A DNA stretch of 64,000 nucleotides from Acidiphilium acidophilum (GCF_033842475.1 NZ_JAWXYB010000018.1:2091501-2155500), one strand, 5' to 3'; positions 1 through 64,000 are shown, counted from the stretch's first letter. The notes: generated by a model from the letters alone, not told the origin. Numbers and translations are program-made.

Positions 1-45
1 TCACGTCCGCTGCGGGTGCCCGACATCGTCAGATCGAGCGGGGCG

Positions 46-825
46 TCAGTAGCCCGACCCGTTGTAGCCACCCGTCATCGGGCCGCCATAGCCGCTGACC
101 GGGCCACCGCTGGTGGTGAACGGCCCGCCCTTGGGGAAGTTCATGTCCATGCTGCCCATGTTCATCGGGCCGGAGCTGCCGGACATCGGACCGGTGCTGC
201 CGCCGAACGGACCGCTCGATCCGCTCATCGGGCCGGGCCCGTTGGACGTGCCGTAATACGGCGCCGGATAAGGCTGCGGCGCGTAGTATTGCGGCGGCGG
301 GGGCGGGTAATAGCCCGGCGCCGGCTGCATCTGCGGAGCGGGCTGCATTTGCGGCTGCTGCGGCATCGGAGGCTGCTGATAGGCAACCGGCGGCGGCGCG
401 TAGTATTGCGGCGGCGGCGGGGCATAACCCGGCTGCGCGCCGGTTCCCTGATAGCCGCCGGTCATCGGTCCGCCATAGCCGCTCATCGGGCCGGTGCTGC
501 CGGACATCGGGCCGCCCTTCGGGAAGTTCATGTCCATGCTGCCCATGTCCATCGGGCCGGTGCTGCCGGACATCGGACCGGTGCTGCCGCCATAGGTGCC
601 GCTGTTGCCCATCATGGGACCCGGGCCGTTCTGGGCCGGGGCGCTCGGGTAGCCGTAGTAATACGGCGGCGGCGCGTAGGTCGGCGGTGCGGCTGCCGGC
701 GTGGTGGCCGCCGGGGTCGATTTGGCCGGTGCGCCTTGTGCCAGGGCCGACCCCGCCATCAGGCCCATTGCGGCGATACAGCCGATCCCGGTGGTCAGGA
801 TCAATCGTCTCTTACTCTCTTGCAC
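46..825 (-). CDS. Secreted Gly/Pro/Met/Tyr-rich repeat protein
   Basis: This 259-residue protein is of unknown function. It starts with GTG, preceded by AAGGAG at seven bases. Residues 1-29 form a signal peptide with a probable cut after SALA. The rest is low complexity: Pro/Tyr stretches (PPPPPQYYAPQP-like) alternate with GPMSGS-type repeats. A block at residues 66-126 recurs at 195-254, including the shared core MGSMDMNFPKGGP, so the protein arose by internal duplication. It is the last gene of the minus-strand series that begins at sqr, 182 bases after the related Tyr/Pro-rich gene. Its composition recalls sulfur globule envelope proteins, which are secreted and rich in Gly, Pro and Tyr, but no homology is shown. 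The reading frame is solid; the role is a guess. Confidence 0.75.
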   Translation of the reverse strand: MQESKRRLILTTGIGCIAAMGLMAGSALAQGAPAKSTPAATTPAAAPPTYAPPPYYYGYPSAPAQNGPGPMMGNSGTYGGSTGPMSGSTGPMDMGSMDMNFPKGGPMSGSTGPMSGYGGPMTGGYQGTGAQPGYAPPPPQYYAPPPVAYQQPPMPQQPQMQPAPQMQPAPGYYPPPPPQYYAPQPYPAPYYGTSNGPGPMSGSSGPFGGSTGPMSGSSGPMNMGSMDMNFPKGGPFTTSGGPVSGYGGPMTGGYNGSGY

Positions 826-1007
826 GTCACTCTCCTTCGGTGTTTCGATTCACTTGCATCGCTTTTCGGCAGAGGCGGAGGAATTCCGCATCTGCGATGG
901 TCAGGCCGTGGCGGCAGCGGGGGCGAACCCTCGCTGTGCCGGACCGCATTCGGCAAACGGGGCATGACAAGCCCCCCAACGACCCGTTGCCGGCGGGATC
1001 ACCAGGT

Positions 1008-2543
1008 TCATTTCTGGACCTGCTGAGACGGGGCCATCCAGAAGCCGGGGGATGGCGAATTCGATGGCGCGGAGGCACCAGCCGGTGCCTGCGGCGCGGA
1101 GCCGGTGCCGTAGGAGGCCCAGACCGTGTTCGGACGGGTCTTGAGCGGCGTGGCACCAGTTGAGGCCGGACTTGCCGCGACGGGTGCTGCCGGTGCCAAA
1201 GCCGGAATCGGGGCCGGGGCGGCCGTGTTTTCTGCCCTCGCGAACGGCGCGTAGGGAGTGACGTAGGCCCGCGGTACATAGGCCTGCGGGACGTAGCCGC
1301 CGATGGTTGCTCCATATTGATACATCACCGGGCGCGACCAGACCTGGGGCGCTGGATATCGATATTGCGGTGCGCGATAGGCCGGTTCCGCCTGCGGATA
1401 TCCGTAAGGGGCGGCATAGGGCCTCGGCTGAACATTCACCGGCCAGCGCGCGACCGGATAGGCCACCGGCATTGCCGGGTAATAGTATTGCGGTGGCGCT
1501 GCGTAGCGCGGCTGCGCGTACCAGACCCGTTGCGCGTAATAGGGCTGCGGCTGGGGCCGATAATAGGCCTGCGGCGCCATGACCGCGTTGTTCTGCGGCA
1601 TCGCGTAGCCGTAAGGCGGGGGATAATAGCCGGGGGGCGCCATCATCGGGCGCATCTGCGGCTGTTGCGGCGGTTGGGTCTGTTGCGGCTGAGCCGTTTT
1701 CTGCTGCGCGGGTTTGCCGGGATCGGACTTCGCCCCGTTCGGCGCAGCTGCGGCGTGCTGCGGTGCCGTCTGGTTATTCTGTTGCGGCGCGTTCTGCTGC
1801 GGTCGGGCCATCATCGGCTGCGCGCCATAGGCAGGGTAGCCATAGGGCAGCGGATAATAGCCGGGCGGAGCCCAGCCATAGGGCATCTGCGGATAATAGG
1901 GGTGGGGATAATAGCCCGGCTGCATCGGCTGTTGCGGTTGCGGCGCGGGATGCGGCTGTGCAGCCTGCTGTTGCGGCTGAGGCTTCGCTGCCTGCTGGGG
2001 CTGGGGCTGGGGCTGGGGCTGGGGCTGCTGCGGTTGTGGCTGCGCCATTTGCGGCGGATAGCCGTAGGGCATCGGATAATAGGGACGCGGATAATAGCCC
2101 GGCTGCATCGGCATCGGGTGTGGCGGCGCCGCCATCGGGTGTTGCTGCTCTGCCTGGGGCTGCGGCTTGGCCATCATCGGCTGGGGCCGCTGCTGCATCT
2201 GCTGAGGCTGCGGCGGGTAGCCATACGGCATCGGGCGGTCGTAGCCCGGCGGCGGATAATAGCCCTGTTGCGGCGCGACCATCGGGTATTGCGGCCGCAT
2301 GTATCCGTAAGGCGGCATCGCGACGTAACCGGGTGCCGGATAATAGCCCTGAGCCGGGGCCATCCGGGGCGCGGTCGCCTGCGGCTGCGCGACGAACGGG
2401 CCGGGTGGCGGCGGCACCTGCTGGGTCGGCGGCGTGGCAGCGGCGGGTGCCGCGGCAATCGGCCCCGCATAGGCCGCGCCGAGCGCGAGATAGGCGACCC
2501 CGCCGATCAGGCTCCATTTCAACAGACTGATTTTACGTTTCAT
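1008..2543 (-). CDS. Secreted Pro/Tyr/Gln-rich repeat protein
   Basis: This 511-residue exported protein is of unknown function. The start at 2543 is chosen because GGAGGAG lies eight bases upstream, whereas the frame opens 11 codons earlier without a good site. The N-terminus MKRKISLLKW plus a hydrophobic stretch is a signal peptide or anchor. The mature part is almost entirely repeats such as PGYYP, PYGYP and MQPGYYPHPYYP, with Gln-rich linkers. It has no recognisable enzymatic domain. It begins 36 bases after the RND pump gene and is probably cotranscribed with it. The regular Pro/Tyr pattern suggests an extended structural or surface protein. Together with the sulfide oxidation genes upstream, it could be a sulfur-globule-like or sulfur-contact protein (inference). 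Confidence 0.75.
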   Translation of the reverse strand: MKRKISLLKWSLIGGVAYLALGAAYAGPIAAAPAAATPPTQQVPPPPGPFVAQPQATAPRMAPAQGYYPAPGYVAMPPYGYMRPQYPMVAPQQGYYPPPGYDRPMPYGYPPQPQQMQQRPQPMMAKPQPQAEQQHPMAAPPHPMPMQPGYYPRPYYPMPYGYPPQMAQPQPQQPQPQPQPQPQQAAKPQPQQQAAQPHPAPQPQQPMQPGYYPHPYYPQMPYGWAPPGYYPLPYGYPAYGAQPMMARPQQNAPQQNNQTAPQHAAAAPNGAKSDPGKPAQQKTAQPQQTQPPQQPQMRPMMAPPGYYPPPYGYAMPQNNAVMAPQAYYRPQPQPYYAQRVWYAQPRYAAPPQYYYPAMPVAYPVARWPVNVQPRPYAAPYGYPQAEPAYRAPQYRYPAPQVWSRPVMYQYGATIGGYVPQAYVPRAYVTPYAPFARAENTAAPAPIPALAPAAPVAASPASTGATPLKTRPNTVWASYGTGSAPQAPAGASAPSNSPSPGFWMAPSQQVQK

Positions 2544-2579
2544 TTCGATTTCTCCTCCACCTTTCTCGTGTCGCATCGT

Positions 2580-5500
2580 CTAACCTTCGTATGTGCCGTA
2601 GGGCACCGTCGCGGGTCCGGCCGGGACTGGCTGTGCCGGGGGCGCCTCGGGCTCGCCTTCATCATCGGCCTGACGCCGCATTTCGTGCGGCAGCAGGTAA
2701 TTGCCCGCAATGTTGATGCCGAGCGGCACCACGATCAGGGTCAGCAAGGTCGAGACCAAGGTGCCGAACAGCAGCGACAGGCCCATGCCCTGGAAAATCG
2801 GCGAGCTGATGATGAACATCGAGCCGATCATCAGCACCGCCGCGGTGATCAGGATCGGGCGGGTGCGCGCCGCGCAGGCGGCAACCACGGCCTCGCGCAC
2901 GGTCGCCCCCTCGATCACCGCGTGCTGGGCGAAATCGACCAGCAGGATCGAGTTGCGCACGATGATGCCCATGAGCGCGATGAAGCCGATCATCGAGGTT
3001 GCAGTGAAGGGCGCGCCGAACAGCCAGTGGCCGGGAACGATCCCGAGCATGGTCAGGAAGATCGGCACCATGATCACCACCGGCATCACGAGGCCACGGA
3101 ATTCAGCGGCGAGCACCATGTAGATCAGGAAGAACGCGACACCGAAGGCGATTCCCATGTCGAGGAAGGTCTCGAACGTCACGGTCCAGCTGCCGGTCCA
3201 GTAACAGCCCACCTTGTTCACGTCGGTCGGGGGGGCCGTGTAGGTGCAGGTGGGGTATTTCGCCTTCTGCAGCATGGTATCGACTTCGAGCATCCCGTAG
3301 ATCGGGGCGGCGAGCTGGCCGATCGAGGCACCGGTGACGTAGGCGACCGAGCGGAGATCGCGTTGCAGCAGGGTCGGTTCCTCATGGCTGAGCTTGGGTG
3401 TGCCGACCTCGCTGAGCGGGACCGCGCTGCCCTGATCGGTCGAGACCGGGAGTTGCAGCAGCTTGCCGGCTTCGGCGCGGGTGCCCATCGGCACGCTCAG
3501 CTTGACCGGCACGGTTTTGAACGTGCCGCCCTGGGGCAGCGAGGCGATGGTTTCATCGTTCAGGGCGAGTTCGAGGCTGCGCTTGATCGAGCGATCATCG
3601 ACCCCGGCGATCGCGGCCTTGAGCTGGTCGATCTTGAAGTGCCAGACCGGGTAGGCGTATTCGATCGAACTATCGACCTCGCCGATGCTGCGCGCCTTGC
3701 CGAAATCATGCGCGAGCACGGTCGCGAATTTGTCGCGGGCCTGCTGGTCCGGGCCGTACACCACGGCGACCACGCTGCGACGGACCGGCGGGCCGGGCGG
3801 CGATTCCACCACCTGAACCGATTTGATCGGCGTCTTGAGCGTTTTGGCCAGCGCATCGAGATTGGCCACGGCGCGCAGGGCAATGGCGTGGCTCTGCATC
3901 GGGCGGCGGTCGTTCAGCTCGACATGGATCATCGCCTGCCACGGCTTGTCGCGCAGGTAGTAGTGCCGCACCATGCCGTTGAACGAAAACGGCTCGGGCG
4001 CGCCGACATAGAGCTGGCTGTTCTTGACGTAGCGCATCCGGTCGATCCGCTCGATCATCGCACGGGCGGTATTATAGGTCTCCTCGACCGGCGTGCCCGC
4101 GCGCATGCTCAGCACCACGTCGAAATGATTGACGTTGTCCTCCGGCAGCATTGTCATGATGACGCCATCGAAATAGAACAGCGCGCCGACCCCGGCGAGG
4201 CCCATCACGATAAGCCCGATCAGCGCCCCGCGCCGCCACGCTTTGGCCAGCAACCCGTCCATCATCCATTTGTAAAAGCCGGCCAGTTTGCGGCTCTGGC
4301 GGTGCTCGCGCTCGCCCGCGCGGCGCATCCGCGCCAAGTTGGGCGGAATTTTCTGGATCAGATAGGGGGTAAACACGAAGGCGGCGAACAGCGAGAAGAT
4401 CATCGCGGCCGATCCGAGGATCGGGATCGCGATCATGTACGGCCCCATCATGCCGCGCACGAAGGCCATCGGCAGCAGGGCGACCACGACGGTGAGGGTC
4501 GCCACGATGGTCGGGTTGCCGACTTCGCGCACGGCGTCGATCGTGATCGCCGCCGTGACGCGCCCGGCCTCCAGCCAGCGGCGATAGATGTTCTCGACCA
4601 CCACGATCGCGTCGTCGACCAGGATGGCGATGGTCAGGATCAACGCGAACAGGCTGACCCGGTTGAGGGTGTAGCCGAGGTGCTGGGCGAGGAAGATCGT
4701 GAACAGGATCACCACCGGGATGATCAGCAGGGTCACGAAGGCCGGTCGCCAGCCGAGGACCAGGAACACCAGGAAGGCGACCAGCGAGGTTTCCAGAACC
4801 AGCTTGAACAGCAGCTCGTTGACCTTGCCTTCAGCCGATTTGCCCTCGTTGCGGCTGACCGTGACATGCACGTCGTTCGGGATGATCGTGCCTTCGAAAC
4901 TCTTGAGGTTCGCGAGGATCTGATGCGCCATGACCACGGTGTTCGCGCCCGATTTTTTCGCGATCGCGATGGTCACCGCCGGGGCCCCGTTCACCGCCGT
5001 GTGGTGGACGCCGCCGGGGGCGAAGAACTGCACCATCTTGTTGGGCGCGCCGGCACCGAACGTGACCTTGGCGACCTGATCGAGATAGACCGGCGAGCCG
5101 TGATAGACGCCGACCACGAGGTTTTCGATCTCCTGCGGATTGGAGAGGAACTTGCCGGTATAGACCTTGAGATAATGATTGGACTGGGTGATGTGCCCGA
5201 CCTCGGCCGACAAATTCGCGGTGCGAATGACCTCGGCGATTTTGGTCAGGGGAATATCGTAGGCGTTGAGCCGGCTCGGCAGCACGTGGATCTGCACTTC
5301 CTCGCGCTGGCCGTGGACGGTGAATCCGTCCGCCGTGCCGGGGATCGTCATCAGTTCCTGCAGCACCACCTGCCCGATATCGTCGAGCCGGGCCGGGCCC
5401 ATCGTTTTGGACCAGAGCGTGACGTTGAAGAACGGAACGCTGTTCACCCCCTTCGGCACCACCAGCGGCTGCGAGGCGCCCGCCGGCATGGCGTTGAGAT

Positions 5501-6020
5501 GGCTGAAAATCTTGGTGTAGAGGCGCTGCAACGCGTCGGTCGCGTGCTGACCGACCGCGAACCTCACCGTGACCATCGAGCGGCCCGGCTCGGACACGCC
5601 ATAGACATGTCGGACGCCCTGAAGGCTGGTCATCAGCAGTTCGAGCGGATCGGTCACCAGCCGCTCGACCTGGTTGGGCGAGGCGCCGGGATAGCTCACG
5701 AAGATATCGACGAAAGGCACCGAAATCTGCGGATTCTGCTGATACGGGATCTGAAAGAAGCCGATCAGGCCGAAGAAGAAAGCCATGATGTAGAGCAGCG
5801 GCGTGACCGGCGAGCGGACGAACATCCGCGCGATGCCACCGGCGAGGCCGGGCGATTTCGGCGTTTGCGGGGACGCACCGCGCGGGCCGTGGCGCTCGCC
5901 GCGTGGATCGCCGGTGGTGTCCCGCGCGGCGGGTGGCGATTGCGGGTTCACGCCCGCACCGCCGGCATTGCGGCCATCGTCCGGCGCCGCAGGCGGCGGT
6001 GGGCCGGGGTAATCATCCAC
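2580..6020 (-). CDS. RND efflux transporter, inner-membrane pump subunit
   Basis: This 1146-residue AcrB-like proton-driven pump has two copies of the RND fold. About 65 extra residues, rich in Pro, Gly and Asp, precede TM1 (RSPVTPLLYIMAFFFG). The TM4 proton relay DDAIVVVENIYRR is intact. The TM10 position that is Lys in AcrB (AKNAIL) is Arg here (VRNSIL), a variant common in this subgroup. A periplasmic loop near residues 930-950 has two Cys. The start is GTG at 6018-6020, overlapping the adaptor gene stop by eight bases, which implies translational coupling. No TolC-type outer membrane factor is encoded nearby. Its place after sqr and the YeeE genes suggests export of a sulfur compound or a linked stress product (inference); substrates cannot be read from sequence. 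Confidence 0.93.
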   Translation of the reverse strand: MDDYPGPPPPAAPDDGRNAGGAGVNPQSPPAARDTTGDPRGERHGPRGASPQTPKSPGLAGGIARMFVRSPVTPLLYIMAFFFGLIGFFQIPYQQNPQISVPFVDIFVSYPGASPNQVERLVTDPLELLMTSLQGVRHVYGVSEPGRSMVTVRFAVGQHATDALQRLYTKIFSHLNAMPAGASQPLVVPKGVNSVPFFNVTLWSKTMGPARLDDIGQVVLQELMTIPGTADGFTVHGQREEVQIHVLPSRLNAYDIPLTKIAEVIRTANLSAEVGHITQSNHYLKVYTGKFLSNPQEIENLVVGVYHGSPVYLDQVAKVTFGAGAPNKMVQFFAPGGVHHTAVNGAPAVTIAIAKKSGANTVVMAHQILANLKSFEGTIIPNDVHVTVSRNEGKSAEGKVNELLFKLVLETSLVAFLVFLVLGWRPAFVTLLIIPVVILFTIFLAQHLGYTLNRVSLFALILTIAILVDDAIVVVENIYRRWLEAGRVTAAITIDAVREVGNPTIVATLTVVVALLPMAFVRGMMGPYMIAIPILGSAAMIFSLFAAFVFTPYLIQKIPPNLARMRRAGEREHRQSRKLAGFYKWMMDGLLAKAWRRGALIGLIVMGLAGVGALFYFDGVIMTMLPEDNVNHFDVVLSMRAGTPVEETYNTARAMIERIDRMRYVKNSQLYVGAPEPFSFNGMVRHYYLRDKPWQAMIHVELNDRRPMQSHAIALRAVANLDALAKTLKTPIKSVQVVESPPGPPVRRSVVAVVYGPDQQARDKFATVLAHDFGKARSIGEVDSSIEYAYPVWHFKIDQLKAAIAGVDDRSIKRSLELALNDETIASLPQGGTFKTVPVKLSVPMGTRAEAGKLLQLPVSTDQGSAVPLSEVGTPKLSHEEPTLLQRDLRSVAYVTGASIGQLAAPIYGMLEVDTMLQKAKYPTCTYTAPPTDVNKVGCYWTGSWTVTFETFLDMGIAFGVAFFLIYMVLAAEFRGLVMPVVIMVPIFLTMLGIVPGHWLFGAPFTATSMIGFIALMGIIVRNSILLVDFAQHAVIEGATVREAVVAACAARTRPILITAAVLMIGSMFIISSPIFQGMGLSLLFGTLVSTLLTLIVVPLGINIAGNYLLPHEMRRQADDEGEPEAPPAQPVPAGPATVPYGTYEG

Positions 6021-7221
6021 GGGAGGACGCGCCTGAACGGTCGGCCACGGTGTGCGGCGTGTGGCCCGGCTCCCAGCCGCTCGCCGCGTGGGCCGGCGGA
6101 TGCAGCACGACCTGATCGCCCGATTTCAGCCCGGCCAGCACCACGACCATGCCGTGCGGCAGGGTTTCACCGAGGCGCAGAACATGGATTTCGGTCTTGT
6201 GCGTGTGCGGGTTCACCACCAGCACGCACGGCAGGTAATATCCCTTGATCAGCGCGGTTTCCGGCACCGCGACCTGCGGGCTCTGGCTGACCCCATCCGC
6301 GCCGTTCCCCGGCAGGGTGATGGTCGCGTACATGCCGGAAGCGACCGGCGCACCGGGCGGCAGCATGATCTTGATCGGCACGGTATGGGTGGACGGAGCG
6401 GCGAGCGGATAGATCTGATAGATGATTCCGGGCAGCTCGGTCCGCCCGATCGTGATCGGCACGGGTTGGCCGAGGCGCATGCTGGGAACCAGATCCTCGG
6501 GCACATCCACCTTGACCAGCATCCGCGATACATCGGCGAGGACCAGCAGCGGCGAACCGGGCTGCACCGTGCCGCCGACCTCGACCTGTTTGGACATGAT
6601 CACGCCATCGAACGGGGCGTAGGTATCGGTATCGGACAGCGCACTCTGCGCGTTCGCGACCCTGGCCTGGGCGACGCGGATCTGCTGTTCGGCCAGCAGA
6701 AGCTCGTCTTTCGACTGCACCGTATCCGCATAGCGGTCGAGGCCCGGATCCTGGAGTCCGGCCATCTGCGCGAACGGCCCGGTGAAGTAATGATTGAACA
6801 GGCCGGACGGGCCGATCGACATCGGGCTCGCAACATTGTTCGAGCGCGGCGAGTAGAGCTGGCGGGTATACTGGATGTTCGCGGTCTGCCAGCCGATCTG
6901 CGCCGAGAGCAGTTCGGCCTGGGCTTCCTGAAGATTGGCCATCTGCGCGGAATTGTTGACCGCGACGACGACCTGCCCGGCGGTGACGCGGGTGCCGATC
7001 GAGCCGAGCACGAAATTGACCCGGCCAGAAACCAGCGAGACCGCATCGATGGTTCGCAGCGGCACGACGACGCCGCCGAGGCTGATCTGATTGGCCGATT
7101 TCGCCGAGTTCGGTGCAATGGTCGAGATCGGCGCACCGGCGGCATGGGCGGGAACTCCGGTGCCGACCAGCACAACCCCGCCGAGGGTCAGCAGAAGCGC
7201 ACGCAGGGTCGATCTATGCAT
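6013..7221 (-). CDS. RND periplasmic adaptor (HlyD/membrane fusion protein family)
   Basis: This 402-residue periplasmic adaptor would link the RND pump to an outer membrane channel. The start at 7221 (MHRSTLRALLLTLGG) gives a clean signal peptide and has GGAG upstream; the frame is open 12 codons further. The first biotinyl-lipoyl half is VSGRVNFVLGSIGTRVTAGQ. It is followed by a helical hairpin (roughly residues 110-200) and the second lipoyl half (YAPFDGVIMSKQVEVGGTVQ). Then come beta-barrel and membrane-proximal domains (VKVDVPEDLVPSMRLGQPV). The hairpin includes an atypical Pro/Gly/Asn-rich insert. Its stop overlaps the pump start. Confidence 0.9.
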   Translation of the reverse strand: MHRSTLRALLLTLGGVVLVGTGVPAHAAGAPISTIAPNSAKSANQISLGGVVVPLRTIDAVSLVSGRVNFVLGSIGTRVTAGQVVVAVNNSAQMANLQEAQAELLSAQIGWQTANIQYTRQLYSPRSNNVASPMSIGPSGLFNHYFTGPFAQMAGLQDPGLDRYADTVQSKDELLLAEQQIRVAQARVANAQSALSDTDTYAPFDGVIMSKQVEVGGTVQPGSPLLVLADVSRMLVKVDVPEDLVPSMRLGQPVPITIGRTELPGIIYQIYPLAAPSTHTVPIKIMLPPGAPVASGMYATITLPGNGADGVSQSPQVAVPETALIKGYYLPCVLVVNPHTHKTEIHVLRLGETLPHGMVVVLAGLKSGDQVVLHPPAHAASGWEPGHTPHTVADRSGASSRG

Positions 7222-7341
7222 TTCCGGTCTCCGCCCTGTTTTCGATTTGCCTGCCATTTCGCTTCATTCCGCCCCGTCCGCTTTTGGTTCGTTTCGATAC
7301 TTCGTGATGCGCGGGTCTGACCGCGCCCTCTGCCTCGCCGC

Positions 7342-7788
7342 CTACGCCGACACGCCAACCCGCGCTGCCGCCGCCGATTTCGACTTGTTGAACAGCCGGT
7401 AGCCCCAGATGCCGATGATCATCGGCACGATGAACAGACCGACCGGCCCCGGATGGAGCACCAGATCCGCCACCGCCGGGCCGGGACACAGGCCCATCAA
7501 TCCCCAGCCGAGGCCGAACATCGCGGCCCCGCCGACCAGACGCAGGTTGATCCCGTGGCGCGGCAGCACCGCAAACGCATCGGTGAACAAGGGTTTTCTC
7601 AATGACCGCGCCGTGAGGAACCCCAACGCCATCACCGCTGCTCCCGCGCCCATGACCACGGCGACGCTGGGGTCCCAGCGGGGGCCGATCGACAGGAAAT
7701 TCAGCAGCTTCGCCGGATCGCCCATTCCGGAAATCAACAGGCCGGCGCTGAACAATACACCCGCGACCAAGGCGATGAGCACTCGCAT
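7342..7788 (-). CDS. YeeE/YedE-type transporter half (DUF6691)
   Basis: This 148-residue membrane protein has four or five hydrophobic segments and the family motif GLCPGPAV near residue 100. YeeE/YedE proteins carry sulfur compounds such as thiosulfate across the inner membrane using conserved Cys residues. In many bacteria they are split into two small genes, as here. The start is fixed by the TGATG junction with the upstream half: stop and start share one base. The frame remains open upstream but there runs antisense-like through the partner gene. It lies 120 bases before the RND adaptor gene. Confidence 0.88.
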   Translation of the reverse strand: MRVLIALVAGVLFSAGLLISGMGDPAKLLNFLSIGPRWDPSVAVVMGAGAAVMALGFLTARSLRKPLFTDAFAVLPRHGINLRLVGGAAMFGLGWGLMGLCPGPAVADLVLHPGPVGLFIVPMIIGIWGYRLFNKSKSAAAARVGVSA

Positions 7789-8228
7789 CAGAACATCCCG
7801 CCGATGACGCGGGTAAGAAAGACCGCGACGAAGGCGACGCCCATGAACGTCGCGGTGGCGGCGATGGAGCGCGGTGACAGTCGCGACAGGCCGCAGATAC
7901 CGTGCCCGGACCCGCACCCGCCGGCCAGCGCGGCACCGAGCCCGACCAGCAATCCCGCAGGAACCAGCAGCAGGCGCGGCCCCGAAAGTTGGAATGACGG
8001 GTCGATCCCGAGCACCCGGGCGATCAGGCCGGTCAGCAACATTCCCGCGATGAACGCAAGTTTCCAGTCCCGCTCCTTCGGCTCGATCAGGCCGCCGAGG
8101 ACACCGCTGACGCCCGCGACCCTGCCGTTGCCGATCCACAGGGTTGCGGCGCCGAGGCCGATCAGCGCGCCGCCGAAGAGGGAGAAAACCGGGGTGAAAC
8201 TGGTCGCGGGAGGAACGGGAAGCAGCAT
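7788..8228 (-). CDS. YeeE/YedE-type transporter half
   Basis: This 146-residue membrane protein has the signature GGCGSGHGICGLSRLS around residues 103-118, typical of YeeE/YedE (sulf_transp) proteins, where the Cys residues handle the sulfur substrate. It pairs with the gene that overlaps its stop codon. Similar pairs sit beside BigR/SqrR-regulated sulfide genes in other proteobacteria. It starts 65 bases after the ancestral stop of sqr. The IS5-family element in sqr lies between it and the sqr promoter, so its expression may now be weakened or driven from the element. Confidence 0.9.
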   Translation of the reverse strand: MLLPVPPATSFTPVFSLFGGALIGLGAATLWIGNGRVAGVSGVLGGLIEPKERDWKLAFIAGMLLTGLIARVLGIDPSFQLSGPRLLLVPAGLLVGLGAALAGGCGSGHGICGLSRLSPRSIAATATFMGVAFVAVFLTRVIGGMF

Positions 8229-8293
8229 CTTGAACTCTTTCGTCTATCAGAATTTTGGCGAACCGGGCCGGATTGAAGGTCCGGCCCGTGCCA

Positions 8294-8375
8294 TTATTCG
8301 GCGGCGTGGCGGGTCTGGGTCGCTTTCTGCTTCAACTTGTGGATTTTCATGGTCTTCATCATGAATTTCTCATAG
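8294..8375 (-). pseudogene. sqr: 3' remnant of sqr, cut off by an IS5-family insertion
   Basis: Read on the minus strand, this stretch continues the sqr frame after the insertion: KFMMKTMKIHKLKQK and so on to HAAE, then TAA at 8294-8296. Joined to the main fragment it rebuilds a 433-residue protein whose C-terminus matches the pattern of the Acidithiobacillus enzyme (SEPFYEK followed by KMMGI and RLK). This tail forms the amphipathic membrane-binding helix in characterised relatives. Confidence 0.85.
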
Positions 8376-9303
8376 TGTCCATCCGGGAACACCTTGAAAC
8401 TTTGGAGTCACTTGTGATTCCATAGCGGCGGCCCGATTCGCAGGAGCAGCCTGATGTGGACGAACGAGAACCGCGCCCGGTATGATCGCAGCAAGCTGCG
8501 CTATCCGAGCGATTTGACGGATGACGAGTGGGCGATCATCGGCCCGCTGATCCCGCCCGCCAAGCGTGGCGGCAACAAGCGTACGGTGAATGAGCGGCAG
8601 GTGATCAACGGGCTGATGTTCATCCTGAGTACCGGTTGCCAATGGGCGTCGCTGCCGAAAGATCTGCCTCCACGGAGCACGGTGAACGACTATTTTCGCC
8701 GTTGGAACGAGGATGGCACGCTCGATCGCATTCATCATGCGCTGTACGTCAGATGTCGCGAACAGGTTGACCGCGCGGCCAGTCCGACGGCTGCGATCAT
8801 TGACAGCCAGAGCGTCAAGAGCGCGGAAAAAGGGGGGGTCATATCGATCCGTCAGGGTTCGATGCGGGCAAGAAGATCAACGGCAAGAAGCGCCATGTCC
8901 TGGTAGACACGCAAGGCCTGCTGCTTTGCGCCATCGTCCACGCCGCCGACATCCAGGATCGGGACGGCGGCGTGATGCTGATGGGAACGCTGTTCGGTCT
9001 GTTTCCCTTTCTGCTCAAGCTTTATGCCGACGGTGGCTATCAAGGGCCGAAATTCCAGGAAGGGCTGGGCCGCGTGTGCGCTCAGATCAATGTCGAGATC
9101 GTCAAGCGCTCCGATATCGGAAAGTTCGTCGTTGTGCCCAAGCGCTGGATCGTTGAGCGAACCATCGGCTGGCTCAACCGTTGTCGCCGGTTGGCCAAGG
9201 ATTGGGAATGCCTCAACCAAAACGGACTTGCATTTCTACGCTGGGCATCCATCCGGCTGATGGTACGAAAACTCTGTAAGGAAACAAAATGATCCCGGAT
9301 GGA
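8376..9303 (+). mobile_element. IS5-family insertion sequence, about 928 bp
   Basis: Near-terminal inverted repeats GTCCATCCGGGA (8377-8388) and TCCCGGATGGAC (9293-9304) bound one transposase. A 7-base direct repeat CTCATAG stands at 8369-8375 and 9304-9310. The exact border is ambiguous by a base or more because repeat and element ends overlap. The element lies inside sqr in opposite orientation to it. Confidence 0.88.
8454..9292 (+). CDS. IS5-family transposase in two frames (probable -1 frameshift)
   Basis: The first frame (8454-8906) begins MWTNENRARYDRSKLRYPSD and carries DDEWAIIGPLIPP and the first catalytic region up to IIDSQSVKSAEKGG. The conserved continuation, HIDPSGFDAGKKINGKKRH through VDTQGLLL and YADGGYQG to the ERTIGWLNRCRRLAKDWE end motif, is in the -1 frame and stops at 9292. 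The switch point is A5G7 at 8827-8838. Several IS5 subgroups (IS427-like) express transposase by frameshifting, so this may be programmed rather than decay. The joined product would be about 280 residues. Confidence 0.85.
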
Positions 9304-10530
9304 CTCATAGACCGGCTCGCTGGTGCCGCCCTTGATTTTCCGGATGAAGTATTTCTCGAAGCCGATCTTGGCGAGATGGACCCATTTGCCGTCGGCGGAC
9401 CAGTTGACGTCGCGCGGCGGCAATTGCGGCTGGGCGACGAACACCACGCCGCCATCGCCGAAATCGGCGATGCACACGGCATTCCAGGTCGGCTTGGTGT
9501 CGGGTGCGCGGTTGCGCAGCAGCGCGCCGATATTATGCGCCGTCGCGGTGACCATCGATTCGATCATGAAACCGGTTTTCGGCACGCCGACCGGCACCGG
9601 AGTCGGCCCGATCGGCGGGATCGCGACGCAGACGCCGACCGAGAACACGTTCTGAAAGGTCGGGTTGCGCTGATACTCGTCGATCAGCACGAAGCCGCGC
9701 GGATTGACCAGCCCCTCGATGCCCTTGATCGCGGCGACACCACGGAACGGCGGCATCATCATCGAAAACTTGAAGGGCAACTCGTGGGTTTTGATCACGC
9801 TGCCATCAGTGCCGACTTCTTCGGAGACCATTTTACCGGCGGTGATTTCCTTGACCCGCGCATTGGTGATCCACTTGATGTGCCGGTTGCGCAACTCGCT
9901 TTCCAGCAGACCCTTGGTGTCGCCCACCCCATCGAGCCCGAGATGCCCGATATACGGTTCCGGGGTAACGTAGGTCATCGGCACCTTGCTGCGCAGCTTG
10001 CGCTTGCGGAGTTCGGTGTCGAGGATCAGGGCGAATTCATAGGCCGGTCCGAAGCAGGAGACGCCCTGCGCGGCACCGATGACGACCGGGCCGGGATTGC
10101 GGCACAATTCCTCGAAGCCTTCATAGGCCTGGACGGCATGCCCGGTTTCGCAAATCGAAAACGTGTGCGCGTCGGGGCCGAGGCCGGGAATTTCATCGAA
10201 CGCAAGATCAGGCCCGGTCGCGATCACGAGATAATCGTATTTGAACGCGCTGCCGTCATGCAGGGTGATGCTGTTATTGGCCGGATCGACCCGCTGCGCC
10301 GGGTGGGGGATGAAATTGATCTTTTTCTTCTTCATCACGGCAGTGAGATCGACTTCGACGTCTTTCCGGGTCCGCCATCCCACCGCCACCCAGGGGTTCG
10401 AGGGGTAGAACTGATAAGACGGGCTGCTGCCGATGACGGTTATACGATCCCCCGCCCGCAATTCGGGCACGAGTTCATAGGCCATCAAGCTTCCGCCAAG
10501 TCCGGCACCCATAACAACGATTTCAGCCAC
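9304..10530 (-). pseudogene. sqr: Sulfide:quinone oxidoreductase, 3' end replaced by IS
   Basis: This FAD enzyme oxidises sulfide to sulfur or polysulfide and passes electrons to membrane quinone. Visible features are the FAD-binding GAGLGGSLMAYE near residue 8, YDYLVIATGPD near 98, and active-site cysteines C127 (SICETG), C159 (GVSCFGPAYE) and C353 (NAVCIADFGD). They match Cys128, Cys160 and Cys356 of Acidithiobacillus ferrooxidans SQR. Native coding ends at E409. The frame then runs about 73 codons into the IS5 element, to a stop at 9082, giving a hybrid 482-residue protein without its last 24 native residues. The core is intact, so some activity is possible, but membrane binding may be harmed. 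It heads the minus-strand gene series. Confidence 0.92.
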
Positions 10531-10735
10531 TTACGTCCTCCTCTTGAACTTAATTATTATTGTGCAGCGCAGCGGAATTCTTAGACGTCACAGTCTTATT
10601 ACTCTGCCGACTTTGATATATCAAGCGGTAAGAATATGTCCATCTAAATAAATCGTGCCGGTGTTTATCGGTTGAGCGACGGGAACAGTCACGCTACACC
10701 ATACGGAAGGGAAAAACGTCCAAAGGCAGATCGAC
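10531..10735. promoter_or_regulatory. Divergent sqr / wHTH intergenic region with palindrome
   Basis: This 205-base AT-richer gap lies between the sqr start and the plus-strand 94-residue gene, so it should hold both promoters. It contains the perfect 12-base palindrome TTGATATATCAA at 10613-10624, a likely operator. The half-site resembles FNR (TTGAT), but the spacing is two bases short. Whether the ArsR-type regulator nearby binds here is untested. Confidence 0.5.
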
Positions 10736-11020
10736 ATGATCCACCGCAAACTTCAGTTCGCGATCCTTGCCTGTTGTTCTGATGAGGCGCTGCGGTTTAT
10801 TGATATCGCACAGACGGTTCGGTCACGGTTTGGTGATGAACACGGTTTTGCGGCGGATAGCGACATTCGTGCCCTTCTGCATGGGTTCGTGAAAGCGGGG
10901 CTCGTCGCCATGCAGACCGGTGGTTGTGGCGGGGGTGGAACCTATTCGCTGAGCGAGGAAGGTTTCGAAGAACTCGAATCATTCATGCTCGATGAGCAGT
11001 TATTCGGGTTGTTGTGCTGA
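10736..11020 (+). CDS. Small Cys-containing winged-helix-like protein
   Basis: I do not recognise a named family for this 94-residue protein. Its layout (RFIDIAQTVRSRF, ADSDIRALLHGFVKAGLVAMQ, GTYSLSEEGFEELESFM) looks like a winged helix of the PadR/ArsR type: helix-helix-recognition helix, then a wing with a Gly-rich turn. It has cysteines at C13, C14, C64 (inside GGCGGGG) and C94, the last residue. It is transcribed away from sqr and convergent with the ArsR-type gene, whose stop is 15 bases away. It could be a second thiol-based regulator of the sulfide locus (inference). Confidence 0.65.
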   Translation: MIHRKLQFAILACCSDEALRFIDIAQTVRSRFGDEHGFAADSDIRALLHGFVKAGLVAMQTGGCGGGGTYSLSEEGFEELESFMLDEQLFGLLC

Positions 11021-11035
11021 AAACCAGGGATCGAA

Positions 11036-11320
11036 CTACGATTGCTGGCAGAAATTCTTGTAGATCACCTTGACCAGTTGATGTGCCGCATCGCTGTCGA
11101 GCGAGTAATAGATGGAGCGCGATACGCGGCGGCATTTCACCACACCCTCGGCACGCAATATCTTCAATTGCTGCGACAAATGCGACTGGCGGATTTTTAT
11201 CTTCTCTTCCAGTTCGTTTACAGTGAACTCGCCATAGGTCAGGTGGCAGAGAATCATGATCCGATGGGGATTGGCCATGATGCTGAGGAAGTGCGAAACC
11301 TGACTAGCCTTTGCCATCAT
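11036..11320 (-). pseudogene. BigR/SqrR-like ArsR regulator, 3' part after ISAs1 insertion
   Basis: This is the DNA-binding body of an ArsR-family repressor: ANPHRIMILCHL, recognition helix RQSHLSQQLKILRAEGVV and wing RRVSRSIYYSL. Cysteines C25 and C91 lie exactly 66 residues apart, as in BigR (Cys42/Cys108) and SqrR (Cys41/Cys107), which form a sulfur link in response to sulfide or persulfide. A further Cys is at 63. ISAs1 inserted at the ATG at 11318-11320, removing 28 upstream codons. Those codons now lie at 12615-12699 and join in frame to give a 122-residue ancestral protein. The remaining 94 residues keep an ATG and all DNA-binding parts, so it may still work if transcribed from the element. 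Confidence 0.85.
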
Positions 11321-11329
11321 GGCGTGGAC

Positions 11330-12614
11330 CAGGGCTGTTCAACCCTCTGAACTGATGGTTCACTGGGTCCGATATGCAACAGGACGTCGGAAATTGAGGC
11401 GTCGAGCATTTTGCGGATTCCCGCCGGGATCGATCTGGGATTCGTGGGGAGGTAACCGATTCGGAGGTTACCATGGCCACGTTCACCCCGTTGCTCGACA
11501 TCCTGGCTGATGTCCCTGACCCACGCCGCGCGGAGGGCAAACTCTACAAGTTGCCCCACGTGCTTTTGTTTTCGATCCTCGCGATCGTGAGCGGCAGCGA
11601 TTCCTATCGCGGTATCGTCACGTTCATCGACACCCATCGCCGCACCCTCAACCGCAGCTTTGGTTTGAAATGGCGCCGCGCACCGTCGCATACCTCGATC
11701 CGCTACATCCTCCAGGGGCTCGATCCGATCGGGGTGGAGGCGGTCTTTCGTCGGCATGCAGCACTTCTGCACGCGGCCAACGCCAAGCCCGGTGCTGCCA
11801 GCATCGCACTGGACGGCAAGACCCTGCGCGGCAGCTTCGACAAGTTCCACGATCGAACCGCCGCTCACGTGCTCAGCGCCTTCGCCACCGACACCAAACT
11901 CGTGCTGGCGCACCTCGATATCGATGCGAAATCCAATGAGATCCCGGCAGCTCAGACACTGCTTGCCGAGCTCGGTATCGCTGAGGACGCCATCGTCACC
12001 CTCGATGCGCTGCACTGTCAAAAAAACTCTTCGAGGTCGCCCAGGACGCCAAAATCGGCCTGATCGTTCAGCTCAAGGACAATCAGCCGACCCTGAAAGC
12101 CGCGATTGAACACCTGGCCGCGACGGCCGCCTCGCACGATCGCGCCCAAAGCCGCAATCATGGCCGCAATCGCGATGAAACCCGTGCCGTCACTGTCTTC
12201 GATCCGGCCGACGCACTCGCCGACACCGATTGGCATCCCCACGTCGCCGCGATCATACAAGTGGAGCGCTCGGTCGTGACACGCAGCCCCGCAACCGGGC
12301 TGCTCCACTCGACAACGGAAACCGCCTTCTACATCGCGAACCGCCCGATCACCGCCGCTCGGGCCGGCGTGGCCATCCGCGCGCATTGGAAAATCGAAAA
12401 CACCTCGCATTACACAAGGGATGTCACTATGGGCGAAGACCGGTCGCGCATCCGAACCAACCCGGGCATCTTCGCCCGCTTACGCAGCTTCGGCTTCAAT
12501 ATCCTGATGGTCAGCAAGACTGGCACCATGAAGCAAGACCGATACCGCGCAGCGCTCGCCGGCATCCAACACCTGCTCTCACTCGTCGCTATATCAAAGC
12601 GTTGAACAGCCGTG
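11330..12614 (+). mobile_element. ISAs1-family insertion sequence, copy 1 (1285 bp)
   Basis: The ends are CAGGGCTGTTCAA (11330-11342) and TTGAACAGCCGTG (12602-12614), a 13-base inverted repeat with one mismatch. The 10-base target duplication TGGCGTGGAC is at 11320-11329 and 12615-12624. A second copy of the same length lies at 50669-51953. The element splits the ArsR-type regulator. Its transposase runs away from the remaining regulator fragment. Confidence 0.95.
11473..12605 (+). CDS. ISAs1-family transposase, two frames joined at an A7 run
   Basis: The first frame (11473-12063) begins MATFTPLLDILADVPDPRRA and includes DGKTLRGSFDK and VTLDALHCQK. At C-A7-C (12019-12027) the conserved sequence moves to the -1 frame (KKLFEVAQDAKIGLIVQLKDNQP) and continues to RAHWKIENTSHYTRDVTMGED and the end at 12605. 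The DDE-type catalytic residues are therefore spread over both frames. The same A7 and shift occur in copy 2, which points to programmed -1 frameshifting or to spread of one mutated copy. The joined protein would be about 378 residues, the usual family length. Confidence 0.88.
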
Positions 12615-12699
12615 TGGCGTGGACATCGATGCCGGTGGAGCCGGCCGGTCGGGTTTCGTCGGCCCATTTGACTTGGTCGGATAGTGAAGCCGTGGTCAT
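12615..12699 (-). pseudogene. 5' remnant of the BigR/SqrR-like regulator gene
   Basis: ATG at 12697-12699, preceded by GCGAGGATCGC, opens 28 codons (MTTASLSDQVKW to IDVHA). They run straight into the target duplication and join the fragment at 11036-11320 in frame once ISAs1 is removed. This was the native start and promoter side of the regulator. The native promoter now drives only this short peptide before reading into the element. Confidence 0.85.
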
Positions 12700-12807
12700 G
12701 CGATCCTCGCTGACGCTCGTTTTAAGTAAACTTATGCGTGGTCAGTAATTTTTCCAGTTTTCCGGGTCAATTCAAATAAAGTCAAGCGAGGCCGGCGGGC
12801 GCACCTG

Positions 12808-13149
12808 CTAGGCGTCGGCCTGATCGAACGCCTCCAGCGCCTGCGCGGCGTACATGGTTGCCGGGCCACCGCCCATGAAAATCGCCACCCCCAACATGTC
12901 CGAAACCTCCTCACGCGTCGCCCCGGCCCGCGCCGCATCCCGCCCGTGATAGGCGATGCAGGGCTGGCACCGCGTCACCACGCCGATCGCGAGGGCGATG
13001 AGTTCCTTGGTCTTGCGATCCAGCGCGCCACTGGTGTGGGCCCACCGCCCCATCATGCCAAAGGCGTTCATGATCTGCGGGTTGGCTTCGCGCAGTTTGA
13101 GAATCGAGGCGTCGAGCGTCGCTGCCATTTCCGGCCAGTCTTCGATCAT
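12808..13149 (-). CDS. Carboxymuconolactone decarboxylase-family (AhpD-like) protein
   Basis: This 113-residue all-helical protein has the CMD-family core DRKTKELIALAIGVVTRCQPCIAYH. The C61-x-x-C64 pair followed by His marks AhpD-type alkylhydroperoxidase activity rather than true decarboxylases, which lack it. It is usually a homotrimer or hexamer working in peroxide or thiol chemistry. It is transcribed toward the interrupted regulator, ending about 108 bases before it, so the two may once have been linked. The start at 13149 has no strong ribosome site. Confidence 0.88.
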   Translation of the reverse strand: MIEDWPEMAATLDASILKLREANPQIMNAFGMMGRWAHTSGALDRKTKELIALAIGVVTRCQPCIAYHGRDAARAGATREEVSDMLGVAIFMGGGPATMYAAQALEAFDQADA

Positions 13150-13295
13150 GAACCATCCTCCCGTTTATTTCGCCGTTTATGTCGCGTTGACCGACCTATA
13201 GCGCGATCGGCGCGGATTGCGGCATTGTTTTTCCCGCCTGACAAATTTTTGACTCGGGGGGATGGGCACCAGTGAAACCGTGAAATGTCGCTGAC

Positions 13296-13369
13296 TGGCT
13301 GGGGGACCTGGATTCGAACCAGGGCTGTCCGGGTCAGAGCCGGAAGTTCTACCGCTAAACTATCCCCCA
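13296..13369 (-). tRNA. tRNA-Gln (CTG)
   Basis: The minus strand folds as a full cloverleaf: acceptor TGGGGGA / TCCCCCA, D arm with AGCGGTAG loop, anticodon stem TCCGG/CCGGA with loop CTCTGAC (anticodon CTG), and T arm CTGGT-TCGAATC-CAGG. The discriminator is G and CCA is encoded (13296-13298). Confidence 0.95.
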
Positions 13370-13503
13370 GGCGGAAACCTGTGCGGAATGTCCCTAGCAT
13401 CCCGAACACCGCGAAGCAAACGGCACCATCACGCAATCAAATCCATGCGATATGCAATTCTGGCTTGCTCTGCGGCCATAGGTGGGCTCATTATATAAAC
13501 GTC

Positions 13504-14601
13504 ATGGCAAGCGACTATGTACTGCCGAACGTCCCCCTGCCGATCCGGGGCCCAGCCGAGCGACGCACCACCATCGGCGTCGCTGCGGTGGAACGGCGTG
13601 CCCGGCCTCCGGCCTTCGCCGCGATCGATCTCGGGACCAATAATTGCCGGATGCTGGTGGGCGTGCCGAGCGGCGGCGGGTTTCACGTTCTGGATAGTTT
13701 CAGCCGCGTGGTCCGGCTCGGCGAAGGCCTGTACCGGACCGGCACGCTCTCGGACGATGCGATGGACCGCGCGATCGGTGCGCTCTCCGCCTGTGCCGAG
13801 CGCCTGCACCGCTGGCAGGTCAGCGATATCCGCGCGATCGCGACGGAAGCCTGCCGCCAGGCGGAAAACGGCGCCGCCTTCGTTGCCCGCGCCCGCGCCG
13901 CCACCGGCCTGCCGATCGAAACCATTTCGCCGCGCGAGGAAGTCGGCCTCGCGATGGAAAGTTGCGCCTCGCTGATCAATCAGGCGGAGCGCCGCGCCCT
14001 GCTGTTCGACATCGGCGGCGGCTCGACCGAGATCGCCTGGGTCCGGGTGCCCGGCCCGCACGGCGACACCGACCGCTCATTGCCGCAATTGATCGGCTAT
14101 CATACGATTCCGGTCGGGGTGGTGACGCTTTCGGAGCGTTGCGCCGGGTGTTGCGAAAGTGAAATGGGCTTCACCGCCGTGGTCGAGGAAATCAAATCCC
14201 TGCTGCGGCCGTTCGAGCAGATCCACCGGATCGGTCAGGAAATCCGCCAGGGCGGGGTGCGTCTGATCGGCACCAGCGGCACCGTCACCACCATCGCCGG
14301 CATCGCGCTCAATCTCGACCGGTATCGGCGCGGCGCGATCGACGGGGCGGTGCTTGCGCGCGAACAGGTCGCCGGCGGTCTTGCGGCGATTCGCGCCATG
14401 GGGCCGTCCGGCCTCGCAGAACACCCCTGCATCGGCCCCGACCGGGTCGATTTCGTGCTGCCCGGCTGCGCGATTTTCGCCGCCATCGAAGACATGTGGC
14501 CGGCGAGCGAACTCGCGGTCGCCGATCGCGGGCTGCGGGAGGGCATGCTGATGCGCCTGATCCGCAACGCCCGCGCCAAACCCCGCCGCTTCCAGGCCTG
14601 A
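13504..14601 (+). CDS. ppx/gppA: Ppx/GppA family exopolyphosphatase / pppGpp phosphatase
   Basis: This 365-residue cytoplasmic phosphatase hydrolyses polyphosphate or the guanosine pentaphosphate alarmone. It shows the ASKHA fold: phosphate-1 loop AIDLGTNNCRMLVG near residue 39, catalytic Glu region TEACRQAENG, EEVGLAMES, DIGGGSTEIAWV and GTSGTVTTIAGI. The start at 13504 follows a non-coding gap after the tRNA; the open frame begins earlier but there crosses the tRNA. rlmE starts 25 bases downstream, a pairing seen in many alphaproteobacteria. Choosing between Ppx and GppA from sequence alone is not safe. Confidence 0.9.
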   Translation: MASDYVLPNVPLPIRGPAERRTTIGVAAVERRARPPAFAAIDLGTNNCRMLVGVPSGGGFHVLDSFSRVVRLGEGLYRTGTLSDDAMDRAIGALSACAERLHRWQVSDIRAIATEACRQAENGAAFVARARAATGLPIETISPREEVGLAMESCASLINQAERRALLFDIGGGSTEIAWVRVPGPHGDTDRSLPQLIGYHTIPVGVVTLSERCAGCCESEMGFTAVVEEIKSLLRPFEQIHRIGQEIRQGGVRLIGTSGTVTTIAGIALNLDRYRRGAIDGAVLAREQVAGGLAAIRAMGPSGLAEHPCIGPDRVDFVLPGCAIFAAIEDMWPASELAVADRGLREGMLMRLIRNARAKPRRFQA

Positions 14602-14626
14602 TCCACCCCAACCAGAACTGACCCCG

Positions 14627-15301
14627 ATGACCGATGACATCTCGCCCGGCCGCCGCACCACGGTCCGGCTGAAATCCGCGCGCAAGCACAAGCCCTCGTC
14701 GCAGAAATGGCTGACCCGCCAGTTGAACGATCCCTATGTCGAGGCGGCCAGGGCCAAGGGCTATCGCTCGCGCGCCGCGTTCAAACTGGTCGAGCTCGAT
14801 GACAAGTTCAGCCTGATCGGCAAATCGAGCCGCGTGGTCGATCTCGGTGCGGCCCCCGGCGGCTGGACCCAGATCGCGCTGGCGCGGGGGGCGGCGCGCG
14901 TCGTCGGGATCGACCTGCTGGCGATCGACCCGATTCCGGGAGCGACCTTGCTGCAGGGGGATTTTCAGGCCGAGGCGATGGAAACCGCGCTGCGCGAGGC
15001 GCTGGGCGGACGCGCCGATCTGGTGTTGTCGGACATGGCGCCCAACACCACCGGCCACATGGCGACCGATCACCTCCGCATCATGGGCCTCGCCGAACTG
15101 GCGCTCGATTTCGCGTTCAAGACGCTCGAACCAGGTGGCGGGTTCGTGACCAAGCTGTTTCAGGGCGGCGCGCAGGGCGGCATGCTGGCGCTGCTGAAAC
15201 GCCGGTTCGAACTGGTCCGCCATGCCAAACCGGCAGCCAGCCGCAAGGACAGCCGCGAACTCTATCTCGTCGCGACCGGTTACCGGCCCGATCCGTCCTG
15301 A
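14627..15301 (+). CDS. rlmE: 23S rRNA (uridine-2'-O) methyltransferase RlmE
   Basis: This 224-residue FtsJ/RrmJ family enzyme methylates U2552 in the large subunit A-loop using S-adenosylmethionine. A basic N-terminus (RLKSARKHKPSSQKWLTRQ) precedes YRSRAAFKLVELD. The SAM motif is VVDLGAAPGGWTQIA. The catalytic K-D-K-E set is visible as AAFKL, LSDMAPN, VTKLFQGG and SRELYLVA. It follows ppx/gppA closely and its last 22 bases overlap the convergent cca gene. Confidence 0.96.
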   Translation: MTDDISPGRRTTVRLKSARKHKPSSQKWLTRQLNDPYVEAARAKGYRSRAAFKLVELDDKFSLIGKSSRVVDLGAAPGGWTQIALARGAARVVGIDLLAIDPIPGATLLQGDFQAEAMETALREALGGRADLVLSDMAPNTTGHMATDHLRIMGLAELALDFAFKTLEPGGGFVTKLFQGGAQGGMLALLKRRFELVRHAKPAASRKDSRELYLVATGYRPDPS

Positions 15302-16431
15302 ACCGCCATCAGCCGCGCGAGTTCCGCGCGGCAGGCGGCGCGATCCGCCACGCAACCACCCTCCCGCCACCACGCCCGCGTCGCCGCGAGCGCCTGCCCG
15401 ATCCGCGGGCCGGGCGCGCCACCCAGCGCCAGCGCATCGCGCCCTTTCAGCGGAAATTCCGGGCGCGTCATCGCTGCGAGCCGCGCCCGGATGGCCCCGC
15501 GCCCGTCCGCCATCCAGCTGCGACCGATCAGCGCCTCGTGCGGCCAGTCGGCCAGAGCGCGCCGCAGCGCGGCATCATCGGCATCCGCGTCAAGCAGCGG
15601 GGCGCGATGGAGCGAGGCGAGCGTGGTCCGCTCGACCTCCGAAAGTTTCAGCCGCTCCGCGATGCCGGGATCATCCGGCGTCAGGGCCGCGAAGCGCAAC
15701 AGCCGGTCCGCCGGAGCCTCGCGCGCGATCAACCGGTCGAGCGCATCGAGCGATCCGGCTTCGGGAAGAATTTGCGCAAGCACGCCGGTATCGCGCATCA
15801 GATGCAGGGCCGCCTGCGGGTGTTCGGCGGCGAGGATCTTCCCGATCTCCTGCCACACCCGCTCGGCGGACAGGCGCGCCAACCCGCCGCGCAGGGCCGT
15901 GATGGCGGCAATTGCCGCTTGATCCGCGCCGCCATGCCCGTATCGGGCGAAGAACCGGAAAAACCGTAGAATACGGAGATAATCCTCGGTGATCCGCCGC
16001 GCCGGATCGCCGACGAACCGCACCCGGCCCGCCGCCAGATCGTCCTTGCCGCCGAAATAATCGTGGATCGTGCCGTCGCGGTCCATCGACATCGCGTTGA
16101 TGGTGAAATCCCGCCGTGCGGCATCGGCCTGCCAGTCATCGATAAAGATGACCTCGGCATGGCGGCCATCGGTCGCCCGATCATGGCGCAGAGTGGTAAT
16201 TTCGAATGTCTGCGCGCCGAGCAGGGCGGTGACGGTGCCGTGCGCGAGACCGGTGGGAATGACGCGCACGCCCGCCGCTTCAAGCCGGGCGATCACGGCC
16301 TCGGGCGTCAGCGGACTGGCAAGATCAATGTCACTGACCGGCAATCCAGCGAGGCGATCGCGTACCGCGCCGCCGACGATGCGAGCTTCCGGGATGAAGC
16401 GCCAAAGCTGCGACAGGGACTCGCTGATCAT
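15280..16431 (-). CDS. cca: CCA tRNA nucleotidyltransferase / poly(A) polymerase family
   Basis: This 383-residue enzyme adds or repairs the 3' CCA end of tRNAs. The nucleotidyltransferase head has GGAVRDRL and the catalytic DID (SDIDLAS), then RRDFTINAM, DYFGGKDDLAAGRVRFVG and RITEDYLRILRFFRF. The C-terminal helical part is less conserved. The start ATG at 16429-16431 fits the family N-terminus. It is convergent with rlmE and overlaps it by 22 bases. The alphaproteobacterial form lacks the HD domain of E. coli Cca. Confidence 0.95.
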   Translation of the reverse strand: MISESLSQLWRFIPEARIVGGAVRDRLAGLPVSDIDLASPLTPEAVIARLEAAGVRVIPTGLAHGTVTALLGAQTFEITTLRHDRATDGRHAEVIFIDDWQADAARRDFTINAMSMDRDGTIHDYFGGKDDLAAGRVRFVGDPARRITEDYLRILRFFRFFARYGHGGADQAAIAAITALRGGLARLSAERVWQEIGKILAAEHPQAALHLMRDTGVLAQILPEAGSLDALDRLIAREAPADRLLRFAALTPDDPGIAERLKLSEVERTTLASLHRAPLLDADADDAALRRALADWPHEALIGRSWMADGRGAIRARLAAMTRPEFPLKGRDALALGGAPGPRIGQALAATRAWWREGGCVADRAACRAELARLMAVQDGSGR

Positions 16432-16602
16432 GCCGCTCTATGGCCCAGTTTCGCCCCGGTCGGAAACCATTGGCGTCGGTCGATCTTTCCATGAAAAAAT
16501 GTTAACCGAATAGTAATAACTATATTGTAATTATTGCGATGTCGTGCAATTTGCCGAAGGCGATCTGTTATCGCCTGGAAACAAGGATCTGAGGGAGTCT
16601 CA

Positions 16603-17067
16603 ATGAAAAATCTAGCTGGCCGCATCGTCCTGCCGATGCTGTTCATTTTGCCTGCGGCGGGCTGCGCGTCGATCGTGGATGGTACCAACCAGGTTCTTTC
16701 GGTCCAGACCCAGGCGAACGGCGAGTCCGTGGCGGGGGCCGAGTGCGCGCTTACCAGCAACAAGGGCTCGTGGTTCGTCAGGACGCCTGGAACCGTCAGC
16801 GTCCATCGCGGCTATGATGCCCTGAACGTCAAATGCACCAAGGCAGGCTACCAGCCCGCGATACAATCCGTCGCCTCGACCACGAAAGGCATGGCGTTCG
16901 GCAACCTCCTGTTCGGCGGCATCATCGGTGCGGGTGTCGATATGAGCGATGGCGCGGCCTATAACTATCCGAAGCTGATCACCGTTCCCATGAATCCGGT
17001 GCAAACCGCGACGGCATCGCCGGGGTCCAGTTCGGCCAATGGCTCATCCACCCAGCCGGTCGACTGA
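16603..17067 (+). CDS. Small lipoprotein of unknown function
   Basis: This 154-residue protein has a type II signal peptide MKNLAGRIVLPMLFILPAAGC, where the lipobox AAGC would be lipidated at C21. GAGGGAG upstream fixes the start at 16603, later than the first ATG in frame. The mature part has a beta-rich look (QTQANGESVAGAECALTSNKGSW) reminiscent of PEGA-like surface domains, then a Gly-rich hydrophobic patch and a Ser/Pro-rich tail. It faces an AT-rich 171-base promoter region shared with cca and overlaps the convergent Nudix gene by 24 bases. Confidence 0.8.
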   Translation: MKNLAGRIVLPMLFILPAAGCASIVDGTNQVLSVQTQANGESVAGAECALTSNKGSWFVRTPGTVSVHRGYDALNVKCTKAGYQPAIQSVASTTKGMAFGNLLFGGIIGAGVDMSDGAAYNYPKLITVPMNPVQTATASPGSSSANGSSTQPVD

Positions 17068-17670
17068 AGCGGGCGGCTGATCGCGCAACCGAAGCGCCAG
17101 CCGGTACAATATCCACGCCGTCGCGCCCCAGATCACGTGATCCGGATGCGGCCAGACCGGAAACTCCCTGGTGTCGCCGTGCCACGTGCCACGGCGCCAT
17201 TCGGGCAAGGCGGGATCGAGCAGATCCGCGAGGGGGAGCGGAAAAATCGCCGCGACTTCACCCGGAGAGGCCACGAACCGGGGCGCACCGCGGATCAGCC
17301 CGATGACGGGCGTGATGTGGAACCCGGTGCCGGTCGCGAATTCATCGAGGCGCCCGAGCAGATCGACCGTGGCGGGGTCGAGGCCGATCTCCTCCCACGC
17401 CTCACGCAACGCCGCCGCTTCCGGCGACGCATCGCACGGGTCGACCGTGCCGCCCGGAAGGGCGACCTGCCCCGCATGATGGGCGAGACCGGTCGCCCGC
17501 CTCGTCAGCCACACGCCCCGGGCCGGCTCGATCGCCACGAGCACCGCCGCCGCCCGCGTTCCGGACGCGCATGCAACCGAGGCACAGGAGACAGGCCGGT
17601 TCAGCCGGTAGCGAATTTCGTCTTCGTTCATGATCGGCAGCGTTGTGGGCGCGCCAGCGGTCAGGATCAA
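17044..17670 (-). CDS. Nudix hydrolase, CoA pyrophosphatase type
   Basis: The protein has up to 208 residues. The Nudix signature PGGTVDPCDASPEAAALREAWEEIG is preceded by the CoA-specific stretch LTRRATGLAHHAGQVALPGG, typical of NudL/CoAse enzymes that cut coenzyme A or its derivatives. The start is uncertain: TTG at 17670, or ATG at 17631 giving MNEDEIRYRL and 195 residues; neither has a clear ribosome site. It begins just after the DUF1285 gene and is likely in one transcript with it. Confidence 0.9.
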   Translation of the reverse strand: MILTAGAPTTLPIMNEDEIRYRLNRPVSCASVACASGTRAAAVLVAIEPARGVWLTRRATGLAHHAGQVALPGGTVDPCDASPEAAALREAWEEIGLDPATVDLLGRLDEFATGTGFHITPVIGLIRGAPRFVASPGEVAAIFPLPLADLLDPALPEWRRGTWHGDTREFPVWPHPDHVIWGATAWILYRLALRLRDQPPASVDRLGG

Positions 17671-17683
17671 TCGTCAGACCGCT

Positions 17684-18325
17684 TCAGTCACCACAGGGTG
17701 ACAATTCGCCGAGAGAGAAAAACACCCCCTGGCTCCACACGCCGAGCACGTTCTTGCCGAATTTGATCCCCGGCTCGGCGAGCGCGACCAGCTCGTAATA
17801 GACCGACCGGCTGATCCGCGCCTCGATCGGAAACATCCCGTCGCCGTTGCGTACCAGCAGATAAGGAGTCGGCTCGCAGGTCAGCATGTCATGCGCGATG
17901 CGGAGCGGATGCTCGGCTCCGGCGGCGATGGTCTGATCGGTGTTGATCCGGAAATTCAGGACCTGATCGCGGCCGACCCCGACCCAATCGACCTCGACCG
18001 CGACGAACGGCGCATCCTCGACATCGATCCGCCCGCGTTCGGCGGGGGTTTCCAATAGAAACTGCCCTTCCGCATCGCGCTTGAGCACGCTCGCGAACAG
18101 GCAAACCATCGATTTCCGCCCGATCGGCGATCCCCGGTAGAGCCATGTCCCGTCGCGGCGGATCAGAAACGGCAGATCGCCGCAATCGACCGGCGTTCGC
18201 TTGCCGCGTTTGGTGAGCGTATGGTCAGCCCGCATGGGAATCACGCTATCTTCGGCCGTCTTTTCATCAGGCAGCACGGTGCCGAAACGATCGGCGGAAT
18301 TGTCGCGGCCATGGTTCTGGGCCAT
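17684..18325 (-). CDS. DUF1285 family protein
   Basis: This 213-residue conserved protein has no known reaction. The DUF1285 pattern is visible: DLPFLIRRDGTWLYRGSPIGRKSMVCLFASVL, then VEDAPFVAVEVDWVG and LNFRINTDQTI, ending VLGVWSQGVFFSLGEL. The start at 18325 (MAQNHGRDNS) has GAGGA upstream; the frame stays open further but there lies antisense to the MoxR gene. Structures of the family show two beta-rich halves. It is transcribed divergently from the MoxR operon. Confidence 0.88.
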   Translation of the reverse strand: MAQNHGRDNSADRFGTVLPDEKTAEDSVIPMRADHTLTKRGKRTPVDCGDLPFLIRRDGTWLYRGSPIGRKSMVCLFASVLKRDAEGQFLLETPAERGRIDVEDAPFVAVEVDWVGVGRDQVLNFRINTDQTIAAGAEHPLRIAHDMLTCEPTPYLLVRNGDGMFPIEARISRSVYYELVALAEPGIKFGKNVLGVWSQGVFFSLGELSPCGD

Positions 18326-18470
18326 GCTCATCCTCGTTGGCGGGAGAGACGAACCGTCGGCGCTTCGCTGGAAATCGTTCACAATCCTAGCCTCTATCCT
18401 TCGACCTGATCGTTCATACATGCTGATATAGGCAGGCGGACCCTCAGGTAAAACTACAAGGCGATCACAA

Positions 18471-19526
18471 ATGACCAGCATGTTGCAAAAAGATGTCCCT
18501 GCCGAAAAGGATCGGGCAGCACCCGGCACCCCTGATACCGCCGTTGATACCGCCGTTCTGGCCCGTTTCGCCGCGACCACCTCACGCCTCGGCGACGCAC
18601 GCGCCCAGATCCGCCGCGTGATCCTCGGGCAGGACGAGGTGATCGACCAGTGCCTCGCCGCCATCCTTGCCGGGGGACACGCGCTGATCGTCGGCGTGCC
18701 CGGTCTCGGCAAGACCAGGCTGGTCGAAACCCTCGCCGCCGCCCTTGGCCTCGCCAGCCGCCGAATCCAGTGCACCCCGGACCTGATGCCCGGCGATATC
18801 CTCGGCAGCGAGGTCCTGGAAACCGACGCCACCGGGAGCCGCAGCTTCCGGTTCATCGAAGGGCCGGTCTTCACCGAATTGCTGATGGCCGATGAAATCA
18901 ACCGCGCCTCGCCGCGCACCCAGTCCGCGCTGCTTCAGGCCATGGCCGAAAACCGCGTCGCGGTCGCCGGGTTGAACCGCGCGCTGCCCTCGCCCTTTCA
19001 CGTGCTCGCCACCCAGAACCCGCTCGAACAGGAAGGCACCTACCCGTTGCCGGAGGCGCAGCTCGACCGGTTCCTGTTCGAAATCCGGATCGATTATCCC
19101 GCCCTGGCCGATGAGCGGGCGATGCTGCTCGCCACCACCGGCACCGCCGAGGCCGCGATTCGCGCAACGCTCGACCCCGCCACCCTGCGCGACGCCCAGC
19201 TTCTGGTTCGCGCCATGCCGGTCGGTGAAAGCGTGCTCGAAGCGATCCTGCGCCTGGTGCGCGGCGCGCGCCCGGAAACCGCCATCCTGCCCGAATTGCG
19301 CGACGCTCTGGTCTGGGGACCGGGGCCGCGCGCGGCGCAATCGCTGATGCTCGCCTGCCGCGCCCGCGCCCTGCTCGATGGCCGCGAGGCCCCGAGCCTC
19401 GATGATATCGCCGCCCTCGCTGCGCCGGTGCTCCGCCATCGGATGGGCCTGTCCTTCACGGCACGGGCCGAAGGTGCCGATCTCGAAACCCTGATCGGCC
19501 GGGTGGTGACCAGAGCGCTTGGCTGA
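18471..19526 (+). CDS. MoxR family AAA+ ATPase
   Basis: This 351-residue chaperone-like ATPase has Walker A GVPGLGKTRL, Walker B LMADEINRASPRTQSALLQAM and sensor 1 HVLATQNPLEQEGTYPLPEAQLDRF. MoxR proteins work with DUF58 and von Willebrand A-like proteins to mature or insert partner complexes, often in stress response. It leads a four-gene operon whose members overlap by 4-8 bases. The start ATG at 18471 lacks a strong ribosome site; MLQKD two codons later is possible. Confidence 0.95.
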   Translation: MTSMLQKDVPAEKDRAAPGTPDTAVDTAVLARFAATTSRLGDARAQIRRVILGQDEVIDQCLAAILAGGHALIVGVPGLGKTRLVETLAAALGLASRRIQCTPDLMPGDILGSEVLETDATGSRSFRFIEGPVFTELLMADEINRASPRTQSALLQAMAENRVAVAGLNRALPSPFHVLATQNPLEQEGTYPLPEAQLDRFLFEIRIDYPALADERAMLLATTGTAEAAIRATLDPATLRDAQLLVRAMPVGESVLEAILRLVRGARPETAILPELRDALVWGPGPRAAQSLMLACRARALLDGREAPSLDDIAALAAPVLRHRMGLSFTARAEGADLETLIGRVVTRALG

Positions 19527-20376
19527 CCGATCCCCCGCCGCTACCCGAAAGCGCGTCGCCGCCGCCGAGGCTCTCGCCGCGCGGCTGCCCGGCCTGCTGC
19601 TCGCCGCGCAACGCCTCGCCGCCGGGGCGGCGTCGGGCCGCCATGGCCGCCGCCGCGCCGGATCGGGCGAGCAGTTCTGGCAATACCGCGATCTGCGGGA
19701 TGGCGATGCGCCGCGCAGCATCGACTGGCGGCGCAGCGCCCGGGGCGAACGGCTCTATATCCGCGAGCGGGAATGGGAAGCGGTCGAGACCCTGGTGATC
19801 GACGTGGATGACCACCCCGGCATGGAATTCGCATCGAAACCCGGGCGCGAGACCAAGCACGACCGCGCCCTGATCCTCGCTCTGGCCCTCGCCGCCCTTG
19901 CGCTCGACGGCGGCGAGCGGATCGCCTTGTTCGGGCGCACCCCGTCCCTCGCCGGTCCGGGCGCGCTCGACCGCCTCGCCGCCGGGTTCCTGCTCCCGCC
20001 GACCGCCACGCCCTGCACCGGCCGCCTCGCCGTGATCGGCGATTGGCTCGATCCACCCGAAGATATCCGCGCCAGCCTCGCCGCGCGCGGTGCCGCAACG
20101 CGGGGCGGCGTGCTGGTTCAGGTGCTCGATGGCGCGGAGTGCGATTTTCCGTTCCATGGCCGCGTGCTGTTCGAGCAGCCGGGGGGTGCCGCGCGCGAGG
20201 ATGTCGCGCGCGCCGAAGAGGTCGCCGCCGCCTATCGCGACCGGATTGCCGCCCAGCGCGCCATGGTCGCCGCCGCCGCCGAGGCGGTCGGGCTGGTCCC
20301 TCTGTTTCACCGCACCGATGCGCCGCCCGGCCCGGCCCTCGCCGCGATCCGCGCCGCGCTGGACCCGCGCGGATGA
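19519..20376 (+). CDS. DUF58 domain protein
   Basis: This 285-residue partner of MoxR has the DUF58 core GEQFWQYRDLRDGDAPRSIDWRRSAR, followed by a vWA-like domain (VIDVDDHPGMEF). It starts with TTG at 19519, overlapping the MoxR stop by eight bases, with no other start that keeps the N-terminus. It is soluble and probably peripheral to the membrane. Its stop overlaps the next gene by four bases. Confidence 0.92.
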   Translation: MADRSPAATRKRVAAAEALAARLPGLLLAAQRLAAGAASGRHGRRRAGSGEQFWQYRDLRDGDAPRSIDWRRSARGERLYIREREWEAVETLVIDVDDHPGMEFASKPGRETKHDRALILALALAALALDGGERIALFGRTPSLAGPGALDRLAAGFLLPPTATPCTGRLAVIGDWLDPPEDIRASLAARGAATRGGVLVQVLDGAECDFPFHGRVLFEQPGGAAREDVARAEEVAAAYRDRIAAQRAMVAAAAEAVGLVPLFHRTDAPPGPALAAIRAALDPRG

Positions 20377-23084
20377 TCGGGCCGCTCAGCTTCGCCGCAC
20401 CCGCGATCCTTACCGGGCTGGCCCTGCTGCCCGCGCTCTATTTCATGCTGCGCGCGACCCCGCCCGCGCCGCGCCGTCAGGTCTTCCCGCCGCTGCGCCT
20501 GCTCCACGATATCCTGCCCACCGAGCGCAGCCCGGTGCGGATGCCGTGGTGGCTGCTGCTCCTGCGCCTGCTCGCCGCCGCCCTCGTCATCATCGGTTTC
20601 GCCGGTCCCGAAATCGTGCCGCCGCCGCTGCTCCCCGGTCATGGCCCGATCCTGCTCGCGATCGACAATGGCTGGGGTGCCGCGCAGGATTTCCCGGCAC
20701 GACTGACCGCCGCGCGGCATCTGGTCGATCAGGCCGGCACGCGCGGCGTGGTGCTGCTCCCGACCGCCGCAACCGCAACCGGCCAGCAGCCGCGCGCCAG
20801 CGATGTGCTCACCCGTGCCGCCGCACTCGCCGCGCTCGGTGCGCTTCACGCCGAACCCTGGCCGTCGGACCGCGCCGCCGATACCCGGGCGATCGACGCC
20901 ATCCGCCGGCATATCGCCGATCTTACCGGCGTCTACCTGACCGATGGCCTCGCGGAACCCGGATCGGCGTCCTTCGTGGCCGCGCTCGCACCGGCACGGC
21001 TGATCACCGGCGATACCGCCGACCTCCGCCTGCTCGCGCCCCCGCATCTCGCGGCGAACGGCGCGCTGGTCGCAACCGTCCTGACCCTGCCGCATCCGGG
21101 CCGCATCGACCAGCCGGTGCTCGCCGAAACCGCCTCCGGCGTGGCGCTCGCGCGCGCCACGGTAAAAATCGGGCCGGGCCGGGCCCAGGGTTCGGCATCC
21201 TTCGATCTGCCGGTCGCCCTCGCCGGCAAGATCGCCCGGTTGGCCCTGCCCGGCATGGCGGCACCCGGCGGCGTCGCGCTGCTCGACGGTGCCACAAGCC
21301 GCGTCGTGGTCGGGCTGGTTTCGGGCGGCACCGCCAACCCCGAGCAGCGCCTGCTCGGCACACTCTATTACGTGCGCCGCGCCTTGCCGCCCGGCACCAC
21401 GATCCGCACCGGCTCGCTGGACGATCTGATCGCCTCGGGTGCCAACGCCCTCATCATGGCCGATCTGCCGCTCAACCCGGCGGACATCGCCCGCCTCCAT
21501 CATTTCATGGCCGCAGGCGGCGTCGCGATCCGCTTCGCCGGGCCGCTCACCGCCGCCACAAAGGACGCGCTGACGCCCGATCCGCTGCTGCCGGGGGTTC
21601 GCGCGCTCGGCAGCGCGCTGGCGGCGGGCAAGCCCGAAGCCATCGCGGCGTTCGACCGGGGATCGCCGCTGGCCGGCCTGCCGCTTCCGGCATCGGCGAC
21701 GGTCTCCCGCCAGATCCTGGTCAACCCCGCCACGCTCGACCCCGCCACCGTCTGGGCCCGCCTGTCGGACGGCACCCCGATCGTGATCGGCGCGCGGCAG
21801 GGGCGCGGCATGCTGGTCTCCATCCTCACCACCGCCAACGCCGCCTGGTCGACCTGGCCGATCAGCGCCGATTTCCCGGCCCTGATCGACCGGCTGGTTC
21901 ATCTCGGCAAAGGGGCCGTACCGAAATCGGGGCGACTCCACGCCATCCGGGTGCTCGATGGCTCGGGCGCGCTGGTCCTGCCTGGGTCGGGGGTGCGCCC
22001 GCTGGAGGCGAGCGGATTTGCCCATGCCCTGATCTCACCTGCCCATCCGCCGGGATTGTGGGGCGATGCGCACGGCACCATCGCCCTTAATCTGGGCGAT
22101 CACGTCCCTCCCCTCGCCCGCGCGCCTCTCCCGGCGGGCGTGCCGGTCACCAACCTCGACTCGATCCCCCGCGCCCGCAGGTTCGGCCCGGATATTCTCG
22201 GCTTGGCGCTCGCCCTGCTGATCGCGGATGCCGCCATCACGCTCCTGCTGCGCGGGGCGATCCGCCTGCGCGGCGCGGCCCTGCTGCTCGCGGGCCTCAT
22301 GTGGTTCGTAATGCCGCCGCCCGCCCACGCCCAGAGTAACGACGCGCATAACAGCGCGCACGATGTCCCGCCCGGCGCCCTCGCGCCCATGCTCGCCTAC
22401 GTCCGCACCGGCGATGCCAACACCGATGCAATCAGCCGCGCCGGTCTCGCCGCGATCTCGGATCAGGTCGATCAGGAAACCGCCGCCCATCTCGCCGCCC
22501 CACGCGGCGTCACGCCGGGGATCGACAACCTCAACCTCTACCCGCTGCTCTACTGGCCGATCACCGCGACCACCACGCCCCCCGGCAAGCCCGCCTGCCA
22601 CGCGCTCGATGCCTTCATGGCCGGGGGCGGGTTGCTGGTGATCGACACCGATGGCGGCGGCAGCGACCTGCCCGGCTCCGGGGCCGGGTTCGATCCCGGC
22701 GCCACCGCCGCCCTGCGCCGCGCCACCGCCTGCCTCGCGATTCCGCCGCTCGAACGCCTGACCGACCGCGACACCCTCGCCCACACCTTCTTTCTGAACC
22801 GCAGCTTTCCCGGCCGGTTCGACGGTGCGCCGGTCTATATCGCGGCCAAAGGCGCGCGCGATGCCGACGGGGTGAGCCCGGTGGTGATCGGCTCGAACGA
22901 CTGGGCCGGAGCCTGGGCGCTCGATGGCGCGGGCATGCCGATGCGCGCCCTGCTGCCCGGCTCCCCCGGCCAGCGTCAGGCGGCCAACTGGTTCGGCGTC
23001 AACCTCGTGATGTACGCGCTCACCGGCACCTATAAATCCGATCAGGTCCAGATCCCCGCAATCCTGCGGCGGCTCGCGCAATGA
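20373..23084 (+). CDS. BatA-domain and DUF4159 membrane protein
   Basis: This 903-residue protein has an N-terminal BatA domain with two membrane segments (FAAPAILTGLALLPALYFML and WLLLLRLLAAALVIIGFAGP), a long middle region, further hydrophobic segments near residues 610-650, and a C-terminal DUF4159 domain. DUF4159 resembles a class I glutamine amidotransferase fold (LNLYPLLYWPI and AFMAGGGLLVIDTDG). The start ATG at 20373 overlaps the DUF58 stop as ATGA. The frame stays open into the previous gene, but that part is a shadow. It is probably a membrane assembly factor with MoxR. Confidence 0.9.
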   Translation: MIGPLSFAAPAILTGLALLPALYFMLRATPPAPRRQVFPPLRLLHDILPTERSPVRMPWWLLLLRLLAAALVIIGFAGPEIVPPPLLPGHGPILLAIDNGWGAAQDFPARLTAARHLVDQAGTRGVVLLPTAATATGQQPRASDVLTRAAALAALGALHAEPWPSDRAADTRAIDAIRRHIADLTGVYLTDGLAEPGSASFVAALAPARLITGDTADLRLLAPPHLAANGALVATVLTLPHPGRIDQPVLAETASGVALARATVKIGPGRAQGSASFDLPVALAGKIARLALPGMAAPGGVALLDGATSRVVVGLVSGGTANPEQRLLGTLYYVRRALPPGTTIRTGSLDDLIASGANALIMADLPLNPADIARLHHFMAAGGVAIRFAGPLTAATKDALTPDPLLPGVRALGSALAAGKPEAIAAFDRGSPLAGLPLPASATVSRQILVNPATLDPATVWARLSDGTPIVIGARQGRGMLVSILTTANAAWSTWPISADFPALIDRLVHLGKGAVPKSGRLHAIRVLDGSGALVLPGSGVRPLEASGFAHALISPAHPPGLWGDAHGTIALNLGDHVPPLARAPLPAGVPVTNLDSIPRARRFGPDILGLALALLIADAAITLLLRGAIRLRGAALLLAGLMWFVMPPPAHAQSNDAHNSAHDVPPGALAPMLAYVRTGDANTDAISRAGLAAISDQVDQETAAHLAAPRGVTPGIDNLNLYPLLYWPITATTTPPGKPACHALDAFMAGGGLLVIDTDGGGSDLPGSGAGFDPGATAALRRATACLAIPPLERLTDRDTLAHTFFLNRSFPGRFDGAPVYIAAKGARDADGVSPVVIGSNDWAGAWALDGAGMPMRALLPGSPGQRQAANWFGVNLVMYALTGTYKSDQVQIPAILRRLAQ

Positions 23085-25099
23085 CCGGCCTGCCGCTGAT
23101 TTTTACGCCGCTGCTCCCGGTGCCCGTCCTGATCGCGCTCGGACTCCTCGCTCTGGTGATCGTCCTGACCGGGCTGATCCGCCGCGCGCGGGGGGCAATT
23201 CTGCGCGCGCTCGGATTCATCCTGCTGCTCGCCGTGCTCGCCGGCCCGCGCTGGCAGATCCGCACCACCACACCGCTGCCCGACATCGTGGTGATCCTGC
23301 GCGATAAATCCCCCTCGATGGCGATCGGTCATCGCACCCGCCTCGCCGATGCCGCGTTCCACCACCTCGTGCGCACCCTGCCGCCCGCCACGAGGCTGCG
23401 CGTCGTCACCGTGACCGGTGCCGCCAATGACGGCACCCCGCTCTTCGCCGCCCTGCACGACGCCCTCGCCGCCATCCCGCCCGATCGCCTCGCCGGGATC
23501 GTCGCGATCACCGATGGCGAAGCGACCGACGCCCCCATCCCGATCCCGCCGGGTGTTCCGGTCTCGGCCCTGCTCGCGGCGCGCGGCAACCAGACCGACC
23601 GCGCCCTCACCCTGATTTCCGCCCCGCGCTACGGCCTCGTCGGCCATCACGCCGACCTCCGGTTCATCATCCGCGATCACGGGGTGGACGATCGCGGCAC
23701 CAAAGTCCCGGTCACCATCACGGTCGACGGCAAAACCGCATCGCGCGTCATGGCGCCGGTCGGCACGCCCATGAACGTCAAGCTCCGGATCGCCCATGCC
23801 GGAACCTCGGTCGTCGCGGTCGCGGCGCAGCCGCTTCCCGGCGAGGTTTCTGTCGCCAACGATCAGGCGGTGTTCGATCTCGCCGGGGTCCGCCGCCGCC
23901 TCACGGTGCTGCTGATCGCCGGCGCGCCCAACCCCGGCCTGCGCACCTGGCGCCTGCTGCTCAAGGCCGATCCCGCCGTGCGCCTGGTGAATTTCACCAT
24001 CCTGCGCCTGCCCACCGAGCCGCTCGCCGCCCCGGTCCACGACATGTCGCTGATCCCGTTTCCGGTGAACCAGCTGTTCGGGCGTGACCTCGGCAAGTTC
24101 GACCTGATCATTCTCGACCAGTTCGCCAATGACGACCTGCTGCTGCCGCCCTACCTCGCCAACATCACGGGCCATGTCCGCGCCGGGGGAGCGCTGCTCA
24201 TCGAGGCCGGGTCCGAATTCGAAACGATCGATTCGCTCGACCGCTCGCCCCTTGAGCCGATCCTGCCCGCGCGCCCCTACGGTGCCGGCACCGTTACCGG
24301 CCGCTTCACCCCCACCCTGACCCGCGAGGGGCAGCGCGATCCGGTCACCGCACCGCTCGCGCACGACCACCCCGGCCCGTGGTACCGCTACGAGAGCGTG
24401 CAGCAGACCGCCGGGGTCAGCCTGCTGCGCACATCGGGACCGGCCAAAGCCCCGCTGCTGATCCTCGCCCATGCCGGGAAAGGCCGCGTCGCCCTGCTGC
24501 TGTCCGATCAGTTCTGGCTCTGGGCGCGCGGCGCGCTGGCCGGCGACACATCGATGGCCGGACCCGCCGAACCCCTGCTCCGCCGCACCGTCCACTGGCT
24601 GCTCGGCGAACCCTCGCTCGACGCCCGCCAACTCACCGCCCATTTCAAGGGCACCACCCTCACCATCGAACGCCGCTCGCTGCACGGCGGACCGCCCGGT
24701 CAGGCAACGATCGTCGATCCCGCCGGAGCCACCACCAAAATCGCGCTCCACCACGCCGGACCGGGGCGCTACACCGCAACCCTGCCCGCCCCGGCCCCCG
24801 GCGTCTGGCAGGTCAAGGCCAGGGGCATGACCGCCTATGCCGGTGCCGCCAATGACGACCCCGCCGAACAGGCCGACCTCGCCGCGACCGACCGGATATT
24901 CGCCCCCCTCGCCGACCGGTCCGGCGGCAGGATCGTCTGGCTCGGCCATACGCCGCAACCCGGCTGGTCCGGCCTGCTGCACCGCCGCCACGCCGCCCTG
25001 GTCACCGGTGCGCGCGACATCCCGGTGCCGCCCGCGATTCCCGCCGCCTTGCTGGCGGCGCTGCTGCTGGTGGCGGGGTGGTGGCGGGAGCGGGGATAG
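23081..25099 (+). CDS. Membrane protein with degenerate vWA and GATase-like domains
   Basis: This 672-residue last gene of the MoxR operon overlaps its neighbour by four bases. Two N-terminal membrane segments are followed by a vWA-like domain whose metal site reads DKSPS, close to DxSxS. Next come a beta-sandwich region and a GATase-like part (FDLIILDQFANDDLLLPPYL, GALLIEAGSEFE). A C-terminal membrane helix (AALLAALLLVAGWW) ends in a basic tail. No catalytic Cys of true amidotransferases is seen. It is likely part of the MoxR-dependent complex; the function is unknown. Confidence 0.88.
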   Translation: MTGLPLIFTPLLPVPVLIALGLLALVIVLTGLIRRARGAILRALGFILLLAVLAGPRWQIRTTTPLPDIVVILRDKSPSMAIGHRTRLADAAFHHLVRTLPPATRLRVVTVTGAANDGTPLFAALHDALAAIPPDRLAGIVAITDGEATDAPIPIPPGVPVSALLAARGNQTDRALTLISAPRYGLVGHHADLRFIIRDHGVDDRGTKVPVTITVDGKTASRVMAPVGTPMNVKLRIAHAGTSVVAVAAQPLPGEVSVANDQAVFDLAGVRRRLTVLLIAGAPNPGLRTWRLLLKADPAVRLVNFTILRLPTEPLAAPVHDMSLIPFPVNQLFGRDLGKFDLIILDQFANDDLLLPPYLANITGHVRAGGALLIEAGSEFETIDSLDRSPLEPILPARPYGAGTVTGRFTPTLTREGQRDPVTAPLAHDHPGPWYRYESVQQTAGVSLLRTSGPAKAPLLILAHAGKGRVALLLSDQFWLWARGALAGDTSMAGPAEPLLRRTVHWLLGEPSLDARQLTAHFKGTTLTIERRSLHGGPPGQATIVDPAGATTKIALHHAGPGRYTATLPAPAPGVWQVKARGMTAYAGAANDDPAEQADLAATDRIFAPLADRSGGRIVWLGHTPQPGWSGLLHRRHAALVTGARDIPVPPAIPAALLAALLLVAGWWRERG

Positions 25100-25103
25100 G
25101 AAG

Positions 25104-25234
25104 GAAGCGCTTCTTTTTTGTAAAAAAGAAGCAAAAAACTTTTTTATTCTGGGGCATGGACCTTTTCAGCAGCACAGTCCCAATGGAACGAAAGTTTTTT
25201 TGCTTCTTTTTTTACAAAAAAAGAAGTACTTCCC
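25104..25234. repeat. Paired AT-rich hairpin repeat, copy 1
   Basis: Two hairpins face each other: CTTCTTTTTT-GT-AAAAAAGAAG (around 25110-25131) followed by CAAAAAACTTTTTT, and the inverted mate AAAGTTTTTTTGCTTC to AAAAGAAG (25191-25226). The roughly 60-base middle contains CAGCACAG. It lies between convergent genes, where it could end both transcripts. Other copies are at 31235, 43400, 46931 and 59878. Confidence 0.8.
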
Positions 25235-25240
25235 TCCCCT

Positions 25241-25963
25241 TTACTTAACCGCCCGCACCATCGCCGCCGCCAACGCCGCCGCCGTGCAGGCGTAGCCATG
25301 ATCGTTCATATGCAGCCCGTCTTTGGCCAGAAACCCATCGAGCGGCGCGCCGGTCCGCGCCCAGCCGCGCATCAGCGCATCGCGCGAGAACAGGCTGACG
25401 CCCGATTGCCGGGCGAGCCGTGCCAACGCCGCATTGATCCGCGCATTGTCGGGCGAGGCGAGCAGCCGCGCCGAGCGCTGGTTGTCCATCAGGATCACAT
25501 CGGCATGCGCGCCCCGCAGCGTCCGCAGCCCTTTGCGGACCAGCGCACTGAAATGCCCGATGCTTTCCGCCCGCGCCGCCGCATTCGCGCCGACCTGCCA
25601 GATCACCACGGCAGGCCGCAGGGCCAGCACGTCGCTTGCCATCCGCGCATCTTCCCGCCCGGCATCCTCGCCGCCGATGCCGCGATTGATCACGCTGATC
25701 TCGGCATCCGGCAGCAGTGCCGCCAGATCGTCCTGCAATTCCGCAGGATAGGAATCCGCGATGTCGCGCGCCATCGCCCCCCAGGTCGAGGACGATCCGA
25801 GCGCCGCAATCACCACCGGCGCGCCCGATTTCAACGCGGCCCTGAGATGCGGCAGAACCAGATGCTGCACCGGCACGACCGGACACGCTGGCTGAGCCGC
25901 CAAAGCCCCCCCGGGGATCAGAGCGAATAGGAACAGGAGCCTAAGCAACCGCCGGTTTTGCAT
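25241..25963 (-). CDS. Secreted SGNH/GDSL hydrolase
   Basis: This 240-residue exported esterase-like protein has a signal peptide (MQNRRLLRLLFLFALIPGGALA). Block I is ALGSSSTWG with the nucleophile Ser, block II is NRGIGGEDAG, block III is QVGANAA and block V is KDGLHMNDHGY with catalytic Asp and His. Two Cys (C27 and one near the C-terminus) could form a disulfide. Its start overlaps the OpgC-like gene stop by 23 bases, so the pair is probably cotranscribed. It may remove or transfer acyl groups on a cell-surface glycan made or modified by the partner. Confidence 0.9.
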   Translation of the reverse strand: MQNRRLLRLLFLFALIPGGALAAQPACPVVPVQHLVLPHLRAALKSGAPVVIAALGSSSTWGAMARDIADSYPAELQDDLAALLPDAEISVINRGIGGEDAGREDARMASDVLALRPAVVIWQVGANAAARAESIGHFSALVRKGLRTLRGAHADVILMDNQRSARLLASPDNARINAALARLARQSGVSLFSRDALMRGWARTGAPLDGFLAKDGLHMNDHGYACTAAALAAAMVRAVK

Positions 25964-27044
25964 CTTTCACCTTGTACCACGCGCCGATCGCGGCAACGCC
26001 CCACAGAGCGCCGAGACCGGCCAGATTGACGATCACCTGCATCATCCACCCCTTGTCGATCCCGAGCGCGACCCGCCCGGCGAACGACAACAGAATGCTG
26101 GCGCAATACGTATTCAGCCCATGCTGCCCGATCAGCACGAAAATCGAGCCGATCCGCGATTCGATGAACGCCGCCCCCGCCGGCACATAGCGCGAGGCAA
26201 GCCACGCCAGCGCAAGGATCGAGGCCAGCCGGTAGGGATGCAGCCCCGATTTGTCGATGCCCCGGATCAACGGATCGATCAGCGGCGGCACATGGCGCGC
26301 GAGCGAGGGTTCCAGCCAGGTCGTCAACAGGATCAGAAATCCCACCACCAACAGCACCACGGCCACGATGTCGGTCGCGATCAACGGCAGCGCCGGGCGG
26401 CCATACCGCGAGAACAACATGCCAAGCACGAACAGCAACTGCCATGTCAGCGGGTTGAAGAACCAGCCATGCCCGCCATAGGTCGGTAAATTCCACCCGA
26501 ACTGCCGCGCCGCCGCATACAACGCGAAACTCAGCCCCAGCAGCACCCAGGGCCGGCGCAACAGACCGACAAACGGCGCCACCCCGCCCATGATCACAAC
26601 ATACAACGGCAGCACGTTCAGAAACGAGGGCTGATACAGCATCGGCACCACCTGCACCAACGCCGCCAGCGGCGTCTGCCGCAAATGATCGAACCCGATA
26701 TTGCCGATGTAATCCGGCCGGTCGAACCAATGCGAAGCCGCAATCACCTCCGCGCCGAACACCACGAACAGGAATATATGCGCAATATACAGCGTCCATG
26801 TCCGCTTCCACATATCCGCAGCAGCATGGACCGGCCCCGCCCGGTCCAGCTTGCGCCCATACACCAGGGCCGCCGCATACCCCGCCAGCAGAATGAAAAT
26901 CTCGGTCGCATCGTTCAGCGCCAGATTGCGCACGGTAAACCGCGCCAGCGTATCATGCGGAATGTGATCGAGAAAAATGCAGAACAACGCGATACCGCGG
27001 AAAAAATCGACCCGCAGATCCCGCCCGCCGCGTACCAGCCTCAT
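25941..27044 (-). CDS. OpgC-like membrane acyltransferase
   Basis: This 367-residue integral membrane protein has about ten helices. The N-terminus DLRVDFFRGIALFCIFLDHIPHDTL is the OpgC/acyltransferase-3 hallmark, where an Arg and His near the first helices are needed for acyl transfer. OpgC adds succinyl groups to periplasmic glucans. The start at 27044 (MRLVRGGRDLRVD) lies 10 bases after the recR stop; the longer open frame is antisense to recR. The SGNH partner downstream supports a role in glycan acylation (inference). Confidence 0.9.
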   Translation of the reverse strand: MRLVRGGRDLRVDFFRGIALFCIFLDHIPHDTLARFTVRNLALNDATEIFILLAGYAAALVYGRKLDRAGPVHAAADMWKRTWTLYIAHIFLFVVFGAEVIAASHWFDRPDYIGNIGFDHLRQTPLAALVQVVPMLYQPSFLNVLPLYVVIMGGVAPFVGLLRRPWVLLGLSFALYAAARQFGWNLPTYGGHGWFFNPLTWQLLFVLGMLFSRYGRPALPLIATDIVAVVLLVVGFLILLTTWLEPSLARHVPPLIDPLIRGIDKSGLHPYRLASILALAWLASRYVPAGAAFIESRIGSIFVLIGQHGLNTYCASILLSFAGRVALGIDKGWMMQVIVNLAGLGALWGVAAIGAWYKVKDAKPAVA

Positions 27045-27054
27045 CGGGCAGAGG

Positions 27055-27645
27055 TCATTCGGCGGATCGCCGCGCCGACATCGCCATCGCCAGCGTGCCC
27101 TCGTCGAGAATCTCGATGCTCCCCCCCACCGGCACACCCTGCGCCAGCCGCGTGACCGCAATCCCGCGCCCCGCCAGCCGCTCCGCCAGATAATGCGCGG
27201 TCGATTGACCATCCACCGTCGCGGGCAACGCCAGAACAACCTCGCGCACCGAACCATCAATCCGCGCCAGCAACCGCCCCACCCCCAACTCCTCCGGCCC
27301 GCGCCCGCCAATCGCCGATAACAACCCACCCAACACATGATACCGGCCCCGATACACCGAAGCCCGCTCCAACGCCCATTGATCCGCCACCGACTCCACC
27401 ACGCAAATCATCGGCTCCCGCGCCGCATCGCCACACACCGAACACGGATCGACACTGTCCAGCCCGCCACACACCGAACAAACCACCACACGCTGCGCCG
27501 CCGCCGACAACGCCGCCATCAACGGCATCAACCGACCCTCACGCTCACTCAATAACCGCAACACAATCCGCCGCGCACTCCGCGGCCCCAACCCCGGCAA
27601 CCGCGCCACCTGCGCCACCAAACCCTCGATCTCAGGGCCCATCAT
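27055..27645 (-). CDS. recR: Recombination mediator RecR
   Basis: This 196-residue (195 if the next ATG is used) protein works with RecF and RecO to load RecA at gaps. It shows the helix-hairpin-helix VAQVARLPGLGPRSARRIVL, the zinc finger CSVCGGLDSVDPCSVC and the Toprim domain MICVVESVADQWALE. The C-terminal Walker-B-like end is also present. The start codons at 27645/27642 lie inside the edge of the 304-bp inverted repeat; no ribosome site is visible there. It closes the dnaX-ybaB-recR order that is classic for the family. Confidence 0.96.
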   Translation of the reverse strand: MMGPEIEGLVAQVARLPGLGPRSARRIVLRLLSEREGRLMPLMAALSAAAQRVVVCSVCGGLDSVDPCSVCGDAAREPMICVVESVADQWALERASVYRGRYHVLGGLLSAIGGRGPEELGVGRLLARIDGSVREVVLALPATVDGQSTAHYLAERLAGRGIAVTRLAQGVPVGGSIEILDEGTLAMAMSARRSAE

Positions 27646-27944
27646 GGGAGGCGTCGGCAAAGCCGGGGCGCGGCCCCGGACCCCGGCAAGGGGCTCTGCC
27701 CCTTGCATCCCCGCCAAAGACTTAGTCTTTGGAATCCATTGGTTCGGGTGAGTGGCCGGAGGGTATGCGCCGGCCACGGTCCTCGCGCCCGCGCGATGGT
27801 CCTGCGTCCGGCGCATACCCTCCGGCCCCTCACCCGAAAAAACCGGGTTCTAAGGACTAAGTCCTTAGTGGGGGGTGCAGGGGGGCAAAGCCCCCTTGCC
27901 GGGGCCTGGGGCCGCGCCCCAGCCTTGCTCACACCCCCCATGAT
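27641..27944. repeat. 304-bp imperfect inverted repeat between ybaB and recR
   Basis: The left arm from ATCATGGGAGGCG (27641) mirrors the right arm ending at 27944. Each arm carries the same series of smaller palindromes: GGGGCGCGGCCCC, a CAAGGGGCTCTGCCCCTTG-type hairpin, and CCAAAGACTTAGTCTTTGG or its ACTAAGGACTTAGTCCTTAG counterpart. A GGGTGAG then GGCCGGAGGGTATGCGCCGG block follows. The arms are roughly 140 bases with many differences. This fills the whole ybaB-recR gap. It looks like two head-to-head copies of a dispersed intergenic repeat. Confidence 0.85.
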
Positions 27945-27949
27945 CGCCC

Positions 27950-28273
27950 TCAGAACGGCAGTTTCATGCCGGGGGGCAGGGAGATGCCGCCGGTGGCTTT
28001 CTGCATTTCTTCGGCGGCGATGGTTTCCAGTTTGGTTTTGGCGTCGTGGTGGGCGGCAACGATGAGGTCCTGGAGCATTTCGGCATCGTTGGGGTCGAGC
28101 AGTTTGGGGTCGATTTTCGTCGATTTCAGCACGCCCTTGCCGGTGAGCGTGAGCTGCACGAGGCCAGCGCCGGATTCGCCCTGAATTTCGAGGGTTTCGA
28201 GCCGGGCGTTCATATCCTGCATATTCTGTTGCATGGCCTGGGCTTGTTTCATCAGGCCGGCGAGGTTTTTCAT
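27950..28273 (-). CDS. ybaB: YbaB/EbfC nucleoid-associated protein
   Basis: This 107-residue DNA-binding dimer has the family core [21 protein letters not shown] and [25 protein letters not shown], ending with the typical Gly/Pro/Met/Leu-rich tail ([12 protein letters not shown]). Its start overlaps the dnaX stop by four bases (ATGA), so translation is coupled. Confidence 0.97.
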
Positions 28274-30072
28274 GGGTCGATCTCCATAGCGTCGGCGATA
28301 TCCTGATCGGACATCGGGGGGGCGTCATCGCCGATGTATGGGGGCATCCCCGGCGCGTCGGCAAGGGGTGCCGGGTCTTCCGGTTCGACGCTGGCGATTT
28401 TGGCGCCGGGGAAGGTTGCAAAGATCGCCTGGACCAGCGGGTGGGCGAGCGCGTCTTCCCGTGCCGCGTCGCGCGCGGTCTCGCGCGCTTCCACCATGCT
28501 CGGCGCACCGGCTTCGCGCGAGAGGGCGATGGTCCAGCGGTGCCCGGTTTCGGCTTCGAGGAATCGTGCGAGCCGGGCGGAAAGATCGCGCGGCGCGCCG
28601 GGGGAGAGGTTGAGTTCGATCACCGGCGGGGCGAATTTCACGATCCGCGCATCGTGCTTGAGCTGGCTGGTGAGCAGGGCGTCCCGCCGCTCTTCGGCGA
28701 GCGCGATGACGTCCTCGAACCGCGCGAGGCGTGGTGCGGCGCTGACGGCGGGCGGTCCATTGACCACCGCGCGCGGCCCCGGCTCCGGGGTGTCGCGCGG
28801 CAAGATGGCGCGGGGGGCTGCGGGCTCGCTTGCGAGGCGGCGGACCAGATCGCCGGGCGGCGGCAGATCGGCGACGAAGCACAGCCGGATCAGGATCATT
28901 TCGGCGGCGGCCCGCCGGTCGCTGGCCTGTTCGACCTCGCCGATGCCTTTGAGCAGCATCTGCCAGAGCCGGCCGAGCCAGGGCACCGAGAGCGACGCGG
29001 CGAGTGCGGCCCCCCGGGTCCGTTCAAGTTCGGGGAGGGTATTGCCGGTGGCGAGGTCGGGGATCGTCTTCAGGCGCGAGAGGGTATGGGCGAGGCCGAG
29101 CAGGTCCTGCATCAGCACCACCGCGTCGGCCCCCTGGGCGTGGGCGCGGTCCATCACGCCCAGCGCCTCGGCGATGCGGCCACCCGCCACCGCCTCCATC
29201 AGATCGAACACGAAGCTGCGGTCCGCGAGGCCGAGCATATCGCCGACCAGCGTGGCGGTGACGGCGCTGCCGTCGTCGGCGCGGGCGATCGCCTGATCGA
29301 GCAGCGAAAGCCCATCGCGCACCGAGCCATCGGCGGCGCGCGCGATCGCCTCGACCGCCGCCGCCTCGATCGTAATGGCCTCGGCGGCGGCGACCTTGCC
29401 GAAATGGGCGGCAAGGACATCGACCGGAACCCGCTTGAGGTCGAACCGCTGGCAGCGCGACAGCACCGTGACCGGCACCTTGCGGATTTCGGTGGTGGCG
29501 AACACGAATTTCACATGCGGCGGCGGTTCTTCGAGCGTTTTCAACAAAGCGTTGAAGGCATTGCGCGACAGCATATGGACTTCATCGATGATGAACACCT
29601 TGGTCCGCGCAATCATCGGGCGGAACCGCGTCGCCTCGATGATTTCCCGCACGTCATCGACGCCGGTATTCGAAGCCGCGTCCATTTCCACCACATCGGG
29701 GTGCCGGTCGGCCAGGATCGCGACGCAATTATCGCACACGCCGCAGGGATCGGGCGTCGGCCCGCCCGCACCATCCGCCCCGGTGCAGTTCAGCGCCCGG
29801 GCAAGAATACGCGCGGTGGTGGTTTTTCCCACCCCGCGCACCCCGGTCAGCATAAAGGCGTGCGCGATCCGCCCCATGGCGAAGGCATTGCGCAGGGTGC
29901 GGACCAGCCCGTCCTGCCCGATCAGATCATCGAACGTGGCGGGGCGATATTTCCGGGCAAGAACGCGGTAGGCCTGGGCATGGACCACCGGCAGCGCCGG
30001 GGCGTCGTCCCCGAACAGGGACGGTCCCGCAGGCGGTGGCGGCTGGTCATCGTCGTCGAACAACCCAGCCAT
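28270..30072 (-). CDS. dnaX: DNA polymerase III subunits gamma/tau
   Basis: This 600-residue clamp-loader ATPase has Walker [16 protein letters not shown], a zinc finger [21 protein letters not shown], Walker [10 protein letters not shown] and the SRC arginine finger [10 protein letters not shown]. The ATPase core [19 protein letters not shown] begins near residue 30 after a Pro-rich leader. The tau-specific C-terminal region is shorter than in E. coli and ends with an acidic, Pro-rich tail. I did not see a convincing slippery site for a separate gamma product. The SRP RNA gene lies about 30 bases upstream on the same strand. Confidence 0.97.
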
Positions 30073-30103
30073 GATTCTCCGATGCTTGCGACAGGAATGA
30101 GGT

Positions 30104-30200
30104 GGGAGACCGGATCCGCGACCCGTGCGGAAACTCGTTGCGGCTGCTGCCTTCCGGCCCTGACCGGGTTGGCGAGGCGCCCGTCCGTGGCCGATCTCCC
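30104..30200 (-). ncRNA. ffs: Small bacterial signal recognition particle RNA (4.5S)
   Basis: The minus strand carries the conserved apical loop GGTCAGGGCCGGAAGGCAGC, complementary to 30141-30164. Flanking sequence pairs into one long hairpin, closed by GGGAGA at the 5' end and TCTCCC at the 3' end. The length is about 97 bases. It would bind Ffh to target membrane proteins. Placement next to dnaX is usual for alphaproteobacteria. The ends are set from the closing helix and may be off by a few bases. Confidence 0.92.
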
Positions 30201-30263
30201 GGAGCGGTTATCGGATTTTTGGGTGGGGTTGGCAAGCATGCCCCCGTGCGCCAGTCTGGCCCG

Positions 30264-31169
30264 ATGCCCGATATCCATCCGACCAGCGCGCTCCTCTACA
30301 GTTCGGCGGCGCTCGACCGCGCCGGCCACCGGCGCACCGATGCCGCATGGATCGCTGCCGCGCGCGCCCGGCCCGATGCGCTGTTCGTGCCCTATTGGCG
30401 GGGCCGGCTGCTGATCGGCGCAACCCCCTCGCCCCATGCGATCCTCACCGCGCGCCCCCGCGACGACGAGGGCGAAGCCAGTTTTCTCGGTCTGATCGAC
30501 CATCGCCCGGTCTTCGCCGTCGATCTCTCCGCCGATGATGCGCCGCTCGATGCACTGGCCTCGCCCGAAGGCGAATTCCTCGACCTGCGGGGCCTCACCG
30601 CAACCCTGCCCGCCACTCAGGCCGGGCTGCTCGCAACCGCCAAAGCCCTGCTCTACTGGCAATCCCGCACCAAATTCTGCAGCCTGTGCGGCGCGCCCTG
30701 CCGCCTCGCGCGGGCCGGCCACACCATGCTGTGCACCGCCTGCGCCACCGAGCATTTCCCCCGCACCGACCCGGCGGTGATCATGCTGATCGCCCGGGGC
30801 GACCGCGTCCTGCTCGGCCAGTCGCATAAATTTCCGGTCGACCGCAATTTTTTCTCGACCCTGGCCGGCTTCGTCGAACCCGGCGAAAGCCTGGAAGACG
30901 CCGTGCGCCGCGAAACCCTTGAGGAAGTCGGCGTAACGGTCGGCGATGTCAGCTACATCGGCAGCCAGCCCTGGCCGTTCCCCGCCTCCCTGATGCTCGG
31001 CTACCGCGCCGAAGCCCTCACCGAGACCATCACGCTGGACCCCGAGGAAATGCGCGCCGCCGCCTGGTTCACCCGTTCCGACCTCGCACACCGCAAGGAG
31101 GCCGGCTTCAACCTGCCCCCACGCGATTCGATCGCGCGGCGATTGATCGAGGAGTGGATGGCGGAGTAG
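30264..31169 (+). CDS. nudC: NAD(+) diphosphatase / Nudix decapping-type hydrolase
   Basis: This 301-residue enzyme cleaves NADH/NAD, and in relatives removes NAD caps from RNA. A zinc ribbon has CSLCGAPC and CTAC at about residues 139-162. The Nudix box GFVEPGESLEDAVRRETLEEVG follows, then the NudC-specific SQPWPFPASLM. The start ATG at 30264 is preferred over upstream codons that cross the SRP RNA. It ends just before a hairpin repeat copy. Confidence 0.94.
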   Translation: MPDIHPTSALLYSSAALDRAGHRRTDAAWIAAARARPDALFVPYWRGRLLIGATPSPHAILTARPRDDEGEASFLGLIDHRPVFAVDLSADDAPLDALASPEGEFLDLRGLTATLPATQAGLLATAKALLYWQSRTKFCSLCGAPCRLARAGHTMLCTACATEHFPRTDPAVIMLIARGDRVLLGQSHKFPVDRNFFSTLAGFVEPGESLEDAVRRETLEEVGVTVGDVSYIGSQPWPFPASLMLGYRAEALTETITLDPEEMRAAAWFTRSDLAHRKEAGFNLPPRDSIARRLIEEWMAE

Positions 31170-31234
31170 CGCCCGGATCACGGCATATAGCGCTCACCGG
31201 CTCGTTGCGTCGGGCGATACGCAGGAAATATCAA

Positions 31235-31345
31235 GGGTTCTTTTTTGCAAAAAAGAACCAAAAAACTCTTGTGGATTTCGAGTCGTGCTTGTGGCGGTGC
31301 CATCGACATGGCTACAACGCATCCGCTACTTTTTTAGAAGAATCC
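31235..31345. repeat. Paired AT-rich hairpin repeat, copy 2 (right half decayed)
   Basis: The perfect hairpin GGTTCTTTTTT-GC-AAAAAAGAACC (31236-31259) is followed by AAAAAACTCTTGTGGATTTCG. The mate survives only as GCTACTTTTTTAGAAGAATCC (31325-31345). The stem closes with GG/CC here but with other paired bases in other copies, a compensatory pattern that supports selection on the RNA or DNA hairpin. Confidence 0.7.
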
Positions 31346-31372
31346 TATTTCCCGTCCTGCGGTGCCTCGTCG

Positions 31373-32641
31373 ATGCCGCCGGTCAACGATCGCAAAGGCC
31401 GAAACGAAATCGCCCGCCGCCGCACCCCAACGACCGGTTCCGCAGCACTCGGGGTGATCATGGCGGTCGTCTGTCTCGATATGATGGCGGTGGCGATCGT
31501 GCTGCCCGTCCTGCCCCGGCTGGTCGGCACGCTGATGCCGGGCGATCGGGCGCGGATCGCGCTGGTGTTCGGCTGGTTCGGTGCCTCATGGGCGATCATG
31601 CAGTTCTTCGCCGCCCCGCTGCTCGGCGCCCTGTCGGACCGGATCGGCCGCCGTCCGGTAATCCTGTGGTCCTGTTTCGGTCAGGCGGTGGATTTCGCGA
31701 TCATGGCGATGGCGCCCTCGGTCGCGTGGCTGTTTGTGGGCCGCATTCTCTCGGGCATCTCATCGGCCAATATCGCCGTCGCGAACGCCTACGTCGCGGA
31801 TATCACGCCCCCCGAGCGCCGCGCCGCCGCGTTCGGCCTCACGGGCGGCGCGGCGGCGCTCGGGTTCGTCCTCGGCCCGGCGGTCGGCGGCGCCCTGGGC
31901 GGGATTGGCCTGCGACTGCCCTTCTGGTGTGCCGCCGCGCTGGCGGTGCTCAATGCAGCGGTCGGCCTGTTCGTGCTGCGCGAACCGGCGCGGCAATCCT
32001 CCACCCCGCCGCCGCCCTTATCGCGCCGCCGGCTCAACCCGCTCGCGCCGCTGCGCCTGTTCGCACGCCCCGGTCTCACCCGGCCCGCGATCATCTATGC
32101 GCTCGGCATCCTCGCCCAGCAGGCGATCCCGGCGATCCTGGTGCTGTATCTGGAAAACCGGTTCGGCTGGCGCCCCGCCCTGATCGGGGCTGCCCTCGCC
32201 GGGGCCGGTGTCGGGTTCGTGGTGGTCGCGGGCGGTCTGGTCCGGCCCTGCGTGCGGCGCTTCGGCGAAGCGGTGACCCTGCGGCTCGGCCTGATCGGAG
32301 GTGCCGCGGGCTTCGCGATGTTCGCCTTCGCACCGCACGGCCACGACATCTGGTTCGCCCTGCCGGTGATCGCGATCTGGGCGCTGTCATTGCCCTCTCT
32401 GCAGGGGATCATGGCGCGCCGGATCGGTGCGGAGGACCAGGGCGGGCTGCAAGGCATGCTGTCGAGCATTTCGAGCCTCGCCGCCCTGATCGGGCCACTG
32501 TTGTTCACCTCGATCTACGCCGCCACCATCAGCCTGTCGCCGGCGCACCCCTGGGCGGGCGGTCTGGCCTTGCTGCTCGCCGGTACCCTGCTGCTCGGCG
32601 CGCTGATCCCGGCCTTTTCAATCGGCGATCATCGCGGCTGA
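31373..32641 (+). CDS. MFS transporter, TetA/TCR-like drug or metabolite exporter
   Basis: This 422-residue, twelve-helix major facilitator has the TetA-like motif A (LGALSDRIGRRPVIL) after TM2, YVADITPPERRAAAFG in the TM4-5 loop, and motif C (GFVLGPAVGGALG) in TM5, the antiporter signature. The start at 31373 leaves a basic N-terminal leader (MPPVNDRKGRNEIARRR); the frame upstream is repeat sequence. It is convergent with, and overlaps by 24 bases, the glycosyltransferase gene. It may export the NRPS-glycosyltransferase product (inference). Confidence 0.9.
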   Translation: MPPVNDRKGRNEIARRRTPTTGSAALGVIMAVVCLDMMAVAIVLPVLPRLVGTLMPGDRARIALVFGWFGASWAIMQFFAAPLLGALSDRIGRRPVILWSCFGQAVDFAIMAMAPSVAWLFVGRILSGISSANIAVANAYVADITPPERRAAAFGLTGGAAALGFVLGPAVGGALGGIGLRLPFWCAAALAVLNAAVGLFVLREPARQSSTPPPPLSRRRLNPLAPLRLFARPGLTRPAIIYALGILAQQAIPAILVLYLENRFGWRPALIGAALAGAGVGFVVVAGGLVRPCVRRFGEAVTLRLGLIGGAAGFAMFAFAPHGHDIWFALPVIAIWALSLPSLQGIMARRIGAEDQGGLQGMLSSISSLAALIGPLLFTSIYAATISLSPAHPWAGGLALLLAGTLLLGALIPAFSIGDHRG

Positions 32642-33928
32642 TACCGGCTGGCGCACCGGCGCGCGCAGCAATCCCCAAGCTTCGAGCTGCGCGATGGCGG
32701 TGCCGACCCCGTCCTCGGCGGCGATGCGCTCCCCCAGCGCCCGCGCCCTTGCCGCGATCGCCGGGGCGAGCAGGTGCCGGTAACCCTGCGCCAGACGATC
32801 CGGCGTCACCGCCTTCCGCGCGATCCGGAGCACGGCCACGCCCGCCCGTTCGAGCTGGACCGACCAGAACGCCTGTTCGGTGATGAACGGCAAAATCAGC
32901 GAAGGGATGCCCGCACGGATCGCGGCGGCGGTGGTGCCCGCCCCGCCATGATGCACGGCGGCGGCCATGCGCGGCAGCAGCCAGTCATGCGGCGCTTCGC
33001 CGATCACATGGATCAATGGATCGTCCCGGCCCTCATCGACCGCGATGCCGCCCCAGCCGCGCGCGATCACCGCCCGCTGCCCCGCCTGCCTGACCGACGC
33101 GATCACGGCGGCGGCAAGGGGTTCGGCATCGCGCGCGAACATGCTGCCGAACCCGATATAGATCGGCTTCGGCCCGGCTTCGAGAAACCGCACGAGCGGC
33201 TCCGGCGGCGTCCACGTCCGCGCGCGGTCGTGAAACCAGTAGCCCGTCACGGCGATATCATCGGTCCAGTCGCGCGAACGCGGCAGGATCGCCGGGCTGT
33301 AGGCATAGAGCGTGCGGCGATGGGCGCGCGGCGCATCGTGCTGCGGCCCCTGCCACGCGTAATCGGCAAGGCCGAGCGGCGCCCGCAAATGCCGGTTGAC
33401 CGGCCCGCACACCAGCGACCACATGAACCAGCGCAACGCATGATAGAGGCCCCGATTGACCGCACCGGGCAGCCGCACCGGCAGCGGCGGCAGCACCATG
33501 GGCGGAATGTCGCGGCACGGCGTCATCGGCTGCAACTGCGCCTGAACCACCGGAATCCCGAGCGCCTGCGACAACGATCCGGCCAGCACCGTCGCCGGCC
33601 CCTGACCGATCAGCAGATCCGCACCCGACGCCGCAGCACGCCCCTCCGCCGGCCAGTGCGCCGCCATCTCGGCCAGATACCGCGCCATGATCCGCCCGCC
33701 CCGGACCACGTTCATCCCGTTCTCGATCATCTCCGGCGCCCGGCGCATCAGCCGGTCGTAATCCGCCGTCAACGGGGCATGGTCGAGCCCGGCATCGCGG
33801 ATCATCGCCGCGAAATTCGTCGCGGCACAGATCACCACCTCATGGCCGCGCGCCCGCAACCCCGCCCCGAGCGCGAGAAAGGGCTGAACGTCGCCGCGCG
33901 TGCCGACGCAGAAAATCGCAACGCGCAT
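32618..33928 (-). CDS. UGT-type glycosyltransferase (GT1-like)
   Basis: This 436-residue GT-B fold enzyme would move a sugar from a nucleotide donor to a lipid or small acceptor. The N-terminus MRVAIFCVGTRGDVQPFLALGAGLRARGHEV is typical of sterol- and lipid-acting UGTs and related to RhlB. The C-terminal donor site reads FIGFGSMF-like (YIGFGSMFARD), then HHGGAGTTAAAIRAGIPSLILPFITEQAFW. It starts two bases after the NRPS stop, so the two are almost surely translated from one message. The acceptor is most likely the NRPS product or its lipid part (inference). Confidence 0.92.
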   Translation of the reverse strand: MRVAIFCVGTRGDVQPFLALGAGLRARGHEVVICAATNFAAMIRDAGLDHAPLTADYDRLMRRAPEMIENGMNVVRGGRIMARYLAEMAAHWPAEGRAAASGADLLIGQGPATVLAGSLSQALGIPVVQAQLQPMTPCRDIPPMVLPPLPVRLPGAVNRGLYHALRWFMWSLVCGPVNRHLRAPLGLADYAWQGPQHDAPRAHRRTLYAYSPAILPRSRDWTDDIAVTGYWFHDRARTWTPPEPLVRFLEAGPKPIYIGFGSMFARDAEPLAAAVIASVRQAGQRAVIARGWGGIAVDEGRDDPLIHVIGEAPHDWLLPRMAAAVHHGGAGTTAAAIRAGIPSLILPFITEQAFWSVQLERAGVAVLRIARKAVTPDRLAQGYRHLLAPAIAARARALGERIAAEDGVGTAIAQLEAWGLLRAPVRQPVSAAMIAD

Positions 33929-33930
33929 GG

Positions 33931-36900
33931 TCAGGCGAAGGCGCGCGCGATGATCGGCCCGATATCGCGCAGGGCGGCGGCCCCGAGCATGTCCTGATGG
34001 CGGCAGTCGATATCGTGAAGAATGAGGTTGCCGTTGACATGACGCCGCCAGGCATTGGGATCGTCCTCGACGAAATCATCCGCCGCCAGCGCCGGCCGCC
34101 GCCCCGCGCGCAGGAACAGCAGATCACCGGCGATCGTGCCGGGAACGAAGCGCTGCGCCAGCGTGAGCGTGGTCTCCGCGACATGGCGCACCCGCCGCAT
34201 CACGGTCTCGCGCACCAGCCCGGCGGGCATCGGGATCTCGTCGAGCGCGTAATCGGCGATCAGCAGCCCGACCAGCGCCTCCATGTCCGAGCCGGTGCCG
34301 AGCCGGTCGGGGGCATAGCCGAGAAACCCGAGCGAGGCCGCGACCATCGCCCGCTCATCCCCCGGCAGGCTGCGGGTCCGGAACGGATAGGAATCGAGCA
34401 TCGCCAGCGTCTTCACCACCTCGCCCGCCGCCGTCAGGCGTTCCGCGATCGCATGGGCGATCAACCCGCCGAGCGACCAGCCGAGCAGGTTATACGGCCC
34501 GCAGGGCTGCACCCGCCGGATGATCGCGATGTAATGATCGGCGATCGCCTCGATCGAGCCGGGCAACGGCTCGCTGAACCCGAGCGACTGCAGGCCGTGA
34601 ATCGCCAGCGACTCCGGCAAATACCGCGTCAGCCCGGCATAACCCCACGACAACCCGGCAACGGGATGGATGCAGAACAGCGCGGAGGCCGCGTGACCCC
34701 GCCGCAGCGTCACCATCATCGCCAGCGGATCGCTCGCCCGCGCCTCATCGAGATACGGCGCGAGATTGGCGATCGTCGCGTCCTGGAACAGCGCCCCGAT
34801 CGGCAGGTCCGCCGAGAACCGCCCGGCCAGATCCGCGACCATCCGGGCCGCCGTCAGCGAATCGCCGCCGAGGGCAAAGAAATTATCATGCACTGAAACC
34901 CTGTCGAGCCCGAAGGTTTCGGCCCACAGCGCCGCCAGCACCTCCTCGCCATGCGTGGCCGGTGCGACATACTCCCCGCTGACCGAAGCCGCCCGCACCG
35001 CCTCGGGGGCCGGAAGGGCGTTGCGGTCGAGCTTGCCGTTCGGGTTCACCGGCAAGGTCGACAGGACCACGAAGGCGGCGGGCACCATGTAATCCGGCAG
35101 AATCTCGCCCATCCGCCGCCGCAGCGCCGCCGGGTCCGGCCAGGTGACGCCCTGCGGCACGACATACCCAACCAGTTGGGCCTGCCCCCTGGTGTCGCGC
35201 AGCGCGACCGCGGCGGCGGCGACCTCCGGCAATCCCGCAAGCACCGCCTCGACCTCGCCGAGTTCGACCCGGAACCCGCGTATCTTGATCTGATCGTCGC
35301 CGCGGCCGAGATATTCCAGAACCCCGCTTTCGTTGAACCGCGCGATATCCCCGGTCCGGTACAGGCGGGAGCCGCTGCCGCCGAACCGGTCGGCGATGAA
35401 CCGTGCCTCGGTGAGATCGGGCCGATCCAGATACCCGATCGCCAGCCCCGCCCCGCCGATATGGAGTTCGCCCGCCACGCACGGAGGCACCGGCTCGCCG
35501 GCCTGATCGAGCACATAGAGCGTGGTGTTGGCGATCGCCCGGCCGATCGGCGGGGCGGCGCAATCGGCCTCGGTCATTTCGTGAAAGGTCGACCAGATCG
35601 TCGTCTCGGTCGGGCCATACACATTGATCAGCCGTGCGGCCTGACGCTGCAACGAGGTGGCGATGGGCGGCGGCAGGGCTTCCCCGCCGACCAGCAGGGT
35701 CAAACCGGCGAAGGCGTCCGGATGCGGGTGCAGCACGGCGCGATAGAGCGAGGGGGTCGCCTGCATCGCGGTCACCGCCCGATCGCGGATCATGGCCGCG
35801 AGTTTCGCGGGATCGCGCGCGGCATCCCCCGGCGCGAGCACGACCGCCGCCCCGGCGATCAGCGGCACCAGAAGTTCCAGCGCCGCGATGTCGAACCCGA
35901 TCGTGGTGACCGCGAGCATCCGGTCGGCGGGCGTCAGCCGCAGACGCTGCACGAACTCATGGCAGAGATTGGCGAGCGCGGGCTTCGGGATCACGACGCC
36001 TTTGGGCCGGCCGGTCGAACCCGAGGTAAAGATCACATAGGCCGTATCACGCGGTACCCGCGTCATCGTATCACGCGGTACCCGCGTTCCGCTCGCAACG
36101 ATCCCCTGCGGTGCCCGGTCCGGCGCATCGAGGCACAGCACCGGCGCGTCCGCGCGCAGGGTACCGGCCAGTCCGGTCGTGGTCAGAACAATAGAGGGTT
36201 TCGCATCGGCCAGAATCATCCCCCGTCGCGCCTCGGGAAGTCCGGGGTCCAGCGGCAGATAGGCCGCCCCGCTCCGCATGATCCCAAGGCTGGCGGCGAG
36301 CACCCCGATCCCGCGCGGCACCAACAGGGCAACCAGATCGCCGGGCCCGATCCCGGCGGATGTGAGCCGCGCGGCCAGATCGTCGGCCTGCCGCATCAGG
36401 TCGCGATAGGACAAAGCCCCCTCAGCCGCGATCACCGCCACGGCATCGGGCGTCTGCACGGCGCGCGCCGCGATCCACGCCGCGACATCGCCGGGGGGCA
36501 CCGGGCGCGCGGTCGCGTTCCAGTCCGCGAGCATCAGCGCCCGCTCGCCCGTCGCAAACAGATCGAGCCGCGCGAGTTCCGCATGGGGGTCGGCCATGAC
36601 CTGCTCGATCACCCGCAGCAGCCGCGTTTCGTGCCGAACCAGATCGGCATCTTCATAAAGCACCGGATTCGCATCGAAATCGATCCGCAACCCCCGCTCG
36701 TCGGACCGGTCGTAAATAAAGATCATCATATCCTCGACCGACCCGTTCGACAGATTATGGGTGATCGCGGCGTGGCCCGCGAAGTCGAGCACATAGTCGA
36801 ACGGTTCGATATTCACGCCGAGGAACGACACCTGCTGATCCGCCCCGAACAGGCCGAGGTCGCGCCGCAGCTCCTCGTAGCGGAATTGCTGGTGGCGCAG

Positions 36901-37860
36901 CGCCCGCAGCAGCGCGCGGCCCGCCTCCCCGACCAGCGCCGCGAAATCCATCCCCGCCCCGAACCGCAGCCGCATCGGCGCGGCATTGGCGATCATGCCC
37001 GGTATCGAGCGCAGCAGCGCCGAGGGGCGGCCGGTCACCGGCATGCCGATCACGAGGTCATCGGCGCCGGTGACCCGGTGATAATAGGCGGCGACCAGCG
37101 CGATCAGGAATTGCGGCAGGCTCGCGCCGAGCGATTTCGCGAGCGCGCGCATCGCCCCGGTCTGCGCGGCATCGATATGCGCGGTGCGCCGCCGCAACCC
37201 GCCCCCGCCCGTCACCCGGCGGCGCGCGAGCGACATCGCGGGCGGCAGATCGGCCAGATGCTCCAGCCAGAACGCCCGGTCGCGCGCGAAACGCGGCGAC
37301 TCGCGATAGGCCTGATCATGCGCGATCAGCGTATCGAGGCTGCCGAACGGGCAGGGCGGCACCTCGTGCCCGCGCACCAGCGCCGTGTAGGTCTCGGCCA
37401 CCCGCCGCGCGACCAGTCCCCCGGTAAATCCATCGAACATGATATGATGCGCGCGGTGATACCAGAACCAGCGTTGCGGACCGGCCTTGAACAGCGCGCC
37501 CATCCAGAGCCGCCCGTCCGCGAGATCGACCGGTGCCGAAAGCTCCTGCCACATCCAGCCTTCCGCCGCCGCGCGCGGATCGGCCTCGCCCGAGACATCG
37601 AACACCGGAAACTCATCGGTATAATCAGGCCGGATGATCTGGCGCGGCCCGGCCTTGGTCTCGACGATCCGCACCCGGATGGTGTCGGTTTCGGCCGCGA
37701 CCGCGCGCAGGGCGGCGATGAACCGGTCGGGATCGATCGCCCCCGGAATTTCGATCGATTCCGCAATGTTGAAGATCGTGCCGGCAGGCGCGATCTTCTG
37801 TCCGATCCACAATCCCCGCTGCGCAACCGTAAGTGGAAGATAATGGTCAGATACCGTCAT
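33931..37860 (-). CDS. Single-module NRPS: condensation-adenylation-carrier-thioesterase
   Basis: Numbering is from the first ATG (37869); the preferred start is the second ATG at 37860, which has GGAT eight bases before it. The condensation domain has HHIMFDG at 141-147. The adenylation domain (about 455-960) has YVIFTSGSTGRPKGV, YGPTETTIW, LYRTGD and NGKLDR. By alignment to GrsA the specificity positions read D-I-L-Q-L-G-V-I-W-K, close to the published glycine code. The carrier-domain Ser is about 1004 (LGGDSL). The thioesterase has GWSLGG (Ser about 1132), an Asp near 1159 and His near 1291. A lone C-A-T-TE module resembles SwrW-type lipopeptide synthases, where the C domain joins a fatty acyl group to the amino acid. 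Confidence 0.93.
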   Translation of the reverse strand: MTVSDHYLPLTVAQRGLWIGQKIAPAGTIFNIAESIEIPGAIDPDRFIAALRAVAAETDTIRVRIVETKAGPRQIIRPDYTDEFPVFDVSGEADPRAAAEGWMWQELSAPVDLADGRLWMGALFKAGPQRWFWYHRAHHIMFDGFTGGLVARRVAETYTALVRGHEVPPCPFGSLDTLIAHDQAYRESPRFARDRAFWLEHLADLPPAMSLARRRVTGGGGLRRRTAHIDAAQTGAMRALAKSLGASLPQFLIALVAAYYHRVTGADDLVIGMPVTGRPSALLRSIPGMIANAAPMRLRFGAGMDFAALVGEAGRALLRALRHQQFRYEELRRDLGLFGADQQVSFLGVNIEPFDYVLDFAGHAAITHNLSNGSVEDMMIFIYDRSDERGLRIDFDANPVLYEDADLVRHETRLLRVIEQVMADPHAELARLDLFATGERALMLADWNATARPVPPGDVAAWIAARAVQTPDAVAVIAAEGALSYRDLMRQADDLAARLTSAGIGPGDLVALLVPRGIGVLAASLGIMRSGAAYLPLDPGLPEARRGMILADAKPSIVLTTTGLAGTLRADAPVLCLDAPDRAPQGIVASGTRVPRDTMTRVPRDTAYVIFTSGSTGRPKGVVIPKPALANLCHEFVQRLRLTPADRMLAVTTIGFDIAALELLVPLIAGAAVVLAPGDAARDPAKLAAMIRDRAVTAMQATPSLYRAVLHPHPDAFAGLTLLVGGEALPPPIATSLQRQAARLINVYGPTETTIWSTFHEMTEADCAAPPIGRAIANTTLYVLDQAGEPVPPCVAGELHIGGAGLAIGYLDRPDLTEARFIADRFGGSGSRLYRTGDIARFNESGVLEYLGRGDDQIKIRGFRVELGEVEAVLAGLPEVAAAAVALRDTRGQAQLVGYVVPQGVTWPDPAALRRRMGEILPDYMVPAAFVVLSTLPVNPNGKLDRNALPAPEAVRAASVSGEYVAPATHGEEVLAALWAETFGLDRVSVHDNFFALGGDSLTAARMVADLAGRFSADLPIGALFQDATIANLAPYLDEARASDPLAMMVTLRRGHAASALFCIHPVAGLSWGYAGLTRYLPESLAIHGLQSLGFSEPLPGSIEAIADHYIAIIRRVQPCGPYNLLGWSLGGLIAHAIAERLTAAGEVVKTLAMLDSYPFRTRSLPGDERAMVAASLGFLGYAPDRLGTGSDMEALVGLLIADYALDEIPMPAGLVRETVMRRVRHVAETTLTLAQRFVPGTIAGDLLFLRAGRRPALAADDFVEDDPNAWRRHVNGNLILHDIDCRHQDMLGAAALRDIGPIIARAFA

Positions 37861-37965
37861 TTTTTTCATCCAAAATTAATGTTTTTTGGATGTAATACTA
37901 CTTTAAGGTTCAATTCAATCTTAAAAAGATGACATTTATCATAACACGTACAATTTATCGTGCCC
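37861..37965 (-). promoter_or_regulatory. AT-rich NRPS promoter with inverted repeat
   Basis: A sharply AT-rich stretch within GC-rich DNA precedes the NRPS. It contains ATCCAAAA (37870-37877) facing TTTTGGAT (37887-37894), an inverted repeat ending next to the start codons. It could be an operator or a hairpin over the ribosome site. The gap from 37966 to 38042 is GC-rich and non-coding. Confidence 0.5.
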
Positions 37966-38042
37966 CGGTTGCATCGCAGCGGCATCGACCCAGGCGAAAA
38001 GGCGGCGGCAGCGCCCGGTTCCGGCCTCCGCCCGCCGCGCCG

Positions 38043-39500
38043 TCACTTGCCCGCATGGCTGAACGACATCGTCCCGTCGGCAAGCCGTCCCCAGCGCAGC
38101 ATCGCCAGATCGCGGATATAATTCTGATAGAGCCGCCACGGCTTCTTCGATCCCTGACGCGGAAACGAGGCGATCGCCCGTTGAATATACCCCGAACTGA
38201 AATCGACGAACGGCTCCTCCGCCACGGTCGGATCGTTCCGCAGCGGCGTGCAGGTCGTGAACCCGCGCCGCTTCATATGGTTGAGCAATCGGCAGACATA
38301 CACCGATGTCGGGTCCGATTTGAGGGTCCAGGACGCATTGGTATAGCCGAACGCGACCGCGAAATTCGGCACGTCGCTGATCATCATCCCTTTGTAGCTC
38401 AGCGTCTTCGCGAAATCGACCGTCCTGCCATCCACCACCACCCGCAACCCGCCCATCAGCTTGAGCTTCAACCCGGTTGCCGCAACGATCAGGTCCGCCG
38501 CGAGGTCCCGCCCCGACTCCAGCCGGATGCCGGACGGCGTGAACGACGCAATCCGATCGGTCACGATCTCGGCGCGGCCCGATCTGAGCGCCGCGAACAA
38601 ATCGCCATCGGGCACCAGGCACAGGCGCTGATCCCACGGCTGGTAACGCGGCGTGAAATGGGTCGCGACATCGTAATCCGCCCCCAACGCACGCCGCGCC
38701 ATATCGATGATCCAGGCCTTGATCCGCTCAGGCCGCCGCCGTGCCAGATTATAAAACACCATCCCCAGCAGCACATTCCGCCACCGCACGACGCTGTAGG
38801 CCAGCCGCTTCGGCAACCGGCGGCGCACCCGGTTCGCAAACCCATCCTCCGAAGGCCGCGCCACGATATAGGTCGGCGAACGCTGCAACATCGTGACATG
38901 CGCGGCCGATTTCGCCATCGCCGGCACCAGCGTCACCGCCGTGGCACCACTGCCGATCACCACGACCCTCTTGCCCGCGTAATCCAGATCGTCCGGCCAC
39001 GATTGCGGATGCACAATCCGCCCGGCAAACGCCTCAGCCCCTGGAAATTCCGGCAGATACCCGCCCTCGTAATCGTAATAGCCGCTGCACATGAACAGAA
39101 AGGAGCAGGTGAACCGCTCGATCCCGTCCCCGCGCGAAACCGAAACCGTCCAGCACGCCCGGCCCGAATCCCACTCCGCCTGCGTCACCCGATGCCCGAA
39201 CCGGATATGCCGGTCCACCCCGAAGGCCGAGGCCGTCTCCCGCACATAGTCCAGAATCGCCGCCCCCGGCGCGATCGCCCGCGAATCGAGCCAGGGCCGG
39301 AACGAATAACCCAGCGTGTACATATCCGAATCGGACCGGATGCCCGGATAACGGAACAAATCCCACGTCCCGCCGATCGCATCGCGCGCTTCGAGCACCA
39401 CATAGCTCCGATCCGGGCAATCCCGCGCGAGATGACACGCCGCCCCGATCCCCGAAAGCCCGGCCCCGACCACGACAACATCGAAATGCGGAACGGCCAT
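38043..39500 (-). CDS. Flavin-dependent monooxygenase, Baeyer-Villiger-like
   Basis: This 485-residue FAD/NADPH enzyme has an N-terminal FAD site VVVGAGLSGIGAACHLA, then GGTWDLFRYPGIRSDSDMYTLGYSF. The Baeyer-Villiger fingerprint FAGRIVHPQSWP (FxGxxxHxxxW) follows, then the NADPH site VVVIGSGATAVTLVP. Such enzymes insert oxygen into ketones or oxidise soft nucleophiles. It begins three bases after the aldolase gene stop and lies upstream of the NRPS in the same direction. A role in tailoring or precursor supply is inference. Confidence 0.9.
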   Translation of the reverse strand: MAVPHFDVVVVGAGLSGIGAACHLARDCPDRSYVVLEARDAIGGTWDLFRYPGIRSDSDMYTLGYSFRPWLDSRAIAPGAAILDYVRETASAFGVDRHIRFGHRVTQAEWDSGRACWTVSVSRGDGIERFTCSFLFMCSGYYDYEGGYLPEFPGAEAFAGRIVHPQSWPDDLDYAGKRVVVIGSGATAVTLVPAMAKSAAHVTMLQRSPTYIVARPSEDGFANRVRRRLPKRLAYSVVRWRNVLLGMVFYNLARRRPERIKAWIIDMARRALGADYDVATHFTPRYQPWDQRLCLVPDGDLFAALRSGRAEIVTDRIASFTPSGIRLESGRDLAADLIVAATGLKLKLMGGLRVVVDGRTVDFAKTLSYKGMMISDVPNFAVAFGYTNASWTLKSDPTSVYVCRLLNHMKRRGFTTCTPLRNDPTVAEEPFVDFSSGYIQRAIASFPRQGSKKPWRLYQNYIRDLAMLRWGRLADGTMSFSHAGK

Positions 39501-39503
39501 GGG

Positions 39504-40259
39504 TCAGTCCCGCGCCCGGAACGCCGCCACCTCCGCCGCCGCCCCGGCGGCGATGAACCGCGCATCCGACCCCACCGTGACCAGATCGAACCCTTTGGTC
39601 GCCATCGTCTTCGCATACCCCGCCGACCCGGTATGGATCGCGGCGCGCTTGCCGTGATGCTTCGCCCGCGCCAGAATATGATCGAACGCATCGAGCATGG
39701 TCCGATGCGTCGGGTCGAATTGCGGCGCCAACCCCAGCGTCAGCGCCAGATCGTTCGGCCCGACATAAACCCCGTCGATCCCCGGCGTCGCCAGAATATC
39801 ATCAAGCACCGCCATCGCCTGCTTGGTCTCGATCATCGCGAACGCCGTCACAATCTCGTTCGCCCGCTTCGGATAATCCGCCCCATGCGCGAAACTCGCC
39901 CGGATCGGCCCATAACTCCGCCCGCCCTGCGGCGCATACCGCATCGCATCGGCAAGCACGCGCGCATCCGCGGCGGTATTGATCATCGGGCAGATCACCG
40001 CGAGCGCCCCGGCATCGAGCGATTTCATGATAATCCCCGGGTCGAGCCACGGCACCCGCACGACCGGCACCACATCCGTCGTCCCGATCGCCGTCAGCAT
40101 CCGCACCGCAGCCGCGTAATCGACCACGCCATGCTGCAAATCCACCGTCAGGCTGTCCCAGCCCTGATGCGCCATGATCTCGCTCGCAAAACCATCCGGT
40201 ATCGCGAGCCACCCGTTCAACGCCGCCCGATTTTCCGCCCAGATCCGGTTCAGTGACAT
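39504..40259 (-). CDS. HpcH/HpaI family aldolase
   Basis: This 251-residue metal-dependent class II pyruvate aldolase has the family motifs WDSLTVDLQHGVVDY, VVRVPWLDPGIIMKSLDAGALAVICPMI, the metal-binding Glu in AMIETKQA and Asp in GVYVGPNDLALTLG. It splits or forms 4-hydroxy-2-oxo acids. It sits between the semialdehyde dehydrogenase and the flavoprotein in a tight operon, so the three may make or degrade one short acid. The exact substrate cannot be read. Confidence 0.92.
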   Translation of the reverse strand: MSLNRIWAENRAALNGWLAIPDGFASEIMAHQGWDSLTVDLQHGVVDYAAAVRMLTAIGTTDVVPVVRVPWLDPGIIMKSLDAGALAVICPMINTAADARVLADAMRYAPQGGRSYGPIRASFAHGADYPKRANEIVTAFAMIETKQAMAVLDDILATPGIDGVYVGPNDLALTLGLAPQFDPTHRTMLDAFDHILARAKHHGKRAAIHTGSAGYAKTMATKGFDLVTVGSDARFIAAGAAAEVAAFRARD

Positions 40260-40275
40260 CGTATCCCCTTTATCG

Positions 40276-41769
40276 TTATTTCATCGTCGGCATGGCGAAC
40301 TCCGCCCCGGCACGAATCCCGGTCGGCCAGCGCGTCGTCATCGTTTTCAGCTTCGTGTAGAAATGCACGCCCTCGCGCCCATGCATGCCATGATCGCCGA
40401 AAATCGACCGCTTCCACCCGCCGAACGAATGAAACGCCATCGGCACCGGAATCGGCACATTGATCCCCACCATCCCGACCTCGATCTGATCGGCGAAACT
40501 CCGCGCCGCATCGCCATCGCGGGTGAAAATCGAGGTGCCGTTGCCGAACTCGTGCGCATTGATGATCGCAACCGCATCGTCGAAACTCTTCTCCCGCACC
40601 ACCGACAGCACCGGCCCGAAAATCTCCTCGGAATGAATCCGCATCCCCGGCCTGACATGATCGAACAGCGTCGGCCCGACGAAATACCCGTCCTCATGCC
40701 CCTGCAACGTCAGGCCCCGCCCATCCACCACCAGCGTCGCCCCCTCGGTCACGCCGAGATCGATATAGGACAACACCTTCGCCTTGTGCTCCTTCGACAC
40801 CAGCGGCCCCATCTCCGCCTCACGGTCCACCCCCGGCCCGATCTTCAACGCCCGCGCCGCCCTGGCCAGCCGCTCCACCAGCGGATCGGCGATATCGCCC
40901 ACCGCAACCGCCACCGAAATCGCCATGCACCGCTCGCCCGCCGAACCATAGGCCGCGCCCATCAGCGCATCGACGGTCTGATCCAGATCGGCATCCGGCA
41001 TCACCACCATGTGGTTCTTCGCCCCGCCCAACGCCTGAACCCGCTTGCCATGCGCCGAGGCGGTCGTGAAAATATGCTCGGCAATCGGCGTCGATCCCAC
41101 AAAACTGATCGCCGCAATCCGCCGGTCGGTCAGCAGCGCATCCACCACCTCCCGATCGCCATTGACCACGCTGAACACCCCGGCAGGCAATCCCGCCTCC
41201 TTCAGCAACTCCGCCAGCAGCAGCGCCGCCGACGGCACCTTCTCGGAAACCTTCAGAATAAAACAATTCCCGCACGCAATCGCGACCGGAAACATCCACA
41301 GCGGCACCATCGCCGGAAAATTGAACGGCGTGATCCCGGCAACCACCCCCAGCGGCATGCGGATCGAATAACTATCCACATTGGTCCCCACATTGCGCGA
41401 ATACTCGCCCTTCAACGCATCGGGAATTCCGCAGGCGAACTCCACCACCTCCATGCCGCGCACCACCTCGCCCGCCGCATCCGTGATCACCTTGCCATGC
41501 TCGCCGGTGATCAGCGCCGCCAGCTCGTCCTTGTGCGCCTCGATCAAGTCCTTGAACTTGAACATCACCCGCGCCCGCCGCAGCGCCGGAGTCGCCGCCC
41601 AGGCCGGAAACGCCGCCACCGCCCCGGCGATCGCCCGCTCCACCTCATCGGGCGTCGCCACGCTCACCACCCCGGTCTGCACCCCCAGCGCCGGGTCGAA
41701 CACCGGCAGATGCCGCGTCCCCGCCCCCTCGATCCGCTGATTGTCGATGAAATGACCGTGCGATTTCAT
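40276..41769 (-). CDS. mmsA: CoA-acylating methylmalonate-semialdehyde dehydrogenase
   Basis: This 497-residue NAD-dependent enzyme turns methylmalonate or malonate semialdehyde plus CoA into propionyl- or acetyl-CoA. Family marks are [55 protein letters not shown] and the catalytic Cys in [10 protein letters not shown]. The C-terminal end has [16 protein letters not shown]. The start at 41769 has GGGGGGA upstream; the longer frame overlaps dciA. It leads the aldolase-flavoprotein set and could supply acyl-CoA to the NRPS region (inference). Confidence 0.95.
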
Positions 41770-41854
41770 GGCGTCCCCCCGGTTTGATCGGCCCCGATAT
41801 TGTCGCCGCCATCCCCGCAGGGCAACCCCCGCGCGCACATCGCAGCACCCGCAC

Positions 41855-42358
41855 TCACGCCCGATCGCGCCGCCCCATCCCCCGCCGCAACCGCGCCAAC
41901 GCCTCGCCGATCGGCCCCTCCGGCAACCCCTCGCAAGGCTCGGCCACCCCCACCGCCCGCCGCCGCCCACCCCGCGCCACAGGCTTTCCCCCATCGCCCC
42001 CGGGCGGCAGATCCACGAACCGCACCCGCGCCACCGGCGCCCCACCCAACGCCAGATTGATCCGCGCCATCAGCGCCGGAACCTGATGCTGCAACTCCAG
42101 CGCATCCGGCCCCGCACACCCCAGCGTCAACGTCCCCGCCGCACACTTCACCGGCACACTCCGCGCCGCAATCGCCACCCCGACAATCGCAGGCCAATCC
42201 TCGATCAACGTCGCGAGCGATGCCCCCCGCCGGCGCAACGCCGGGCGCAAAATCGGCGCCACCAGCGCCGCAATCCCGCGCGGCGCAAAATGCCGCGGCG
42301 GCTCGACAGGCGGCAGCTTTGCCCCCATTGACCGCTTCCGTGAACCCTGCTCTGCCAT
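41855..42358 (-). CDS. dciA: DUF721/DciA-like replication helicase loader
   Basis: This 167-residue protein has the DUF721 region [27 protein letters not shown] and [25 protein letters not shown]. DciA proteins load the DnaB helicase at origins in most bacteria lacking DnaC. The C-terminal half is a Gly/Arg-rich linker. It is divergent from mutY, a conserved neighbour in alphaproteobacteria, and their 5' ends overlap by about 20-30 bases. Confidence 0.88.
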
Positions 42359-43437
42359 CCGCCGCCGCCCTGCTCCGCTGGTATCGCGCCCATCGCCGCG
42401 CCCTGCCCTGGCGCGCGACCGACCGCAGCCCCAACCCCTACCACGTCTGGCTCAGCGAAATCATGCTCCAGCAAACCGTGGTCGCCACCGTCATACCCTA
42501 TTTCAACCGCTTCATCACCCGCTTCCCGACCATCGAAACCCTCGCCAACGCCCCCGACAACGACATCCTCGCCCTCTGGGCCGGCCTCGGCTACTACGCC
42601 CGCGCCCGCAACCTGATCGCCTGCGCCCGCGCCATCGCCGCAACCGGCCGCTTCCCCGACACGCTCGACTCCCTCCGCGCCCTCCCCGGCATCGGCCCCT
42701 ACACCGCCGCCGCCATCGGCGCGATCGCCTTCAACCTCCCCATCGTCCCGATCGACGGCAACGTCGAACGCGTCACCGCCCGCATCTTCGCGATCCAGAC
42801 CCCCCTCCCCGCCGCCAAACCCGCCATCGCCGCCGCCGCCGCCCGCCTCGGCAACCAACCCGCCGCCCACGCCGCCCCCGGCGACTTCGTCCAGGCCCTG
42901 TTCGACCTCGGCGCCACCATCTGCACCCCGCGCAACCCCTCCTGCCTGCTCTGCCCCTGGCAATCCTCCTGCACCGCCCACGCCGAAGGCATCGCCCCAA
43001 CCCTCCCCCGCAAAACCCCGAAATCCCCCCGCCCGATCCGCTACGGCACCGCCTTCCTGCTCCGCGACCCCACCGGCGCCATCGCCCTCCGCCGCCGCCC
43101 CCCCACCGGACTCCTCGGCAGCATGCTCGAACTCCCCGGAACCGCATGGGAACCAACCAAACCCGCCGCCCCACCCCCCACCCAAGCCAACTGGCACGAC
43201 GCCGGAACCATCACCCACATTTTCACCCACTTCGAACTCCACCTCCACATCATGGCCGCCACCACCCCCCACCTCCCCCCCACTCTCCAACACGCCCCCC
43301 CCACAACCCCCCTGCCCAGCCTGATGCGCAAAGCCGTCGAAGCCGGAATAGCCTGTCTCGACGGGAGGTCCGGGGGACGTAAAGAACAGGGCAAGAAGAC
43401 TTCTTTTTTGAAAAAAAGAAGCAAAAAACTTTTGTGA
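42340..43437 (+). CDS. mutY: Adenine DNA glycosylase MutY
   Basis: This 365-residue repair enzyme removes adenine opposite 8-oxoguanine. It shows WLSEIMLQQTVVATV with the catalytic Glu, LPGIGPYTAAAIGAIAF (helix-hairpin-helix), VPIDGNVERV with the catalytic Asp, and the [4Fe-4S] site C-x6-C-x2-C-x5-C in CTPRNPSCLLCPWQSSC. The C-terminal Nudix-like domain is short. The start is uncertain: GTG at 42340 or TTG at 42328, both inside the dciA 5' end. The final 14 residues (KKTSFLKKRSKKLL) are encoded by the AT-rich hairpin repeat, an acquired tail. Confidence 0.94.
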   Translation: MNPALPSAAALLRWYRAHRRALPWRATDRSPNPYHVWLSEIMLQQTVVATVIPYFNRFITRFPTIETLANAPDNDILALWAGLGYYARARNLIACARAIAATGRFPDTLDSLRALPGIGPYTAAAIGAIAFNLPIVPIDGNVERVTARIFAIQTPLPAAKPAIAAAAARLGNQPAAHAAPGDFVQALFDLGATICTPRNPSCLLCPWQSSCTAHAEGIAPTLPRKTPKSPRPIRYGTAFLLRDPTGAIALRRRPPTGLLGSMLELPGTAWEPTKPAAPPPTQANWHDAGTITHIFTHFELHLHIMAATTPHLPPTLQHAPPTTPLPSLMRKAVEAGIACLDGRSGGRKEQGKKTSFLKKRSKKLL

Positions 43438-43762
43438 ATCCGGTGCATGGGCGTTTTTCACCAGCACAGACCCAAAGTCAAAAGAGTATTTGTAGGATGG
43501 GCAGAGCCCTTGCGAAGCCCATCACTCTCTAGTCACCAATAAAACAAGTCAAGCAAGCCGTTCTTTTTTGAAAAAAAGAACCAAAAAACTTCTTGACTCT
43601 GGTTCCCGACCCTTTCGACGTAAGAGACTCAAGCTCAACCCAAACTCATAACCACAAAAAGAAAGACTTTTACTCTTGGCTACGGGCATTTCACCAGCAC
43701 AGCCCCAAATTAACAAGAGTTTTTTTGCTTCTTTTTTTGCAAAAAAAGAAGTGCTTCACCTT
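43400..43762. repeat. Complex AT-rich hairpin repeat, copy 3
   Basis: Three hairpins lie here: CTTCTTTTTTG to AAAGAAG (43400-43421), GTTCTTTTTTG to AAAGAAC (43560-43581), and the inverted mate GCTTCTTTTTTT to AAAGAAGTGC (43727-43753). Middle segments TTTCACCAGCACAG occur twice (43457-43470 area and 43689-43702). It appears to be one element nested in, or fused with, another. This fills most of the 417-base gap between mutY and aceA; no gene is seen in the gap. Confidence 0.75.
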
Positions 43763-43794
43763 CACTTAACCTTACCTTCCCAAACCAACGCCAC

Positions 43795-43823
43795 AAAAAA
43801 GCCCCAGGCACGAGGCCTGGGGC
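43795..43823 (-). terminator. Rho-independent terminator of aceA
   Basis: On the minus strand GCCCCAGGC, a five-base loop and GCCTGGGGC form a perfect nine-pair GC stem followed at once by TTTTTT. It stands 31 bases after the aceA stop. Confidence 0.93.
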
Positions 43824-43854
43824 GGGGTCACCGAATCCTACCCGTCGTATAGGA

Positions 43855-45240
43855 TCAATAATCGGGGGCGCTGACGGCCCAGCTGTGGTGGTGGACCAAT
43901 CCGTCGTCGTGATCGTGGTGGTGTGTGGGGGTCGGGGGTTCGTCGTGGAATTGTTCGGTTTCGGTACTTCCGGCCATGGCTGTGGTTGAGGCTTTACCCG
44001 CTGACACGGCGACGGCGACGGCGTCGAAGTAGGAGGTGCCGACTTCGCGCTGGTGGCGGGTTGCGGTGTAGCCTTGGGGTTCGGCGGCGAATTCGGCTTG
44101 CTGCAATTCGGAGTAGGCGGCCATGCCGCGTTCGGCATAGCCTTTGGCGAGTTGGAACATCGAGTAGTTGAGCGAGTGGAAGCCCGCGAGGGTAACGAAC
44201 TGGAATTTGTAGCCCATCGCCGCGATTTCCTGTTGGAACGTCGCGATTTTTTCGGGGCTCAGTTTCTTTTTCCAGTTGAAGCTGGGCGAGCAGTTATAGG
44301 CAAGCATCTTGCCGGGGAACTGTTTGTGGATGGCTTCGGCGAACTGGCGCGCTTCGTCGAGGTTGGGTTCGGAGGTTTCCCACCAGAGCAGGTCGGCGTA
44401 GGGCGCGTAGGCGAGGCTGCGGGCGATGGCGTATTCCACGCCGAGGCCGGGTTTGATCCGGTAGAAGCCTTCCGGGGTGCGTTCGCCGGTCAGGAACGGG
44501 CGATCGCGTTCATCAACATCGGCGGTGAGCAGTTGGGCGGCGTGGCTGTCGGTCCGGCAGAGCAGCACGGTCGAGACGCCTTCGACGTCTGCGGCGAGCC
44601 GTGCGGCGTTGAGGGTGCGGATATGCTGGGAAATCGGCACCAGGACTTTACCGCCGAGATGGCCGCATTTTTTCTCCGAGGCGAGCTGATCCTCGAAATG
44701 CACACCGGCGGCACCGGCTTCGATCATGGCCTTCATCAACTCGTAGGCATTGAGCGCGCCACCGAACCCGGCTTCGGCGTCCGCGATGATCGGCGCCATC
44801 CAGTAGGTATTGGTATCGCCTTCCATGCGCGAAATCTGATCGGCGCGGCGGAGGGTGGCGTTGATCCGCTTGACCACCTGCGGCACCGAGTTGACCGGGT
44901 AGAGCGACTGATCGGGGTACATTTCGCCGGAGTTGTTGGCATCCGCCGCGACCTGCCAGCCGGAGAGGTAGATCGCCTTGAGTCCGGCCTTGACCTGCTG
45001 CATCGCCTGATTGCCGGTGAGGGCGCCGAGGGTGTTGACGTAATCCCCGTTTTTCAAAAGATTCCACAGGCGGTTGGCGCCCATTTCCGCGATTGTGTGG
45101 CGGACCCGGAAGTTGCCGGAAAGCCGTTCGACATCGGCGGTGGTGTAATCGCGCCGGATGCCGGCAAACCGGTCGGGTGCCACGGCGAGCCCGCCGGGCA
45201 GGCCTTCGGGGGAATGGGTGGGGGTCGGAAAGTCTGTCAT
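43855..45240 (-). CDS. aceA: Isocitrate lyase
   Basis: This 461-residue glyoxylate-cycle enzyme splits isocitrate to succinate and glyoxylate. The active-site signature [13 protein letters not shown], substrate region [25 protein letters not shown], metal site [12 protein letters not shown] and [10 protein letters not shown] are intact. GGAG lies upstream of the ATG. An unusual tail near residues 435-455 is rich in His and Asp ([16 protein letters not shown]), possibly a metal-binding extension. It is divergent from a ScfR/RamB-like regulator, which fits control by acetate or short-chain fatty acids. Confidence 0.97.
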
Positions 45241-45490
45241 GGTGGTCTCCTGATGCCGTGCGTAAACGGGCCGTGCGTAAATGTGATTGAGGTCGATTGT
45301 TGGTTTGCAGTCTGGACGTTTGCGGTTTCTGGTCGGCCGGCGTATTCGCCATGTGTGGAATATTTACGCTGCATCCGCGAAAGTCACGCGGTTTCTCGAC
45401 ATTAAACACCGAAACCAGTGGCGGAATTGACTGTAAAGTTTTACAATCTGTAAAGCTTGAAAACTTTTTACCCTCGTTCAAGGCCAACCC
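45241..45490. promoter_or_regulatory. aceA / regulator divergent control region
   Basis: TGTAAAGTTTTACA (45432-45445) is an inverted repeat, followed by another half-site TGTAAAGC (45449-45456), and then AAAACTTTTTAC. On the aceA side the 12-base GCCGTGCGTAAA occurs twice (45255-45266 and 45270-45281). The TGTAAA sites are the best candidates for binding by the adjacent regulator, which would then control itself and aceA. Confidence 0.6.
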
Positions 45491-46921
45491 ATGTCCAACC
45501 CGTTGATCGGCCGCATCGTCCGCCGCCTCCGTCAGGAGCAGGGCATGACCCAGCAGAAACTGGCGTCGCGCCTCGGCATCTCGACCTCGTATCTCAACCT
45601 GATCGAGCACGATCAGCGCGGCGTCACCGCCACCTTGCTGATCAAACTCACCGAAATCCTGCAGGTCGATCTCGCCGCCCTTTCCGGCTCGGATGAACGC
45701 CAGATCGAACAGGCCCTGCGCGAAACCTTCGCCGACCCGCTGCTCGGCACCGCCCCGGTCCCCGAATCCGAGGCCCAACTTCTCGCCGCTTCCGCTCCCG
45801 CCGCCGCCCAGGCCATCCTCGGCCTCTACCGCGCATTCCAGGCGGTGCGCGAGGAAACCGGCGGCATCACCCTCCCCTCAGGCCGCAAAATCCTGCTCCC
45901 GAACGAGGAAACCCGCGATTTCTTCCACCAGCACGCCAATCACTTCCCCGAAATCGAAGCCGCCGCCGAAGCCCTCGGTGCCGAACTCCCCGCCGCCTCG
46001 CTCGGCATGAACCACGCGCTCGCCGAACGCCTGCGCCAGAAACACGGCCTCGTCGTCTCGGTCGGCCCCCTGCCCGGCGCACTCCGCATCTACGATCCCG
46101 CCGCCCGCCACCTCCGCCTCTCGGAAATCCTGCCGCGCGAAAGCCGGGGCTTCCAAATGGCCTTCCAGCTCGGCCTGCTCGAAGGCCGCGACCTGATCGA
46201 ACCCATCGTCAAAGCCGCCGCCATGACCACGCCGGACGCCGCCTCCCTCCTGCGCATCGGCCTGATCAACTACTTCGCCGGCGCCATCCTGATGCCCTAC
46301 GCCCCCTTCCTCGCCGCCGCCGCCAGCCTGCGCCACGATGTCGAACACCTCGCCATGCGCTTCGGCGTCTCCTTCGAACAAGCCTGCCACCGCCTCTCCA
46401 CCCTCCAACGCAAAGGCGCGCGCGGCGTGCCGATGTTCTTCCTCCGCGTCGATCCCGCCGGCAACGTCTCCAAACGCTTCTCCGCCGCCGGCTTCCCCTT
46501 CGCCCGCTTCGGCGGCAACTGCCCGCGCTGGGTGATCTACGCCGCCTTCGCTGCCCCCGGCAGCGTGCGCGTCCAGATCGCCCAACTCCCCGACGGCGCA
46601 ACCTACCTCTGCTTCGCCCGCACCATCGTCGCCCCGGCCGCCCACTGGGGCGAACCGCCCGCCACCCGCGTCGTCGCCATGGGCTGCGAAATCGGCCGCG
46701 CCTCCGAATTCGTCTACGCCGACGGCATCGAAATCGAACCCGCCACCGTCGGCATCGGCCTGTCCTGCCGCCTCTGCGACCGCCCCGATTGCCGCTCCCG
46801 CGCCTTCCCCCCGCTCGCCCACCGCCTCAACCTCGATATCGCCACAACCAGCACATCCCCCTACCGCTTCGAACCCGCCCGCTCTGGGGCAATCGCTGGC
46901 GACGTGCCCCGTAGAAGGTGA
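45491..46921 (+). CDS. Short-chain fatty acyl regulator (ScfR/RamB-like, XRE family)
   Basis: This 476-residue regulator has an N-terminal helix-turn-helix (RLRQEQGMTQQKLASRLGISTSYLNLIEH). A middle IrrE/ImmA-like domain lacks a clear HExxH zinc site. The C-terminal DUF2083 region has two Cys-rich pairs (LSCRLCDRPDC). Relatives such as RamB and PrpC-type regulators control acetate, propionate and glyoxylate-cycle genes. Divergent placement from isocitrate lyase fits. The start ATG at 45491 follows AAGGCCAACCC, a weak site. Confidence 0.92.
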   Translation: MSNPLIGRIVRRLRQEQGMTQQKLASRLGISTSYLNLIEHDQRGVTATLLIKLTEILQVDLAALSGSDERQIEQALRETFADPLLGTAPVPESEAQLLAASAPAAAQAILGLYRAFQAVREETGGITLPSGRKILLPNEETRDFFHQHANHFPEIEAAAEALGAELPAASLGMNHALAERLRQKHGLVVSVGPLPGALRIYDPAARHLRLSEILPRESRGFQMAFQLGLLEGRDLIEPIVKAAAMTTPDAASLLRIGLINYFAGAILMPYAPFLAAAASLRHDVEHLAMRFGVSFEQACHRLSTLQRKGARGVPMFFLRVDPAGNVSKRFSAAGFPFARFGGNCPRWVIYAAFAAPGSVRVQIAQLPDGATYLCFARTIVAPAAHWGEPPATRVVAMGCEIGRASEFVYADGIEIEPATVGIGLSCRLCDRPDCRSRAFPPLAHRLNLDIATTSTSPYRFEPARSGAIAGDVPRRR

Positions 46922-46930
46922 GGCAAAAAG

Positions 46931-47046
46931 GGTTCTTTTTTGCAAAAAAGAACCAAAAAACTCTTTTGAATCTGGGCCCGTGCCCCTGACAACGCCCGTA
47001 GCCCAGCTAACAAAAGTTTTTTGCTACTTTTTTTCAAAAAAGTAGC
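46931..47046. repeat. Paired AT-rich hairpin repeat, copy 4
   Basis: The left hairpin GGTTCTTTTTT-GC-AAAAAAGAACC (46931-46954) is followed by AAAAAACTCTTTTGAATCTGG. The right hairpin GCTACTTTTTT to AAAAAAGTAGC (47023-47046) is preceded by AACAAAAGTTTT. The stems use different but matched closing bases, GGTTC/GAACC against GCTAC/GTAGC. It follows the regulator gene and may end its transcript. Confidence 0.8.
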
Positions 47047-47103
47047 CCTTCCTCGCCCTTCCTTTGCTTTCTCACCCCCCAGATCCTATGCTTATAGTCC
47101 CAT

Positions 47104-47634
47104 GTGACCCCAGCATCTCCCCCTCGTGAAGCCTTGGCCGAAAACTTCAAAGTCATATTTGAAGACTTCCGCCATGCCTACGAGGCGGACGCCGATCACC
47201 ATCATCCCGCCATCATGAAGTTCATGGAACTTCTGTTCCTCCTGCTCGACAGCATCGCCGCCAGCCTCGCCAAAGCCGTCGCAGCTTTGTCCAACCCGCT
47301 CGCGCCCACCCGCGAACCGGCTGCCGCCTCGGCGCGTGATGACGCGCCGGTGCCGCATAACCCCGCGCTGCGCGAATGCGCCGGGCTGCGCCGCCCGGTG
47401 CGACGCGAGCCGATCTTCATTGCCGCCGCTGCTCCCGATCATGATGCCACCGTCTCCCGCGACCTTGCGGCAGTGCCCACGGCGATCCGGCTTCGTCCCG
47501 TCCGCAATTTCCGCATCGAACCCAAATTCACGCCAACCCCGCGCCGCAATTCGAGCTACCGCGCGCACTTCCGCCCCCCAAAACCACCCTTCCGCAAAAA
47601 AACCGCGTCACTCCACGCGATTTCGCACGACTAA
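47104..47634 (+). CDS. Hypothetical protein
   Basis: This 176-residue frame starts with GTG after a short gap. The N-terminal part (ALAENFKVIFEDFRHAYEADADHHHP, then MKFMELLFLLLDSIAASLAKAVAAL) looks like a helix plus a hydrophobic segment. The rest is Arg/Pro-rich and disordered. No family is recognised. A 158-codon frame lies opposite on the minus strand, but codon composition and the GTG position after a repeat favour the plus frame slightly. Confidence 0.5.
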   Translation: MTPASPPREALAENFKVIFEDFRHAYEADADHHHPAIMKFMELLFLLLDSIAASLAKAVAALSNPLAPTREPAAASARDDAPVPHNPALRECAGLRRPVRREPIFIAAAAPDHDATVSRDLAAVPTAIRLRPVRNFRIEPKFTPTPRRNSSYRAHFRPPKPPFRKKTASLHAISHD

Positions 47635-47818
47635 CTCGTTACGATATCATAACGACATAACTGAAATCGCGCACATATGCGGATGAATCCGCCGAACTTC
47701 GGCATAATCGCCGGTTCCGGCGCGGCGACATGACGGAAAGTTGATCTTCCAAGTATCACCGATCCGATAAACCCGTTAACCATCGATCAACCGAACTCAT
47801 GGCAGGAACAAGACCCGA

Positions 47819-49759
47819 ATGCAGGAAACCGTATCGACCGAGGCGCCCCTGATCCCCCGCGCCGCCCTGTTCGGCAACCCGAGCCGGCGCGGTGCCGCGA
47901 TCAGTCCGGATGGCAGGCACATCACCTTCCTCGCCCCGCTCGATGGGGTGATGAACGTCTTCATCGCCCCGCGCGGCGCGCTCGATCAGGCAAAGCCCCT
48001 CACCCATGAGACCAAACGCGGCGTTCCCTTCTATCAATGGGCGCAGGACTCCGGTCATGTGCTGGTCGGGCGCGATACCGATGGCGACGAAAACTTCCAC
48101 GTCCACGCCGTCGATATCACCACCGGCCACGCCCGTGACCTGACGCCGCACGAGAACGTGCGCGCCGAAATCGCCAAACTCTCGCTTCAGCATCCGGGCG
48201 AAGTGATCCTCAGCCACAATGCCCGTAATCCACAATTCCCCGATCTCTACCGCGTCGACATCACCACCGGCGCCGCAACCATGATCACCGAAAACCCCGG
48301 CTTCGCCGCTTTCGCGATCGACGATGATTTCAATGTCCGCTGCGCGATCGCGTTCCAGCCGGATGGCAGCCAGATCACACTCCGCCCGGACCCCGCTTCC
48401 GGCTGGGTACCCTTCCTGCAATTCGCGCCGGAAGATGCGATGATCTCCGGGATCGAGGAGAATTTCGCCCCCGATGGCACCACCCTGATCCGGTCGAGCG
48501 CCGGGCGCGACACCTCGGCCCTTTACCGCCTGGCGCTCGACACCGGCGAACAGACGCTGATCGCCGCCGACGATCGCGCCGATATCGGCGGCGTGCTGGT
48601 CGATCAGATCACCAAGGCGCCACTCGCCTACAGCGTCAATTACGAACGCAACCGCTATGTCGCGCTCGATCCCGCGGTCCAGCCCGATCTCGATTACCTC
48701 GATGCCGCGAATATCGGCGACTGGGTGGCACAATCGCGCACCGATGACGACAAGCTCTGGGTGATCGGCAGCAATGCGGATACCGCGCCCGGCGCCGCCT
48801 ACATCTACGACCGCACGGCGAAATCCCTCGAAAAACTCTACGACTCCCGCCCGGAACTCGCCGACGCACCGCTGGCCGCGATGCACCCGGTGATCATCGA
48901 AGCGCGGGACGGGCTGAAACTGGTCTCCTACCTCACCCTCCCCAAGGGCAGCGATGCCGCCACACCCGGCCGTCCCTCCCGCAAGCTGCCCATGATCCTC
49001 CTTGTGCATGGCGGCCCCTGGGCGCGCGACGAGTTCGGATACAATCCCTATCATCAATGGCTGACCAACCGGGGCTATGCGGTGCTGTCGGTCAATTTCC
49101 GCGCCTCGACCGGCCTCGGCAAAAGCTTCGTCAACGCCGGCAACAACGAATGGGCCCGCGCGATGGACGACGATCTGCTCGACGCAGTCGATTGGGCGAT
49201 CACCGCGAACATCGCCGACCCCGCACGCGTCGCGATCATGGGAGGGTCCTATGGCGGCTACGCCACCCTCGCCTCCATGACCCGCAACCCGACCAAATTC
49301 GCCTGCGGCGTCGATATCGTCGGCCCCTCGAACCTCGAAACCCTGCTCGCCACCATCCCGCCCTACTGGGAATCCATACGCACGATCTTTCAACGATCCA
49401 TCGGCAATCCCGATACCGCAGATGGTCTGGCCCTGTTGCGCGACCGCTCGCCGGTCCACCTCGCCGACCGTCTGGCCCGGTCACTGTTGATCGGTCAGGG
49501 TGCCAACGATCCCCGCGTAAAACAGGCGGAATCGGACCAGATGGTCGCCGCCTTGAAAGCCAAGGGCATCCCGGTCACCTACGTCCTGTTCCCGGATGAA
49601 GGCCACGGCTTCGCCCGGCCCGAGAACAACATTGCGTTCAACGCGATTACCGAGCAATTTCTCGCCGCCCATCTCGGCGGCCGCGCCGAACCGATCGGTG
49701 CGGACGAAATTTCGCGGTCGACCGCACAGATCCTGGAAGGCGCCGACACACTTCGATGA
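47819..49759 (+). CDS. S9 family peptidase (prolyl oligopeptidase / acylaminoacyl type)
   Basis: This 646-residue serine peptidase has an N-terminal beta-propeller (repeats such as ISPDGRHITFLAPLDG and VHAVDITTGHARDLTP) followed by an alpha/beta hydrolase domain. Catalytic residues are the Ser in GGSYGGYATL, the Asp in GANDPRVKQAES and the His in DEGHGFARPEN. LLVHGGPWARDEFGYNP forms the oxyanion side. No signal peptide is visible, so it is cytoplasmic. A 16-base near-palindrome GTTACGATATCATAAC (47638-47653) precedes it. It overlaps the next gene by four bases. Confidence 0.93.
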   Translation: MQETVSTEAPLIPRAALFGNPSRRGAAISPDGRHITFLAPLDGVMNVFIAPRGALDQAKPLTHETKRGVPFYQWAQDSGHVLVGRDTDGDENFHVHAVDITTGHARDLTPHENVRAEIAKLSLQHPGEVILSHNARNPQFPDLYRVDITTGAATMITENPGFAAFAIDDDFNVRCAIAFQPDGSQITLRPDPASGWVPFLQFAPEDAMISGIEENFAPDGTTLIRSSAGRDTSALYRLALDTGEQTLIAADDRADIGGVLVDQITKAPLAYSVNYERNRYVALDPAVQPDLDYLDAANIGDWVAQSRTDDDKLWVIGSNADTAPGAAYIYDRTAKSLEKLYDSRPELADAPLAAMHPVIIEARDGLKLVSYLTLPKGSDAATPGRPSRKLPMILLVHGGPWARDEFGYNPYHQWLTNRGYAVLSVNFRASTGLGKSFVNAGNNEWARAMDDDLLDAVDWAITANIADPARVAIMGGSYGGYATLASMTRNPTKFACGVDIVGPSNLETLLATIPPYWESIRTIFQRSIGNPDTADGLALLRDRSPVHLADRLARSLLIGQGANDPRVKQAESDQMVAALKAKGIPVTYVLFPDEGHGFARPENNIAFNAITEQFLAAHLGGRAEPIGADEISRSTAQILEGADTLR

Positions 49760-50400
49760 CGAGCGAACCGAAACCGCCCCTGATCACCCGCAAGCGGGTG
49801 ATGCTGGCCCTTGAAATCGTCTTCAACTTCCTGCTGCCGTGGATCGTCTACCGCATCGCCAAGCCCCATATCGGCGAAATCCACGCCATCATGGCGTCCG
49901 CGGCCCCCCCGACGGTCTGGAGCCTCGTCGAATTCGCGCGCAAGCGCCGGGTGGACGCCATTTCCATCATGGTCCTCGGCGGCATCGGCCTCTCGCTGCT
50001 CGGCTTCGCTCTGGGCGGATCGCCGAAACTGCTGCTGATGCGCGAATCCCTCATCACCGGGCTGATCGGCATCGTGTTCGTCGCATCGGCCCTCATCGGC
50101 CGCCCGCTGATGTATGTGCTGGCCAGCGCCAGTCTCAAGCGCCAGTCCGCCGAGGACAGCGCCGAATTCGAAACCTTCAAGGACGACCCGGCATTCCGGC
50201 GCATGATGACCGTGATGACCATCGTATGGGGCGTGGGCTTCATCGTCGAAACCGCGATCCGCAGCGTGCTGGTATTCTCGCTGCCGGTCGGACGGTTCCT
50301 GATCATCGGCCCGATCGTCGGATACGGCATGATCGGACTGCTGATGCTGTGGACCTTCCTGTATGGCCGCGCGGCGGACAAGCGCGGCGTGATGTCGTAA
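49756..50400 (+). CDS. VC0807-like membrane protein
   Basis: This 214-residue inner membrane protein has five or six hydrophobic segments. It has the VC0807-family layout: an N-terminal helix with FNFLLPWIVYRIAKPHIG, then APPTVWSLVEFARKRRVDAISIMVLGGIGLSLL and later FVASALIGRPLMYVLA. No transport activity is established for the family. Its start overlaps the S9 peptidase stop as ATGA, so the two are coupled. Confidence 0.85.
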   Translation: MTSEPKPPLITRKRVMLALEIVFNFLLPWIVYRIAKPHIGEIHAIMASAAPPTVWSLVEFARKRRVDAISIMVLGGIGLSLLGFALGGSPKLLLMRESLITGLIGIVFVASALIGRPLMYVLASASLKRQSAEDSAEFETFKDDPAFRRMMTVMTIVWGVGFIVETAIRSVLVFSLPVGRFLIIGPIVGYGMIGLLMLWTFLYGRAADKRGVMS

Positions 50401-50468
50401 CGACCCCTCCTCACCGATAGTTCCGCAAATTTCACATGGCCGGGTGCATTTCCCCCGCACCCGGCGCT

Positions 50469-50668
50469 CTTGCGCAATCGCCTGGATCGGTCATATACCA
50501 ACAGTTAAATACTTATCTATATAAATAAGTTTCCGTGAGGCCGCCTCCACCGTTCGATCCCGCATCCCGTCACTGCGTGACCGCAATGCCGAGCAACCGC
50601 TTCACGTCAACTCTCCGTGTGGTTGTGCATTGCACAACCACTGATGATGGCGAAATCGGGATCGACCC
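50469..50668. promoter_or_regulatory. Former upstream region of cydABDC, now separated by ISAs1
   Basis: An AT-rich stretch contains a 20-base near-palindrome ACTTATCTATATAAATAAGT (50511-50530), a likely operator or promoter core. Before the insertion it lay about 520 bases closer to cydA than the IS now allows: the native distance to the cydA ATG would have been roughly 240 bases. It may instead serve a lost transcript. Confidence 0.5.
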
Positions 50669-51953
50669 CACGGCTGTTCAACGCTTTGATATAGCGACGA
50701 GTGAGAGCAGGTGTTGGATGCCGGCGAGCGCTGCGCGGTATCGGTCTTGCTTCATGGTGCCAGTCTTGCTGACCATCAGGATATTGAAGCCGAAGCTGCG
50801 TAAGCGGGCGAAGATGCCCGGGTTGGTTCGGATGCGCGACCGGTCTTCGCCCATAGTGACATCCCTTGTGTAATGCGAGGTGTTTTCGATTTTCCAATGC
50901 GCGCGGATGGCCACGCCGGCCCGAGCGGCGGTGATCGGGCGGTTCGCGATGTAGAAGGCGGTTTCCGTTGTCGAGTGGAGCAGCCCGGTTGCGGGGCTGC
51001 GTGTCACGACCGAGCGCTCCACTTGTATGATCGCGGCGACGTGGGGATGCCAATCGGTGTCGGCGAGTGCGTCGGCCGGATCGAAGACAGTGACGGCACG
51101 GGTTTCATCGCGATTGCGGCCATGATTGCGGCTTTGGGCGCGATCGTGCGAGGCGGCCGTCGCGGCCAGGTGTTCAATCGCGGCTTTCAGGGTCGGCTGA
51201 TTGTCCTTGAGCTGAACGATCAGGCCGATTTTGGCGTCCTGGGCGACCTCGAAGAGTTTTTTTGACAGTGCAGCGCATCGAGGGTGACGATGGCGTCCTC
51301 AGCGATACCGAGCTCGGCAAGCAGTGTCTGAGCTGCCGGGATCTCATTGGATTTCGCATCGATATCGAGGTGCGCCAGCACGAGTTTGGTGTCGGTGGCG
51401 AAGGCGCTGAGCACGTGAGCGGCGGTTCGATCGTGGAACTTGTCGAAGCTGCCGCGCAGGGTCTTGCCGTCCAGTGCGATGCTGGCAGCACCGGGCTTGG
51501 CGTTGGCCGCGTGCAGAAGTGCTGCATGCCGACGAAAGACCGCCTCCACCCCGATCGGATCGAGCCCCTGGAGGATGTAGCGGATCGAGGTATGCGACGG
51601 TGCGCGGCGCCATTTCAAACCAAAGCTGCGGTTGAGGGTGCGGCGATGGGTGTCGATGAACGTGACGATACCGCGATAGGAATCGCTGCCGCTCACGATC
51701 GCGAGGATCGAAAACAAAAGCACGTGGGGCAACTTGTAGAGTTTGCCCTCCGCGCGGCGTGGGTCAGGGACATCAGCCAGGATGTCGAGCAACGGGGTGA
51801 ACGTGGCCATGGTAACCTCCGAATCGGTTACCTCCCCACGAATCCCAGATCGATCCCGGCGGGAATCCGCAAAATGCTCGACGCCTCAATTTCCGACGTC
51901 CTGTTGCATATCGGACCCAGTGAACCATCAGTTCAGAGGGTTGAACAGCCCTG
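50669..51953 (-). mobile_element. ISAs1-family insertion sequence, copy 2 (1285 bp)
   Basis: This copy has the same length and ends as copy 1 (11330-12614), in opposite orientation. The 10-base target duplication GGATCGACCC is at 50659-50668 and 51954-51963. Every stretch I compared with copy 1 was identical, which implies recent transposition. It separates cydA from its upstream region. Confidence 0.95.
50678..51810 (-). CDS. ISAs1-family transposase, copy 2 (two frames, A7 shift)
   Basis: This has the same two-frame structure as copy 1: the first frame is 51220-51810, and the conserved remainder in the -1 frame ends at 50678. The slippery A7 (read as T7 on the plus strand near 51257-51263) is kept. 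It is transcribed away from cydA. Confidence 0.88.
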
Positions 51954-52047
51954 GGATCGACCCCATATCGGTCAGGGGCCGGGCACGACGAGATACCAGA
52001 GACGACTTTGTCATGATGTGCCGATCGAGGTTCATAAGGAGCGTTCG

Positions 52048-53490
52048 ATGCTAGAGAATTCACTATCCGTGTTCCTGTCGCGGATCGATTTCGCCTGGAT
52101 CACCAGCTTTCATATTCTCTATCCGCCGCTCACGGTCGGGCTGGCGACGCTGCTGTTCTTTTTCGAATGGCGCTGGATGAAGACCGATGATGAAAAATGG
52201 TACCGGCTGACCCGGTTCTTCGAAAAACTGTTCATCATCAATTTCGGTGCCGGTGTCGCCACCGGCATCACGATGGAAATGGCATTCGGAATTCTCTACG
52301 GCCCGTTCTCGCAGGCCGCCGGCCCGTTCTTCGGCCAGGTGCTCGGCTACGAGACCATCACCGCCTTCATGTACGAAGCCGGTTTCATCGGCCTGATGAT
52401 CTTCGGCTGGGGCAAGATCAGCAAAAAGATGCATCTGTTCGCGACGTTCAACGTCGCCTTGTCGTCCTCCTTCTCCGCGATGTGGATTCTGGTGGCGAAT
52501 TCGTGGATGCAGACCCCGACCGGCGTAACCCTGAAGAACGGCGTGTTCCAGGTGACCGACTGGGTTTCGGCGATCCTGAACCCCGATGTGATGTTCGGCT
52601 TTCCCCACATGCTGGTCGCCTGTTTCGAACTGGCACTGTTCTTCGTCGCGGGTGTCTCGGCATGGTTCGTGCTCCGCAAGCGCCATATCGAGATTTTCGC
52701 CCGCCCGCTGCGCTATGCCCTGCTCGCCCTCGTCGTCGTCGCCCCGCTGCAGGTCTATCTGGGTGACGGTCTGGGCCAGGTCGTCGCGCACGACCAACCC
52801 GCAGCCCTTGCCGCGATGGAAGGCCACTACCACACCTATAACAAGGACGGTTCGGTCAATACCGGCTGGCATATCGTCGCGTGGCCGAACGCCAAAGGGG
52901 ACGGCAACGCCTTCGCCATCACCATCCCCCACGTGCTGAGCCTGCTCGAAACCCATACCTGGACCGGCAAGGTTCCCGGCCTCGACACCATCAAGCCCGA
53001 GGATCGCCCGCCCGTCGTGGTACCGTTCTACTCGTTCCGCGTGATGGTGGCGGCGGGGATGTTCATGATGCTGGTGGCGTTCTGGGGCGGCTGGCTCGCC
53101 TTGCGCCGCCGGCTCACCGCCGCGCGGATCGCGCAGAACCCGCTATTCCTCCGCGTCGTCGTGTTCAGCGCCTTCCTGCCCTATATCTCGGTCTGGACCG
53201 GCTGGTGGACCCGTGAGGTCGCGCGCCAGCCCTGGGTGGTCTATGGTTTGATGCGCACGGCGCAGGGCGTCAGCCACATGTCGGTGCCGCTCGAAGTATT
53301 CTGGCTGGTCGGCTACATGGCGTTCGAACTGATGGTGTTCGGCGGCACCTGGTACTTCCTCGCCAAAGTGATCCGCAAGGGCCCCGACCTCACCAGCCCG
53401 GTGGTTCAGGAAGGCCACCAGATGCTCGGCCACATCGAGGAGCCGAAACACCACGAGCCGGCTCAACCCGAATATCCGCGTCCGGCGTAA
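52048..53490 (+). CDS. cydA: Cytochrome bd-type quinol oxidase subunit I
   Basis: This 480-residue membrane subunit holds the three hemes and oxidises quinol while reducing oxygen. The N-terminal RIDFAWITSFHILYPPLTVG has the heme ligand His. GFPHMLVACFE carries another His ligand. The quinol loop region is short, as in cyanide-insensitive (CIO) types, and the end motif reads TGWWTREVARQPWVVYG. AAGGAG eight bases upstream fixes the start. The open frame extends back through the insertion sequence, but that part is not native. It ends 14 bases before cydB. Confidence 0.96.
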   Translation: MLENSLSVFLSRIDFAWITSFHILYPPLTVGLATLLFFFEWRWMKTDDEKWYRLTRFFEKLFIINFGAGVATGITMEMAFGILYGPFSQAAGPFFGQVLGYETITAFMYEAGFIGLMIFGWGKISKKMHLFATFNVALSSSFSAMWILVANSWMQTPTGVTLKNGVFQVTDWVSAILNPDVMFGFPHMLVACFELALFFVAGVSAWFVLRKRHIEIFARPLRYALLALVVVAPLQVYLGDGLGQVVAHDQPAALAAMEGHYHTYNKDGSVNTGWHIVAWPNAKGDGNAFAITIPHVLSLLETHTWTGKVPGLDTIKPEDRPPVVVPFYSFRVMVAAGMFMMLVAFWGGWLALRRRLTAARIAQNPLFLRVVVFSAFLPYISVWTGWWTREVARQPWVVYGLMRTAQGVSHMSVPLEVFWLVGYMAFELMVFGGTWYFLAKVIRKGPDLTSPVVQEGHQMLGHIEEPKHHEPAQPEYPRPA

Positions 53491-53504
53491 AGGAAGAGCC
53501 GACC

Positions 53505-54560
53505 ATGCAAACCATGAACGCCCTCACCCAGACCCAGCATTTCCTCACCATCATCTGGTGGATGTCGCTCGGTCTGAGCATCATGCTCTACCTCATGCTG
53601 GACGGGGCCGACCTCGGTGCCGGCGTGTTCTCCCTGTTCGTCAAGGACGAACACGACCGCGGCGCGATCATGTCCGCCATGGCCGGCACCTGGGATGCCA
53701 ACGAGACCTGGCTGATCGTCGCGGGGGGCGTGCTGTTCGGCACCTTCCCCTTCGTCTACGGCTCGCTGTTCAGCTATCTGATGGTGCCGCTCGCCCTCGC
53801 GCTGTGGGGCATCATCACCCGCGCGGTCTCGCTCGAATTCCGCCATCTGGCCGAACCGCGCTACAAGCGGTTCAGCGACTATGCCTTCGGCGTTTCGAGC
53901 CTGACCACCGCCTTCTTCGCCGGTATGGCGGTGGGTGCCACCCTCAAAGGCTTTCCCCTCACCCATACGCCTGATCAGGTGCCGGCCTATGTCGGCGGTG
54001 CCCTGCGCTTCATCAGCCCGTTCAGCATCTGGACCGGGATTGCCGCGGTGATCGCCGTCGCGCTGGCCGGGGGCCTGTTCGTCCGCGCCCGGTTCGAACC
54101 GCAGGAGGACATCCGCAAACACGCGGCGACCTGGACCAATATCGTGTTCTTCATCGCTCTCGCAGCGGCGGTGATCACCACGGCCTGGAGCGTGATCATT
54201 TTTCCCTGGGCCGCAAACCGCTGGCTCGGGCCGCATTTCTACCTCTGGGGCCTCGGCTTCCTCGTGGTGGTCTATACCGTGATCCGGATGCGGATGGCCT
54301 CGAACCGCGAGCACGACATCGCCGCCATCTTGTGGCTCAACGCCGCCCTCGCCCTGATGGGGACCGGCATGATGTGGACGATGTATCCCTGGATGGTGCC
54401 GAACACCTGGACGATCTTCGCCGGTGCCACGCCGCAGGTCTCGATCATCACCTTCACCATGGCGATGGCCGGATTCTTCCCGGTGATGCTGGCCTATAAC
54501 TGGTATCAGATCTGGGTGTTCCGCGCCCGCGTCACCAAACTCGCCGCCTACGGGCATTGA
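53505..54560 (+). CDS. cydB: Cytochrome bd-type quinol oxidase subunit II
   Basis: This 351-residue membrane partner of CydA has about eight or nine helices. Family marks are MLDGADLGAGVFSLF near the N-terminus, GTWDANETWLIVAGG, and LEFRHLAEPRYKRFSDYAFG. It is 14 bases downstream of cydA and clearly in the same operon. Confidence 0.96.
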   Translation: MQTMNALTQTQHFLTIIWWMSLGLSIMLYLMLDGADLGAGVFSLFVKDEHDRGAIMSAMAGTWDANETWLIVAGGVLFGTFPFVYGSLFSYLMVPLALALWGIITRAVSLEFRHLAEPRYKRFSDYAFGVSSLTTAFFAGMAVGATLKGFPLTHTPDQVPAYVGGALRFISPFSIWTGIAAVIAVALAGGLFVRARFEPQEDIRKHAATWTNIVFFIALAAAVITTAWSVIIFPWAANRWLGPHFYLWGLGFLVVVYTVIRMRMASNREHDIAAILWLNAALALMGTGMMWTMYPWMVPNTWTIFAGATPQVSIITFTMAMAGFFPVMLAYNWYQIWVFRARVTKLAAYGH

Positions 54561-54573
54561 GTGGCGGTGCGCC

Positions 54574-54789
54574 ATGCCGCTCTTTCTGCGCGCCTTGTGG
54601 AACCAGCGGATCGCGGCCCTGTTCATCGTCGGGCCCGGTGTCAGCGTGATCCTGGTCGCGCTGATCTTCGGCCTCGCGCATGATCTGCAACTGATGGCGG
54701 TGGGCGTGTTCGTGCTCACCGTCGGGTTGTTCAGCATCCTGCTATCGGGCGAATATCGTATCCTTCGTCACCACCAGACCAGGCGCTGA
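54574..54789 (+). CDS. Small two-helix membrane protein in the cyd operon
   Basis: This 71-residue protein has two hydrophobic segments (AALFIVGPGVSVILVALIFGL and LMAVGVFVLTVGLFSILLSG) and a basic end. It lies 13 bases after cydB and two bases before cydD, so it is a true operon member. It is longer than CydX/CydH and shows no similarity I can name. An accessory or assembly role is inference. Confidence 0.75.
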   Translation: MPLFLRALWNQRIAALFIVGPGVSVILVALIFGLAHDLQLMAVGVFVLTVGLFSILLSGEYRILRHHQTRR

Positions 54790-54791
54790 TC

Positions 54792-56558
54792 ATGGCCGGT
54801 CCCGGCGCCCCGATGCCGCGTGCGACCGGCAAGGCCCTCGATGCCTGGCTGCGCCAGCGGGCGCGTCAGGTGCGCATCCCCCTCGCCGTCGCGATCGGGC
54901 TCGGCGCGATCGGCGGCCTGCTGCTGGTGGCGCAGGCCTGGCTGCTCGCCCTGATCCTCAATGCCGTCATCATCGACCATCTCGGTCTCGCGGCGGTCCG
55001 GCTGTGGCTGATCGCCCTGCTCGTCATCTTTGCCGCACGGGCGATCGTGACCGCCGCCACCGATATCGCCGCCTTCGAGGCCGTGGCCATCATCAAGCGC
55101 GATCTCCGCCGCAAGGTCTATGCCCAGCTCGAAGCGCTCGGACCGGTCTGGGCGCGCCGGGAACGGACCGGGGATATCGTCAACACCATCGTCGACGGCA
55201 TCGAGGCGCTCGAATCATACTATGGCAGTTACCTGCCGCAGATGGCCCTCGCCGTGTTCATTCCGCTCGCGATCCTGGTGTTCGTGTTCCCGGCCTACTG
55301 GGTCGGCGGGCTGATCATGGTCATCACCGCACCGCTGATCCCGGTGTTCATGATCATCATCGGCAAGGGCACCGAACGGCTGAACCAGCGGCAATGGCGC
55401 AAACTGGCGCGGATGAGTGCGCATTTCTTCGACTCGATCGAGGGGCTGACGACCCTCAAACTGTTCAACGCCAGCCGCGCCGAAGCCGCGATGATCGCGC
55501 AGGTGTCCGACGAATACCGCCGCGATACCATCGCGGTGCTGCGCGTCGCGTTCCTGTCCTCGCTGGTGCTCGAATTTTTCGCGACCATCAGCGTCGCACT
55601 GATCGCGGTGTTCATCGGCTTCAACCTCTATTACCGCGAGATCGCGTTCCTGCCGGGGATTTTCGTGCTGCTGCTGGCCCCCGAATTCTATCGCCCGCTG
55701 CGCAACATGGGCACCCAGTACCACGCGCGGATGACCGCGATCGGCGCGTCCGAGCAGATCGTCCGCCTGCTCGATGCGAAGCCGCGCCCACCGTCACAAG
55801 CCTCATCGGCGCTGGCCGCGCACCCCGAACTGCGGATCGTATTCGAGGAGGTCGGTTTCGCCTACGAACCGGAGGCTCCGGTGCTGCACGGCATCGGGTT
55901 CGGCCTCAAGCGCGGCGAGAGCATCGCGCTGGTCGGCCCCAGCGGCGCGGGCAAGACCACGATCGGGCAATTGCTGCTCGGGTTCATCACACCCACGAGC
56001 GGGCGGATCACGATCGACGGCACCGACCTGCGCGATCTCGACACCGCCGGCTGGCAGGCGCGCATTGCCTGGCTGCCGCAGCGCCCGACTTTGTTTCACG
56101 GCACCGTGCGCGACAATATCAGCCTCGGGATGGCGGCGGGCGAGGCCGAAATCCGCCACGCCGCCACCCTCGCCCATGCCGATGGGTTCATCGCCGCGCT
56201 GCCTTCGGGCTACGACACCATTCTGGGCGATGCCGGTCAGGGCCTGTCGGGCGGTGAAATCCACCGGATCGCCCTGGCCCGCGCCTTTCTGAAGGACGCC
56301 GATCTGGTAGTGCTCGACGAGGCGGTGACCGGGCTCGACCCCGAATCGGCGTCCCTGATCACCAGTGCGATCGCGGTTCTGGCGCGCGACCGCGCCGTGC
56401 TGATCATCGCCCACCGGCTCGAAACCATCCGGCAGGCCGACCGGATCATGGTGCTCGAACAGGGGCGCATCGTCGAAGCCGGCGATCATGACGCGCTGAT
56501 GGCCCGCAATGGTGCCTATGCCGCGATGGTCCGCCTGCACGAACAGGTGCGGATGTGA
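54792..56558 (+). CDS. cydD: Thiol/heme-handling ABC exporter subunit CydD
   Basis: This 588-residue half-transporter pairs with CydC to export cysteine and glutathione to the periplasm, needed for cytochrome bd assembly. It has six membrane helices, then an ATPase domain with Walker A GPSGAGKTTIGQLLL, signature LSGGEIHRIALARAFL and Walker B LVVLDEAVTGLDP. The exporter domain has LGPVWARRERTGDIVNTIVDGIEALE. It overlaps cydC by four bases. Confidence 0.95.
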   Translation: MAGPGAPMPRATGKALDAWLRQRARQVRIPLAVAIGLGAIGGLLLVAQAWLLALILNAVIIDHLGLAAVRLWLIALLVIFAARAIVTAATDIAAFEAVAIIKRDLRRKVYAQLEALGPVWARRERTGDIVNTIVDGIEALESYYGSYLPQMALAVFIPLAILVFVFPAYWVGGLIMVITAPLIPVFMIIIGKGTERLNQRQWRKLARMSAHFFDSIEGLTTLKLFNASRAEAAMIAQVSDEYRRDTIAVLRVAFLSSLVLEFFATISVALIAVFIGFNLYYREIAFLPGIFVLLLAPEFYRPLRNMGTQYHARMTAIGASEQIVRLLDAKPRPPSQASSALAAHPELRIVFEEVGFAYEPEAPVLHGIGFGLKRGESIALVGPSGAGKTTIGQLLLGFITPTSGRITIDGTDLRDLDTAGWQARIAWLPQRPTLFHGTVRDNISLGMAAGEAEIRHAATLAHADGFIAALPSGYDTILGDAGQGLSGGEIHRIALARAFLKDADLVVLDEAVTGLDPESASLITSAIAVLARDRAVLIIAHRLETIRQADRIMVLEQGRIVEAGDHDALMARNGAYAAMVRLHEQVRM

Positions 56559-58264
56559 AGGATCTGCTGCGCCTGCTCCGGCTGTTCCGCCCCTATGCGC
56601 TCTGGATGGCCGCGGGAATCGCGCTGTCGATTCTGGTGGTGCTCGCCAATGTCGGGCTGCTCGCATTGTCCGGCTGGTTCATCGCCGCGATGGCGATTTC
56701 GGGACTGACCGGCAATCTCATCGAATACTTCACCCCCGCCGCCGGGATCCGCGCGCTCGCCGTGATCAGGGCGGGGGGGCGTTATGCCGAACGCCTCGTG
56801 ACGCACGAGGCGACGCTGCGGCTGCTCTCGCAGTTGCGGGTGTGGTTCTACGTGCACCTCGAACCGCTGGCCCCGGCGCGGCTGCAATATTACCGCGGCG
56901 GAGACCTGCTCAGCCGGATCCGCGCGGATATCGACAGTCTCGACAATCTTTACCTGCGGGTGATCGCCCCGAGCATCGCGGCGCTGGTCACCACGATGCT
57001 GATGATCGGGTTCATCTCGATCTTTTCCGCCCGCATCGGGATGATCGATCTCGCCGGGCTGGTCCTCGCCGGGGTGGCGCTGCCGCTCGCGACCCGCGTG
57101 ATCGGCCGGCGCGGCGGCGGGCAGGCGGTGGAATTGCGGGCGCGGTTGCGCGGCCTCGTCGCGGACAGTGTACGCGGCCTCGGCGAATTGATCGTGTATC
57201 AGGCCTCCACACGGCAGGCGGGGGCGATCGGTGAGGCCAGCGAAGCGCTGATCCGCGTGCAGCGCCGGCAGGTCCGGCTCAGCGGTGCTGCGGCGGCGCT
57301 CAGCGGCTTGCTGATGCACCTGACCATGTGGATTGCGCTGGTGGTCGCGATCCCGCTGATCGTCTCTGGCACGCTGGCGCCGCCCGATTTCGCGATGATC
57401 GCGTTTTTCGTGCTCGGCAGCTTCGAAGCGATCGCGGCGTTGCCCCTGGCGTTTCAGGTGCTCGGCGAAACCCTGGCGGCGGCGCGGCGGATTTTCGAAA
57501 TCGTCGATACCGTCCCGGCGGTCGCCGAACCGGCGCGGACCATCCCGGCGCCCACTACCTTCGACCTCGATTTGTCCGGGGTACGGATGCGTTACGCGCC
57601 GGATGCGCCGTGGGCGCTGGACGGTATCGACCTCGCGGTGCCGCAGGGCACCCATCTCGGGATCATCGGGGCGACCGGGGCGGGCAAGACCAGCCTGATC
57701 AACGTGCTGCTGCGGTTCTGGGAGTTTCAGGACGGCACCATCACGCTCGGCGGGGTCTCGCTGCGCGACATCCCGGGCGAAACCATGCAGCAGGTCTGCG
57801 CCGTGGTGGCGCAGCAGACCCATCTGTTCAACACCAGTATCCGGCGCAATCTGCTGCTGGCCCGCCCGGACGCCGACGATGCCGCCCTGCACGATGCCTT
57901 GCGGCGCGCGAATATCCTCGATGAGATTCTCGCCCTGCCGCAGGGGCTCGATACCATCGTGGGCGAAACCGGCACCCGCCTGTCCGGTGGTCAGGCGCGG
58001 CGGGTGGCGATTGCGCGGGCGGTGCTGAAAGACGCCCCGATCCTTATTCTCGACGAGCCGACCGAAGGGCTCGATCCGGTCTCCGAACGCGCGGTGATGG
58101 CAGCGCTCGACGCACTCATGCAGGGGCGCACCACGCTGCTGATCACCCATCGTCCTGAAAATCTCGGCTTCGTCGATCGCGTCGTCCGGATCGATCGCGG
58201 GCGGCTGCGCGAAATCGGCGGCGCCAGCACGCGTGAACGCGGGTTGTCGAGCCTGCGGACCTGA
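56555..58264 (+). CDS. cydC: Thiol/heme-handling ABC exporter subunit CydC
   Basis: This 569-residue partner of CydD has GTG at 56555 overlapping the cydD stop. Six membrane helices precede the ATPase domain with Walker A GATGAGKTSLINVLL, signature LSGGQARRVAIARAVL and Walker B ILILDEPTEGLDP. ARLQYYRGGDLLSRIRADIDSLDNLYLR in the membrane part is typical of CydC. It closes the cyd operon and is convergent with the ligase gene, eight bases apart. Confidence 0.95.
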   Translation: MKDLLRLLRLFRPYALWMAAGIALSILVVLANVGLLALSGWFIAAMAISGLTGNLIEYFTPAAGIRALAVIRAGGRYAERLVTHEATLRLLSQLRVWFYVHLEPLAPARLQYYRGGDLLSRIRADIDSLDNLYLRVIAPSIAALVTTMLMIGFISIFSARIGMIDLAGLVLAGVALPLATRVIGRRGGGQAVELRARLRGLVADSVRGLGELIVYQASTRQAGAIGEASEALIRVQRRQVRLSGAAAALSGLLMHLTMWIALVVAIPLIVSGTLAPPDFAMIAFFVLGSFEAIAALPLAFQVLGETLAAARRIFEIVDTVPAVAEPARTIPAPTTFDLDLSGVRMRYAPDAPWALDGIDLAVPQGTHLGIIGATGAGKTSLINVLLRFWEFQDGTITLGGVSLRDIPGETMQQVCAVVAQQTHLFNTSIRRNLLLARPDADDAALHDALRRANILDEILALPQGLDTIVGETGTRLSGGQARRVAIARAVLKDAPILILDEPTEGLDPVSERAVMAALDALMQGRTTLLITHRPENLGFVDRVVRIDRGRLREIGGASTRERGLSSLRT

Positions 58265-58272
58265 CGAACCGG

Positions 58273-59850
58273 TCAGGCGGCCAGCTTGCCGATCAGCCGT
58301 GTCGCGGCCTCCAGCGTGTCCGCCTCGCTCGCGGGTTTGTCGAGCCGCAGCCGCAGAATTCGGGGAAAGCGCAGCGCGATGCCCGATTTATGCCGCGCCG
58401 ATCGCTGCGCCGCATCGAAGCCGATTTCCAGCACGATGCCGGGTTCCACTTCCCGCACCGGCCCGTAGCTCGCCGTGGTGTGCGACCTGATCCATTTATC
58501 CAGCACCAGCAACTCGGCATCGGTATAGCCGGAATAGGCCTTGCCGATCGGCACCAGCCGACCCTCATCGGTCCAGACGCCGAAGGTGTAATCCGAATAG
58601 AACGAACTGCGCCTGCCATGGCCGCGCTGGGCATACATCAACACGCAATCGAGGCTGAGCGGGTCGCGCTTCCATTTCCACCAATACCCTTTCGGTCTGC
58701 CAGCGAGATAGGGGCTTGCGGCGGCCTTGAGCATCAGCCCTTCGATGCCGTCGTCGCGCGCGGTGGCGCGCAGACCGGCGAGATCGGCTTCAGTTTCGAA
58801 GTCGATCTGCGGCGAAATATCCATCCGTGCCGGGGTGGTCGCGGCAAACCAAGCTTCCAGCCTGGCGCGGCGTTGATCAAACGGCAGGCCGCGCAAATCC
58901 GCAGCACCGTCGAACAGCATGTCATAGAGCCGCACGGCAACCGGATATTCGGCGCGCGCCTTGGCGCTGACAATTTTACGGTTGAGCCGTTGCTGCAGAT
59001 CGGCGAACGGCGCCACCACGCCATCGCGGATCACCAGCAATTCGCCATCGAGCACCGCGTTGAACTCCATCGCGGCGAGGATTTCGGGAAAACTCGCTGA
59101 AATATCATCCGCACCGCGCGAATACAGCCGCTTACCGCCCGGGGTCGCGACCAGTTGAACCCGTATGCCATCCCATTTCCACTCGGCCCGGTAGGCCGAC
59201 CAATCAAGCCCAGCGCGATCGGTGTCCTCAATTGGATGAGCCAGCATGGGCGGGCGAAACACCGGCGTGGTGCCCGGATCGGGCCGCGCGGTGCGGCGCT
59301 CCAGCCAGTCGAACAGGGTGGGATACGGCGGTAGCAGACCGTGCCAGATCTCCTCGATCGAATCGACCTCGACCACGAAACGCTGCGCCAGCGCCAGTTT
59401 CGCCAGCCGCAGCGACGCACCGACCCGCAACCCGCCAGTAATCAGCTTGATCAGCGCAATCCGGGTCGAAACATCGCTGGCATCGAGCCAAGTGGCGATC
59501 AGCGCCGGAATTGCCTCGCGCGGCGTTCGTCGCAACTGATCCACCACAGACGGCAATTCCGGCGGGCTTTCAACTTCGGCCTTCGGCCAGATCAGCGCGA
59601 TCGCCTCGGCCAGATCGCCGACGTAATCATAGGACAGCGCGAATAATTCGGGGTCCGCCTTGGTCGCGACCAAAGCACGCAACACCGCGGGCTTGGCACC
59701 CGGAAAATCGAGCTTGCCGGCAATCGCCGCCAGCGCATAGCCGCGTTCGGGGTCCGGCCTGGTGGCGAAATAATCGGCAAGGAGGGCGATCTTGGCGTTG
59801 CGGCCCTGGGTGTAGAGCAGGCGCTCCAGGAGGTCGGCGAAGGCCTTCAT
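58273..59850 (-). CDS. ATP-dependent DNA ligase, cisplatin-sensitivity/Lhr-associated type
   Basis: This 525-residue ligase has an N-terminal DNA-binding domain, then the adenylation motif EWKWDGIRVQL with the AMP-bound Lys, DGELLVI, EGLMLKAA and the motif V KWKRDPLSLDCVLMYA. A C-terminal OB fold ends near RFPRILRLRLDKP. The start at 59850 (MKAFADLLERLLY) is chosen because upstream codons come from a hairpin repeat. This family occurs with the Lhr helicase, MBL exonuclease and PdeM endonuclease, all found next to it. Confidence 0.94.
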   Translation of the reverse strand: MKAFADLLERLLYTQGRNAKIALLADYFATRPDPERGYALAAIAGKLDFPGAKPAVLRALVATKADPELFALSYDYVGDLAEAIALIWPKAEVESPPELPSVVDQLRRTPREAIPALIATWLDASDVSTRIALIKLITGGLRVGASLRLAKLALAQRFVVEVDSIEEIWHGLLPPYPTLFDWLERRTARPDPGTTPVFRPPMLAHPIEDTDRAGLDWSAYRAEWKWDGIRVQLVATPGGKRLYSRGADDISASFPEILAAMEFNAVLDGELLVIRDGVVAPFADLQQRLNRKIVSAKARAEYPVAVRLYDMLFDGAADLRGLPFDQRRARLEAWFAATTPARMDISPQIDFETEADLAGLRATARDDGIEGLMLKAAASPYLAGRPKGYWWKWKRDPLSLDCVLMYAQRGHGRRSSFYSDYTFGVWTDEGRLVPIGKAYSGYTDAELLVLDKWIRSHTTASYGPVREVEPGIVLEIGFDAAQRSARHKSGIALRFPRILRLRLDKPASEADTLEAATRLIGKLAA

Positions 59851-59877
59851 GCGCGCAAAGACAAGGCAGGAGAAGCA

Positions 59878-59994
59878 CTTCTTTTTTTGAAAAAAAAGAA
59901 GCAAAAAAACTTTTTGTCATCTGGTCCATACTGGTGAAACCCGCGATGACCCAGATTAACAAAAGTTTTTTGCTTCTTTTTTACAAAAAAGAAG
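59878..59994. repeat. Paired AT-rich hairpin repeat, copy 5
   Basis: The left hairpin CTTCTTTTTTTG to AAAGAAG (59878-59901) is followed by CAAAAAAACTTTTTGTCATCTGG. The right mate AACAAAAGTTTTTTGCTTC to AAAGAAGTGG spans 59959-59996. It separates the exonuclease and ligase genes, which share a strand, so it may reduce readthrough into the ligase. Confidence 0.8.
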
Positions 59995-60016
59995 TGGTTC
60001 CCTCGCCTTACGCCCG

Positions 60017-61036
60017 TCACGTATCATCCCCCTCGTCACCATACCCGATCAAACTCAGCGCCCGTCCGCGCCGCCCCATCAGACCGAGCTGGTAGATTAA
60101 CGCAGTCTCATTGCCATGGGTCACCCAGATTTCCGGTGCCTGTACATCGATGACGGTGGCGAGCAACTCGTTCCAGTCGGCGTGATCGGAAATGATCAGC
60201 GGCAGTTCGACGCCGCTTGCTTTGGCGCGCTGGCGCACCCGCATCCAGCCCGAGGCGACCGCGACGACCGGATCATCGAGCCGTCGCGCCCAGCGATCCG
60301 CCACGGCGGAGGGCGGTGCCAACACCACCGCCCCGCGTAGCGCCGCTTTATCCGCCACGGTCGCCGGACGAAGGTCACCGAGGTTGATGCCGAGTTCGCC
60401 GTAGAGCGTGCATAATTTCGCAAGCGCGCCGTGCAGATAAATCGGCACATCGTAGCCGGAAGCCCGCAGGAGCGCGATCACCCGCTGCGATTTGCCGAGG
60501 CCGTAGGCGCCGATCAGATGCGGTCGTTCGGGAAACACGGTCATCGAATGGAGCAGCTTGGCGATCTCCGATCCCGCGTCGGGGTGGCGGAACACCGGCA
60601 GGCCGAACGTCGCTTCGGTGACGAACACATCGCACACCACCGGGGTGAACGGCGCACAGGTCGGGTCAGCCCGGCGCTTGTAATCGCCCGACACCACGGC
60701 GCGGCTGCCCTGATACGTCATCACCACCTGGCACGAGCCGAGCACATGGCCGGCCGGCACCAGGCTGACATCGACATCGCCGATCCGCAGCACCTCGCCG
60801 ATCGCGAGCGCCTGCTGGGTGATGCCCGCCCTGCCCTCGCCCATCCGCGCGCGCATGATCGCCAGCGTTTCGACACTGGCGAGCACATGCCGATGACCCG
60901 GCCGGGCGTGATCGGCATGGCCATGGGTGATGATCGCGCGATCGACCGCGCGCGTCGCATCGATATGAAACCCGCCCGGGATACAGAACAGGCCTTCGGG
61001 GCGGGGTTGAAGCCAGGTTTCGGGGTGAGGTGCCAC
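60017..61036 (-). CDS. Ligase-associated MBL-fold exonuclease
   Basis: This 339-residue metallo-beta-lactamase/beta-CASP-type nuclease has the metal motif ITHGHADHARPGH at about residues 36-48, VPAGHVLGSCQV, VSGDYKRR and a C-terminal ISDHADWNEL with a further metal His. The GTG start at 61036 (MAPHPETWLQPRPEGLFCIPGGFHID) fits the family; the frame stays open into lhr on the other strand but only as a shadow. It is divergent from lhr with a 54-base gap holding both promoters. Confidence 0.93.
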   Translation of the reverse strand: MAPHPETWLQPRPEGLFCIPGGFHIDATRAVDRAIITHGHADHARPGHRHVLASVETLAIMRARMGEGRAGITQQALAIGEVLRIGDVDVSLVPAGHVLGSCQVVMTYQGSRAVVSGDYKRRADPTCAPFTPVVCDVFVTEATFGLPVFRHPDAGSEIAKLLHSMTVFPERPHLIGAYGLGKSQRVIALLRASGYDVPIYLHGALAKLCTLYGELGINLGDLRPATVADKAALRGAVVLAPPSAVADRWARRLDDPVVAVASGWMRVRQRAKASGVELPLIISDHADWNELLATVIDVQAPEIWVTHGNETALIYQLGLMGRRGRALSLIGYGDEGDDT

Positions 61037-61090
61037 GGCGTTCAGATGGATCGTGATTGCGAAAAAAACCAGTCTGGTTAGACTGAAAAC

Positions 61091-63541
61091 GTGAACAAAC
61101 AAAAAACATCGCTGCCGGTGCGGTTCCGCAATTGGTTCGCGGGGCGGGGCTGGACGGTCCGGCCCCACCAGCTGGCGGTGCTGGGTGCGGTCATCGCGGG
61201 CGATAACGCCCTGCTGATCGCCCCGACCGGCGGCGGCAAGACGCTGGCGGGATTTCTGCCGAGCCTGATTGCGTTGGCCGATGCGCCGCAACCGCGCCTG
61301 CACACGCTTTACATCAGTCCGCTGAAGGCGTTGGCGACCGATATCGCGCGCAATCTCGAAACGCCGATCGCCGAGATGGCGCTGCCGATCCGGGTCGAGA
61401 CCCGCACCGGCGACACCCCGGCCAACCGGCGGGCGCGCCAGCGGAGCGATCCGCCGCATATCCTGCTGACCACGCCGGAAAGCCTTGCCTTGCTGCTCTA
61501 TCAGCCCGAGGCGGCTGAGTACTTCGCCGATCTCGCGATGATCGTGCTCGATGAGATCCACGCGCTCGCCGGCACCAAGCGCGGCGACCAGCTTGCCCTG
61601 TGCCTCGCCCGCCTCCATGCGCTGGCTCCTCGCGCGCTGCGGATTGGCCTGTCCGCGACCGTCGCGCATCCCGGCGCGATGCTCGACTGGCTTTCGCCGG
61701 ACGGCCATGGCGGGGCCACGCAGCTCGTGCTGGGCGAGGCCGGCGCGCCGCCCGAAATCGGCATGCTGATCGCGCCGGGGCGGATGCCGTGGTCGGGTCA
61801 TATGGGGCTGATGGCGGCTGAGGCGATCCTGCAGCAGATCCGGGCCGCGCGCATGACCATCGTGTTCGTCAACACCCGCGCCCAGGCCGAGTTGATGTTC
61901 GAGGCCTTGTGGCGGCACAACGAGGAGACGTTGCCGATTGCGCTGCATCACGGCAGTCTCGATGTGAACCAGCGCCGCAAGGTCGAGGCGGCGATGGCGG
62001 CGGGGCGGCTGCGGGCAGTGGTGGCGACCTCCTCGCTCGATCTCGGGATCGACTGGGCGGCGGTGGATCAGGTCATTCAGGTCGCGGCGCCCAAGGGCGT
62101 CTCGCGGCTGATGCAGCGGCTCGGCCGCGCCAACCATCGGCTCGATGAAGCCTCGCGCGCTCTGCTGGTACCGGCCAACCGATTCGAGGTACTGGAATGC
62201 GCCGCCGCGATCGAGGGTGTGGCGGCGCTGGACCTCGATGGCGATCCGCCGCGCGAGGGCGCGCTCGATGTGCTGGCCCAGCACGTGCTCGGACGGGCCT
62301 GCGCCGGACCGTTCCATCCCGACAATCTGTTCGCCGAAATCCGCACCGCCGCTCCTTACGCCGCCCTGTCGCGCCGCGACTTCGACGATGTGGTGCGCTA
62401 CGTCGAGGATGGCGGCTACGCGCTGTCGGTCTATGAGCGGTACCGCAAACTGTTCCGCGATTCCGAGGGCATGGTCCATGTCCGCAACGCGCGCATCGTG
62501 CGGCTGTTCCGCATGAATATCGGCACCATCGTCGAGGCGCCGGTGCTGAAGGTGCGGATGGGCGGCGGGCGCGGCGGCGGCATCACGCTCGGCGAGATCG
62601 AGGAATATTTCGTCGCGATGCTGACCCCCGGCGACACGTTCCTGTTCGCCGGGCGGCGGCTGCGCTTCGTCGGGATTCGCGAGACCAGCGTGATCGTGAC
62701 CGATGGCGGAAGCGGCGAGCCGAAAATTCCCACCTATGTCGGCGGGCGGATGCCGCTGAGCACCAATCTGGCCGACCGGGTGCGCGCGATGCTGCACAGC
62801 CCCGCGCAATGGGTGCATTTTCCCGAACCCGTGCGGGAGTGGCTCGATCTACAGGCGGTGCGCTCATCATTGCCCGGTCCGGACGATCTGCTGGTCGAGA
62901 CGTTTCCGCGCGGCGGGCGGTGGTATCTGGTCGCCTATTGCTTCGAGGGGCGGCAGGCGCATCAGGCGCTCGGCATGCTGATCACCCGGCGGCTGGAACG
63001 CTTCGGCGGCCAGCCTCTGGGATTCGTTGCGACCGACTACGTGCTGGGCGTGTGGTGCGCGCGCGAACCGGGCGACATCGCCCGCCTGTTCGAACAGGAC
63101 ATGCTCGGCGACGATCTGGAAGCCTGGATGGATGAGAGCACCATGCTCAAGCGCAGCTTCCGCAACGTGGCGGTGATCGCCGGATTGATCGAGCGGACGC
63201 ATCCGGGTGGCGAGCGCAGCCGTAGACAAGTCAGTATCAATACCGATCTGATCTATGATGTGCTCCGCAAACACGACCCCACCCATATTCTGCTCCGCGC
63301 CACCCGGGCCGACGCCGCGCATGGGCTGGTCGATCTCGCCCGGATCGCCGGGATGCTGGCGCGGGTGCAGGGGCGGATCACCCATCGCCGGCTCAGGCGC
63401 GTCTCGCCGCTCGCCGTGCCGGTACTGCTCGAAATCGGCCGCGAACAGGTGCGCGGCGGCGAGGCCGAGGACGCGCTGCTCGCCGAAGCGGAGGCGTTGC
63501 TCGCCGAGGCCGGGGTCACGCCTTGTGTCCATCTGGCGTGA
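61091..63541 (+). CDS. lhr: Ligase-associated DEXH helicase (Lhr family)
   Basis: This 816-residue superfamily 2 helicase has Walker A LLIAPTGGGKTLAGFLP, the DEIH box MIVLDEIHALAGTKRGDQL, LRIGLSATVAHP, and the C-terminal helicase half with FVNTRAQAELMFEAL and LMQRLGRANHRLD. A beta-rich core follows (SVIVTDGGSGEPKIPTYVGGRMP). The GTG start at 61091 is supported by family length. It unwinds DNA or RNA-DNA hybrids in repair. pdeM follows 28 bases downstream. Confidence 0.95.
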   Translation: MNKQKTSLPVRFRNWFAGRGWTVRPHQLAVLGAVIAGDNALLIAPTGGGKTLAGFLPSLIALADAPQPRLHTLYISPLKALATDIARNLETPIAEMALPIRVETRTGDTPANRRARQRSDPPHILLTTPESLALLLYQPEAAEYFADLAMIVLDEIHALAGTKRGDQLALCLARLHALAPRALRIGLSATVAHPGAMLDWLSPDGHGGATQLVLGEAGAPPEIGMLIAPGRMPWSGHMGLMAAEAILQQIRAARMTIVFVNTRAQAELMFEALWRHNEETLPIALHHGSLDVNQRRKVEAAMAAGRLRAVVATSSLDLGIDWAAVDQVIQVAAPKGVSRLMQRLGRANHRLDEASRALLVPANRFEVLECAAAIEGVAALDLDGDPPREGALDVLAQHVLGRACAGPFHPDNLFAEIRTAAPYAALSRRDFDDVVRYVEDGGYALSVYERYRKLFRDSEGMVHVRNARIVRLFRMNIGTIVEAPVLKVRMGGGRGGGITLGEIEEYFVAMLTPGDTFLFAGRRLRFVGIRETSVIVTDGGSGEPKIPTYVGGRMPLSTNLADRVRAMLHSPAQWVHFPEPVREWLDLQAVRSSLPGPDDLLVETFPRGGRWYLVAYCFEGRQAHQALGMLITRRLERFGGQPLGFVATDYVLGVWCAREPGDIARLFEQDMLGDDLEAWMDESTMLKRSFRNVAVIAGLIERTHPGGERSRRQVSINTDLIYDVLRKHDPTHILLRATRADAAHGLVDLARIAGMLARVQGRITHRRLRRVSPLAVPVLLEIGREQVRGGEAEDALLAEAEALLAEAGVTPCVHLA

Positions 63542-63569
63542 CACGCAACAATATGGAAAGGAGGCACCC

Positions 63570-64000
63570 ATGAATGCTGCCCCGATCCATCGCGCCGGTC
63601 ACCGTTTCATGCTCGACCCTGCGGGGGTGGTGATCTGGCCGGCGCGGCGGACGCTGATCGTGGCCGATCTGCACCTCGAAAAGGCCTCTGCCAGTGCCGC
63701 GCGCGGGTCGCTCGTGCCGCCTTACGACACGCGGACCACGCTGGACCGGCTGGCTTTGTTATTGCGGCATTACGCGCCGGAGACCGTGATTGCTCTGGGC
63801 GATTCGTTTCACGATGCCGCCGGCCCCGCACGGCTGGCCACAGAGGATGCCGCCCGCCTCGCCCGGCTGGAGGCGGCGCACCGCTTCGTGTGGATCGCGG
63901 GCAATCACGATCAGGGCGTCGGCGGCATGGAGTCGTGGCACGAGGATCACTGCGTGTTTCGTCATGAGGCGGGCGAGGTCGGGGCCGGAATGGTGGAGTT
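63570..64000 (+). CDS. pdeM: Ligase-associated endonuclease PdeM, 3' end outside the window
   Basis: A strong AAAGGAGG site precedes the ATG at 63570. The frame is open to the end of the window, about 143 codons, so only the C-terminal part is missing. It is a metallophosphoesterase: VADLHLEKASASAARGS has the first metal Asp and His, ALGDSFHD the second, and IAGNHDQG the catalytic Asn and His. Relatives are named ligase-associated DNA damage response endonucleases. Confidence 0.92.
   Translation, partial: MNAAPIHRAGHRFMLDPAGVVIWPARRTLIVADLHLEKASASAARGSLVPPYDTRTTLDRLALLLRHYAPETVIALGDSFHDAAGPARLATEDAARLARLEAAHRFVWIAGNHDQGVGGMESWHEDHCVFRHEAGEVGAGMVE

What the first reader, a model, noticed from the sequence alone, without database searches (positions are those of the whole stretch)
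46..10530. Sulfide oxidation locus ending in two repetitive Pro/Tyr/Gly secreted proteins and an RND pump without an outer channel
Directly seen: one strand carries sqr, two YeeE/YedE halves, an adaptor, an RND pump and two exported repeat proteins, with short gaps or overlaps from the YeeE pair to the 511-residue repeat protein. Established: SQR makes sulfur or polysulfide, YeeE proteins move sulfur compounds, and sulfur globule proteins are secreted and rich in Gly, Pro and Tyr. Inference: the locus may form a system that exports sulfur made by SQR and wraps or binds it outside the cytoplasm. I know of no described system with this exact set.
Basis: partly seen in the sequence, partly recalled or inferred. 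Interest (0 to 1): 0.8.

Follow-up and report, generated by a model that had tools for sequence, protein, structure and literature searches.

The report
Sulfur-globule-type pump and coat-protein gene cluster
An Acidiphilium genome carries, next to a sulfide-oxidising enzyme, a gene cluster otherwise found mainly in globule-type sulfur oxidisers, pairing an unusual membrane pump with sulfur-globule-like coat proteins and a membrane-shaping GTPase, which suggests a dedicated machine for storing sulfur outside the cytoplasm.

Summary
The genes are as described, with two corrections: an IS5-family element interrupts the sqr 3' end, and the cluster continues past the window's left edge (a third repeat protein, TPR protein, dynamin/EHD-like GTPase, conserved 131-residue protein). 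The host is an Acidiphilium. The pump belongs to an RND subfamily (45-49% identity) found in 40 of 398 Pseudomonadota genomes, nearly all of one class-level group (probably Magnetococcia). Its loci encode Pro/Gly/Tyr/Asn-rich secreted proteins downstream of the RND in 30 of 32 cases, versus 0 of 16 sqr-linked RND control loci. Where Pfam's sulfur globule protein family (PF17228) passes its cut-off, it does so only in genomes with this RND (5 of 5), in four of them 2-5 kb from it. All cluster adaptors, the window's included, replace the TolC-docking hairpin tip with a ~40-residue insertion. The window's repeat proteins match no family; a neighbour shows weak similarity to true globule proteins. 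Best explanation: an extracytoplasmic sulfur-globule assembly/loading system, here beside sqr. The link to globule loci is strong; the pump's cargo and the GTPase's role are inferred. I found no description of the whole set.

The parts
11036..11320 (-). ArsR-family regulator, BigR/SqrR-like, 94 aa; Cys25, Cys63 and Cys91, of which Cys25 and Cys91 sit where I recall BigR/SqrR carrying the sulfane-sulfur-sensing pair
   Evidence: NF040642 BigR 100 bits (cut-off 155) and NF033788 above cut-off; Cys positions; the pair itself is from memory
9305..10530 (-). sqr, sulfide:quinone oxidoreductase of the Acidithiobacillus ferrooxidans type, lacking about the last 25 codons because of the IS insertion
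   Evidence: PDB 3sz0 E=2e-141; 61-68% to SQRs of other alphaproteobacteria; paralog end compared
8377..9304 (+). IS5-family insertion sequence inside the sqr 3' end, transposase on the + strand, inverted repeats at 8377-8396 and 9285-9304
   Evidence: NF033580 122 bits, PF01609, inverted repeat I1
8290..8376 (-). cut-off 3' end of sqr (YEKFMMKTMKIHKLKQKATQTRHAAE)
   Evidence: sequence; matches the intact paralog's end
7788..8228 (-). YeeE/YedE half, sulfur-compound transporter family
   Evidence: PF04143 29.3 bits, cut-off 27; TsuA model below cut-off
7342..7788 (-). YeeE/YedE second half (DUF6691)
   Evidence: PF20398 1e-27; stop/start overlap TGATG
6013..7257 (-). periplasmic adaptor (membrane fusion protein) with a ~40-residue insertion at the hairpin tip (residues ~134-176)
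   Evidence: TIGR01730 131 bits; insertion shared with every cluster adaptor aligned and absent from 15 control adaptors
2580..6020 (-). RND (HAE-1/AcrB-type) permease, 1146 aa; Asp pair of the proton relay present (DDAIVV at 469); Arg where AcrB has Lys940
   Evidence: PF00873 4e-138; 45-49% to the cluster subfamily, ~40% to sqr-linked RNDs of relatives; tree; residues
1008..2543 (-). secreted 511-aa protein, 24% Pro, 16% Ala, 14% Gln, 11% Tyr, GYYP/YYP repeats; occupies the slot of the secreted protein that follows the RND in related loci
   Evidence: no Pfam/NCBIfam hit; no homolog in 200 family genomes; same slot filled in 21 of 32 loci
46..825 (-). secreted 259-aa protein with GPMSG / MDMNFPKGGP / GYGGP repeats; homologous to the 171-aa protein just left of the window (genome C18 ~2090888-2091403)
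   Evidence: rep259-rep171 similarity E=7e-11, z=13 against shuffles

Best explanation
The locus is an Acidiphilium version of a conserved sulfur-globule cluster whose core is adaptor + RND pump + secreted low-complexity coat proteins, accompanied in other genomes by an EHD/dynamin-like GTPase, a small conserved protein and often a ParA-type ATPase. Proposed mechanism: (1) SQR oxidises sulfide to zero-valent sulfur/polysulfide at the membrane (established for the enzyme family; shown here only by homology); (2) the YeeE pair moves a reduced-sulfur compound across the inner membrane (family-based inference); (3) the RND/adaptor, which lacks an outer-membrane channel gene beside it and the TolC-docking tip, moves sulfur or a hydrophobic partner within or into the periplasm instead of out of the cell (inference from anatomy); (4) the Sec-exported Pro/Gly/Tyr-rich proteins coat the sulfur as sulfur globule proteins do (inference from position, make-up and weak similarity); (5) the EHD/dynamin-like GTPase shapes or separates the membrane around the store (inference). 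A BigR/SqrR-like repressor would switch it on when sulfane sulfur appears (inference). In this strain the sqr copy is cut by an IS, so supply may depend on the second sqr.
For: RND subfamily at 45-49% identity in 40/398 genomes, distinct from the ~40% background. 30/32 of its loci carry secreted P/G/Y/Q/N/W-rich ORFs downstream, 21 within 200 bases, versus 0/16 sqr-linked control RND loci, 12 of which had more than 3 kb of downstream sequence. PF17228 above cut-off in 5/398 genomes, all five with this RND, in four within 2-5 kb of it, including one alphaproteobacterium. Shared adaptor-tip insertion. Window RND groups with the cluster side, 100% support. EHD-like GTPase (50/398) and 131-residue protein (41/398) share the RND's distribution: 36 genomes have all three. 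rDsrA in 27/28 cluster genomes tested versus 1/27 controls. Physical linkage to sqr, YeeE and a BigR-like regulator here. rep171 versus true SGPs z=4.0-4.6, 0/300 shuffles. A. vinosum sgpD lies next to a hydrophobic/amphiphilic exporter and rises 28-fold on sulfide (PMC10386293). Magnetotactic cocci make intracellular sulfur globules (PMC5088516, PMC6783814).
Against: The window's repeat proteins do not match PF17228 and phmmer finds no link to the related loci's secreted proteins. sqr and YeeE are not linked in the other loci. The Acidiphilium genome has no dsrA, so how stored sulfur would be consumed is unknown. Most co-occurrence comes from one clade, so the association tests are not independent. 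No data on cargo, expression or globules in this organism. The sqr copy is disrupted.
Confidence: 0.6

Rival explanations
1. Sulfide/sulfane-sulfur detoxification: under a BigR/SqrR-like repressor, SQR and YeeE remove sulfide while the RND/adaptor expels toxic polysulfide or hydrophobic products; the repeat proteins are ordinary envelope proteins with no coating role.
For: BigR-like regulator beside sqr; in relatives a different RND is linked to sqr and an ArsR-type regulator in most of the 16 loci read, and in the one read in full (L031) the set is sqr, ArsR, rhodanese, adaptor, RND, which looks like a detoxification set.
Against: The window RND is not of that sqr-linked subfamily and its adaptor lacks the channel-docking tip those adaptors keep; its own subfamily sits with sulfur globule proteins.
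Confidence: 0.2
2. Acid- or metal-stress envelope system: the RND/adaptor and Pro/Tyr/Gln-rich proteins build or harden the cell surface of an acidophile and lie near sqr by chance.
For: Pro/Gln/Tyr-rich secreted proteins also occur in envelope and adhesion roles (general knowledge); the repeat proteins are species-restricted.
Against: Same gene order in genomes of a different group that carry dsrA and PF17228 proteins; co-inherited GTPase and 131-residue protein.
Confidence: 0.12
3. Decaying acquired locus: a sulfur-globule cluster obtained by transfer, no longer working in this lineage since an IS cut sqr and the genome lacks dsrA.
For: IS in sqr; no dsrA; repeat protein absent from the other Acidiphilium species searched.
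Against: RND, adaptor, YeeE pair, repeat proteins, GTPase and 131-residue protein are all open; the left part is 95-99% conserved in a conspecific genome and the RND 99% in another Acidiphilium MAG; a second intact sqr exists.
Confidence: 0.08

Closest known systems
[quoted passage not shown] Pfam PF17228)
   Same: Sec-exported, low-complexity structural proteins; sgpD lies next to a hydrophobic/amphiphilic exporter (PMC10386293); true PF17228 members lie in four of the related loci
   Different: The window's proteins are Pro/Gln/Tyr-rich, longer, and do not match PF17228; globules have not been seen in this strain
BigR/SqrR-type sulfide-responsive sets (ArsR repressor, rhodanese, adaptor, RND beside sqr in other Acetobacteraceae)
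   Same: sqr with an ArsR-family regulator, adaptor and RND
   Different: A different RND subfamily (~40% identity), adaptor with canonical tip, no repeat proteins, divergent sqr
Tripartite RND efflux pumps (AcrB/MexB, HAE-1)
   Same: Permease family and proton-relay Asp pair, partner adaptor
   Different: No outer-membrane channel gene in the run; adaptor tip replaced by an insertion; clustered with coat-like proteins
EHD/dynamin family membrane-remodelling NTPases
   Same: Dynamin_N domain (PF00350, 4e-11); nearest solved structures EHD4/EHD2 (4e-5)
   Different: Bacterial, about 490 aa, linked or co-inherited with the sulfur-globule cluster; function untested

Membership tests
Sulfur globule protein family (PF17228) | match to the Pfam profile | tested here: not met
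   rep511, rep259 and rep171: no match up to E=10; proteins of related loci do match
Sulfur globule proteins (functional sense) | Sec signal peptide and low-complexity Gly/Pro/Tyr/Asn-rich mature chain | tested here: met
   sequence and composition
Sulfur globule proteins (functional sense) | sequence similarity to known SGPs beyond composition | tested here: inconclusive
   rep171 z 4.0-4.6 with two PF17228 members, 0/300 shuffles; rep259 and rep511 weaker; phmmer none
Sulfur globule proteins (functional sense) | present on isolated globules, induced by sulfide | not testable with these tools
   needs proteomics and expression data
SGP-linked RND cluster (as defined in this report) | RND of the 45-49% subfamily | tested here: met
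SGP-linked RND cluster (as defined in this report) | adaptor with the hairpin-tip insertion | tested here: met
SGP-linked RND cluster (as defined in this report) | secreted low-complexity protein(s) directly downstream of the RND | tested here: met
   for relatives, for the window
SGP-linked RND cluster (as defined in this report) | EHD-like GTPase and 131-residue protein in the genome | tested here: met
   both lie within ~4 kb left of the window's edge
Tripartite RND efflux pump | outer-membrane channel partner encoded nearby and adaptor tip able to dock on it | tested here: not met
   none in the gene run; canonical R..F/L......S tip absent; a channel encoded elsewhere was not excluded
BigR/SqrR repressor | curated model cut-off | tested here: not met
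   100 bits against cut-off 155
BigR/SqrR repressor | two sensing cysteines at the family's positions | tested here: inconclusive
   Cys25 and Cys91 present; no alignment with characterised members was made, positions compared from memory

The most novel reading that the evidence does not exclude
A dedicated biogenesis system for the bacterial sulfur globule as an organelle-like compartment: an RND/adaptor pair with a non-TolC tip loads sulfur into a periplasmic store coated by SGP-type proteins, an EHD/dynamin-like GTPase shapes the surrounding membrane and, in many genomes, a ParA-type ATPase positions it.
Probability: 0.3. Interest if true: 0.87.

Novelty: new variant of a known kind. Interest (0 to 1): 0.72.

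Why it matters
Sulfur globules have been studied for decades, but to my knowledge apart from small coat proteins no machinery for loading, shaping or placing them is known. A short list of co-inherited genes with a clear marker (the adaptor-tip insertion) makes the question directly testable by gene removal in cultured sulfur bacteria, and shows that the set has reached an acidophilic alphaproteobacterium, where it sits beside sqr.

Tried and rejected
(a) sqr-YeeE-RND as the conserved unit: rejected, since neither sqr nor YeeE is found near the RND in related loci and a similar sqr is in only 8/28 cluster genomes against 6/27 controls. (b) Homologs of the repeat proteins by sequence: none beyond the species, so position and make-up were used. 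(c) Grouping the window RND with the sqr-linked RNDs of Acetobacteraceae: rejected by identity, tree and adaptor tip. (d) The 131-residue protein looks SCP2-like by eye, but no Pfam or PDB match was found, so it is left unnamed. (e) The ParA-type ATPase is not in the Acidiphilium run; the genome's ParA-like hits are at most 35% identical and lie elsewhere, most on small contigs. (f) The secreted LolA-like family of related loci has no PDB match. (g) Sigma-70 promoter and terminator scans gave no more than chance, so operon structure is unresolved. (h) The names of G-handle genomes are hidden; Magnetococcus marinus MC-1 for G238 rests on its single 4,719,581-base contig and my memory.

Full report
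What is in the sequence. On the minus strand of window 46-10530 lie, in transcription order, sqr, two YeeE-type halves, an adaptor, an RND permease and two secreted repeat proteins. Joints are tight from the YeeE pair (TGATG overlap) through adaptor/RND (8-base overlap) to the 511-residue protein (36 bases); the 259-residue protein follows after 182 bases. The sqr 3' end is cut by an IS5-family element with inverted repeats at 8377-8396 and 9285-9304, removing about the last 25 codons; the genome has an intact 92% identical sqr elsewhere with none of these partners beside it. SQR is of the A. ferrooxidans type (PDB 3sz0, 2e-141). About 0.5 kb upstream lies a BigR/SqrR-like ArsR regulator (100 bits against a cut-off of 155), with cysteines at 25, 63 and 91.

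The locus is larger than the window shows. In the neighbouring DNA the same-strand run continues with a 171-residue repeat protein homologous to the 259-residue one (E=7e-11), a TPR protein, a dynamin-like GTPase (PF00350 4e-11; nearest solved structures EHD4/EHD2), a conserved 131-residue protein without any family match and a Usp-like protein. A conspecific genome keeps the part from the 259-residue protein to the Usp-like protein at 95-99%. The host is an Acidiphilium (99% identical RND in MAG STC_15).

What it is related to. Among close relatives the usual sqr neighbour is another RND (~40% identity to the window's); most of the sixteen loci read show sqr, an ArsR gene or both near it, the rest being mainly short contigs, and the one read in full also has a rhodanese and an adaptor. 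A search of 398 Pseudomonadota genomes revealed a closer subfamily, 45-49% identical, in 40 genomes, 37 of them from families outside Alphaproteobacteria; one of these genomes is a single contig of 4,719,581 bases, the size I remember for Magnetococcus marinus MC-1, so this group is probably Magnetococcia. The other members are two alphaproteobacteria (G461, G520) and the window's genome. A tree puts the window RND on this side with full support, on a long branch.

The neighbourhood is the key. In 30 of 32 such loci, secreted proteins whose mature chains are at least 40% P/G/Y/Q/N/W lie within 6.5 kb downstream of the RND, in 21 within 200 bases, against none in 16 sqr-linked control RND loci, four of which had almost no downstream sequence. 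Several look like classic sulfur globule proteins, and some match Pfam PF17228, Sulphur globule protein, well above its cut-off. Over the 398 genomes PF17228 exceeds its cut-off in five (G238, G242, G246, G257, G461); all five carry this RND, and in four the gene is 2-5 kb from it. By hypergeometric reckoning that is about 8e-6, without correction for relatedness. Literature held here records that A. vinosum sgpD also lies next to a hydrophobic/amphiphilic exporter and is induced 28-fold by sulfide (PMC10386293).

A shared derived trait ties the window to this group: every cluster adaptor aligned, the window's included, has about 40 extra residues at the hairpin tip (QYTRQ.YS....M.....MFD....P...M.G), whereas 15 control adaptors have the short tip with the R..F/L......S pattern or a variant of it. 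From general knowledge that tip docks on TolC-type channels; its replacement, with no channel gene in the run, argues that this pump does not discharge through a conventional channel.

Co-inheritance. The EHD-like GTPase (50 genomes) and the 131-residue protein (41) are distributed like the RND (40); 36 genomes have all three, although in the probable Magnetococcia the GTPase lies elsewhere in the genome. Fisher values (1e-39 to 1e-47) are inflated because most carriers form one clade, but the alphaproteobacterium G520 and the window's species carry all three, and G461 the RND and GTPase, away from that clade. rDsrA is found in 27 of 28 cluster genomes tested and 1 of 27 controls; it is missing from Acidiphilium. 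SQR itself does not track the cluster (8/28 against 6/27).

Are the repeat proteins globule proteins? Not by profile nor by phmmer. rep171 aligns with two true SGPs at z=4.0-4.6 (0 of 300 shuffles reach the score), and with rep259 at z=13. With their secretion signals, make-up and position, I judge it likely but unproven that they take the SGP role.

How it probably works. Shown: gene content, subfamily membership, adaptor insertion, company of globule proteins. Inferred: SQR makes zero-valent sulfur; the RND/adaptor moves sulfur or a hydrophobic carrier into a periplasmic store; the secreted proteins coat it; the EHD-like GTPase shapes the membrane around it; a sulfur-sensing repressor controls it. 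In this strain the adjacent sqr is cut, so the second sqr may be the source. How Acidiphilium re-uses such sulfur without dsrA is open.

Novelty. Sulfur globules and SGPs are known, and an SGP gene beside an exporter has been mentioned. Searches of the held papers found none joining sulfur globule proteins with RND and SQR, or with Magnetococcales, and none joining sulfur globules with a dynamin-like protein in this sense; subscription journals are largely missing from that library. I therefore call it a new variant of a known kind, with a more radical reading (an organelle-building system) left open.

Noticed in passing
window 8377-9304: IS5-family element interrupting the sqr 3' end, with 20-base inverted repeats; an intact 92% identical sqr exists elsewhere in the genome.
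   Followed up: yes
window 11473-12605: A second transposase-like gene in broken frames just upstream of the ArsR-like regulator.
   Followed up: no
window 10736-11020: Small 94-residue ORF on the + strand between sqr and the ArsR-like gene, no convincing family.
   Followed up: partly
L144:8751-10214 and L145:7956-9518 (G331, G496): Two complete genomes outside the main clade carry the EHD-like GTPase without this RND subfamily and without dsrA, though both have an sqr; the GTPase's role may be wider.
   Followed up: partly
L163:8587-8985 (G611): An alphaproteobacterium with the 131-residue protein but not the RND subfamily or the GTPase.
   Followed up: partly
L093, L104 and similar loci: Many cluster loci also carry an ABC-2 type transporter pair upstream, a conserved secreted LolA-like ~210-aa protein and a membrane coiled-coil protein; no PDB match for the LolA-like protein.
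   Followed up: partly
L023, L025, L031, L034 and similar loci: In other Acetobacteraceae a different RND (~40% identity) sits near sqr and an ArsR-type regulator; in L031 a rhodanese and an adaptor lie between regulator and RND.
   Followed up: partly
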